The position numbers and the translations under genes were made by a program. Source: Candidatus Dojkabacteria bacterium (GTDB lineage Bacteria > Patescibacteriota > Dojkabacteria > GCA-002793355). From it: a stretch of DNA of 43,006 nucleotides. The notes beneath the pieces were generated by a model, which saw only the letters and a program-made list of their open reading frames with translations, made no database searches and had not been told where the DNA came from. The stretch lies in NCBI GenBank assembly GCA_015485585.1, contig WFTI01000011.1, positions 1-43,006 of the forward strand, read 5' to 3'. Of the stretch, positions 1 through 43,006 are shown in pieces. Numbering within the stretch: position 1 is the first letter of the stretch; each line of letters opens with the position of its first letter.

Positions 1-87
1 CAACTTTTAGCCTACTACTTAGCTATCCAACGGGGGATTAATCCTGATACCCCTCGTAATCTTGCCAAAAGTGTTACAGTAATCTAG
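1..87 (+). CDS. glmS: glutamine-fructose-6-phosphate aminotransferase (isomerizing), C-terminal end only (truncated by window)
   Basis: Frame 1 reads QLLAYYLAIQRGINPDTPRNLAKSVTVI*; the PRNLAKSVTV tail is the GlmS C-terminal signature. Confidence 0.85.
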   Translation, partial: QLLAYYLAIQRGINPDTPRNLAKSVTVI

Positions 88-104
88 CATGGTAAACTTG
101 GCAT

Positions 105-875
105 ATGGCTTGGTATCAGGCTTTCTTATTAGGATTAATTGAAGGAATAACCGAATTTCTACCTGTTTCATCAACAGCTCATATCATTTTGATTTATCAT
201 CTTCTAGGGCTCTCATCAAAAGAGGTAAGTACATTCTTTCTTGTCTTCATTCAGTTTGCCGCTATCTTGGCGGTATTAGTGAAGTATTACCATAGGCTAC
301 GTAACGATGGCAAACTTCTTTTTTATCTTTCGATATCTTTTTTCCCTTTTGGAGTATTAGCTTTTGCGGTAAAACAGCTGTTTGAATCGTATAAAGATAA
401 TCTGTTTTTAATCATCGGAGCGTTGTTTCTGGGGGGTGTTGTAATGCTTTTGGTGGAGTATCTTATAAAAAATCAAAGACTGAGGTTATCTTCTAAAAAG
501 ATCTCCTCTAAAGATGCCTTCTTAATAGGACTTTTTCAGACTCTTGCCTTAGTTCCGGGAGTTTCAAGATCAGCTGCAGTTATTTTAGGGATGCTTTTTT
601 TAGGTTACAAACGAGAAGAAGCAGTAGAATATTCATTTCTATTAGCTTTACCTACCATTACTGTAGCAACTATATATCAGTTAGTCAATGAAGGACTTTT
701 TATAGGTATTAAGCCACTTTTTACCCCTTCATTGATTCTTGCCTCAGTTACTGCGTTTTTTAGTGCGCTTGTTGTTATGCGCGCCTTTCTGCGCTTTGTT
801 TCTACGAGGAGTTTTACTATCTTTGGCTTTTACCGAGTTTTTATTGCCCTCTTGCTTCTTGTTCTTTTGCTTTAG
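105..875 (+). CDS. uppP: undecaprenyl-diphosphatase (BacA/UppP)
   Basis: LIEGITEFLPVSSTAH and PGVSRSAAVILG motifs, polytopic membrane protein. Confidence 0.95.
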   Translation: MAWYQAFLLGLIEGITEFLPVSSTAHIILIYHLLGLSSKEVSTFFLVFIQFAAILAVLVKYYHRLRNDGKLLFYLSISFFPFGVLAFAVKQLFESYKDNLFLIIGALFLGGVVMLLVEYLIKNQRLRLSSKKISSKDAFLIGLFQTLALVPGVSRSAAVILGMLFLGYKREEAVEYSFLLALPTITVATIYQLVNEGLFIGIKPLFTPSLILASVTAFFSALVVMRAFLRFVSTRSFTIFGFYRVFIALLLLVLLL

Positions 876-1367
876 TAGTAGATAACCTAAAAGAGAGGCA
901 GGAATCAAAAACACAAAGATCAAGAACCCAAGTGTTGCAAGTTTTATCCATTTGAGCAGGTCTTCTACTGGTTCACTTATGCGTGTTTCGTCGTCGGTAA
1001 ACATCATCATACCATCGTTGAATGTTAAACAACCAAGGTATCCTTTCCCCATGCGTATGTGGGCGTAACGTAATGATGAAGAACCTTCTCCTCCCATCAT
1101 GCTGTCCATAAAATTATGTTCATCTTCATCAGGATGCATTGTAGCCATGACTGCCTCACCAAGTTTCTCAAACTCCTCATCTGTAATATCTGTACATTTT
1201 AGCTCTTTGATTGATGTCACACCGTGGTTTTTTGTAATCTCTTTTAGCACCTCATCTATGCTAAGAGAGTGATCTCCTCCATTGGCTTTTATGGGAATAA
1301 AACTTATTACTAGGGTAAGTATAATGACAAGAAGGCTTGAAATAATTAGTGTTTTTCTGTTTTTCAT
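744..1367 (-). CDS. membrane protein with N-terminal TM, MMGGEGS...H..MG..YLGC motif, C-terminal TM and Lys-rich tail; function unknown
   Basis: 207 aa ORF, last gene of a three-gene minus-strand cluster; two hydrophobic segments; overlaps 3' end of uppP by 132 nt. Confidence 0.75.
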   Translation of the reverse strand: MKNRKTLIISSLLVIILTLVISFIPIKANGGDHSLSIDEVLKEITKNHGVTSIKELKCTDITDEEFEKLGEAVMATMHPDEDEHNFMDSMMGGEGSSSLRYAHIRMGKGYLGCLTFNDGMMMFTDDETRISEPVEDLLKWIKLATLGFLIFVFLIPASLLGYLLLKQKNKKQEGNKNSVKAKDSKTPRRNKAQKGAHNNKRTKKRSN

Positions 1368-1379
1368 GGATCTAAAAAA

Positions 1380-1895
1380 TTATATTATTTTCATAATTGT
1401 CGGTAAGGTTAATTGGATGATTATTCCGACAATAATTAGTAAAAGAAAAGTGATTAAGGTTTTCTGATACGGAAGATTAAGATTCAAACGGGTACGTATT
1501 ATTCGGTTAAGGTGAGGAGATATAAGTACAATCCCTGCCCCTAGTAAACTAGCTATTAACGAGAGATCAATGAGGTACGTGCGATTCAAAAGGGTACCGT
1601 ATTCTCCACCGAAATCAATATATACTGCCTCTTTAATCGAGAGGAAAGGCAAAGCAGGAAGAACAGTTAACAAGAAGATAAGTATAAGAAGAAGATTCCG
1701 TTGGGTTTTGGTAAAGCGTCTAGTTAGAGATCTGTTCATCCAAAGCCCTAAGGCTATTGCAAATGCTCCTACAAAAAGGGCTACTACTGCTTTATTTATA
1801 CCGAACCAAAGGGCAATAGCCACTGCTGTGCCTGTACCCAAAGTACATAGAGGACAGTGAACACCTAATTTTGTAGGAATAGTAAAACTAAGCAT
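1380..1895 (-). CDS. polytopic membrane protein with N-terminal CPLC (CxxC) motif, possible thiol/metal membrane protein
   Basis: 171 aa; HCPLCTLGTG motif, several TM segments; starts 1 nt after the DUF411 stop; GAGG upstream of ATG. Confidence 0.75.
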   Translation of the reverse strand: MLSFTIPTKLGVHCPLCTLGTGTAVAIALWFGINKAVVALFVGAFAIALGLWMNRSLTRRFTKTQRNLLLILIFLLTVLPALPFLSIKEAVYIDFGGEYGTLLNRTYLIDLSLIASLLGAGIVLISPHLNRIIRTRLNLNLPYQKTLITFLLLIIVGIIIQLTLPTIMKII

Positions 1896-1896
1896 C

Positions 1897-2361
1897 TTAC
1901 AACCTCATGAACTCATTAATCTCTTTCCCTACAAAAGAATATATCACAAAAGGTTCTTTTTTTACTCCTGGCATACCGGGGCTTGCAGGTGGCATGCCAG
2001 GTAATGCAATCCCTGAAATGGCGGGTTTTTCTTCTAATAGTTTTAAGATAGCTTCAACAGGTACATGGCCCTCTACAATGAAGTTTCCGATCTTACTTGT
2101 ATGACAGCTTTCTAATACTTTAGGGACCGAAAATCCTTCTTTAATAACAGTTATATTGTCTACCACATTAACATTTACCTTAAATCCGCGTCTTTGTAAG
2201 TATTTCACATATTCTACACAACACCCACAGTTAGGGCTACGATAGAGTGTAATCTCTGGTAAATTAGTGGTATTTTTGGGGTTTTTATCTGGTTTTAATA
2301 GAAGACCTAGAATCAAGACACCTATTAGAAGAAGTGTTACTTTGGCAACTGTTTTTAACAT
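1897..2361 (-). CDS. DUF411 domain (CopG-like, putative copper-associated) lipoprotein/membrane-anchored protein
   Basis: YRSPNCGCC...SCHTSKIGNFIVEGHVPVEAI..LLEEKPAISGIALPGMPPASPGM is the DUF411 pattern; N-terminal hydrophobic segment. Confidence 0.9.
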   Translation of the reverse strand: MLKTVAKVTLLLIGVLILGLLLKPDKNPKNTTNLPEITLYRSPNCGCCVEYVKYLQRRGFKVNVNVVDNITVIKEGFSVPKVLESCHTSKIGNFIVEGHVPVEAILKLLEEKPAISGIALPGMPPASPGMPGVKKEPFVIYSFVGKEINEFMRL

Positions 2362-2368
2362 GTTTATA

Positions 2369-3235
2369 CTATATCATATTTTGAGGAGAAACTTTTGGGA
2401 GAACTACTCTTTCGTACAAAAGGCTACCAAACCTATGGCCTAACGAAGCGGCTGGCTCGTGGGAGGATACTGTACCAGGGCCTGCGAGTTTACGAACAAT
2501 TCGCATTATCCTAGGTCCGAAACGACTCAGTAAAATTACAGGAGGATAAACTTTCCCCAGAAAAGCTAGGGTAGCAGAGGTAAAGAAGTAGTAATAGTCT
2601 CCTCCTACATCTCCTAAGGTATTAGTCTTTGTACCTTCTGCACCCTGGAAAGGGATGAGTTTATCCCACCACTGTTTAAGAAGCTCATATTTACGTGTTC
2701 CTTTTATTTCTTCAAACCGTGAATTCCTTGAGTTTCCAAATATCAACTGATCACTAAGACGAGCCCTCCATCTACAAGTAAAAGAAGCAAGTAATAATGC
2801 TTTCCAGATATCATACTCTGCGACTTCTAATGCCATTGTAAAAATTTCGTAGGGAGTTATTCTGCCCGAGGAATTAGTAATTTTCTTTTCTAGTTCAGAG
2901 ATCGATGAGGTAGAGGGTAACAGATCTTTAACAGTAGGTGGCAGATATGGAGCAGTTTCATCGGTGAACTGGATAAGGGCAGCGATAATCAAGATGGCTG
3001 ATTGGATCCTAGGAATTGAGGCTCTGAAGCCATGGCTAATGGTTTCTAGCTCTCTTATCCAGCCGGAAATTTCGTCTTTTTCAATACGGGGACCTTCGTA
3101 AGGAGATTTGTTGAGGAAATGTTGGATGAATTTTTTAACTTTTGGAAACATCCCATCGGGTCGATCTTCTTTCGCTATAAGACTGTAAACAGCGCGTGCA
3201 GTCCATATGTAGGGTGGAGGTGTTGATTTTTCCAT
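2369..3235 (-). CDS. hypothetical protein downstream of alaS
   Basis: 288 aa ORF in tight operon arrangement after alaS (14 nt gap). Confidence 0.7.
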   Translation of the reverse strand: MEKSTPPPYIWTARAVYSLIAKEDRPDGMFPKVKKFIQHFLNKSPYEGPRIEKDEISGWIRELETISHGFRASIPRIQSAILIIAALIQFTDETAPYLPPTVKDLLPSTSSISELEKKITNSSGRITPYEIFTMALEVAEYDIWKALLLASFTCRWRARLSDQLIFGNSRNSRFEEIKGTRKYELLKQWWDKLIPFQGAEGTKTNTLGDVGGDYYYFFTSATLAFLGKVYPPVILLSRFGPRIMRIVRKLAGPGTVSSHEPAASLGHRFGSLLYERVVLPKVSPQNMI

Positions 3236-3249
3236 GGTTTTCTAAAAAT

Positions 3250-5076
3250 CTATGAAGTCTTAAATCTTGCATACAATCTTCTTACACCCCCTCCTAGGTT
3301 TTCTTGTCTGTATATCTCTATCGGGGGAATCTCTTTAGTATTCTTAACATGGGGACCTCCACAGAACTCTCTGCTTATGGCAGACTTAAGATCGTTTCCA
3401 ATGTAATATACCTTTACTTTCTCTGGATACTCTTCTCCTGGGATATATTTTGCGATCTTTTTAGCTTCTTCTTTATCCATGATCACATAATTTACAGGTA
3501 AGCCCTCATTAATACGTTCATTTACCCAATCCTCAAGTTTTTTGATCTCTTCTTCTGTTAAATCTCGATTAAGAGGAAAATCAAACCTTAAACGTTCGTT
3601 GGTGATATTGCTTCCTTTCTGATAGATGTTTGGATCGATGAGGGTATATAAAGCAGCATGGAGAAGGTGGGTAGCAGTATGATACCTTATGGTGGTTTCA
3701 GTGTGTTCTGCAAGACCACCTTTAAACTTCTTAGTGGCTCCTTTTCGAGAGATCTCTTGATGTTGGGTGTAAAGTTTTTGGTAGGCATTTTCGAAAGTTT
3801 CTTTCTCTATCTCTATTTCATAATGTTCAAGCTCTTCATAGAACATCTCTGGGGGGTACCCTTCACTCTGGTAAAGATCAAAAGCATATTTTGCTATCTC
3901 CTCAGTATTAAGTTGGGTGGTTTTGATTTTATCTATAATCTTCTCTACTTTTGGAAGAACCCGTTTTAGGGTTCTTGTGAACCTTTTCTCTTCTTCATCA
4001 AATATTCGGGTAAGCTCTCTCTCTTTTTCGTGCCACCAGGGATACAGCCAATCAAGCATATCGACCGTGGGTTTTACAAGTTTTATTACAATATCTGATT
4101 CAGCTCCTAGTTTGTGAGCGAAGCGAAACATTCTGCGAAGCAGCCTACGCAGGACGTATCCTTGCTCTTTATTACTTGGGATAACTCCGTCCATTCCGAT
4201 AATTACGCTTGCGCGCATGTGGTCAGCGATTATTCGAAACTCTTTCTTGTATTCTTCATAAGGTTTATTAGTAAGCTCACTGATCGCCTGAATTAGGGGT
4301 TCAAACATATCAGTAAGAAAGATGTCTGATTTCCCTTGCACAATCATGGCGATGCGTTCAAGACCTCCGCCAAAATCAACGTTTTTTTGTGGAAGTTCTT
4401 TCCAGCCTGTTTCTGTTTTTATATACTGCATAAAGACACTGTTTCCTATCTCTAAGAAATAATCTTCAGCTGTTTCAGGGCTCTCGTTTGGCTTGGGAGG
4501 ACGGTCAAGTAGCCAATAAAACACTTCACTATCAGGGCCACCGAGTTCTCCTACTGCGTCTCCGCGTTGCCACCAGTTTGATTCTTTGCCAAACTCAAAG
4601 ATTCGTTCGTTTAAACGAGCCTTAATACCATATTTTTCGAATATCTTTGTAAGGATCTCGATAGATTCTTCGTCGCGTGGGATATTGCCTTCACCTTTAA
4701 AGACCGTAGCGTATAAACGGTTTATGTCAAGGCCTAAGACTTCAACGAAGAACTCGTAGATCCAGTTCAACTGTTCTTTTTTAAAGTAGTCTCCTAAACT
4801 CCAGTTTCCGATCATATGAAAAGCTGTGGTATGGCGAATATCTTTTCCTACCTCGTCCATATCTTGGAAACGGATAGATCGTTGTACATTCATAAGCCTT
4901 TTTCCTAGAGGATGGGGTTGTCCCATTAAATAAGGGACAAGGGGAAACATTCCAGAGTTTACAAAAAGAAGGGTAGAGTCTTCTTGAGGGACTACACTTA
5001 CATTCGGTATCTCTTTGTGTCCGTGTTTACCGAAAAAGTCTAGATATTTTCTAAGGATCTCTTGTGAACTTAACAT
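3250..5076 (-). CDS. alaS: alanine-tRNA ligase, short form lacking the C-Ala/DHHA1 region
   Basis: Class II AlaRS motifs (LLFVNSGMFPLVPYLMGQPHP, FHMIGNWSLGDYFKKE, GGGLERIAM), editing-domain HTATHLLHAAL and CGGPHV; ends right after GGGVRRLYARF. Confidence 0.97.
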   Translation of the reverse strand: MLSSQEILRKYLDFFGKHGHKEIPNVSVVPQEDSTLLFVNSGMFPLVPYLMGQPHPLGKRLMNVQRSIRFQDMDEVGKDIRHTTAFHMIGNWSLGDYFKKEQLNWIYEFFVEVLGLDINRLYATVFKGEGNIPRDEESIEILTKIFEKYGIKARLNERIFEFGKESNWWQRGDAVGELGGPDSEVFYWLLDRPPKPNESPETAEDYFLEIGNSVFMQYIKTETGWKELPQKNVDFGGGLERIAMIVQGKSDIFLTDMFEPLIQAISELTNKPYEEYKKEFRIIADHMRASVIIGMDGVIPSNKEQGYVLRRLLRRMFRFAHKLGAESDIVIKLVKPTVDMLDWLYPWWHEKERELTRIFDEEEKRFTRTLKRVLPKVEKIIDKIKTTQLNTEEIAKYAFDLYQSEGYPPEMFYEELEHYEIEIEKETFENAYQKLYTQHQEISRKGATKKFKGGLAEHTETTIRYHTATHLLHAALYTLIDPNIYQKGSNITNERLRFDFPLNRDLTEEEIKKLEDWVNERINEGLPVNYVIMDKEEAKKIAKYIPGEEYPEKVKVYYIGNDLKSAISREFCGGPHVKNTKEIPPIEIYRQENLGGGVRRLYARFKTS

Positions 5077-5113
5077 ACCTGAATTATACCGTTTTAGTTA
5101 TAATTATTTAACA

Positions 5114-6262
5114 ATGCTGCGGGTGTTAAGGAGAATAGTTTTGGCGTTTATCAAATTTATCTTTATTCTGATAGTAGGAGCGGTAATATTGGCGATTATA
5201 AGAAAGGTTGCTAACTTATATGTTCAACGTAGACTTTTAGATTATCAGTTAGACTATACCTGTAAAAGCTGTGTTGCGCGCGATACAAAGATAGAGTTTA
5301 CATTTAAGGTTAATCATGATCTTCCGGTTGATAACATTGTTTTTGATTTCCGTTATCTTGAGAATCCTAAGGTGGTAAGAAGTGAAGGTTGTAGCATAAA
5401 CGCTCCTGTTAACAGGTTAGAAAAAATAGATCGAGACTCTTACAGATGTATAATAGAAACAAAAAACCTTGTAAAACCAGGAAGATATGAGGTAGACATC
5501 ACTTTTTATACTCCTAAGACCTCAGCTAAAGATGAGGCAAAGTTTACTATCTCTCTTGAAGATAAGGGTATATTACCTCCTGCTTTTTCAGGTAAGAAGA
5601 TCTATCAGAAGGAAGAAGTATTACCGTATCCCTTTGAGGGTTTTTATGTGAAAGATGTAAGGGTGGAAGATAAAGCCTCAGTTTTTGCATGTGATGCTAA
5701 TTGTCCTGAATGTTTAGAAGATCCTGTAAACCGATGTACTAAGAAAAAGGTTGGTTTTAAAGAGTACAATGTAGCATACGTAAGATACGGTCTTAGAGTA
5801 AAACCTTCGTTGGCTGATTCGGTTGGCATAAAATGTACTAAGAAGGTTGGAGGACTCTGTGAGGTAGAGGTAAGTGACGCGGCGGTTTTAGAGAAGATAC
5901 GTAAAAACACGAAGACCAATGGTCCTGTTAATGTCTTTTCGGCTTTGCTCTCTTTAAGTTTTGGTTTTGTGCAGAATAACAAAAACACGTTAGTGCTCTT
6001 TGATGATTGGGACAATGTTTATCCGATGCTTATTGTATATAACACAGAGTTTGCTCGCTCATTTGAGCTTGTAGATGAAGACAAACCCAGTGAAAATGAA
6101 GTATATAGATTTGCCGAACCTATGACATGGCAGTTTCTTATAGGAAAAGACTACAACCCCGCATATCTTGGAGCTCAGCGCGTTTCAAAGGGGTTGCTCT
6201 TCTTTTTTATTCCTTACAAAAAGGTTGATGTATTATGGGGGGTTGATCTCTCTTCAGAATAG
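5114..6262 (+). CDS. membrane-anchored, Cys-containing extracytoplasmic protein of unknown function
   Basis: ORF track starts at 5015, but ATG at 5114 gives MLRVLRRIVLAFIKFIFILIVGAVILAII (N-terminal TM) and sits 9 nt after TATAAT. Confidence 0.78.
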   Translation: MLRVLRRIVLAFIKFIFILIVGAVILAIIRKVANLYVQRRLLDYQLDYTCKSCVARDTKIEFTFKVNHDLPVDNIVFDFRYLENPKVVRSEGCSINAPVNRLEKIDRDSYRCIIETKNLVKPGRYEVDITFYTPKTSAKDEAKFTISLEDKGILPPAFSGKKIYQKEEVLPYPFEGFYVKDVRVEDKASVFACDANCPECLEDPVNRCTKKKVGFKEYNVAYVRYGLRVKPSLADSVGIKCTKKVGGLCEVEVSDAAVLEKIRKNTKTNGPVNVFSALLSLSFGFVQNNKNTLVLFDDWDNVYPMLIVYNTEFARSFELVDEDKPSENEVYRFAEPMTWQFLIGKDYNPAYLGAQRVSKGLLFFFIPYKKVDVLWGVDLSSE

Positions 6263-6268
6263 ATATTT

Positions 6269-8011
6269 TCAGAATAAATACTTAAGTAATGAAAATGCTT
6301 CTTCGGGCTTCATCAAGCGGATAGAGTAGTCTTTCTCTTGCCATGTGGGAATGATACGAATCTGTATAAGTTTTGAGGGAGTGAAGTAAAATGAGAGAAT
6401 AATTCCTTCCCTTGTGCCTATCCATTGGATCTGGTCGAATAAGAAGTTTCCAAGGCCATAAGCTATAAAACCGTTTTTATAGAACTTCAGTTGTTGGGGC
6501 TGATGGGCTTGGGTCCCTATTACAAAAGAGGCTCCGTAATCTATTAATCTTTTAAATACCTTCTCTTGACTCTTTAAAGGATAATAACAGACAGGGTATC
6601 TAATATCTCTTTGCGGAGGATACGCATAACACTCCTGAAACTGGATGTGGACAAAGATAAAATCGACCTTGTTTTTTAAACTCTTTATGTCGTTTTTTAC
6701 TTTTTTTTCTATATACGGGTTTGCTCCAGCTTTATCTTTGCCTGCTAGTGGAGTTTGGTTTTTAGAGATTAAGGTATCGTAGTAGTTGTATCCTAGAAAG
6801 GCTACCTTTGTTCCATTGGGAAGGGTAGTGATATATGGCTTCTTGGCGTCATCTTGGTTTATTCCCCCGCCGAAGTAATTTATATTGTTTGGAAGATATA
6901 GTTTTTCTATAGTATATCGGTTCCATTTAGAACCGAAATCATTGTTATGGTTGCCAGTAAGCTCTACAAGGTTTATGTTTAGCTCTTTTAATATTTGCAG
7001 ATATTTAGGCTTTGAACAAAAACGCATACCACTATATGAAGAGCAGTTTGGAACAAACGAAACCTCGTTTGATGTATGTACGATATCTGCGTCTTTTACT
7101 ATATCTTTAATGTTTTCTATTAACCATCCGTAGTCTTTGGTAGAGTCAAGTTTTTTTAGCAAACCTCGGGTAATAGCAGTTACTCCTGTTATGGTTATCT
7201 TGCTGATAGGTATATTTTGAGAGGTTTCCCACTCAAGCATGTTTAATCTGTTTTTTAGTATTTGTGCAGTGATACCTAGAGCTTCTTTATCAGGCTTATT
7301 AAATAGCCTGGTTGGTTGGGTAAGTACTACTACCGTTCTGAAACCTCCTTCAAGTGTTTTTGATCCTTTGCGTATCTGATCAAGGGCAAAATATCCATCT
7401 TTTGTAATAACCCTTAACTGGGGGGTTAGTTCTGATAAAGGAACAAGTAAGATCTTATCTTCTGCAAAGTCGTTTCGGTTTTCTTTGTTGACTGTTAGGG
7501 CTTCAACTCCGTACAACTTTTTGAGAATATAAGAGGCAAAGGGATTATCGGTTTTTATTGTAAACTTCAGCGTTTCTCTGTCTTCAATACTTATTATAGG
7601 AGCCGTAAATTTAACAGTAGGTAAAAGATCGTATACTAAAATTTTTGCTTTTTCTTCTATCTCTTTTCCTTCGGGGACCTCTTTTTCAACTTTTATGATT
7701 ACATCCGCCTTTTTAGGATTATCAACTATAGTGAAACGGTTTTTCCCCTCATGCTTAATGTCAGTCAAGAATAAGAAGGCTTCCTGGTACTCTTCTTCTA
7801 TGAAAATATTAATCGAGGAATATTTAACCTTAGGGTTATAAGAAAAAAATGAGAAGGTAAAGTACACGATACCCGCAAGTAGGGTTATTACGATTAAGGC
7901 GAAAACAAACTTCTTTTGGATGTAACCAGTTTTGCGCAGGTTGTTTGTTACTGACTTGTTTGAGACAGTAGGTTTAAAATCTAAAAATTTGTTCAGATCT
8001 CGTTTGGGCAT
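6269..8011 (-). CDS. CapA family (poly-gamma-glutamate capsule biosynthesis-like metallophosphatase) membrane-anchored protein
   Basis: N-terminal TM; ELTGNHNNDFG, FVHIQFQECY, IGTQAHQPQ, YGLGNFLFDQ motifs of the PGA_cap family. Confidence 0.88.
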   Translation of the reverse strand: MPKRDLNKFLDFKPTVSNKSVTNNLRKTGYIQKKFVFALIVITLLAGIVYFTFSFFSYNPKVKYSSINIFIEEEYQEAFLFLTDIKHEGKNRFTIVDNPKKADVIIKVEKEVPEGKEIEEKAKILVYDLLPTVKFTAPIISIEDRETLKFTIKTDNPFASYILKKLYGVEALTVNKENRNDFAEDKILLVPLSELTPQLRVITKDGYFALDQIRKGSKTLEGGFRTVVVLTQPTRLFNKPDKEALGITAQILKNRLNMLEWETSQNIPISKITITGVTAITRGLLKKLDSTKDYGWLIENIKDIVKDADIVHTSNEVSFVPNCSSYSGMRFCSKPKYLQILKELNINLVELTGNHNNDFGSKWNRYTIEKLYLPNNINYFGGGINQDDAKKPYITTLPNGTKVAFLGYNYYDTLISKNQTPLAGKDKAGANPYIEKKVKNDIKSLKNKVDFIFVHIQFQECYAYPPQRDIRYPVCYYPLKSQEKVFKRLIDYGASFVIGTQAHQPQQLKFYKNGFIAYGLGNFLFDQIQWIGTREGIILSFYFTPSKLIQIRIIPTWQEKDYSIRLMKPEEAFSLLKYLF

Positions 8012-8072
8012 TTACATGATTATAGATGGTTTCTTAAAGAGGTATAATACTTAATATAAGGTTTGTTTTTTA

Positions 8073-8146
8073 GCGCCCGTAGCTCAATTGGATAGAGCGG
8101 CTGGCTTCGGACCAGCAGGTTGGGGGTTCGAGTCCTCCCGGGCGCG
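8073..8146 (+). tRNA. tRNA-Arg (anticodon TCG)
   Basis: 74 nt cloverleaf: acceptor GCGCCCG/CGGGCGC, anticodon stem GCTGG/CCAGC with loop CTTCGGA, T-loop TTCGAGT; no encoded CCA. Confidence 0.95.
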
Positions 8147-8352
8147 GGGGGAGGTAGAGTAGTTTCCTTTGCTAGAAGTCACGTAACAACTTTTCTAAGG
8201 TTCTTAAAGTCGGATTAAAATTTACGTTATATTTCTGTCTGCATTGTAAGGGGCTTACTGCATTAATAATTTTTAGTAAAGTAACCAAAGGCTACGTGGT
8301 TTGATCTAATACTCATAGATTCGTGGAGAAAGTCTCTCTCTACAGAAAAAAC

Positions 8353-8676
8353 CTACGCATATTTTTCTGCTAGATCCCCCACTATAGGGAGTTTGAATCT
8401 CTCTCCTTGGGCTGCTTTAACTACCAATACGATAATAAGAATCAATTGGGCTGGAACCAGTAGGGGGCTTAACATCCACCCGATCATGGGGAATAGGTTT
8501 ATTAAAAACAACGGCAAGAAAGTAAACAATGACTGATAAGCATGAAACCTTACAAATTTATTCTCTTTTTCTATCAAGACAATCACAAGCCCACTTAGCC
8601 ACCCAAGAATATATGCCAATGCTGCTGCAAGATTCTCATCAAGCCCAAGAGAGGTTTGTGCCTTTTTCTTTGTCAT
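8353..8676 (-). CDS. DUF4870/Tic20-like small membrane protein
   Basis: 107 aa; ALAYILGWLSGLVIVLIEKENKFVRFHAYQSLF pattern. Confidence 0.8.
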   Translation of the reverse strand: MTKKKAQTSLGLDENLAAALAYILGWLSGLVIVLIEKENKFVRFHAYQSLFTFLPLFLINLFPMIGWMLSPLLVPAQLILIIVLVVKAAQGERFKLPIVGDLAEKYA

Positions 8677-8739
8677 GTGGTAAGTATAACAGATAAAAGT
8701 ATACTATGCAAGGTTTTAGATTTCTATATATAATCCTTA

Positions 8740-9879
8740 ATGCAGGAGAAAATCAAGGACTTTCTAAGGCATCCTTACCTTGAGGAGGTTCTTATTGATG
8801 AAGATTTTATTAACCTCTTTAAAAGAGTAGAAAAGATACGTCATTATATCGGTTTTGAGATATCTGGAAAACTACATATAGGTAGTGGAATAATAACCCT
8901 TGAGGTCATAAAACAGTTGCAAGATCTAGGAGTAGAAACCACAATTTTTCTAGCTGATTGGCACAGTTGGATCAACAATAAGCTGGGCGGAGACATAGAT
9001 TTTATCCGTAAGGTTGCAATTTCATATGTAAAGGAGGTTTTTGTAGCATGTGCTAAGGTGGTTAAAGCTGATCCTTCTAAGATACGGTTCGTTCTAGGAA
9101 ACGACCTGTATCAAGAGAATCATTCACATTGGGCTACATTTATGCAGGTTGGCATGCATACCACCCTGGCTCGTATAAAGAGGAGCATCTCTATTATGGG
9201 CCGTAAACAGGGCGAAAGTGTCACATTTGCCCAGCTTTGTTACCCTCCTTTGCAGGTTGCTGATATTTTTACCCTTCAGGTTCATATAGCTCATGCTGGT
9301 ATGGACCAACGTAAAGCACATGTTATTGCTCGTGAAGTAGCAGAACATATTACTATTAATCCTTTAAAAGATAAAAATGGTAAGATAATAAAACCAGTCG
9401 CCGTCCACCAGCGCTTAGTTCCAAGTTTGCTTGCTCCTTCTAAATGGCCTCTTAGTGAAGATGAGGCTAAAAAACTTCTTCGTAGTGGTGATATGAAGAT
9501 GAGTAAAAGCAAACCAGAAGGTGCGATATTTGTGCTTGATTCACCTGATGATATAAGACGTAAGATTCACGGAGCCTTTGCTCCTGAAGGTGACCTTACC
9601 TATAATCCTTTAGCAGTATGGGTTAAGATGTTTGTATTTGATCGTAATCAAGAGTTTTTCATAAAACGTGATAAGCGTTTCGGTGGAAACATAACTATCA
9701 GATCTTGGGAGGAGTTTGTAGATATATACGAAGCTAAAGCTTTGCATCCTTTAGATGTTAAAAACGCTTTTGCGGAGTATCTTATTGAGTTCTTAGCTCC
9801 TGCAAGAGAGTATGTTGGGGGTTTAAGGGGAGATTTTGCCCGTATTGAGCAGGAGTTATCGCAGAGGATTACGCGATAA
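8740..9879 (+). CDS. tyrS: tyrosine-tRNA ligase, archaeal/eukaryotic-type class I
   Basis: HIGS, LADWHSWINNKLGGD, AGMDQRKAHVIARE, MKMSKSKPEGAIFVLDSPDDIRRKI, KRFGGN...HPLDVKNAFAEYLIEFLAP; no bacterial S4 C-terminal domain. Confidence 0.92.
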   Translation: MQEKIKDFLRHPYLEEVLIDEDFINLFKRVEKIRHYIGFEISGKLHIGSGIITLEVIKQLQDLGVETTIFLADWHSWINNKLGGDIDFIRKVAISYVKEVFVACAKVVKADPSKIRFVLGNDLYQENHSHWATFMQVGMHTTLARIKRSISIMGRKQGESVTFAQLCYPPLQVADIFTLQVHIAHAGMDQRKAHVIAREVAEHITINPLKDKNGKIIKPVAVHQRLVPSLLAPSKWPLSEDEAKKLLRSGDMKMSKSKPEGAIFVLDSPDDIRRKIHGAFAPEGDLTYNPLAVWVKMFVFDRNQEFFIKRDKRFGGNITIRSWEEFVDIYEAKALHPLDVKNAFAEYLIEFLAPAREYVGGLRGDFARIEQELSQRITR

Positions 9880-9898
9880 GCGTATTAGTAAGCTGGGG

Positions 9899-9904
9899 TA
9901 TAAT
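9899..9904 (+). promoter_or_regulatory. -10 box (TATAAT) of tRNA-Val
   Basis: TATAAT ending 10 nt before the mature tRNA 5' end. Confidence 0.6.
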
Positions 9905-9914
9905 TCGGTACATA

Positions 9915-9987
9915 GGGCGGGTAGCTCAGAGGTTAGAGCGTCTCGTTTACACCGAGAAGGTCGCAGGTTCGAATCCTGCCCCGCCCA
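9915..9987 (+). tRNA. tRNA-Val (anticodon TAC)
   Basis: 73 nt cloverleaf: GGGCGGG/CCCGCCC, anticodon loop TTTACAC, T-arm GCAGG TTCGAAT CCTGC. Confidence 0.96.
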
Positions 9988-10035
9988 TGGTTTAAAGTCT
10001 TTTAAAACCCTAAAGGTTGATAAGGAGGGTAAGTT

Positions 10036-11496
10036 ATGTCGTCCTATTTAAAAACCATAATCCTTGAAACCCTTTTTAGTCGGATCGGTGGGAAAGAAAG
10101 ATTCTCAATAAAAGAGCAGAAAGTTTTAGAGCGTTTTTTACTGAAAGCTTGTGATACCCGTCTTTTACAAGGGGCACGTTTTAAAGCAAAAAGTATAGGT
10201 CAAGTTGTTATGCTGAAAAGAAAACCTTTTTTGAGAGAGATTACATTTTTAAAGCCGAATGCAAGAACTCTCACTTTTCTATTCTTTGATATCGGTAATG
10301 TGTTTGAGGCTAATCAGGCGGTCGATAGCCAAGGTAGGCTCGGAGGTGATTATCTAATCTGTACTGTAGGTGAGGCTTTACAAAGTGCAATAGTGAGGTT
10401 TCTTAAAAGGTATCCCTTTTTTAGAAGCCGTATACTTTTTTGCCGTTACGGAGGAGATGAGTTTTCAGTTGTATTGTCTGATGCAACGCAAGAGCAAGTA
10501 GATGACCTAATAAAACTGATCAAGAGGTTTCTATCTACCAAAACTGCTTATTTCGGAAAGCAACAAAAAGAGCGGAAAGTTACTTTAAAGGAGAACAAGA
10601 TCAAAACAGCAACTTTTACAGATACCGAACGAAACTTTCTTCATTCACTTAAAAACGGTATTTTGTTGGGGATCGATGGTGTAAAAGATAAGTCGTTTTT
10701 GTTTGAGCAGTTAGATAATTCATTTTGTAATGAGGCATCGTTGACAGTCGGTGACTTCCTTCAAAAGTATCCTGAGTTTTATCCGTATTTTGAGATAGCG
10801 AGAAAGTATAATCTAGAAGATCTCTTTGTAAAGTTTATATGTGAGTATCTCTATGATCCTTTACTTGAAGATATAACCTTCGGTCTTGATGAGTTCTATC
10901 CGCTCTTAGCGGAGAGGAAGTTTAAAGAAGTCTTTTTGTTTGGTTTAAAACTGAAAGAGCTAAACAGATTAACCTCGTACTCATTTGCTGACATGTTAAT
11001 TAAAGATTTGTGGAGAACAATAAAAGGGGCTCTTGGAGGAGATTATAAGGATTTCTATGTTGGTAGATATGGCGGTACTATTATTCTTGGAACTTCGAAG
11101 AAAATTAGTGCGAGTCTCTATAACAAGTTATTAAACATTAAAAGTGTCTCTTTAACATATCATACCGAAAGTGTTACTGCATTTGTAGGTAAGGTTTTTA
11201 AAGAGGTTCCTAAAGGTCTCTCTTTAATGCAGGCTCGTTTTTTTGTGAGTTCTCTCCTTGAGGATCTTACTCGTGACTGGATAAAAAATGTGATTTGTGA
11301 GGTTAAAGATAATAAAGAGGTACTTTCCCTTTTGAACAAGATCTTCAAGGGAGATTCCAATATTGATGAGGAACTAATACAGGGTTTGAGTTTAACGGAA
11401 CGAATAATAGTTACTTATTTTATGAACGAACGTCGAAAGTCACGTATAGAGGTTGCTAAAACGGTCAAAGAGGTTAGAGAGATCTTAGATTACTAG
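10036..11496 (+). CDS. tandem GGDEF-like protein: N-terminal canonical RYGGDEF domain, C-terminal degenerate RYGGT domain
   Basis: FFDIGNVFEANQAVDSQGRLGGDYLI...CRYGGDEFSVVL; second copy FGLKLKELNRLTSYSFADMLIKDLWRTIK...VGRYGGTIILG; AAGGAGG Shine-Dalgarno upstream. Confidence 0.72.
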   Translation: MSSYLKTIILETLFSRIGGKERFSIKEQKVLERFLLKACDTRLLQGARFKAKSIGQVVMLKRKPFLREITFLKPNARTLTFLFFDIGNVFEANQAVDSQGRLGGDYLICTVGEALQSAIVRFLKRYPFFRSRILFCRYGGDEFSVVLSDATQEQVDDLIKLIKRFLSTKTAYFGKQQKERKVTLKENKIKTATFTDTERNFLHSLKNGILLGIDGVKDKSFLFEQLDNSFCNEASLTVGDFLQKYPEFYPYFEIARKYNLEDLFVKFICEYLYDPLLEDITFGLDEFYPLLAERKFKEVFLFGLKLKELNRLTSYSFADMLIKDLWRTIKGALGGDYKDFYVGRYGGTIILGTSKKISASLYNKLLNIKSVSLTYHTESVTAFVGKVFKEVPKGLSLMQARFFVSSLLEDLTRDWIKNVICEVKDNKEVLSLLNKIFKGDSNIDEELIQGLSLTERIIVTYFMNERRKSRIEVAKTVKEVREILDY

Positions 11497-11504
11497 TTAT
11501 AATT

Positions 11505-12467
<963 letters not shown>

Positions 12468-12510
12468 TCTAAAAACCTGCTAGGTTTATAAATAAGAGGG
12501 TGGAATAGTT

Positions 12511-12536
12511 TTTATTCTAACACAGGTTAGAATAAA
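12511..12536. promoter_or_regulatory. perfect 11-bp inverted repeat TTTATTCTAAC-ACAG-GTTAGAATAAA carrying a -10-like TAGAAT on each strand
   Basis: Direct reading; plus-strand TAGAAT (12528-12533) is 6 nt before ATG 12540, minus-strand TAGAAT is 12514-12519. Confidence 0.65.
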
Positions 12537-12539
12537 AAT

Positions 12540-12755
12540 ATGAACAGTCAAAACAACGATACGGCAAATTCTCATGTTCAAACCATAAAACCGCAAGATG
12601 TAAATACAGGTGATAAGTCACAACTGGCGCTTAAAGAGGATAAAAGTGTATGGAGGGCTATTGAGGATTTTCTCAGGGAATTTCGAATGAAGATGGTAAA
12701 ACCAATTAAGATACCCGTTTATTGGGGAAATCCATTCAGAAAGCAGAGGTACTAG
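12540..12755 (+). CDS. small hypothetical protein (71 aa)
   Basis: ORF preceded by TAGAAT at 6 nt; 3' end overlaps convergent virB4 by 20 nt. Confidence 0.55.
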   Translation: MNSQNNDTANSHVQTIKPQDVNTGDKSQLALKEDKSVWRAIEDFLREFRMKMVKPIKIPVYWGNPFRKQRY

Positions 12756-14619
12756 GAACAGCAGGATTATACGGTTTTGAGTATTCAAGTAGCTTGTCTT
12801 TCGTGAGATTTAAGAGGATATCTTCATTTATCTTTTTAATCTCACCGGGTTTTGAGGTTATAAGCTGATGTTCGAGTTGACTTGAGATCACGCGTAATCC
12901 AAGGTGATATTTTCCGGCGAAGAATAAACCTTCTCCCACCGGAGCATTAGTTAAAAACTCTTTCTCACCCACTGTTAGGTTAAAAAGTTTGGCAAGAAGG
13001 GGAATCGCCGAGGAATCTTGTTTTAGAAGCATCTTCATGCTTGAGTTCGTGATAACAGCTTTTCCATACTTAGAGTTGATAAACTCGTCAACATCTTGGC
13101 TTATTGTAGTTAAACCGAGATTGTATTTACGTGCTCTTTTAGCGATTGAGAAAACAAACTGGGCGGAGTCTTCAAACTGCATAAGGTGCCATGCCTCATC
13201 GATTATTAATAGTTTCTGAACTTCGCGTAACTCTTTGATCTTGCTCCACAGATAATCAAGAATAAGGTACATAGCAAGGGGTCTTAACTCGTCTCTTAGG
13301 TCTCGCACACTAAAGATAACCAGTTGATTGTCAAGCTTAATGGTTGTTGGTTGGTTAAAGACACCAGAGGCACTTCCTACCACATAGGGCAACAGCCGTT
13401 CTGCTAAGCCTTGGGCTTCTTTTTCGGGCATTCCTTTCAGAATCTTATAAAGGTCTTCAAGTAAAGGAGGTTCTTTCGTCCATGTAGACGGATCGTTTGT
13501 TATTCCTTTTTCTCTGTATGTTAAGAAGAGTGCCTTATCAAGGATTGCTGTTTCAAGGGCGTTAAGCTCGGTTCTAAAAAGCAGTCTGAAGAATCTGTGT
13601 AAACTCAATATCTTGTCTTGTAAAAGATTTCTACGTGTTTTTTTAGTAGGATCTGTAAAAAACTCAAACGGATTAATCTTATTATCTGAAGTCGTAGAGA
13701 AGTTTATGTAAGAACCATCAAGTACTTTTGCTAACCTGTCGTATTCATGTTCTGGATCTATAATAAAGCAGTGGACTCCAAGCAACATATATCGAAGGAC
13801 TTGCAGTTTCACATAGTAGCTTTTTCCTGCTCCGCTTGTAGCAAATACTACCTCATTAGCGTTTGGCATTCTAAATCTGTTAAAGATTACAAGTGATCGA
13901 CTATGTAGATTTATTCCGTATAAGATTCCGTCAGGGTGCGCTAGGTGATAGCTTGTGAAAGGGAACATATAAGAGATGGTGGTTGTATCAAGTTCATGGT
14001 GTTTCCGTAAACGATCTTGCATTAGTGGGAGAGTAGAATTAAATCCGTTCTCTGCGTTAAGCAGGGTACTGTTTACCTTAAGTCCGATCGCCGAAAGAAG
14101 AGATCTTAGGGTGATTGTTTTGTTTTTTATTCCTTTTTTGTTTTTGGCTTGGATCCGCATATAAAGGCCTACTTTGAAGAACCGTTCATGTCCTGCTGCA
14201 ATACGGTCGATTAGTTTTTGGGCATCTTCTAACTTAACCTTCTCTTTAGGATCAAGCACTTTACCTTTTTGCATCTGGATCATAAGGCTCGCTTCAAGCT
14301 CAGCTATCTTTTGTCGTAGGGTTTCTAATATCTCATCTACACTGATAGGATAGACGTATAATGTTATTGCTCCTTCTTCTTCTATATTAATCAGGGGATC
14401 TAGAAAATTTGGATTAACAGTACGAGGATAGTCCGTTACATAGAACGTGCGGTTTATCGTACTATTTACTATCACATCTCTGAAATCAATCTCAAGATAA
14501 GATGGTGCAATCAGATCTTTTATGGTTAGCAACGGGGTTTTAGTGTTTAATGCTTCAAAACCTTGTTCGGCTTTGTTATCTTTTTTGGTTTTGCGTAGTT
14601 TTTTAAATATGTTTAGCAC
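12736..14619 (-). CDS. virB4: VirB4/TraC-like conjugative ATPase (T4SS-like), GTG start
   Basis: Walker A FATSGAGKSYYVKL, Walker B LLIIDEAWHLMQ, TISQDVDEF. Confidence 0.9.
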   Translation of the reverse strand: MLNIFKKLRKTKKDNKAEQGFEALNTKTPLLTIKDLIAPSYLEIDFRDVIVNSTINRTFYVTDYPRTVNPNFLDPLINIEEEGAITLYVYPISVDEILETLRQKIAELEASLMIQMQKGKVLDPKEKVKLEDAQKLIDRIAAGHERFFKVGLYMRIQAKNKKGIKNKTITLRSLLSAIGLKVNSTLLNAENGFNSTLPLMQDRLRKHHELDTTTISYMFPFTSYHLAHPDGILYGINLHSRSLVIFNRFRMPNANEVVFATSGAGKSYYVKLQVLRYMLLGVHCFIIDPEHEYDRLAKVLDGSYINFSTTSDNKINPFEFFTDPTKKTRRNLLQDKILSLHRFFRLLFRTELNALETAILDKALFLTYREKGITNDPSTWTKEPPLLEDLYKILKGMPEKEAQGLAERLLPYVVGSASGVFNQPTTIKLDNQLVIFSVRDLRDELRPLAMYLILDYLWSKIKELREVQKLLIIDEAWHLMQFEDSAQFVFSIAKRARKYNLGLTTISQDVDEFINSKYGKAVITNSSMKMLLKQDSSAIPLLAKLFNLTVGEKEFLTNAPVGEGLFFAGKYHLGLRVISSQLEHQLITSKPGEIKKINEDILLNLTKDKLLEYSKPYNPAVPSTSAF

Positions 14620-14626
14620 GTTCAGT

Positions 14627-15256
14627 CTAAAGGTTTATCTTACTACCATCTTCAAAGTTGATCTGCTTTGCTTCAGGGTTGTATATTTTATAAAGCAGTT
14701 TAACTACCTCTTCAGTATTAAGCTCTCTGGCATCAAGCCCCATATGTTTAAAATGGGTGATTATCTGGTTGACCTTGGGGGTAAGATGGTTGTTTACGCT
14801 TTCTAGAAGTACCTGTCTTAAAGAAGCAGGAGCACTACGGTTATATACCGATGTGTGGTGTTTTACGATGATAAAGAATCTTCTATCAAACACTGTCTTA
14901 AACTCAATGATATTTCCTATAAAACGAGCATATATTTTCAAGTAAGCGTTAAGCTTAGGGCTTGTTATTTTCTGTGAAACAGTTTGTAAGAAGTCAAGAT
15001 AATCGTTCATAACGATCTTGTGGTTTTCGATGTATATCTGTATCGGAAAATCAAGCGAATTAATAAAAGTTGCAAATTTTTTTATAAGAAATGATTGTTC
15101 ATCAGGATTAAGTAGCGAGAAGTTTACAGGCTGAACCTGTACGATTTTAAGGTAGTCTCCGTTCTGTAAGATAACGATACCTCCGATTACATCAATAACC
15201 TCAACAAACCCTTGGGTTCGAGATCTGATTCTTAATCGGTTTACTAGTAGTTTCAT
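14627..15256 (-). CDS. VirB4/TraC N-terminal-domain-like protein encoded as a separate ORF
   Basis: 209 aa; directly between PrgI-like gene and the VirB4 ATPase gene; FATFINSLDFPIQIYIENHKI pattern. Confidence 0.65.
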   Translation of the reverse strand: MKLLVNRLRIRSRTQGFVEVIDVIGGIVILQNGDYLKIVQVQPVNFSLLNPDEQSFLIKKFATFINSLDFPIQIYIENHKIVMNDYLDFLQTVSQKITSPKLNAYLKIYARFIGNIIEFKTVFDRRFFIIVKHHTSVYNRSAPASLRQVLLESVNNHLTPKVNQIITHFKHMGLDARELNTEEVVKLLYKIYNPEAKQINFEDGSKINL

Positions 15257-16024
15257 CTATTTGTTCGGTTCTATTTTAATCAGCGGGTATGGTTTTCCTG
15301 TAAAAGGCACTACAAGGGTAGGGTACCTTAGCTGTGGATGGTTTATCTCCACAATGTAGTTGGCAGAGGGTAAGGGTTCATTAAAATATACTATTCCGAA
15401 CCTGTTGGTTTCTCCTACGAAGATTGTTTTACCGTTACTGTTTTTAAGGTTTACTTTTACGTTGGGTTGGGGCTCTCCTGCGTGGTTTATGAGTTTTATA
15501 GCAAGGGTGTTAGGAATAGCGGGAATCTTCACGCTTGTATCAAGATGTTCACTTACAAACTTATCATCTACTTTAACTACTGAGGCTGTACCTTTTGATG
15601 TCATCTGAAGAATCGCTTGTTTTGTGTTAAGTTTAAATTTCGGTTTAAGGTATAGTTTTAGGTAGGTCGGAAAACTTTTTGGTTTGGCTTTCAAACGGTC
15701 AGGATAAGCAATCGTTACATTACTACTTGCAAGACGCCACACCCTCATTAAGGGCACAGAGAAGTATGTGAAGTATCGACTTAATAGAACCCATAATGGA
15801 ATCCCCTCAATTTTTATAAAGATTAGTGCTAGGGGAGAGATAAATGCAATCAAAGCAAGGCTGTATGCTATGGGTAAAGAGATGATCTGTCTTCTTCCTA
15901 GATCTTGAAGAATATACGCTAAGGTGCCTGAGGCTCCGATGACTATAAACTGCTTCCACGTCAGCCCTGCAAGAATCTTAAATTCATATCGTGTTACCTG
16001 TTGTGGCACTACATGTTCTTGCAT
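15257..16024 (-). CDS. PrgI family-like membrane protein with C-terminal Ig-like/carboxypeptidase-regulatory-like domain
   Basis: N-terminal VPQQVTRYEFKILAGLTWKQFIVIGASG plus paired TMs (PrgI-like); C-terminal NHAGEPQPNVKVNLKNSNGKTIFVGETNRFGIVYF. Confidence 0.75.
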   Translation of the reverse strand: MQEHVVPQQVTRYEFKILAGLTWKQFIVIGASGTLAYILQDLGRRQIISLPIAYSLALIAFISPLALIFIKIEGIPLWVLLSRYFTYFSVPLMRVWRLASSNVTIAYPDRLKAKPKSFPTYLKLYLKPKFKLNTKQAILQMTSKGTASVVKVDDKFVSEHLDTSVKIPAIPNTLAIKLINHAGEPQPNVKVNLKNSNGKTIFVGETNRFGIVYFNEPLPSANYIVEINHPQLRYPTLVVPFTGKPYPLIKIEPNK

Positions 16025-16030
16025 ATATCT

Positions 16031-17827
16031 CTATTCTAACACTCTTTTGATAAAATCTGTTGGAATTTTGACCTTTATAAACTGAGCTCTGTACTTTTTG
16101 AGTTTGGCTTGTTTTCTAAGAAGTTTTATTTTTCGACGTACATCTCCACCGTATAGCTTGGCTGTAACGTTTTTCTTTAAAGCCGGAATAGTTTCTCTTG
16201 CGATGATACGGCCCCTTACGCTTGCTTGAAGAGGAATCGGTACGATTGTGCGATCTAGGGTTTCTTTTAGAATACGTAATATTTTTCTTGCCCTTGCCTC
16301 AGCTTTTTGAGGATGGGTTATAAACGATAAAGCCTCATAGGGTTCTCGGTTAATAAGAATAGTTACCTTTGTGGCATCTTGGGGGAGATATCTTATGTTC
16401 TCATACGATAAAGAGGCATATCCATGACTTATGCTTTTTAATTTATTGAAGAAGTTCTCTATAACCTCTGAGAAAGGTATTAAGGCTTTTATCTTATAGT
16501 ATTCATGTTTTATGGCTCTTGTAAGAGGGGCAGAGTCGTTTAAAATCCCGCGGTTTGTGCGTATAAGATCTAGCACATCAGAAAGATATTCAAAAGGGGT
16601 TATTATCTCTGCTTCAATAAAAGGTTCATATACTCTCTCTATTTTTTGCTCTTCTGGATAATCTGAAATATTACGAATTACTATGGTTTTTCCATCACGA
16701 AGTTTGATCTTATAAGGCACTGTTGGGTAAGTATGGATCACATTTACTCCAAACTCCCGTTTTAGGCGTTCTTTGACGATCTCTAAATGAAGCATTCCTA
16801 AGAAACCTAACCTAAACCCCTTCCCTAAAAGTTTTGAGCTGTCTTCTTTAATATCAAGGGCAAAGTCATTAAGTTTTAATTTGTAAAGAGCGTCTTTTAG
16901 TTGGATATAACTTACTCCTTGAGCAGGGTAAAATGAAGAGAACACTTTCGGGGAGGGTGATTTATACCCTTTAATGGTAAAAGGATTATCAACAGTTGTG
17001 ACAGTATCTCCAATGTATATATTAGTAGGATCTTTTATCTTGGTAACTACAAAACCTACTTCTCCTTCAGATAGGTGTGAAGTTTCTTTATAAAAAGGGG
17101 TGAAGATTCCGACCTTATCTACTTTAAACTCAATCTGAGCATGCTTAAGAGAAAGTATCATACCGGGTTTTATGGTACTGTTGAAGACCCTCACATATAA
17201 AATCACACCGTGATAATTGTCATATTTGGCATCTATTACAAGTGCTACAGGATCGTTTGTATATTCTTTACGAAGTTTTATCGTTTTGGGTAAAGGAGTC
17301 TTTTCTATCACCGTATCAAGAAGTTTTTTAACTCCATCCCCTGTTTTAGCTGAAGTAAGCAATACCTCTTCTTTTTTAAACCCAAGTATCGATTCGATCT
17401 CTTTAATACGTTGCTCAATAAGCTCTTTATCAGCAAGGTCGATCTTATTTAGTACAGGAATAATAGTTAGATTCTCCTCAAGAGCTTTTAGCAGATTCTC
17501 GATGGTTTGGGCTTGGATACCTTGGGTTACATCAACAAGTAAAACAGCCGCCTCAACAGCTCTTAAGGCTCGCGAAACCTCATAAGCAAAATCTACATGC
17601 CCAGGAGTATCTATGAGGTTTATTGTGTAGTCTTTGTATTTTAGAGTAATAGGTTGCATTTTTATTGTTATTCCTTTTTCTTGTTCAAGTTGCATAGTAT
17701 CGGTAATGCGTTCCTTCTTAAGAAGTTTTTTGTCTTCAGCACATATCTGGATAAACCTATCTACTAATGTGGTTTTTCCGTGATCAATGTGAGCAATGAT
17801 ACTAATGTTGCGGATCTTTGAGCTCAT
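16031..17827 (-). CDS. lepA: elongation factor 4 (LepA)
   Basis: NISIIAHIDHGKTTLVDRF, DTPGHVDFAYEVSRAL, LGMLHLEIVKERLKREF, KLYGGDVRRKIKLLRKQAKLKK. Confidence 0.97.
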   Translation of the reverse strand: MSSKIRNISIIAHIDHGKTTLVDRFIQICAEDKKLLKKERITDTMQLEQEKGITIKMQPITLKYKDYTINLIDTPGHVDFAYEVSRALRAVEAAVLLVDVTQGIQAQTIENLLKALEENLTIIPVLNKIDLADKELIEQRIKEIESILGFKKEEVLLTSAKTGDGVKKLLDTVIEKTPLPKTIKLRKEYTNDPVALVIDAKYDNYHGVILYVRVFNSTIKPGMILSLKHAQIEFKVDKVGIFTPFYKETSHLSEGEVGFVVTKIKDPTNIYIGDTVTTVDNPFTIKGYKSPSPKVFSSFYPAQGVSYIQLKDALYKLKLNDFALDIKEDSSKLLGKGFRLGFLGMLHLEIVKERLKREFGVNVIHTYPTVPYKIKLRDGKTIVIRNISDYPEEQKIERVYEPFIEAEIITPFEYLSDVLDLIRTNRGILNDSAPLTRAIKHEYYKIKALIPFSEVIENFFNKLKSISHGYASLSYENIRYLPQDATKVTILINREPYEALSFITHPQKAEARARKILRILKETLDRTIVPIPLQASVRGRIIARETIPALKKNVTAKLYGGDVRRKIKLLRKQAKLKKYRAQFIKVKIPTDFIKRVLE

Positions 17828-18762
17828 TTTCGTATTATTGAATGAATTTTAAGAAGGGCAGACAATAACCCTTCTTCAGGTTCAGCGATTTTTCCTGTGC
17901 GTATATTAAATTCTAAGTTAAGAAGTGTCTCTGTTATTCTAAGCAGTTTATCATAGTTAATCTTGTGGATAGAAAGTAGTTGTTGTAATCTTTTGACATA
18001 GAAAATGCTTGTACCATAGTTTTCTGCAGTTTTTCGGGGTGATTCCGTAGTAATAAGATCAAGAAGAATAAACATTCCTTTTTTAAGAAGCGCAATGGTC
18101 TCATAAGTGTTATGTTTTTTTAGAAATTTTCTAAAGTAATCGGTCTTATATTTTAAGGAAGCATGAAAAACAGTATCAATAATCTTCCACGGGTTATATT
18201 GCTCACGAACCACATATCTTTGTTGTTCCAAAAAATGATAGGCTGCAAACTCAGAGTTTTCATATAGTTGTTGTAGCTTTTGGATAATATATTCAAATTT
18301 TAACAGCGAGTAATATCCTTTAACAGGGCGGTAGGAGTATTCAAAGACGGTCTTTGCAAGTTTGTTGTTTTTTAAAAACTTAAGAGTTTCACCTAAGAGC
18401 GCAAGTCTTTCTTCTAAGGTTCTTATGTTGGCTTTTTGATCTAAGAAAAGTTGGCTATTATTAAGTTGCTTGGCTATGTGGTAAGGGGTGTCGTGTAATA
18501 GCACGAAATTATGTTGATCACCAGTATTAACCAGAAGTTTTTTTATCTCATTTTTTAGGCTTTCTTGATGAAGAATGTATAAAGTAGAAGAGGGGCTTTG
18601 CTCCTTTGAAAACAGTGAAAAGTTTTGGGTATTCTGCAGGTTGTCTGTTAGATCCTCTACTGATAATATTACTTTTACTAGGGTTTTTTCATCAACCAAG
18701 CCATGGAATTTTAACAGGAACTGGGTGGGTATATGTTCTATTCTTTCTACTATAAAGATCAT
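17824..18762 (-). CDS. divergent DNA polymerase III delta-subunit-like protein (HolA-like), tentative
   Basis: Size, and C-terminal helical pattern LLRITETLLNLEFNIRTGKIAEPEEGLLSALL typical of HolA; ATGA overlap with lepA. Confidence 0.5.
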   Translation of the reverse strand: MIFIVERIEHIPTQFLLKFHGLVDEKTLVKVILSVEDLTDNLQNTQNFSLFSKEQSPSSTLYILHQESLKNEIKKLLVNTGDQHNFVLLHDTPYHIAKQLNNSQLFLDQKANIRTLEERLALLGETLKFLKNNKLAKTVFEYSYRPVKGYYSLLKFEYIIQKLQQLYENSEFAAYHFLEQQRYVVREQYNPWKIIDTVFHASLKYKTDYFRKFLKKHNTYETIALLKKGMFILLDLITTESPRKTAENYGTSIFYVKRLQQLLSIHKINYDKLLRITETLLNLEFNIRTGKIAEPEEGLLSALLKIHSIIRK

Positions 18763-20183
18763 AAGGGCTTTTTAATTAAATTACTTTTGTTAAATATAAG
18801 AAAGACTGGATAAGTAACAGATGAATCTTCAGTAAGTATTGGGTTGTAGCCAACAATTTTTGCCATAGTTTGAGCTTGGTTTGCAAACTCTTGTGGGTAT
18901 AAAAGTGTATTCTGAGAATAATTTTCACATAGATTGGTTTTATTTAATGAGAGTACCTGGATATAAAAGAACCTTTTTGCTAGTTGATCTTTTTCACGTT
19001 TATATGTGGAGTAGTCTGAACATCGTACGGTATATAGTTTTGTAGGAAGATTGGTAATTAGCTCAGGATACAACGTAAAATCTCGAATAAAAAGCCTTGT
19101 AAAATACCATTCGTTTAGCCCGTGACGGGGAATAATAATATACAGGGGGATAGCATAAGATTTTAGGAGTCTGCTGTTAGCTACTGAGGGTTCAAGTACT
19201 ATACCGTAGATTGTAGGAGTCCCTCTTTTTTCATACAGGCTGATGGCATAGGCTATCTCATCCCACGTGATAGCAGAATATTTAAACGTATGTTCTAGGG
19301 TACTAAACAGTCTGTTCAAAAAGAAAGGGTTCTGTTTTATTTTCTGACTTATTCTCTCAAATACAGCTTGTAGTACTCTTTGTTGACGGCGTGCACGGGC
19401 AAAGTCTGATCCTTCAGGACCTTGGGCTTTACGGGAGCGCGCGTATTGCAACGCGCGCTCCCCGTCTAACCTTAACTCCCCCTCTTCAAACCTTACAGTC
19501 ATATATCCTCCTTTAGGATTCGGATAGTTATAGTCAACAAAAGCTCGCGGATTGTATAGGGTGATTCCTCCTAACTCATCAATTAGGCGTTTAAAGCCGT
19601 CAAAATCTATCATCACATAGTAGTGGATTTTTAAACCACTGATATCCTCTACTACCTGGGTAAGGTATCCTATTCCGTCTTTTTTAATACGTTCGCCATA
19701 AAGATAAACCGCATTAATCTTATCATATGTTCGTGTAGTGTTGGGAATTTTTACAAATAGATCACGAGGATATGAGATCGTATACAAAGTATGGGTGTTG
19801 TGATCATAGGTAAGGGTCATAATAGTATCAGTATTAAACGTTACGAACCGACCTTCTCCACGATCAACACCAATTAAAAGTATGGTAGTACGATTGTTCC
19901 TGTCTCGTTTTATCGGATTAATCTGATCTCCTCCAAAAACCGTAGCAAGGATCTTTTCAGAAGAAAAAAGTTCGATCCTAAAACGATTATAAAGGTAACT
20001 GTTTAAGAACTTAACTGAATAGATAAATACAAATGGTGCCAAAATAAGAAATAGAAGTGAGAGGAAGAAACGTACCTTTGAAAAAGACCGAGTAACCCTT
20101 GGGGTGTTAAGGATAGGAGTAATCCGTTGGTTTCTAACCTCTTTAGTTTGTTCTTTAAATGTTGGAACTATCTTACGGGACAT
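18759..20183 (-). CDS. LytR-CpsA-Psr (LCP) family protein
   Basis: TTILLIGVDRGEG, NTDTIMTLTYD, SYPRDLFVKIP, YDKINAVYLYG, GELRLDGERALQYARSRK. Confidence 0.95.
   Translation of the reverse strand: MSRKIVPTFKEQTKEVRNQRITPILNTPRVTRSFSKVRFFLSLLFLILAPFVFIYSVKFLNSYLYNRFRIELFSSEKILATVFGGDQINPIKRDRNNRTTILLIGVDRGEGRFVTFNTDTIMTLTYDHNTHTLYTISYPRDLFVKIPNTTRTYDKINAVYLYGERIKKDGIGYLTQVVEDISGLKIHYYVMIDFDGFKRLIDELGGITLYNPRAFVDYNYPNPKGGYMTVRFEEGELRLDGERALQYARSRKAQGPEGSDFARARRQQRVLQAVFERISQKIKQNPFFLNRLFSTLEHTFKYSAITWDEIAYAISLYEKRGTPTIYGIVLEPSVANSRLLKSYAIPLYIIIPRHGLNEWYFTRLFIRDFTLYPELITNLPTKLYTVRCSDYSTYKREKDQLAKRFFYIQVLSLNKTNLCENYSQNTLLYPQEFANQAQTMAKIVGYNPILTEDSSVTYPVFLIFNKSNLIKKPL
19433..19462. repeat. GC-rich perfect inverted repeat GGGAGCGCGCGT-ATTGCA-ACGCGCGCTCCC inside the LCP gene
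   Basis: 12-bp arms, 6-nt loop, extendable by ACG/CGT with one bulge. Confidence 0.9.
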
Positions 20184-20187
20184 ACTT

Positions 20188-20661
20188 TTATTCTACCCGC
20201 AATCTCATCTTCTCCAGTCCAAGCTGTAAGATTGTAACAGCACTTTGCGCATCTATTTTTCCTTTTGTTTTAGCTTTTTTTTGCATTTTTTTAATATTTT
20301 GTCTGTTTCGTAAGGCTTTGATAGTAACAATTATTCGAGAGAAAACACTGGTTCTATCTTCTGAAACAAGCTTTATTAAAATTTTGTTCTTATATTCTTC
20401 AATAAGCTGTTTTCTCAATGAGAATACAAGTTTTCTTATCTTTCCTCGACGTGGGATTCCTAGAAAAACAATGTCTGGCTTGTATGACTGAATTGTTTTT
20501 ACGAGGTGTTCTTTTATTTTTGAAGGATTATCAACCTCAATCGTATGAAGATTAAAAATCTGTTTATTTCTATATAATGCAACGCCTATATACCTTGTTC
20601 CGATATCAAAAGCTAAGGCTGTTTTTATGGTTTTATTTTTGAAGAGCTTCATTGAGGGCAT
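20188..20661 (-). CDS. YqgF/RuvX-like RNase H-fold protein
   Basis: ALAFDIGTRYIGVAL, PDIVFLGIPRRG, KGKIDAQSAVTILQLGLE. Confidence 0.75.
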   Translation of the reverse strand: MPSMKLFKNKTIKTALAFDIGTRYIGVALYRNKQIFNLHTIEVDNPSKIKEHLVKTIQSYKPDIVFLGIPRRGKIRKLVFSLRKQLIEEYKNKILIKLVSEDRTSVFSRIIVTIKALRNRQNIKKMQKKAKTKGKIDAQSAVTILQLGLEKMRLRVE

Positions 20662-22222
20662 CAGAGAACGAATTTACAGTAGTCTCTATTGATAAAGGAT
20701 CTTTGACTGCGTCAGAAAGTATCTCTTTAGCCTTAGTTTCCCATAACCCGAAGGTTGGTATATTGACAAATACGGCCTTTTCTAGTACATTTTGGACCAC
20801 CTGATGATAGGTGTCTTGTTGTTTAAGATCTTTTCTTGCAAATGTTTGAGAAATACCCATGGTTTCTTTCTGTGCTTGGGCTATCTTTTGTAAATTCTCA
20901 GGTTTATTAAGCCATGCTAAAAATTTCCATGCTTCCTTTGCATTAGGAGAGTTTTTGGGAACCACGAACAAGTAAAAGGTACCGATGTGTTGTGGTCTAT
21001 CTGCTGAGGCTCCTCCAAATACTGGTACTGGAGCAATCTTTAGTTTTAATTCCTTATTGGAATTTATAAAGTTGATGTATCTATACGAAGGAGCAAAGAT
21101 AATGGCAGTTTGACATTGGGCAAAACCTTTAAGATCTGGAGCCTTTTGAGGATTCCACACATCAAAATCTGTAAAGAAGCGAAGGTAAAAGTTAAGAGCA
21201 GAGTAGGCGTTTACGTTTTTAAGGTTAAAGCTTCCGTTATTGTATGGGGTAACACCTGTCTGGGTAAGAAGAAGTAAAAAGAGTTCTGGACTATGGAAAA
21301 CATTCTGAAAGGTTCCTATACCTGCTCCTCCGCGATTTTTAATTGTTTCTGCAAGCTGAATGAAGTCATCCCATGTAACTATCTGTGAGATAACATCATC
21401 AGGAATCCTGTCTGGATTGTAAAACATTACAAAAGCATCAGCAAAGATAGGCAGTCCAATAACCTTGTTCTGTTGGATAATTCTTTCAGCAATTCCTTTA
21501 TAGAAGATTCCTTGTGCTTCAGTCTCAGAGAGTACATTTGAATCAGCTGGTTGAAGATAGTCTTTTAGTAGTTCTAACCAGCTGTAGTGGATCTCTATAA
21601 TATCTACTCCGCCTACCTGAGTAATACGTTCTTTGGCTTTATTGTAGTATGCTCCATCATATGCAACATTCTCACTTGTATGCATAAAGTCTTGTTTTAC
21701 GTATTTAATCTGCACATTGGGGTTCTGGTTTTCATATTCAGCGATTAATTCTTCCATAACTTTTTGCGGATACCATAGCCCCCACATAGTAAGGGTTACT
21801 TTCTTGGTAGGAGCCGGGGCTGGCACCGTAGGTGCCAGCCCCGGCCTTGGGCGAGGAGGTTTAGTAACAAGAGATATAATGACCAAAATAATAAGGAGTA
21901 TTAAAAAACCACCTGCCCCAAGCAATACAAGTTTTTTATTCTCCTTAATAAAATCAGTAATTCGTGAGATTATCTTTTGGGGTTTTGCTTTTTTAGTTTC
22001 TGTGGGGGGTTCGCCGGCTGATTCAGCACCTGGTGTTTTATCCCCAAGATTCGAATGTGAATCTTCTTCTCCCTCTAATAAGAATGCCGGTATATCCTGC
22101 TCATCTTGTGGTTCTTCTACTTTGCTCGCAAGCATCTCTTCAGGCACAGGGGTTTGATCAGGGGTTGGAGTAGGAGTGTTTGCATTATTTTGTTCGCTTT
22201 GTGGGTTCTTCTCGTTTGTCAT
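20633..22222 (-). CDS. membrane-tethered extracellular solute-binding protein (family 1-like) with cytoplasmic N-terminal tail
   Basis: Acidic N-terminal tail, TM KLVLLGAGGFLILLIILVIISLV, Pro/Ala linker, then KVTLTMWGLWYPQKVMEELIAEYENQNPNVQIKYV and WKFLAWLNKPENLQKIAQ. Confidence 0.88.
   Translation of the reverse strand: MTNEKNPQSEQNNANTPTPTPDQTPVPEEMLASKVEEPQDEQDIPAFLLEGEEDSHSNLGDKTPGAESAGEPPTETKKAKPQKIISRITDFIKENKKLVLLGAGGFLILLIILVIISLVTKPPRPRPGLAPTVPAPAPTKKVTLTMWGLWYPQKVMEELIAEYENQNPNVQIKYVKQDFMHTSENVAYDGAYYNKAKERITQVGGVDIIEIHYSWLELLKDYLQPADSNVLSETEAQGIFYKGIAERIIQQNKVIGLPIFADAFVMFYNPDRIPDDVISQIVTWDDFIQLAETIKNRGGAGIGTFQNVFHSPELFLLLLTQTGVTPYNNGSFNLKNVNAYSALNFYLRFFTDFDVWNPQKAPDLKGFAQCQTAIIFAPSYRYINFINSNKELKLKIAPVPVFGGASADRPQHIGTFYLFVVPKNSPNAKEAWKFLAWLNKPENLQKIAQAQKETMGISQTFARKDLKQQDTYHQVVQNVLEKAVFVNIPTFGLWETKAKEILSDAVKDPLSIETTVNSFSDALNEALQK
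21813..21845. repeat. perfect 15-bp inverted repeat GCCGGGGCTGGCACC-GTA-GGTGCCAGCCCCGGC in the Pro/Ala linker of the solute-binding protein gene
   Basis: Direct reading. Confidence 0.95.
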
Positions 22223-23025
22223 TGTCTTATAGCTGTAACAACTAATCGTTTAGTACCTATTCCTATAGGCCAACAGGTTACTAATGTAATTCTATCATCT
22301 TTGGTTGGGGTTACTATTCTGGTCAATGCTGTAGGTGAGACAATCTTTTTAGATATGACCTTATATGTTAATGTGTTTCCGTCTTTTTCGATATAAACCA
22401 TATCGCCTACCGATATCTTTTCAAGTTTTGTAAAGGCCAAACGGGGTGAATTACTAAACAGCCTACTAAGTCCACTGTGGCCGTATATTATGGCATTGCT
22501 TCCGTCACCTGGTAAAGGAGTTCCCTTTAGATGTGCTACCCCTTTGGCTAAATATTTTTCATACACCTCTTTAGGAGCTGCCGGTACATTAGGACTTAAA
22601 GTTATATCTTTAATACCCACTGATGGAATAGATATCTTCATCGGCTTATTGTAATTTTCATCTATTTTGGGAGTAAACGATGACTCTTTACTGTTTTGAG
22701 AATAGGCGTTGGTTAAGGTTTTAAAGAATTCAGGTCCCGGATCATAATACTGATCCTTTACAAGCCTTTTTAACATCCAAACCGCTATAGGAGGCTGGGT
22801 AGAGGTAGAATCGTTGTTTACAGCCTCTACTACGACCGATGAAGATAGCATCTGCTGGTATGTTCCAAGAAGCAGGGAGACAAAAATAGGAACAAACTGA
22901 GAAAGAAGCAATACAAGTCCTGCATAGATTAAAAGTTTGCTTATAGCTATCTTTGTCTGTTCAAAGGCCGTGATCTCTTCTTGCAGAGACCGTCGCAGTT
23001 TCGATTGATCTAACCGAGGTAACAT
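22219..23025 (-). CDS. sortase family protein (start re-assigned to second ATG)
   Basis: YGHSG, TLVTC, TKRLVV catalytic triad context; TATAAT (23033-23038) is 7 nt before ATG 23025 and overlaps the upstream ATG at 23034. Confidence 0.88.
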   Translation of the reverse strand: MLPRLDQSKLRRSLQEEITAFEQTKIAISKLLIYAGLVLLLSQFVPIFVSLLLGTYQQMLSSSVVVEAVNNDSTSTQPPIAVWMLKRLVKDQYYDPGPEFFKTLTNAYSQNSKESSFTPKIDENYNKPMKISIPSVGIKDITLSPNVPAAPKEVYEKYLAKGVAHLKGTPLPGDGSNAIIYGHSGLSRLFSNSPRLAFTKLEKISVGDMVYIEKDGNTLTYKVISKKIVSPTALTRIVTPTKDDRITLVTCWPIGIGTKRLVVTAIRQ

Positions 23026-23048
23026 ATGATCCATTATACTCTAAACTT

Positions 23049-23723
23049 TTATTGAGGTGAAGTTACTGAAGGGAGCGGAAAAAGTGGGGTATTAACGTCT
23101 ACATCTTTGATGAACGGAATCGTATGTTGTACTATCTCCATTCGTAAAATCCATCGTTCTTCTATAAATTCGGCATTTTCAGAGTTCTCATCTCCTTTTT
23201 GGGTTAGTTGAATCTGATCAAAGTCAAGAATATATCGTCCTGATAACAGAAGGTTAATAAAGTTAAGAAGATCATCTTTTGCCCCCTCTACTTGGATCGG
23301 AATATGTACCTTCCGTACAGTATGACGTATCTGCTTGGTTTCAGTAGTAAGCTCTTGAATAGAGACCTCTTCTGTAAGTGATAACTGCATTATCTCAAGA
23401 TCTGATTGATTTACAAGGTCTGTTATATAATTTCCGAGTCTTCCTAGGTTAATCTCTACTGGAATCTGCTCTGTGCTGTCTTGATATATTCTGTTAAGAT
23501 AAGTAGTATCAGTGGAGGTAAGAAGGTTAACTTTATCGCTAAGCTGTTTCTCTTCTTCTTTGAGCTCTTTGATCTGTTTCTGGGCTGTAAAGATCTTCTT
23601 AATAAAAGGAATATACACAAACACTACCAAACCTACCGATACAAAAGCCAGCGCTATAGTTGTTAACATAAGAAGCCTTTTTCTTTTGTTAAACTTTTTT
23701 TCGTTCGTTTTATCTAAAACCAT
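23049..23723 (-). CDS. pilO: type IV pilus assembly PilO-like protein
   Basis: N-terminal TM, coiled coil, follows PilN/PilM; IPIQVEGAKDDLLNFINLL pattern. Confidence 0.8.
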   Translation of the reverse strand: MVLDKTNEKKFNKRKRLLMLTTIALAFVSVGLVVFVYIPFIKKIFTAQKQIKELKEEEKQLSDKVNLLTSTDTTYLNRIYQDSTEQIPVEINLGRLGNYITDLVNQSDLEIMQLSLTEEVSIQELTTETKQIRHTVRKVHIPIQVEGAKDDLLNFINLLLSGRYILDFDQIQLTQKGDENSENAEFIEERWILRMEIVQHTIPFIKDVDVNTPLFPLPSVTSPQ

Positions 23724-24303
23724 AAAGCTCGTAAACTTTCTTTACATTTAAGTTACCCTGTAGGGTAAAAGATACAGAAGATTCATCGGATATACTGAAG
23801 CTTTTTAGATTTAGCGATTCGATTGTTTCTTTATTTGAGGCAAGGTAGAACCAGAGTTTAGCGGCGTCATCAAGTGAGGGGGCACTAATTCTTAACTGGA
23901 TATTACCTGCAGAATCGATCTGATAACCATGGATCTTCCCCGTAGGCTCAATCACTGAATCGATAAAATTTACAAGTTTTTGTGGATCATATTTTTCTTG
24001 GGCAAGTTTTTGTAGATACACCTCTCTTACATAAGTGTTTACATATAGACCTAGTTTTTCTTTATTAGCCGCTAGGTAGTTCTTTTTACTTGTAATGCTT
24101 TGTTGAAGTTTCTTTATCTGATAGTTCTGATAAGCATTAAAGCCTACTATTAAAGCAGTGATAAGTGCCAATACAATACCCCATACCACATGAATTGTTA
24201 TAAATCGTTTAAGTTTTTCTATTTCTTTTAAAGCAGGGCTCCATTCATAAGCTCCAGTAAGAAGGTTTATCTGCTTTTTATTAAAGACTGATTTTTGCGG
24301 CAT
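23710..24303 (-). CDS. pilN: type IV pilus assembly PilN-like protein
   Basis: INLLTGAYEW N-terminus, single TM, Fimbrial-assembly pattern; between pilM and pilO. Confidence 0.82.
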   Translation of the reverse strand: MPQKSVFNKKQINLLTGAYEWSPALKEIEKLKRFITIHVVWGIVLALITALIVGFNAYQNYQIKKLQQSITSKKNYLAANKEKLGLYVNTYVREVYLQKLAQEKYDPQKLVNFIDSVIEPTGKIHGYQIDSAGNIQLRISAPSLDDAAKLWFYLASNKETIESLNLKSFSISDESSVSFTLQGNLNVKKVYELYGFR

Positions 24304-24304
24304 T

Positions 24305-25318
24305 TTATTCTTTACGCAAATTTAGTCCGATAGCAGCCGCAAGATCGGTAGTAAGAAGTTCTCTCGGAAAATCTGCAGGAATCTTGAGCAAGTTAAAGGG
24401 GTTAATTAGTGCCACTTTGATCTCTTTAGAGAAAGAAGAAAGAAGAGAGAGCTTGAAGTGTTCTACAAGATAAAACTCACTAGTATTATAAAAAAGCGCA
24501 ACAATCGTTGGGTTCATCTTGGTTTTTTCTCTAATAAACGTGCTTAATCGTACAAACTCAGTATTGATCTTACTTGCAATATCGTTAGTAGTCTCAAGGA
24601 TCTTCTCTTTTGGTATCATTCGTTGCTTAAGTTTTTCTAATACCTCATCGCGAGGTGCGTTTAGAGTAATTTGGAGCTTCTCAATAACCGTATTTACACC
24701 TATCGGAAGTGTCTGAGTGTAGAAAACTTTTTCATTAGTTGCTATAGTTATACTTGTACCTTCATATGTGATATCTACAATAAGAAAGGCACCTTTTAAT
24801 TGTTTGGTATTTTGCGCAACGATTCTATGAAGGGCAATAGAGCGAGGTTCTATTAGTACCGGCTCAAGTTCAAGCTGCTCAAATATTTTTCCAAAGAACT
24901 GGATTATGTATGTAGGTAGAGCATAGGTTAAAGCTACAATCTCTTTCTCGTTTTTAGATACTATAATAAAGTCTTTTGTATATGTCTCAATACTTCTTGG
25001 AAGCAGGTTCTGTAGTTTCCAATAAAGTGCCTCTGGTATCTCTTCTTCGGGTACATTCGGAATTACGATAAGCTGAGTAAACACCGTATCTTCTGGTACA
25101 GTATAAGAGACTTTAGGGGTTGGAACGTCAAGCTGTTTGATGTATTTAAGAAAAGTCTCTTGATATTGATTCAATACCGATTGGCTGTTGAAGATGTGAG
25201 GAGGCAACTTTATAGGAATTTTCGTAAGATACTCAATCTCTTGGTTTTGGCTAATTAGAGCAGCACGAATGCTGTCGGTTGCAAGATCGATACTGGTATG
25301 GATTCCAAAAGATGCCAT
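24305..25318 (-). CDS. pilM: type IV pilus assembly PilM-like ATPase
   Basis: GIHTSIDLATDSIRAALI, PEEEIPEALYWKLQNLLP, FLIVDITYEGTSITI actin-fold motifs. Confidence 0.88.
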   Translation of the reverse strand: MASFGIHTSIDLATDSIRAALISQNQEIEYLTKIPIKLPPHIFNSQSVLNQYQETFLKYIKQLDVPTPKVSYTVPEDTVFTQLIVIPNVPEEEIPEALYWKLQNLLPRSIETYTKDFIIVSKNEKEIVALTYALPTYIIQFFGKIFEQLELEPVLIEPRSIALHRIVAQNTKQLKGAFLIVDITYEGTSITIATNEKVFYTQTLPIGVNTVIEKLQITLNAPRDEVLEKLKQRMIPKEKILETTNDIASKINTEFVRLSTFIREKTKMNPTIVALFYNTSEFYLVEHFKLSLLSSFSKEIKVALINPFNLLKIPADFPRELLTTDLAAAIGLNLRKE

Positions 25319-25486
25319 AAATTAAGATACCACGATGTAAACGTAAATGCAAGCTGAGGGAAAGTAGATGGATAAATACGTCTCCACTATTTTTAGATTT
25401 TAGATTGGGAAATATGAGATCTTGCGACGTGTATATAGAATATTATTTCCTACAAAAGACATCTTTGTCCACATATAATACATCGT

Positions 25487-26071
25487 ATGAAAGATTATCT
25501 TGAGACTTTCCGTCGAATAGGGCAAAGATTGAAAGAATATAGGCTTAAGAAGGGGTTGACACAGCAAGAACTTGCCGAAAGACTTGGCGTGACTTGGGAG
25601 ATGGTAAGCAGGTATGAAAGAGGAGAAAATCTTACAATAGGTCGTCTTATACAGCTTTCTCAGATTTTGGGATTTGATCTTTCAACATTATTTGAGGTTG
25701 ATGATGTAGCTATATTACGAGAAGATCATGCTTATTCTTTCTTTGTGGGAAATGCCTATGAAAAAGTACCGGTCGTTTTTAATAATTGGCCTGCAAATCC
25801 TGAAGAGCTGAAAGATAAAATAAAAAGCACCCTAACTGTTCGTTCTTTAGATGATGTGATGGTCATTGCTCCCTTAGAGGGGATTTTGGTTGAAGAATCT
25901 CTCTTAAAGGGTATCGCCAAAAAAGGAAGTGTTGTTTTTGATTTCTCATTAACAACGAAAGGTCTAGCAGTAGGTTATAGGGTAAATCAATGGATACTCT
26001 ATAGGGCCGAATCTTTATCACCTCAGATTCAGGTCGGTAGGGTACTACGGCTTATTCTAGAGTATCAATAG
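25487..26071 (+). CDS. XRE-family HTH transcriptional regulator with unknown C-terminal domain
   Basis: IGQRLKEYRLKKGLTQQELAERLGVTWEMVSRYERGENLTIGRLIQLSQILGFDLSTLF. Confidence 0.92.
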   Translation: MKDYLETFRRIGQRLKEYRLKKGLTQQELAERLGVTWEMVSRYERGENLTIGRLIQLSQILGFDLSTLFEVDDVAILREDHAYSFFVGNAYEKVPVVFNNWPANPEELKDKIKSTLTVRSLDDVMVIAPLEGILVEESLLKGIAKKGSVVFDFSLTTKGLAVGYRVNQWILYRAESLSPQIQVGRVLRLILEYQ

Positions 26072-26089
26072 ATTGTATAATCTCTAGTA

Positions 26090-28357
26090 ATGAGCATTTT
26101 TAAAAAACAGCACAGAAAACAACGGATTTTTTTGTTCACTATTTTTGGTTTAATCTTTATCATATTTGGAATTTTGGCATTCTCGGGCAGTTTTTCAACA
26201 TTAAGCTATATATCGGCTCCTGCGGCAGTTACTAAAGTGTTACGGTACCCTAACCTGTTGGTTCAGCGTTATACCTCGGTAAATAACACCAAGAAAAACG
26301 GTAGATTTGTACCAAATATTCCTGACAAGATTACCCTTTTATTCGGAGCAAAACGTAGGTACGACAAAGAAGAAGAGCTACGCATCAGTGTGGGAGAGTA
26401 CAAAACAGAACAGATTACGCTGGCTCCTGCAGGTAATGCTAAGATCGCTTATTATTTTGTATTTGAGAAACCCACTGAAGATACCGCTAAAATTCCTCTG
26501 CCGTTGACGTTGTCGGGGGTTAATGTTGGGCTTTTTACAGTATCTGCTGATGGCCAAAAATGGGGAATAGTTGCTCCATCGTGTGTAAGTCTTTTAGAAC
26601 AGGGACCAATAACTGGCTTTGATCTTAATGCCTCCCTAGACAAGATGATGTTAGATGAGTCTGTACCTGATCTTAGAACCTACAACTATCCCCTAGCAGG
26701 GGTTATACCCTGTGGAGGCGGTATAGTACATACAGGGCGAGGACCTGAGAATCCTCCCGTTGTTAAAGATGCCGAAGAAGAGGTGCTAGACTGGTATAGA
26801 CGTTTCTCTGAGCTTTTAACTAAGTGCAACGAAAAAAATTGTATTGAGCTTAATGAAGAGTTTAAAAATATTACATACCTTTTCTCTTTAAAACAAGGCA
26901 AGGCAGGAGCATTTGTTCCGCCTGATTATTATAAAGGGGTATATACATCCCCAAGTGGAGAGGTGATATTTCAAGATTTTATCTCTGGTTCCACAGCAAC
27001 AAGTGAATATATCTACCTTAAGCTACCTGATCTAGAGAAGTTTGAGTCAGATGTGGTAGCTTTTGTGTCTACATTCTTAAAAGAGATAGTCATGGGCACT
27101 AATACCCGGGTTAATATTAAGGTGCTTGAACCTCCTTTGAAGAAAAAGAAGATAGTTAGAAAAGACAAATGTTATGCTTGTGAGGTTGAAGAGACAACAG
27201 ATAAAGAGGAAGAAAAACTATATAAACTTATGGCTTTGTCTCCGTTTGTCTTTGATATAAGTAATCAAGATTTCTCAGACGACATAAGGCAGTCTCTGGC
27301 GGCAGGTGAGCTTAGTTTTGATGTTAAAAACTTTGGACTTTTCCAACGTGAGCTTTCTGGCGATGAGAATGCAATTATGTATGATAAGGTTCCCGAAGGT
27401 AGCTACATAACTGTTGGAGTAGATTGGAGCTGTAAAGGCGGCGCATCTGCTTTTAGTGAGCTTATGTCATTGCTAAATTCTTGTAAAAGCCAAAATGTAC
27501 GTTGTAGCATAAATCTGATAGGAGCCTCTAGCCTTGCTAATGCATACACCCTATTAAAGAACGGTAAGATGTGCTTTAAGGGTACATATTCAATCTCTTT
27601 AGGGGTGCCGGTACTGTCTGCAATAACCCTTGATCTTCCTAATGTGACAGTTGCTAAAGGAATGTACTATAACCTAATAGATACCTATTATTCGGGCACT
27701 ATAATTGATCCTTTAAGTGCAGAGATCTTAGCAAGATACAATTACATAGAGCTTTTTTATATCCTTGATAAGTTAAAGTATGACCTTTCATACGATGAGC
27801 TTAGAAAACTAATGCCCAATTTAGTGGCTGATGCCGCAAAGTATTATAAAGAGCCAGCTACCACACTGACACGTTCAAAATTAAGGGAGTTTGCTGATAA
27901 AAAGGCAGAGCAACTAGAGAAAGCTAGACAGTATATATCTCCTGTAATCTTTACCTCTGCTGTAAAGTTCAAACTTTACCCCCGAGTAGAAAAAGGACAT
28001 GTTCTGACAAAACTCTTTAGACCCCTAGGCCCGTATAAACTTAGAGTTTACATGTTTGTAGGAGCTAATCTAAAACAGCTTTTTTCAGCGGCGTCACAAA
28101 GTGAGATTCCTACCTCACCTGAATGTACTCAGACATATGTTGATATCATGCTTAAAAGCTTAGCAGACCGTTACAGTTTCGCACCAGGACATATCCAACT
28201 AGTATTAACACGTGAGGCAAGTAACAAATATCTGGCGATGTTTGAATTTATCGGTGATAGCAGACTTAAAGATATAGAGTATCCTTCAGATATAGAAACA
28301 CTTGAAAAATGTTTTCCAAGTATGGTACCATTCTTTAAGAATGTTGTTGGGTTCTAG
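26090..28357 (+). CDS. large secreted/membrane-anchored Cys-containing protein, unknown function, first of a four-gene membrane-complex block
   Basis: 755 aa, N-terminal TM, TATAAT 8 nt before ATG. Confidence 0.8.
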   Translation: MSIFKKQHRKQRIFLFTIFGLIFIIFGILAFSGSFSTLSYISAPAAVTKVLRYPNLLVQRYTSVNNTKKNGRFVPNIPDKITLLFGAKRRYDKEEELRISVGEYKTEQITLAPAGNAKIAYYFVFEKPTEDTAKIPLPLTLSGVNVGLFTVSADGQKWGIVAPSCVSLLEQGPITGFDLNASLDKMMLDESVPDLRTYNYPLAGVIPCGGGIVHTGRGPENPPVVKDAEEEVLDWYRRFSELLTKCNEKNCIELNEEFKNITYLFSLKQGKAGAFVPPDYYKGVYTSPSGEVIFQDFISGSTATSEYIYLKLPDLEKFESDVVAFVSTFLKEIVMGTNTRVNIKVLEPPLKKKKIVRKDKCYACEVEETTDKEEEKLYKLMALSPFVFDISNQDFSDDIRQSLAAGELSFDVKNFGLFQRELSGDENAIMYDKVPEGSYITVGVDWSCKGGASAFSELMSLLNSCKSQNVRCSINLIGASSLANAYTLLKNGKMCFKGTYSISLGVPVLSAITLDLPNVTVAKGMYYNLIDTYYSGTIIDPLSAEILARYNYIELFYILDKLKYDLSYDELRKLMPNLVADAAKYYKEPATTLTRSKLREFADKKAEQLEKARQYISPVIFTSAVKFKLYPRVEKGHVLTKLFRPLGPYKLRVYMFVGANLKQLFSAASQSEIPTSPECTQTYVDIMLKSLADRYSFAPGHIQLVLTREASNKYLAMFEFIGDSRLKDIEYPSDIETLEKCFPSMVPFFKNVVGF

Positions 28358-28364
28358 CAAAGCA

Positions 28365-29954
28365 ATGCAAAAGACCTTAAAATTTGTTATTTTTTTATTT
28401 TTTGTTTTGTTGTTCTTAACCGCTTTTTCACCGTCTTTGAACGCAGTAACTGTTACCTTACAGATTACTCAAGAGGATATTGAAAGATTAAAGGATTTAC
28501 CGGTATTGCAGAGATTCTATCGATCATGTGAGCTTAGGTCACAGATCGCTCAAGGAAACGAGAATCCAAGCAGATATACCAATACCGATCTTACTTTTTG
28601 TGATATGATAGCAAGCCTCGCAACCACTTTCTATGGAGCTGATACCTTAGGAGATCTTCAGACTCTTAAACAAAACAACCCTGAACTTTATTACCGTTAT
28701 ATGGCTGAGGTTCCGTATTATATGCGGGTAGGATTAGTACAAACCACATACGAAACAACCATGTCTGTCTTTGAGCAACCACTATACTTTAACGCAACAA
28801 GTTTTTATGCACACGAGTTTATTCCTAAACTGATCCAAGATGTTTTTACTACAGTAACCCAAGATGATACAGTATACGCTGCAAGTAATCCTACATACTT
28901 TGTTATTGGAAGTAAACCAAGCAGTGAGAATGCTTATAAAAAGTTAAACGAAGTTGTCGGTAAATTCTGGCTTGGGGTCTTTAAACTTACAACCGGTCTC
29001 TTTGTGCTTGCAATGATGGTAGCAGGTATCATGATGATAGTAAACCGCCAGATAGGAGGGCAGACCCCTATCACCATCATGATGGTGGTACGTAACGCCC
29101 TGATCGGGTATGTAGGAGCCTTCTTAAGCTTTGGAATAGCAGCTTTTTTCTTCAATCTTACAAAGTTTTTTATCTTGTTACAAGGTAAGATGGTTGAAGG
29201 AGTCTATGAGCAGGTTGTGGGTACCTTGCCACAACCACAGCCATATAATGCTAGCTTTTTTAAATCTTTGGATAAGAATTTAGTCGTCATAGCATATCCA
29301 GGGGGAAGTATGCAGCTTTATAACTTTTTTATGAAGGGGATTGTTGAATTAAATTATGACCAAGCGTCTGAATTCTTAGAAGAATTATTTGGACCCAAGG
29401 CTATGAAGACACGAGTAGGAAAAATCCTAATAAGAGTAGGTGGTTTTATATTAGGAATTTTTTATGCTATTGCCTTCTTATTCTCTCTTATACGTTTGTT
29501 GGTGTTTATCATCAAAACTCTTTTTATGATGATAATAGATACAATCTTTGCTCCTCTTATATTTCTTGCAGGTTCTTTACCTGGGCGGGAAAGTACTATT
29601 ACACTGTGGATGAAACGGATGTTTACCCGTTCACTTGCTCCTGCTGTTGCATATCTCTTGGTGAATTTAGGAATAACATTTTTGTTGGTACCATTATTGG
29701 CTGGCAGTAAGTCAATAGGAAATATCGAAACATTTTCAGTGGGGGTTATACCTCAAGTGGGATGGGGGACAGCTACGTTAATGGGGATTATCAATCTGGG
29801 GGCAATTATTATGCTAGTCCTCATCAACCTCGCCGCAAGTGCCGATAAGATCTTACAAGAGATGTTCGGTATCCAAGAGACAGCAGTAAGTAAGACTGCG
29901 TTGGCGGCATTACAGAAGGTTCCGATCGTTGGAAGATTCGCCAAGAACGGGTAA
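28365..29954 (+). CDS. VirB6/TrbL-like polytopic membrane protein with signal peptide
   Basis: ORF track starts at 28302, but ATG 28365 gives signal peptide MQKTLKFVIFLFFVLLFLTAFSPSLNA; multiple TMs in the VirB6-like order. Confidence 0.72.
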   Translation: MQKTLKFVIFLFFVLLFLTAFSPSLNAVTVTLQITQEDIERLKDLPVLQRFYRSCELRSQIAQGNENPSRYTNTDLTFCDMIASLATTFYGADTLGDLQTLKQNNPELYYRYMAEVPYYMRVGLVQTTYETTMSVFEQPLYFNATSFYAHEFIPKLIQDVFTTVTQDDTVYAASNPTYFVIGSKPSSENAYKKLNEVVGKFWLGVFKLTTGLFVLAMMVAGIMMIVNRQIGGQTPITIMMVVRNALIGYVGAFLSFGIAAFFFNLTKFFILLQGKMVEGVYEQVVGTLPQPQPYNASFFKSLDKNLVVIAYPGGSMQLYNFFMKGIVELNYDQASEFLEELFGPKAMKTRVGKILIRVGGFILGIFYAIAFLFSLIRLLVFIIKTLFMMIIDTIFAPLIFLAGSLPGRESTITLWMKRMFTRSLAPAVAYLLVNLGITFLLVPLLAGSKSIGNIETFSVGVIPQVGWGTATLMGIINLGAIIMLVLINLAASADKILQEMFGIQETAVSKTALAALQKVPIVGRFAKNG

Positions 29955-29973
29955 ACAGGTATAATCTTGGTAT

Positions 29974-32900
29974 ATGGCTGTCCCTACTAAAAATCAACCA
30001 AGTGTTACCGATCTGTTGGTTGCTTTAGTTTCATTAGGTGTGGTGCAAGCCCCTGAACTTTCTGGTAAGGGGGTACCTAAAGCGACTCCTTGGTTAGGGT
30101 TTGATACCATAACAGGCTCAGTAGCCGCAGGAATTACAGCAGGGCTTACTACGGCTTTAGCTGATTTTCCTCAACAATTGTACGAAACAGTGGTTACCTC
30201 TGAACTAGATGAAAGGCACAAAAGGGTATATCTTGCAAAAGATCTTGCTCCTTGGGCAGATCGTCTAAGAGCATGGGCACAAAAAGAGGGGCGTATGCCA
30301 CAGGTTGCTTATCTTCAGAGTAAATGGGCATTACCTACGGCAGCCAAACTTGCTCAGGTACAAGGTATAGCCAAGGTATATGGAGGTATTAAGATCGCTC
30401 CCAAAGATATATGGACCCTGTTTGAAAATCCTAATGCGATGGCTGAGATTCTTGATACAAAGGTTCTCCTTCCTTTCTTGCGTGATATGAGAAGAAGACA
30501 GCTTGCAGCAACATTAGATAGAGTGGGGGCTTCATTAGCTTTTAGGCTGGGAGTTCGCTCAGGGCAGTTTTTTAAAGAGCATAAGATTCCTCTAAGTTTT
30601 GTTACATGGGCGATGGCAAACAAGGTAGCCTCTGCTACTACCCGTCCTTTTGAGAATATAAGCCGTGCAATCTCAAGGCTATTAAGAGACGACGTCAAAC
30701 CTCCTCGAGAGTTTTTGAAGAAAGAACTAAGGGCAATATTGGGTGATGGAGCGTTAGTTGCCTTACGCGAGCTAGAGGGCGAACTTGCCAGGCTAAAAAA
30801 AGAACAGATTAAACGTGAAAGTATTGAGAACCTAATACGCAGAAAGTTAGAAGGTGCTGTCAAGAATTTAAGGTGGAACGAGAAAGAGGTTAAAGACTTT
30901 TTCTCTAATCTGACAGACTTTTATCTCCTCTCAGAAGAGGTTCGTAGAGCTCCTCTTGATGAAAGATCAGACCCTATAAGAAGGCGATTAGTAGATAAGG
31001 CATTCGAAACAGCTATAGGAGCATATGAGATAGAGTCAAGATATACTCCCACAAATATTAGTAATTTTAAAGACCGCGCCGAGAACCTCAAAAAAGCTCA
31101 ACGTAAAATAGATGAGCATGCTCTTCATCTTTTAAGTGAGCCAGCTACACGAAAAGGAATAAGTTTGAGTAAGATCTATGCCCAGTATTCATTGCTTAAA
31201 GCCTTTTCAGAGAGTAATGTTCCAAAGCTAAAAGATCCTATTGAATGGTTAAAAACCTTTGCTTTGGGGGGTAATAACTTTTTTCTTCTTGCTGGGGTTG
31301 ACATCGGACTTGCAGGTCCAGGTATTGGAGATTTAGCAGGAGTATTAGATGGGTTATATAAGGGCCTTCAGATAGAAGACCGTAGGGAACTAGAAAAATT
31401 TATGAAAAGTTTTGTCACCTCATGGAAGGGCCTTTTTGGCTCTCTTGATGATGAAACCCGAGAGATCCTTTTACAAGATATCAATCTCAGAGCTATTTTA
31501 GAGGGAAATATCGATTCCAGCCAATTGTTACAATATGTAGCGGATATAAGAGAGAAATACAGATATGTTTACGATTCTGCTGGGGGAAATCCAGACATGG
31601 TGAAAACCCTTGATCCGTTCTTTGCAAACATCAAGGTAGCACGTTTCTCATATATGGCAGGTGTTCTGCATCCAGTTGCATTTGTAAAACACTTTTTAAC
31701 AGGTGAACTACCTTATTACCTTTTTTACATGGGAACAGGTTTTGGTGATCCGATTATTATTCAAGCCTTAGCAAGCGGGGCAGGTGATGAGACTATTATG
31801 CGTTTACTTTTGCAAAGATTCGGAAAAATGGAATCAAAGGTCCTTTGGTCTCTATTTCGTCTCGGACGTCGTTTAAGCCACTCCAATTTTTATCTAAAAT
31901 ACGCAAAATTTACCAAATGGATCGGTAAAGGTATCTACTTTATAAGAAGCCCTCATATGGCTTTGTTTGAACAGTATAACAAACTAGTGGCTTTAGGTAT
32001 CGGCAAAATTAGAGCAGGCTTATCTAAACTTGCAGCAAAGACAGGACTTAAGAAACTTGGCCAAAAACTAGCAGGAACCCTTATAGGTAAGCTTTTTAAA
32101 GGAGCCCTTGCCCTGGTTAGTAACGTTGCGTGGATCGTATATTTTGTTCTAAACTTTCTCACAGGAGGATTATTAGATCGAATCCTCTTAAATATTATCT
32201 TTTTTGCGATTCTTCTTACAATATTTTTACCTATCGTTTTTATACTGTATCTTTGGTCGTTTTTTTCAGTCCCCACAGGAAGAGCAGCATACGCCACTTT
32301 GCCCGTAACTTCTCGGCAGATTATGATAGGTTCTACAAATACCTCACCTTGGGCGTATGAGAACGATGAATCAGTAATCCTTCTTTCTAGCGGAGAACGG
32401 TACTATATAAACTTCTCTAAAAAAGCGAGTGCGTGTTTAAGTACTCGCGGTTGTAAGCCTGTTACTGATGGCTATTCAAATGACAAAGTTAAAAGATTCT
32501 TTAAACTCGACTATGTATATGAACAATCCGGCGGTCAGATAACATCAATGAATTATTCTTTCAACGTACCCCATACATGGCGTATGCCTTCTTTTATAAA
32601 AGGACGCTGTTATCTACCTCTACCAACCGGTACAAAACCCATAATAGTAATCCATAGCGCTGGAGCAGAGGCGCATTATAAGGGGGTTGATGTAGAAGAG
32701 GCTACCTTTTTTGCGGCAGTTAAATATCACCATAATAAACCTGCCTACGGACTTTTACAGTACTCGATGGTTCTTCTCCCTAAGAAGAACAAACTGGTAC
32801 TCGCTACAAAAGATGCTTTATCGCGGAGATCGTGTGCAGAGTTTTATACACGGGAAAGACCCGTAGTATCTGTAATGTTACCTGCAAACTATGACCTTCG

Positions 32901-33144
32901 ACCTCCTACTGCGTTAGAGATAGAGAGGCTTGCAAAATTAGTAGCTGCGTTAGTTGCTACATATTATGATCCGTCTGAGTGGGGAGACATCAACTGGTTA
33001 AATAATGTGGCAAGATTTCATCGCGAACAGAACCTGATTGAGTTGGGAAATCCTATTAAAACCTGTCCAGGGAAAAAGTTTACTCCTGAGCTAAAACAGC
33101 AGATGCTTCAGAAAGCCCTGTCATATCTTAATGAGTTTAAATAG
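29974..33144 (+). CDS. 1056-aa membrane protein: long helical N-terminal region, two TMs, C-terminal N-acetylmuramoyl-L-alanine amidase (Amidase_2/PGRP)-like domain
   Basis: C-terminus: KPIIVIHSAG ... PVVSVMLPANYDLRPPTALEIERLAKLVAALVATYY ... ARFHREQN ... TCPGKKFTPELKQQML (His/His/Cys zinc-ligand pattern). Confidence 0.7.
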   Translation: MAVPTKNQPSVTDLLVALVSLGVVQAPELSGKGVPKATPWLGFDTITGSVAAGITAGLTTALADFPQQLYETVVTSELDERHKRVYLAKDLAPWADRLRAWAQKEGRMPQVAYLQSKWALPTAAKLAQVQGIAKVYGGIKIAPKDIWTLFENPNAMAEILDTKVLLPFLRDMRRRQLAATLDRVGASLAFRLGVRSGQFFKEHKIPLSFVTWAMANKVASATTRPFENISRAISRLLRDDVKPPREFLKKELRAILGDGALVALRELEGELARLKKEQIKRESIENLIRRKLEGAVKNLRWNEKEVKDFFSNLTDFYLLSEEVRRAPLDERSDPIRRRLVDKAFETAIGAYEIESRYTPTNISNFKDRAENLKKAQRKIDEHALHLLSEPATRKGISLSKIYAQYSLLKAFSESNVPKLKDPIEWLKTFALGGNNFFLLAGVDIGLAGPGIGDLAGVLDGLYKGLQIEDRRELEKFMKSFVTSWKGLFGSLDDETREILLQDINLRAILEGNIDSSQLLQYVADIREKYRYVYDSAGGNPDMVKTLDPFFANIKVARFSYMAGVLHPVAFVKHFLTGELPYYLFYMGTGFGDPIIIQALASGAGDETIMRLLLQRFGKMESKVLWSLFRLGRRLSHSNFYLKYAKFTKWIGKGIYFIRSPHMALFEQYNKLVALGIGKIRAGLSKLAAKTGLKKLGQKLAGTLIGKLFKGALALVSNVAWIVYFVLNFLTGGLLDRILLNIIFFAILLTIFLPIVFILYLWSFFSVPTGRAAYATLPVTSRQIMIGSTNTSPWAYENDESVILLSSGERYYINFSKKASACLSTRGCKPVTDGYSNDKVKRFFKLDYVYEQSGGQITSMNYSFNVPHTWRMPSFIKGRCYLPLPTGTKPIIVIHSAGAEAHYKGVDVEEATFFAAVKYHHNKPAYGLLQYSMVLLPKKNKLVLATKDALSRRSCAEFYTRERPVVSVMLPANYDLRPPTALEIERLAKLVAALVATYYDPSEWGDINWLNNVARFHREQNLIELGNPIKTCPGKKFTPELKQQMLQKALSYLNEFK

Positions 33145-33164
33145 TTTAATGTTAGAATAAAGTA

Positions 33165-34385
33165 ATGTTAAAGCAAAAAGATACAAGGCGTCGGTTTAAA
33201 ACCTTTTTAATAGTAGGATTATTCTTAACTTTCGCAACCTTTTTAGCTTCGTTAGTCTTTCTTAATTCTTATGTATTAAAATCTCAAGAATCTAAAAATA
33301 CCTTACAGGTAGATAAACCTGCGCCTTTTTTGTTAAACTGTGATGCTAATTACATAACCCCTTTACCTGTTACAACTGGGGTAGTAGTTCCGATCTATAT
33401 GCGTACCTTTGCAAGAATGCTTCCTCTAGAAGAGCAGATAAAATATCTGGTATATGAGCAGCTTATAAGGAATCACTCTAATCTGTTTCCATATAATTAT
33501 CTGGTAGCATCAGGAAAGATTCAAAGGTTCTATTGTGATAAAAATGACTTTGTTTTTAAGGGTTTAGAGGGACTTCCTAAAGGAGCCGTAGTAATCGGAG
33601 TTTTAGACTTTAATGAAAAGACTCAAGATGCTCTAAAACAGCTTGTTGATGAATACAAGCTAAGCAGATTACTTCAAGGGAAAATAGAATATACTCAAAA
33701 AGAAGAAGCCAGAAAAGTTCCAGTATTGCGTTTAGATGGAGAATGCAGGTTTAACATATGTGAAGGTATTAAACTATATGAGAACGGCCTTGCTTTGCGT
33801 GAGTATACAGTAAAGCTTCTTAAGGTCGAATACCCCAAAGAGGTGATTAATCCTTCAGAGGTCTCGATCAAGGTTGTGGTTGAGAATACAAGTGGATACG
33901 TTATTCCTGATGCATCTACACTTGCTCTTACTATTAAAGAGGTCTCTAATAAGCCGATTCCAGATCTGTATTCAGAATCGTGGGAAAGTTTAAAAAGAGT
34001 TGTCACACTAAATGAGACAGCTATACCAGCATCAAGCAAGATTTCTAAAGAATTTAAGGTGGGTCCGTTTCTAAAACCTGCTACATTGTCATCAACCTTT
34101 GCAGTTTTTATAGGAGATCAAGAGATACCAAACACACGTTTTACAGTTACCATCACCTTTAAAAAGGGAGATTACAAACTTGGGGTGATCTACTCAGATC
34201 AATACTCCTTTGCCAACGTGCGTTCGGCTCCATCATTTGATTCAGAGGTGCTCTTTAAACTTGATGTAGGAGATTATGTAATATGGCAGAAACAAGAAGG
34301 AGCTTGGGTCTATATCAAGACGGTCGATGGCCGTGAGGGTTGGGTTTATCGCCGTCTAATTCGTGAGTATAGGGTTTCAGAGTAA
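33165..34385 (+). CDS. membrane-anchored protein with C-terminal bacterial SH3 domain
   Basis: N-terminal TM; C-terminal FANVRSAPSFDSEVLFKLDVGDYVIWQKQEGAWVYIKTVDGREGWVYRRLI. Confidence 0.85.
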   Translation: MLKQKDTRRRFKTFLIVGLFLTFATFLASLVFLNSYVLKSQESKNTLQVDKPAPFLLNCDANYITPLPVTTGVVVPIYMRTFARMLPLEEQIKYLVYEQLIRNHSNLFPYNYLVASGKIQRFYCDKNDFVFKGLEGLPKGAVVIGVLDFNEKTQDALKQLVDEYKLSRLLQGKIEYTQKEEARKVPVLRLDGECRFNICEGIKLYENGLALREYTVKLLKVEYPKEVINPSEVSIKVVVENTSGYVIPDASTLALTIKEVSNKPIPDLYSESWESLKRVVTLNETAIPASSKISKEFKVGPFLKPATLSSTFAVFIGDQEIPNTRFTVTITFKKGDYKLGVIYSDQYSFANVRSAPSFDSEVLFKLDVGDYVIWQKQEGAWVYIKTVDGREGWVYRRLIREYRVSE

Positions 34386-34407
34386 AGGGGATCTTTTACC
34401 TGATTTT

Positions 34408-36408
34408 CTACCCATATACTTCGTATTCTACAAGGTGCGCTGGAATATCGTTAAGAAACCGTGAAGGAATAGTTTCAACAATATTCCCAAGATAGGTCAT
34501 CTTTTGTGGGTAAAGAATATAAAGATATCGTTTAGTACGGGTTATAGCCACATAAAACAGCCTTCGTTCTTCTTGAAGCTGTAGTGGACTCTCCACTGAT
34601 TTTTGATGCGGAATAACTCCTTCCACAGCATCTACGATAAAAACCGTTTCAAACTCTAATCCTTTTGCAGAATGCATGGTCATTAGGGTTACTTTTTTAC
34701 TTACTTTTGATTCTTCTTCAAGTTCAGAGGCTTCTTCAATAAGCGCTATCTCTTCAAGAAACTGGTTTAAACCTGAAAGCCCTTTATATGGCTTATGCTT
34801 TGCAAGATTGATAAGCTCATATACATTCTGTTTACGTGATTGCACCTCTTCATCATCAGATGAGATCTTCTCAAGCCATCTGTTATATCTTAGGTCTGAG
34901 AGTATGGTTTGGATAAGTTGTGAAGGAGTACTATCTTGAGCCTGTGATACTACAATAAGGGTTGCAAGGTCTTCGAATAAATTGCTAAAACGTTCAAGTT
35001 GTGAAGAAACGTCTTTTAATCGTTTAAAAAGAGAATCTCCTAAAAACCTTTGGGCCTCTTTTTCATCGATTGCTAAAAGAGAAGCCGCATAAACAAAAGG
35101 AGCAAAATCTAACCGCACCTTTTTAGCTAATTCTCGCAGTTTTTCAAGGGCTTTTGGCCCAATGCCCCTTGTCGGGACGTTTATTATTCGGAGTAAACTG
35201 ACTTCATCTTTTGGGTTAGCAATAAATTTAAGATATGCTAGCATATCTTTGATTTCCATACGTTCATAGAAACGCACACCTCCTATGAGTCTATAAGGAA
35301 TTCCGTATTTTAAGAATGCTTCTTCGATGATACGGCTTTCGTAGTTCATACGATAAAGTACTGCTACCTCGTTTAGACGATCTTTGAACTTGCTGGTTAT
35401 CTCTTTTATTATGTAAAGGGCCTGTAATGTTGCGTCACTAGTTGCCACAAGTTTTATGGGTATATTCTCATCTCTATCTGTCCACAGTTTTTTCGGAATA
35501 CGGTTCGGATTTTTAGAAATAACCTCATTAGCAGCATCAAGAATGATCTGGGTTGACCGATAGTTTCGCTCAAGTTTAACTAATCGGTGCTCAGGAAAAT
35601 CACGACAAAATTTAGCGATATTCTCTACTGTTGCCCCTCTGAAACTATAGATCGACTGATCTTCGTCTCCTACAACACAGATGTTTCGGTGGTCTTTTGC
35701 TAAGAGATAGATAATCTCATACTGAGGAGGATTAGTATCTTGATACTCGTCTACAAGAATGTATTTGTATCTGTTACTTAATGTCTTACGTACAGGCTCG
35801 TGGCTTTTTAGAAGCTCCAGTGTTTTAGTTAAAAGATCAGCAAAATCAACAGCATTAAGCGAGAGTAAGCGTCTTTGATACCGTTTATAAATCTCATAGA
35901 TAAACTCATCAAACCGATCTTGTTGGCTCTGTTTTAAAAAATCGTCAGGCGACATAAGGGAAAGTTTTGCACGTTTAATATAGTGTGCTACCACAGAAGG
36001 TTGCACACTTACTCCCATATCTACTGTTTTTATGAGAGTTTTAATAAGGTTTAATTGATCCTGTTCATCGTAGATAGTGAAGGTAGGTTCAAGTCCAACG
36101 TATCTAGCGTAACGGCGCAATATCGAAGCTCCGAAAGCATGAAAAGTACCAAGAAATAAAGGAAGGCTTCCATAAGGCTTACCAAGCAAGGTTGTGACCC
36201 TTTCTTTCATCTCATTGGCTGCTTTTTTAGTAAATGTTAATCCCAGAATGTTTTTGGGATCAAACCCCTCAGTAATTAGATAGGCAATCTTATAGGTAAT
36301 TACACGGGTCTTTCCAGCCCCAGCGCCAGCGAGTACAAGCACAGGTCTTTTAATCTCTTTTACTGCTTCTTTTTGTTGTGGGTTAAGATCATCAAGCAGG
36401 GTGGTCAT
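34408..36408 (-). CDS. uvrD: UvrD/PcrA-type DNA helicase
   Basis: LNPQQKEAV, AGAGAGKTRVITYKIAYL, VDEYQDTNPPQYEI, VGDEDQSIYSFRGA, LMTMHSAKGLEFETVFI, RRLFYVAITRTK. Confidence 0.97.
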   Translation of the reverse strand: MTTLLDDLNPQQKEAVKEIKRPVLVLAGAGAGKTRVITYKIAYLITEGFDPKNILGLTFTKKAANEMKERVTTLLGKPYGSLPLFLGTFHAFGASILRRYARYVGLEPTFTIYDEQDQLNLIKTLIKTVDMGVSVQPSVVAHYIKRAKLSLMSPDDFLKQSQQDRFDEFIYEIYKRYQRRLLSLNAVDFADLLTKTLELLKSHEPVRKTLSNRYKYILVDEYQDTNPPQYEIIYLLAKDHRNICVVGDEDQSIYSFRGATVENIAKFCRDFPEHRLVKLERNYRSTQIILDAANEVISKNPNRIPKKLWTDRDENIPIKLVATSDATLQALYIIKEITSKFKDRLNEVAVLYRMNYESRIIEEAFLKYGIPYRLIGGVRFYERMEIKDMLAYLKFIANPKDEVSLLRIINVPTRGIGPKALEKLRELAKKVRLDFAPFVYAASLLAIDEKEAQRFLGDSLFKRLKDVSSQLERFSNLFEDLATLIVVSQAQDSTPSQLIQTILSDLRYNRWLEKISSDDEEVQSRKQNVYELINLAKHKPYKGLSGLNQFLEEIALIEEASELEEESKVSKKVTLMTMHSAKGLEFETVFIVDAVEGVIPHQKSVESPLQLQEERRLFYVAITRTKRYLYILYPQKMTYLGNIVETIPSRFLNDIPAHLVEYEVYG

Positions 36409-36436
36409 GGGTTGATTATAGTATCTTAACTTTATG

Positions 36437-36465
36437 TTACAATTCTACCGATCCTCATGTATAAT
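36437..36465 (+). promoter_or_regulatory. sigma70-like promoter TTACAA-17 nt-TATAAT upstream of nusA
   Basis: -35-like 36437-36442, -10 36460-36465, spacer 17 nt. Confidence 0.55.
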
Positions 36466-36507
36466 CTTACATTATCTTTTAAACCTTAAGAAGTTAAAAT
36501 AATATCT

Positions 36508-37542
36508 TTGAATGAGATGAATAGTACAAACCTTGTAGATGTTATCAATCAGATCGCGGTTGAACGCGGAATCGATGCAGAAGATGTCTTTACAGCTTTA
36601 AACAAAGCCTTACAAGAGGCTTATCTGCGTGAATACCCCGGTTCAGATGTGCGGGTTGAGATCAACAAAAAAGACGGAGAAATCTATTTTCTGGTACGTA
36701 AAAAGGTTGTTAAAGAGGTCAAAGACGCAAATAAGGAGATCTCACTTGATGAAGCAAGACGGTATAACCCTAACATAAAAGAGGGAACCATCATTGAATT
36801 TACCCAACGTGTAGGAATCCTTGGCCGTATAGCTGCTCAGGTAGCAAAGAAAGTAATCAATCGGGTCTTACGCGATGCACAGCTTAAAGCGATCGTAGAA
36901 TACTACAAGGAGTGGCTTGGTAAGATCGTAAGTGGAAAGGTAACCCGTGTCACCAAACAGAAGATAATCGTTGAACTCGATAAGGGAACCGCTGAGTTTC
37001 CTAAAGAAGAACAGGTAGAACGTGAATTTTATGAGATAGGCAAAAGATATAAGTTTCTTTTAAAAGAGCTTATAAATGAAGAATACAACAGGCATATAAT
37101 CCTTAGCCGTAAAGACCCTAGATTTATTGAAGCTCTTTTTGAGATGGAGATTCCTGAATTAGCAAGCGGGCAGGTAGAGATAGTTAAGGTTGCCCGTATC
37201 CCAGGTGTCCGTACAAAGGTGGCAGTAAGAGCATTAGATAAAGATCTTGATCCAGTAGGTGCCTTTATAGGACCAAAAGGAGTACGTATTAATGCCGTTA
37301 TGGAAGAACTTCAAAACGAGAAAGTAGATGTTGTAAAATGGGACCTTGATGTGGTTGAATTTATAAAAAACGCCTTCTTACCTGCTGTAGTAAACAAGGT
37401 TGATTACGATGAAAAGAAGAAGAAAGCAACCGTTTATGTTACTCCTGAACAGCATGCTATTGCAATCGGAAAAGAAGGGGTAAATGTTAAACTTGTAAGC
37501 GAACTAACAGGTGTAAACATAGATCTTCAAGAGATAAAATAA
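36508..37542 (+). CDS. nusA: transcription termination/antitermination factor NusA (short form); start TTG 36508 or ATG 36517
   Basis: [73 protein letters not shown]. Confidence 0.95.
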
Positions 37543-37556
37543 ACAAACAAAATAAC

Positions 37557-38087
37557 ATGCAGGTTAACAAGATTCCAGTTGGTAAAAATCCGCCTGAAGA
37601 TATCTATGTGGTTGTTGAGATTCCTGCAAATACTTGGATTAAATATGAGCTTGATAAAGAGAGTGGAGCAATCTTTGTTGATAGGGTACTTTTTACTTCT
37701 ATGAGGTATCCGTTCAATTATGGTTTTATTCCTAATACCCTTGATGAAGATGGTGATCCTTTAGATGTGCTTGTTATCAGTGATTTTGCCGTAGAGCCAG
37801 GAAGCGTGATAAGGGTCCGCCCCATAGGAATGCTTAACTTTGAAGATGAAGCAGGCGGTGATGCCAAGATAATCGTTGTGCCACATGAGAAGATTGATCC
37901 CACATACAAAGATATTACTGATGTGACCGAGCTTCCTGAGATATACCGTGAGAAGATAAAACACTTTTTTGAGCATTATAAAGACTTAGAGCCCGGAAAA
38001 TGGGTAAAAGCAAAAGAATGGCACTCAAAAGATGAGGCACTAAAACGTATCCAACAGGCGATTGAGAGGTACCAACAGCAGAAATAA
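37557..38087 (+). CDS. ppa: inorganic pyrophosphatase (family I)
   Basis: [56 protein letters not shown]. Confidence 0.97.
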
Positions 38088-38111
38088 CGGAACACCTGAT
38101 ATAATCACGCT

Positions 38112-39698
38112 ATGGCAGGTTCGGTAGATACTAAAAAACGTATTCCTACGGTTGTTGTATTAGGGCATGTAGATCACGGAAAAACCACACTTTTAGATGC
38201 TATACGCAATACGGATGTCCAAAAACGTGAACCTATGGGTATTACCCAGAATATATATATTTCAGAGGTAGAATATAAAGGCAAGTTGGTAACTTTTGTA
38301 GATACCCCAGGGCATGAGGTTTTTAGCCTAATGCGAGCTCAAGGAGGAAAGGTAGCAGACCTAGCACTCCTTATTATTGCAGCAGATGAGGGGGTGCAAC
38401 CTCAGACCAAAGAATCGTTAGATATTATCAGACGCGAAGAGATTAAATTTATGGTTGTGATTACCAAAACCGATGTAGAGGGGGCAAATATCGATAAGGT
38501 TATAAGTCAGCTTGCTCAAGAAGGAGTTTATCTTGAAGGATACGGAGGAGACATTCCATACGTAGCCACAAGCGCGGTGAAAAAAGAAGGAATAGATGAG
38601 CTTTTAGATACAATGTTTCTTTACATAGAAGTAGAAGGACTTCTTGATGATACATTAGCCATGTTACGGTTGGAGTCATCGATTACTGATAAAGAGCTTC
38701 TAAAACACATAGATGGATACGGAGTAGTGCTTGATAGCAAGATAGATCCCCACCTTGGAACAACTGCTTTTGTTATCTGGAGGTTAGGAGAAGCAACCAT
38801 AAAAGATACAGTTTATTTACAAGATATACCTGTAAGACTCACAAAAGCAACCGATGCTAACCATAAACCTTTAAATGAGCTTATAGCAGGAAAAGCCTTT
38901 ATTCTTCCTTCACTTGATATTACTCCCAATCCAGGAGATCTGTTATTGTTTGGTAAAGATAGTAAGAAACTTGCTAAACAACTTGAACGTTACTACAAAC
39001 ACCTGCGTTTAAGATCAAAAGAACCAAAAGCAGAAGAACCAAAACAGAGCGAAGATATATTAGATGAGATCTTTGCTGAAGATGAAGAAACAAAAAAACA
39101 GCGTGTAAACCTCATCATAAAGTGCGATGTAGAAGCTTCACGGCGATCTATTATTCCAACCATTAAGAAGTTTTCTAATGAGTATGTTGAATTTAATGTC
39201 ATTTCAAGTGCAGTAGGTGAGGTTGCTACCTCAGATATCCAGACCGCTAAAGGTTTTGATGCTGAGATTATCGGTTTTCGGGTTCCTGTTTCACGTAAGG
39301 TTCTAGAGATTGCCAAAAATGAGAATATAAAGATCTCTCGTTTTGATACGGTATACCAACTGTATGAGTACCTTAGCCAGATCGCTGAAAAGATCGCTCA
39401 GCAATTTAAAGAGCCAGAACCTATAGGTAGGGCACGGGTGCTAAAGATCTTTGTATTAAGCGATAAAAGCATAGTTGCAGGGTCAGTTGTAGAAGAAGGG
39501 GTAGTAAAAAGAAGTGCAAAAGTAAGAGTGATTCGTGGGCAAGAAAAGGTGGCTGAATACGATATCGTTGATCTAAGACGTTTTAAAGAGAGGGTTTCAG
39601 AGGTCCAAAAAGGTATGGAATGCGGTATAAACCTAGGAAAAAACGCTGATATCAAAGAAGGCGATATATTAGAGTTCTTTTCTCAAAATCCTTTATAA
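38112..39698 (+). CDS. infB: translation initiation factor IF-2, short form without N-terminal extension
   Basis: PTVVVLGHVDHGKTTLLDAIR, GITQNIY, DTPGHEVFSLMRAQG, IIRREEIKFMVVITKTD. Confidence 0.97.
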   Translation: MAGSVDTKKRIPTVVVLGHVDHGKTTLLDAIRNTDVQKREPMGITQNIYISEVEYKGKLVTFVDTPGHEVFSLMRAQGGKVADLALLIIAADEGVQPQTKESLDIIRREEIKFMVVITKTDVEGANIDKVISQLAQEGVYLEGYGGDIPYVATSAVKKEGIDELLDTMFLYIEVEGLLDDTLAMLRLESSITDKELLKHIDGYGVVLDSKIDPHLGTTAFVIWRLGEATIKDTVYLQDIPVRLTKATDANHKPLNELIAGKAFILPSLDITPNPGDLLLFGKDSKKLAKQLERYYKHLRLRSKEPKAEEPKQSEDILDEIFAEDEETKKQRVNLIIKCDVEASRRSIIPTIKKFSNEYVEFNVISSAVGEVATSDIQTAKGFDAEIIGFRVPVSRKVLEIAKNENIKISRFDTVYQLYEYLSQIAEKIAQQFKEPEPIGRARVLKIFVLSDKSIVAGSVVEEGVVKRSAKVRVIRGQEKVAEYDIVDLRRFKERVSEVQKGMECGINLGKNADIKEGDILEFFSQNPL

Positions 39699-39705
39699 TA
39701 ACATT

Positions 39706-40593
39706 ATGGGAGCAAGATTTTCTGCTGTAGTCCTTACCAAGACTACGACTCCCGTTTTAGCCGTGCTTTTTTGTGGGTGGTATAAGCTTATCTCTCAGAA
39801 AGAATCTCTTTATGTATATGTAGAAGATGTACATGATTTTATAAAAACCATTCTTGAAGAAGAGAAGATATCTTACCGTACTTTTGGAGATCTTAAAGAG
39901 GATATAAGAAAAGCTCAGATCTTTTTTGATAAACGCTATATAGAATCGATTACAACAAAAGAAGAAGGAAATCACTATGTCGTAGATATTCGGTTAAAAG
40001 AGAATCCTGTCTCTTTTGCAGACACATATCGGGTTCATAGTCCGTTGAGAAGTCAAGAAGTGTTGGTTTGGGCACTTGAGAATATCGAGATGTCAGATTT
40101 CGATACTACTGTTTCTGCAGACTTTGTAGGGGGGCTTAACCTTGTAATGGATCTTTTATCAGAAACCTTTCCTACATGGCAAGGGGTCTTTGATTATGTA
40201 AAAGGAGAAGATCTTGACCATATTAAGCTTCGCCAGCTTATTACTGTGTTACGGCAGTTTTATACCCCCTCTCAAGAAATCGGATGGAAAGGAACAAACT
40301 CTATATTCCAAACCTATAGCAGCGCGCTTTTTGATTACTTAGTAGGGCATCTTGCAAAACGAACCCTAAAATATAAAGAGTTTGAGTACCAGGTGCATAT
40401 CGGTGTTTCATCAGAACCAGAAGAGGCTGATATTGTCTTTAAATTAGGGGAGGCTTATGAGGTAGTAAAGAAAATGCAGATTGAGCCTGAGAAGCTAGAG
40501 TCAAGGGTTGAAAAAGTAGAGACAGAAGAAAAAACGAGAAAGACTGCCAAAAAGACCCCGAAAAACGTTCCCGTACCAAAGCAACGACCATAG
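39706..40593 (+). CDS. hypothetical protein (295 aa) with Lys-rich C-terminus; possibly extends in -1 frame to 40661
   Basis: TATAAT 6 nt before ATG; reading frame full length; see frameshift finding. Confidence 0.8.
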   Translation: MGARFSAVVLTKTTTPVLAVLFCGWYKLISQKESLYVYVEDVHDFIKTILEEEKISYRTFGDLKEDIRKAQIFFDKRYIESITTKEEGNHYVVDIRLKENPVSFADTYRVHSPLRSQEVLVWALENIEMSDFDTTVSADFVGGLNLVMDLLSETFPTWQGVFDYVKGEDLDHIKLRQLITVLRQFYTPSQEIGWKGTNSIFQTYSSALFDYLVGHLAKRTLKYKEFEYQVHIGVSSEPEEADIVFKLGEAYEVVKKMQIEPEKLESRVEKVETEEKTRKTAKKTPKNVPVPKQRP

Positions 40594-40686
40594 AAAAGGC
40601 TAAAAAGGTAAGTGTAGAAACCGATCCGATCCAGGCGATTATTAAAGAGGTAGAAGAATAGACGACCTATAAAATCAGAAAAGAGG

Positions 40687-40715
40687 TTGACTTTTTAGGT
40701 GGTATCGTGTAGAAT
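40687..40715 (+). promoter_or_regulatory. sigma70-like promoter TTGACT-17 nt-TAGAAT upstream of rpsO
   Basis: -35 40687-40692, -10 40710-40715, spacer 17 nt. Confidence 0.7.
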
Positions 40716-40745
40716 CTTGACTAGGAGATACAAACCTGTTATAAC

Positions 40746-40773
40746 ACCAAAAGTTTGGTAATGTAAGATTACC
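40746..40773 (+). promoter_or_regulatory. rpsO leader: overlapping inverted repeats ACCAAA-AG-TTTGGT and GGTAAT-GTAAG-ATTACC (shared GGT)
   Basis: Direct reading; both cannot fully form at once. Confidence 0.55.
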
Positions 40774-40786
40774 CAGATGAAAAGAT

Positions 40787-41068
40787 ATGGCAAAGATCAG
40801 AAACAAAAGTTTGAAAGAGCAGAAGCAGAAGATTATTAAATATTTTGCTACGAGTCAGAACGATACAGGTTCTCCTGAGGTACAGATAGCACTGTTGACA
40901 TGGCGAATTAACCGTTTATCTGAGCATCTAAAGAAACACCCCCACGATTACCATTCACGTCGTGGGTTTTTGAAACTTATTAGTAGGCGCCGTGCGCTCT
41001 TGAACTATCTTAAAGAGCTAGATGCCAAGCGGTATAAGTCACTGGTTGAAAAATTAGGTTTGAAGTAG
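40787..41068 (+). CDS. rpsO: 30S ribosomal protein S15
   Basis: [51 protein letters not shown]. Confidence 0.98.
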
Positions 41069-41080
41069 TATAAAACAGCC

Positions 41081-43006
41081 ATGAGTGAAGATTTCATTAA
41101 CCGTGCACCCTTTGAATTTGAGGTAGGAGACCAAAAAGTCTTGTGGTATTACAAGAAACTTACTCCACTTGCAAACTCTTCGATCTTTGCTGTATGGGGT
41201 GATACTGCTGTAAATGTTTCGGTGTTAAGAGGAGAAGGTTCAGAAGAAACAGATTTTCTTCCTTTAACAGTTGAGTATCTTGAAAAATACTATGCTGCAG
41301 GAATTATTGCAAGTTCTCCTTATGTAAAACGCGAAGGACATCCTTCAGATACAGCGATTCTAAAAGCAAGACTAATTGATCGGGCTATAAGACCAAGGTT
41401 CCCTAAAACATTGCGTGATGTAATACAGGTCTATGTAGCGGTTTTATCGTATGATCCTTCCTATGATCCTCTTCTTCTTGCTTTTAACACTACAGTTGCA
41501 GCTCTTATGGTATCTGATATTCCGTTTGAGGGAGATTTCGTAGGATTAAAGATTACACTTAATGACCAAGGTAAGCCAACACTCCTTTATCAAGACATTC
41601 CGTTGTGGGATGATGATGGTCATCACAAGGCTGAGCTTACCCCTATGGACTTCTTTATTGCGATCGACGAAAAAGGAGTTGTTATGGTAGATGCATTCTT
41701 TAATGAGATCGAAGAAGCAAAGGTAAAAGAATGTATAGATTTTGCAAGAGAGAACATAGACATCTGGCGAAAACCTCTTCGAGAGTTTACAAAAGAGTTT
41801 AATGTAACAAAAGAAAAGGGTGTCTTCATAGAGGTTCCTGATGCCTTAAAAGAGATTATTGAGAAAGACTTCAAAGATGAGATAGAAGCCACTTTACGAG
41901 AAAAAGATAAGAGTCTACGTAAAGAGAAGTTAGAGGAGCTTCCTCAAAAAGTTTTAGATCATTATTTTGCAGAGGACAAAGAAGACCAAGAAGCTGAAGG
42001 TTTTGAATATACCCAACAGCAGGTTCGTTTAGCTTTAGAGTTCGTGCTTAAAAAATACGTAAAAGACTTGGTGCTTACTCAGAATGAGCGGTTAGATGGA
42101 AGAGAGTTTAATGAGGTAAGACCACTTTTTGCCCAAATCGACCTTTTGCCCCGTGTCCACGGTTCGGCTCTTTTTAAGCGCGGAGATACCATGGTGCTTA
42201 CGACTACGACCTTGGGGTCGCTGCTTCGGCAACTTCAGCTTGATGAGATGACCGGGGAACAAGAGCGGCGGTTTATCCACGAGTATTATTCGCCTCCTTA
42301 TGGGTTTGGAGAGCCCGGAAGGCTTCGTGCATACCCGGGAAGACGTGAAATAGGGCATGGTGCCCTTGCGGAGAAGGCGCTTTTGCCTGTGATTCCTTCT
42401 CAGAAAGAGTTTCCTTACATGATAAGGGTGGTAAGTGAGGTGGTTTCATCTTCAGGTTCTACCTCTATGGCTTCGGCAACCGCCTCGTCTTTGTCGCTTA
42501 TGGCAGCAGGGGTTCCGATAAAGAAACCTGTAGCAGGGATAAGCATCGGTGTCATCGGAGATGAGACCTTCACGAATTTTAGGCTTCTTACCGATATCGT
42601 TGAGGTCGAAGACTTCTATGGAGAGATGGACTTCAAGGTAGCAGGCACAAGAGACGGTATCACCGCCATCCAGATGGACCAGAAGAGGCTGCAGATTCCC
42701 TATGAGGTAATAAAAGAGGCTCTTGACAAAGCCAAAGAAGCCCGTTTGTACATTCTTGACTTTATGCAAACCATCATCAAACACCCACGAGAAAAACTCT
42801 CAAAATACGCCCCTAAAATCTTGCAGGTTGTGATTCCTAAAGAAGAAATAGGGAGGGTCATCGGTCCAGGAGGGCGCATCATAAAAGACATCATGGAGAA
42901 AACCGAGACCACCATCTACATCGATGAAGACGGCACGGTCAACATCATGGGGCAGAATGAAGAAGGCTTAGAAGAGGCGAAAAAGTATATCGAAGAGATT
43001 GTGTCG
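41081..43006 (+). CDS. pnp: polyribonucleotide nucleotidyltransferase, 3' end beyond window
   Basis: Open frame of 642 codons from ATG 41081 (absent from ORF track because it has no stop in window): WGDTAVNVSVL, DRAIRPRFPKTLRDVIQVYVAVLSYD, RLDGREFNEVRPL, SSGSTSMASATASSLSLMAAGVPIKKPVAGISIG, KH domain IPKEEIGRVIGPGGRIIKDI. Confidence 0.95.
   Translation, partial: MSEDFINRAPFEFEVGDQKVLWYYKKLTPLANSSIFAVWGDTAVNVSVLRGEGSEETDFLPLTVEYLEKYYAAGIIASSPYVKREGHPSDTAILKARLIDRAIRPRFPKTLRDVIQVYVAVLSYDPSYDPLLLAFNTTVAALMVSDIPFEGDFVGLKITLNDQGKPTLLYQDIPLWDDDGHHKAELTPMDFFIAIDEKGVVMVDAFFNEIEEAKVKECIDFARENIDIWRKPLREFTKEFNVTKEKGVFIEVPDALKEIIEKDFKDEIEATLREKDKSLRKEKLEELPQKVLDHYFAEDKEDQEAEGFEYTQQQVRLALEFVLKKYVKDLVLTQNERLDGREFNEVRPLFAQIDLLPRVHGSALFKRGDTMVLTTTTLGSLLRQLQLDEMTGEQERRFIHEYYSPPYGFGEPGRLRAYPGRREIGHGALAEKALLPVIPSQKEFPYMIRVVSEVVSSSGSTSMASATASSLSLMAAGVPIKKPVAGISIGVIGDETFTNFRLLTDIVEVEDFYGEMDFKVAGTRDGITAIQMDQKRLQIPYEVIKEALDKAKEARLYILDFMQTIIKHPREKLSKYAPKILQVVIPKEEIGRVIGPGGRIIKDIMEKTETTIYIDEDGTVNIMGQNEEGLEEAKKYIEEIVS

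Follow-up and report, generated by a model that had tools for sequence, protein, structure and literature searches.

Four adjacent genes on the forward strand of a contig from an ultrasmall bacterium of the Dojkabacteria (source genome 598 kb, 91% complete) raise the question of whether they specify an envelope machine of their own or part of a system that is already known. An earlier note, made from the sequence of this contig, favored the first and proposed an undescribed apparatus composed of a secreted cysteine-containing protein, a VirB6-like channel, a transmembrane (TM) protein ending in an amidase and a wall-binding SH3 protein. Chromosomal type IV secretion systems (T4SSs) of Patescibacteria have already been described, and in several of their classes VirB1 and VirB6 were found to be rare or to have diverged extremely far, which had left the wall-crossing step of these T4SSs open; the main text of this survey does not name Dojkabacteria (PMC12102498). 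Here we analyze the four genes within the whole stretch of 43,006 nucleotides (assembly GCA_015485585.1, contig WFTI01000011.1), referred to as the window, and compare them with related loci.

Table 1. Features of the window discussed in the text.
Feature	Position	Strand	Remarks
VirB4 ATPase, CD1110 family	12736..14619	-	NF045971 E=1.6e-105, above cut-off; about 12-14 kb from the block
TrsD-like gene, in place of the VirB4 N-terminal part	14627..15256	-	No Pfam match; in other Patescibacteria its profile picks out the gene immediately before VirB4
PrgI (VirB3-like)	15257..16024	-	PrgI E=6e-8
Gene 1	26090..28357	+	755 aa; one N-terminal TM, 12 Cys; genus-restricted; ORF open
Gene 2, VirB6-like polytopic membrane protein	28365..29954	+	N-terminal signal/TM; ORF 28302-29954 if TTG start
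Gene 3, putative membrane-tethered wall hydrolase, PrgK/VirB1-like topology	29974..33144	+	1056 aa
Gene 3, membrane segments	32110..32283	+	Residues ~713-770; no Cys before, 5 Cys after
Gene 3, C-terminal Amidase_2-like domain	32629..33129	+	Residues ~886-1052; putative Zn ligands H894, H1016, C1031; putative catalytic K1029
Gene 4, predicted secreted SH3 protein	33165..34385	+	406 aa
Gene 4, bacterial SH3 domain	34209..34358	+	Residues 349-398; SH3_3 E=1.2e-12

The gene block and the secretion genes of the window

All four frames described in the earlier note are open and follow one another on the forward strand (Table 1). Gene 2 probably starts at the ATG at 28365 rather than the TTG at 28302, since the latter would make it overlap gene 1 by 56 bases. 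The -10 boxes at leaderless spacing reported before genes 1, 3 and 4 are present, but they do not mark the block. A 5/6 match to TATAAT lies 11-14 nt 5' of the start codon in 15 of the 35 window genes, far above its frequency at other distances, and such boxes are therefore widespread among the genes of the window.

The window also encodes a monoderm-class VirB4 together with PrgI, the pair that identifies a T4SS of the MPF_FATA type. This VirB4 is 24% identical to PrgJ of pCF10 over 528 aa (E=9e-41), and the genome has two TraG/VirD4-type ATPases. In its PrgI, TrsD-like gene, CD1110-family VirB4, VirB2-like pilins and chromosomal location the system resembles the T4SSs of other Patescibacteria; it differs from those surveyed in that VirB6 and the hydrolase are set apart in a block of their own, together with an SH3 partner. 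Type IV pilus genes occupy the gap between this block and virB4 in the window, and in 20 loci of the class we found no virB4 within ~9 kb of the block. With PrgI, TrsD-like and VirB4 genes in the same window, we read the block as a module of the known patescibacterial T4SS and no longer as an undescribed envelope machine.

Two further features of this system were seen. Five T4SS_pilin genes lie in small arrays elsewhere in the genome (G000:C21, G000:C24), and the PrgI of the window carries an extra C-terminal domain with a weak match to the MG3 domain of bacterial alpha-2-macroglobulin (bMG3, E=2e-4).

Gene 2 and its genomic context

The earlier note called gene 2 VirB6-like, a call that is weak from its sequence but is supported by where its relatives are found. 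The protein has 5-7 hydrophobic segments. Its family matches TrbL weakly, in 1 of 26 members (E=0.003), and PrgH weakly by hhalign (31%, score 36 vs 25 when shuffled). A VirB6 protein query returned no match in the named genomes. A structural model (pLDDT 47) has DotA as its top fold match (E=0.24) and R388 TrwI/VirB6 several times (E about 1.4), none of them significant. A profile search identified family members in 76 of 86 genomes of the class and in 95 of 287 sampled genomes of the phylum. Outside the class, T4SS pilin arrays and/or VirB4 lie no more than ~10 kb from the gene at 18 of 20 sampled loci, and 13 of these 18 have VirB4 or TrsD. It is mainly this context that supports the assignment of gene 2 as VirB6. 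The VirB6-like region of one Dojkabacteria family is contained in open frames of 860-965 aa (L098, G019, G028, G036, G043, G047, G053), which suggests extended VirB6 proteins.

The separation of the block from virB4 in Dojkabacteria could indicate that a VirB6-derived channel and a wall enzyme have become detached from VirB4 and PrgI and now serve another export or attachment role, independent of the T4SS. Several genomes have VirB6 paralogues, some of 860-965 aa, which would fit such a history. We consider it unlikely, however, as members of this VirB6 family are part of T4SS clusters in other classes, we saw neither a second VirB4-like ATPase nor any other motor in the block, and T4SS pilins, PrgI and VirB4 are all still present in the genome. 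We favor a model in which genes 2-4 are the wall-crossing module of a chromosomal MPF_FATA-like T4SS of Dojkabacteria, with the outer hydrolase of gene 3 as an interchangeable cassette. On the observations made here, which concern the VirB6 family and its context, gene order, cysteine asymmetry and cassette replacement, we judge this model to be probable.

Conservation of the module

The proposal that a VirB6-like channel forms a unit with a wall hydrolase of its own and a wall-binding SH3 protein is borne out by gene order. The trio of VirB6, long protein and SH3 protein lies beside UvrD in 11 loci from four Dojkabacteria families (f1, f5, f15 and f17), a count that includes the window and a locus (G004) in which two ORFs together make up the long protein. 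Genomes of the window's own family, f1, have the order VirB6-like protein, long TM protein, SH3 protein and UvrD, whole or in part; in G001, genes 3 and 4 are together and VirB6 is on a different contig. In f14 and f3 an M23 protein follows VirB6, and no SH3 gene was recognized. No hydrolase was recognized beside VirB6 in the other sampled families of the class.

Gene 1, the secreted Cys protein of the earlier note, has an N-terminal TM and 12 Cys, but it was found only within the genus. Its one convincing homologue is in G001 (31-35% identity), and no homology was found to the genes that precede VirB6 in other families or to a ~345-aa gene discussed below. Gene 1 is thus probably not a core part of the module, and the supposed four-gene unit is really one of three genes that are kept together.

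A ~345-aa protein with a single TM follows the wall hydrolase in Dojkabacteria of f5, f14 and f17 and in other Patescibacteria (L086:12331-13413, L087:12964-14019, L221:6105-7142, L228:6110-7120), and these proteins are homologous (hhalign 97%). The gene was not found in the window, and the protein has no PDB match. It is a candidate for the missing VirB8, because it occupies the same place as PrgL (VirB8-like) after PrgK in pCF10.

Architecture of gene 3

The two adjacent TMs reported for the 1056-aa product of gene 3 correspond to hydrophobic segments that we also see (Table 1). Cysteines are distributed asymmetrically about the main TM: 12 of 13 orthologues have none before it and the remaining one has a single Cys, with 5 to 21 per protein after it. 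From this asymmetry and the types of enzyme involved, we infer that the N-terminus is cytoplasmic and the C-terminus outside, as in PrgK. The number of TM helices is uncertain, and a plain two-helix hairpin would place the C-terminus inside, in contradiction to this topology.

PrgK of pCF10, a VirB1-like protein with LytM-SLT/MUR-CHAP domains, has a cytoplasmic N-terminal domain, a membrane anchor and one or more outer wall-hydrolase domains (PMC11323569). Gene 3 appears to share this plan, but its cytoplasmic part is much longer and non-homologous (hhalign 0.4%, below shuffles), it carries a single Amidase_2-like cassette (elsewhere M23, GH25+M23 or SLT+CHAP), and it follows virB6 rather than virB4. 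Pfam finds no SLT/MUR or CHAP catalytic domain in gene 3, and its cytoplasmic part has no homology to the hydrolases encoded after virB4 in other classes. Gene 3 would act like a VirB1, yet we do not class it as a VirB1 homologue.

Tape-measure proteins of phages share the plan of a long helical protein with a TM and a wall hydrolase, and gene 3 could in principle be a tape-measure or tail-lysin protein captured beside VirB6. Endolysin PHROGs do match the GH25 and M23 cassettes of relatives, but neither gene 3 nor its cytoplasmic part has a PHROG match, no tail genes lie nearby, and the gene is conserved with VirB6 and UvrD over four families. After the PHROGs comparison we rejected this origin as extremely improbable.

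A probable, divergent Amidase_2-like cassette

The C-terminal Amidase_2 domain of the earlier note receives support from a custom profile, from shuffled controls and from the putative ligand positions, but not from standard databases. The gene 3 C-terminus has no Pfam, NCBIfam or PDB sequence match, and Amidase_2 stays below the Pfam cut-off. Using a profile built from Patescibacteria proteins found with PF01510, gene 3 ranked first among 139 long frames of the window and six related loci (E=0.058). By hhalign the C-terminus scored 28-30 against Amidase_2, compared with a maximum of 16.7 among 100 shuffles. Like the zinc amidases of the Amidase_2 family (PF01510), gene 3 has the expected metal-ligand positions filled (H894, H1016, C1031), a lysine (K1029) two residues before the cysteine and a collinear profile match; unlike them, it has 15 residues between the second histidine and the cysteine, owing to an apparent insertion. 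The match is remote and rests on one sequence, since only the window C-terminus scores against Amidase_2 and that of no relative does. An AlphaFold prediction of the C-terminal part, made with no alignment, reached a pLDDT of 36. We conclude that the C-terminus is likely, though not proven, to be a very divergent Amidase_2-like domain and a putative zinc amidase.

Two other candidate relationships were discarded. A PDB sequence match of the C-terminus to sterol 12-alpha-hydroxylase is unrelated and due to chance, and a search of 380 genomes for other relatives gave one chance match inside an apparent glycosyltransferase.

Exchange of the hydrolase among relatives

In 11 related Dojkabacteria the gene 3 C-terminus scores as M23 (leave-one-out 47-181 bits), and all 11 have the HxH motif with an upstream His...Asp. 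Pfam recognizes Peptidase_M23 in two of the gene 3 relatives (E=1e-4 and 1e-9), and in one relative a GH25 lysozyme domain is added to M23 (E=2.6e-46). The gene 3 relative in G003 scores for neither M23 nor GH25 and contains HELTH, an HExxH zincin-like motif. Proteins of f1 and f5 show homology in their N-terminal parts (hhalign 94%, score 71 vs 17 when shuffled). By these domain matches, the hydrolase of gene 3 is replaced by different wall enzymes among relatives; with the N-terminal and TM parts still homologous between f1 and f5, the enzyme has been exchanged on a scaffold that is retained.

A comparable layout exists in other Patescibacteria, where in most of the sampled genomes a TM protein directly after virB4 is free of Cys before its TM and carries the hydrolase after it. 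This is also the place of the PrgK gene, which directly follows that of VirB4 (PrgJ) in pCF10. The hydrolase is M23 in five cases (Pfam E=1e-14 to 1e-20), in one a CHAP domain (E=2.6e-12) with an SLT-like stretch seen by eye, and in one a weak SLT match with HExxH. In S. epibionticum the hydrolases after virB4 were reported to be essential (PMC10633639).

Related arrangements were also noted. Two distant T4SS loci (L018:6638-9574, L229:7779-9806) carry HExxH zincin-like motifs (HELTH or HELSH) in the position of the wall hydrolase, a part that has no Pfam match. In another Patescibacterium (L039, G105:C2) a 340-aa protein has pilin-like TM segments followed by an Amidase_2 domain, possibly a fusion of a VirB2-like pilin and an amidase.

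Gene 4

The SH3 domain claimed for gene 4 is confirmed by Pfam SH3_3 at 48.3 bits, against a cut-off of 27, and SH3_3 is matched in 12 of 12 members of the group. In relatives from f5, f15 and f17, Amidase_2 matches the stretch that precedes the Ig-like and SH3 regions, both by the custom profile (E=6e-12 to 1e-6) and by hhalign (97%, score 71 vs 16 for shuffled columns); with Pfam Amidase_2 the better of two members reaches E=1e-4. The zinc-binding histidines are absent from the alignment of this front part to Amidase_2. The front half of these relatives has the appearance of an inactive amidase that serves in wall binding, and in f1, including the window, it has diverged beyond detection. 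Gene 4 resembles bacterial SH3_3 wall-binding proteins in its clear C-terminal SH3_3 domain and departs from them in the degenerate Amidase_2-like domain (clear in related families) and Ig-like region that would precede it.

A model for wall crossing and its target

We envision a scenario in which gene 2 (VirB6) forms an inner-membrane channel subunit and gene 3, a VirB1/PrgK-type protein, cuts the wall locally from its membrane anchor so that the apparatus and a VirB2-like pilus can pass. The gene 4 product, a secreted SH3 (pseudo-amidase) protein, would bind the wall and probably position or regulate the cutter. In the window, the cassette would be an Amidase_2-like zinc amidase instead of the usual M23 endopeptidase. 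The model presumes an active enzyme with its C-terminus outside, a physical complex and the cell's own wall, not that of a host, as the target; opening this wall for the T4SS is the likely job, and action on a host wall is possible.

If the cassette were instead aimed at the host, the machine would penetrate or feed on a host bacterium, with the enzyme matched to the chemistry of the host wall. The cassettes of close relatives do differ in bond specificity (endopeptidase, muramidase, amidase, zincin), and a T4SS is essential for epibiotic growth of a Saccharibacterium (PMC10633639). However, the enzyme would be anchored in the membrane of its own cell, as is PrgK, an enzyme that remodels the wall of the donor; the window organism has no known host; and domain turnover alone also accounts for the variety of cassettes. 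We therefore regard a host-directed cassette as quite unlikely, and retain the cell's own wall as the favored target. An epibiotic role of the block, as the earlier note envisaged, may be conjectured.

A broader idea is that the wall cutter of patescibacterial T4SSs is modular, with a conserved scaffold in the membrane that bears exchangeable enzymes (M23, GH25, SLT, CHAP, zincin, amidase) suited to the wall of the partner cell, and with a pseudo-amidase/SH3 wall reader to guide it. This generalization is doubtful; if true, the machine would breach the host wall besides its own.

The VirB6 family described here supplies a candidate channel subunit across most Dojkabacteria genomes and about a third of those sampled in the phylum. 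Our findings also suggest that a wall-cutting component exists but, owing to the exchange of its catalytic cassette, escapes searches with one domain. This brings both the crossing of the wall and a possible relation of cassette to host within reach of direct tests. In the open-licence literature searched, we found no description of this Dojkabacteria block, of a cutter of the Amidase_2 type in the position of a VirB1-like protein, or of cassettes being exchanged while the scaffold is retained.

Additional observations

The enrichment of TATAAT-like sequences 11-14 nt before start codons gives many window genes the appearance of being leaderless. Leaving aside one contig, the nearest named relatives of the window's polynucleotide phosphorylase come from metagenome-assembled genomes of Candidatus Dojkabacteria (73%, 55% and 54% identity), on which basis the class is taken as Dojkabacteria. 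The contig set aside, from a metagenome-assembled genome labelled Anaerolineales (WFVP01000023.1, L109), encodes a protein 98% identical to the polynucleotide phosphorylase of the window, and is probably a misbinned contig from a near relative of the window organism.
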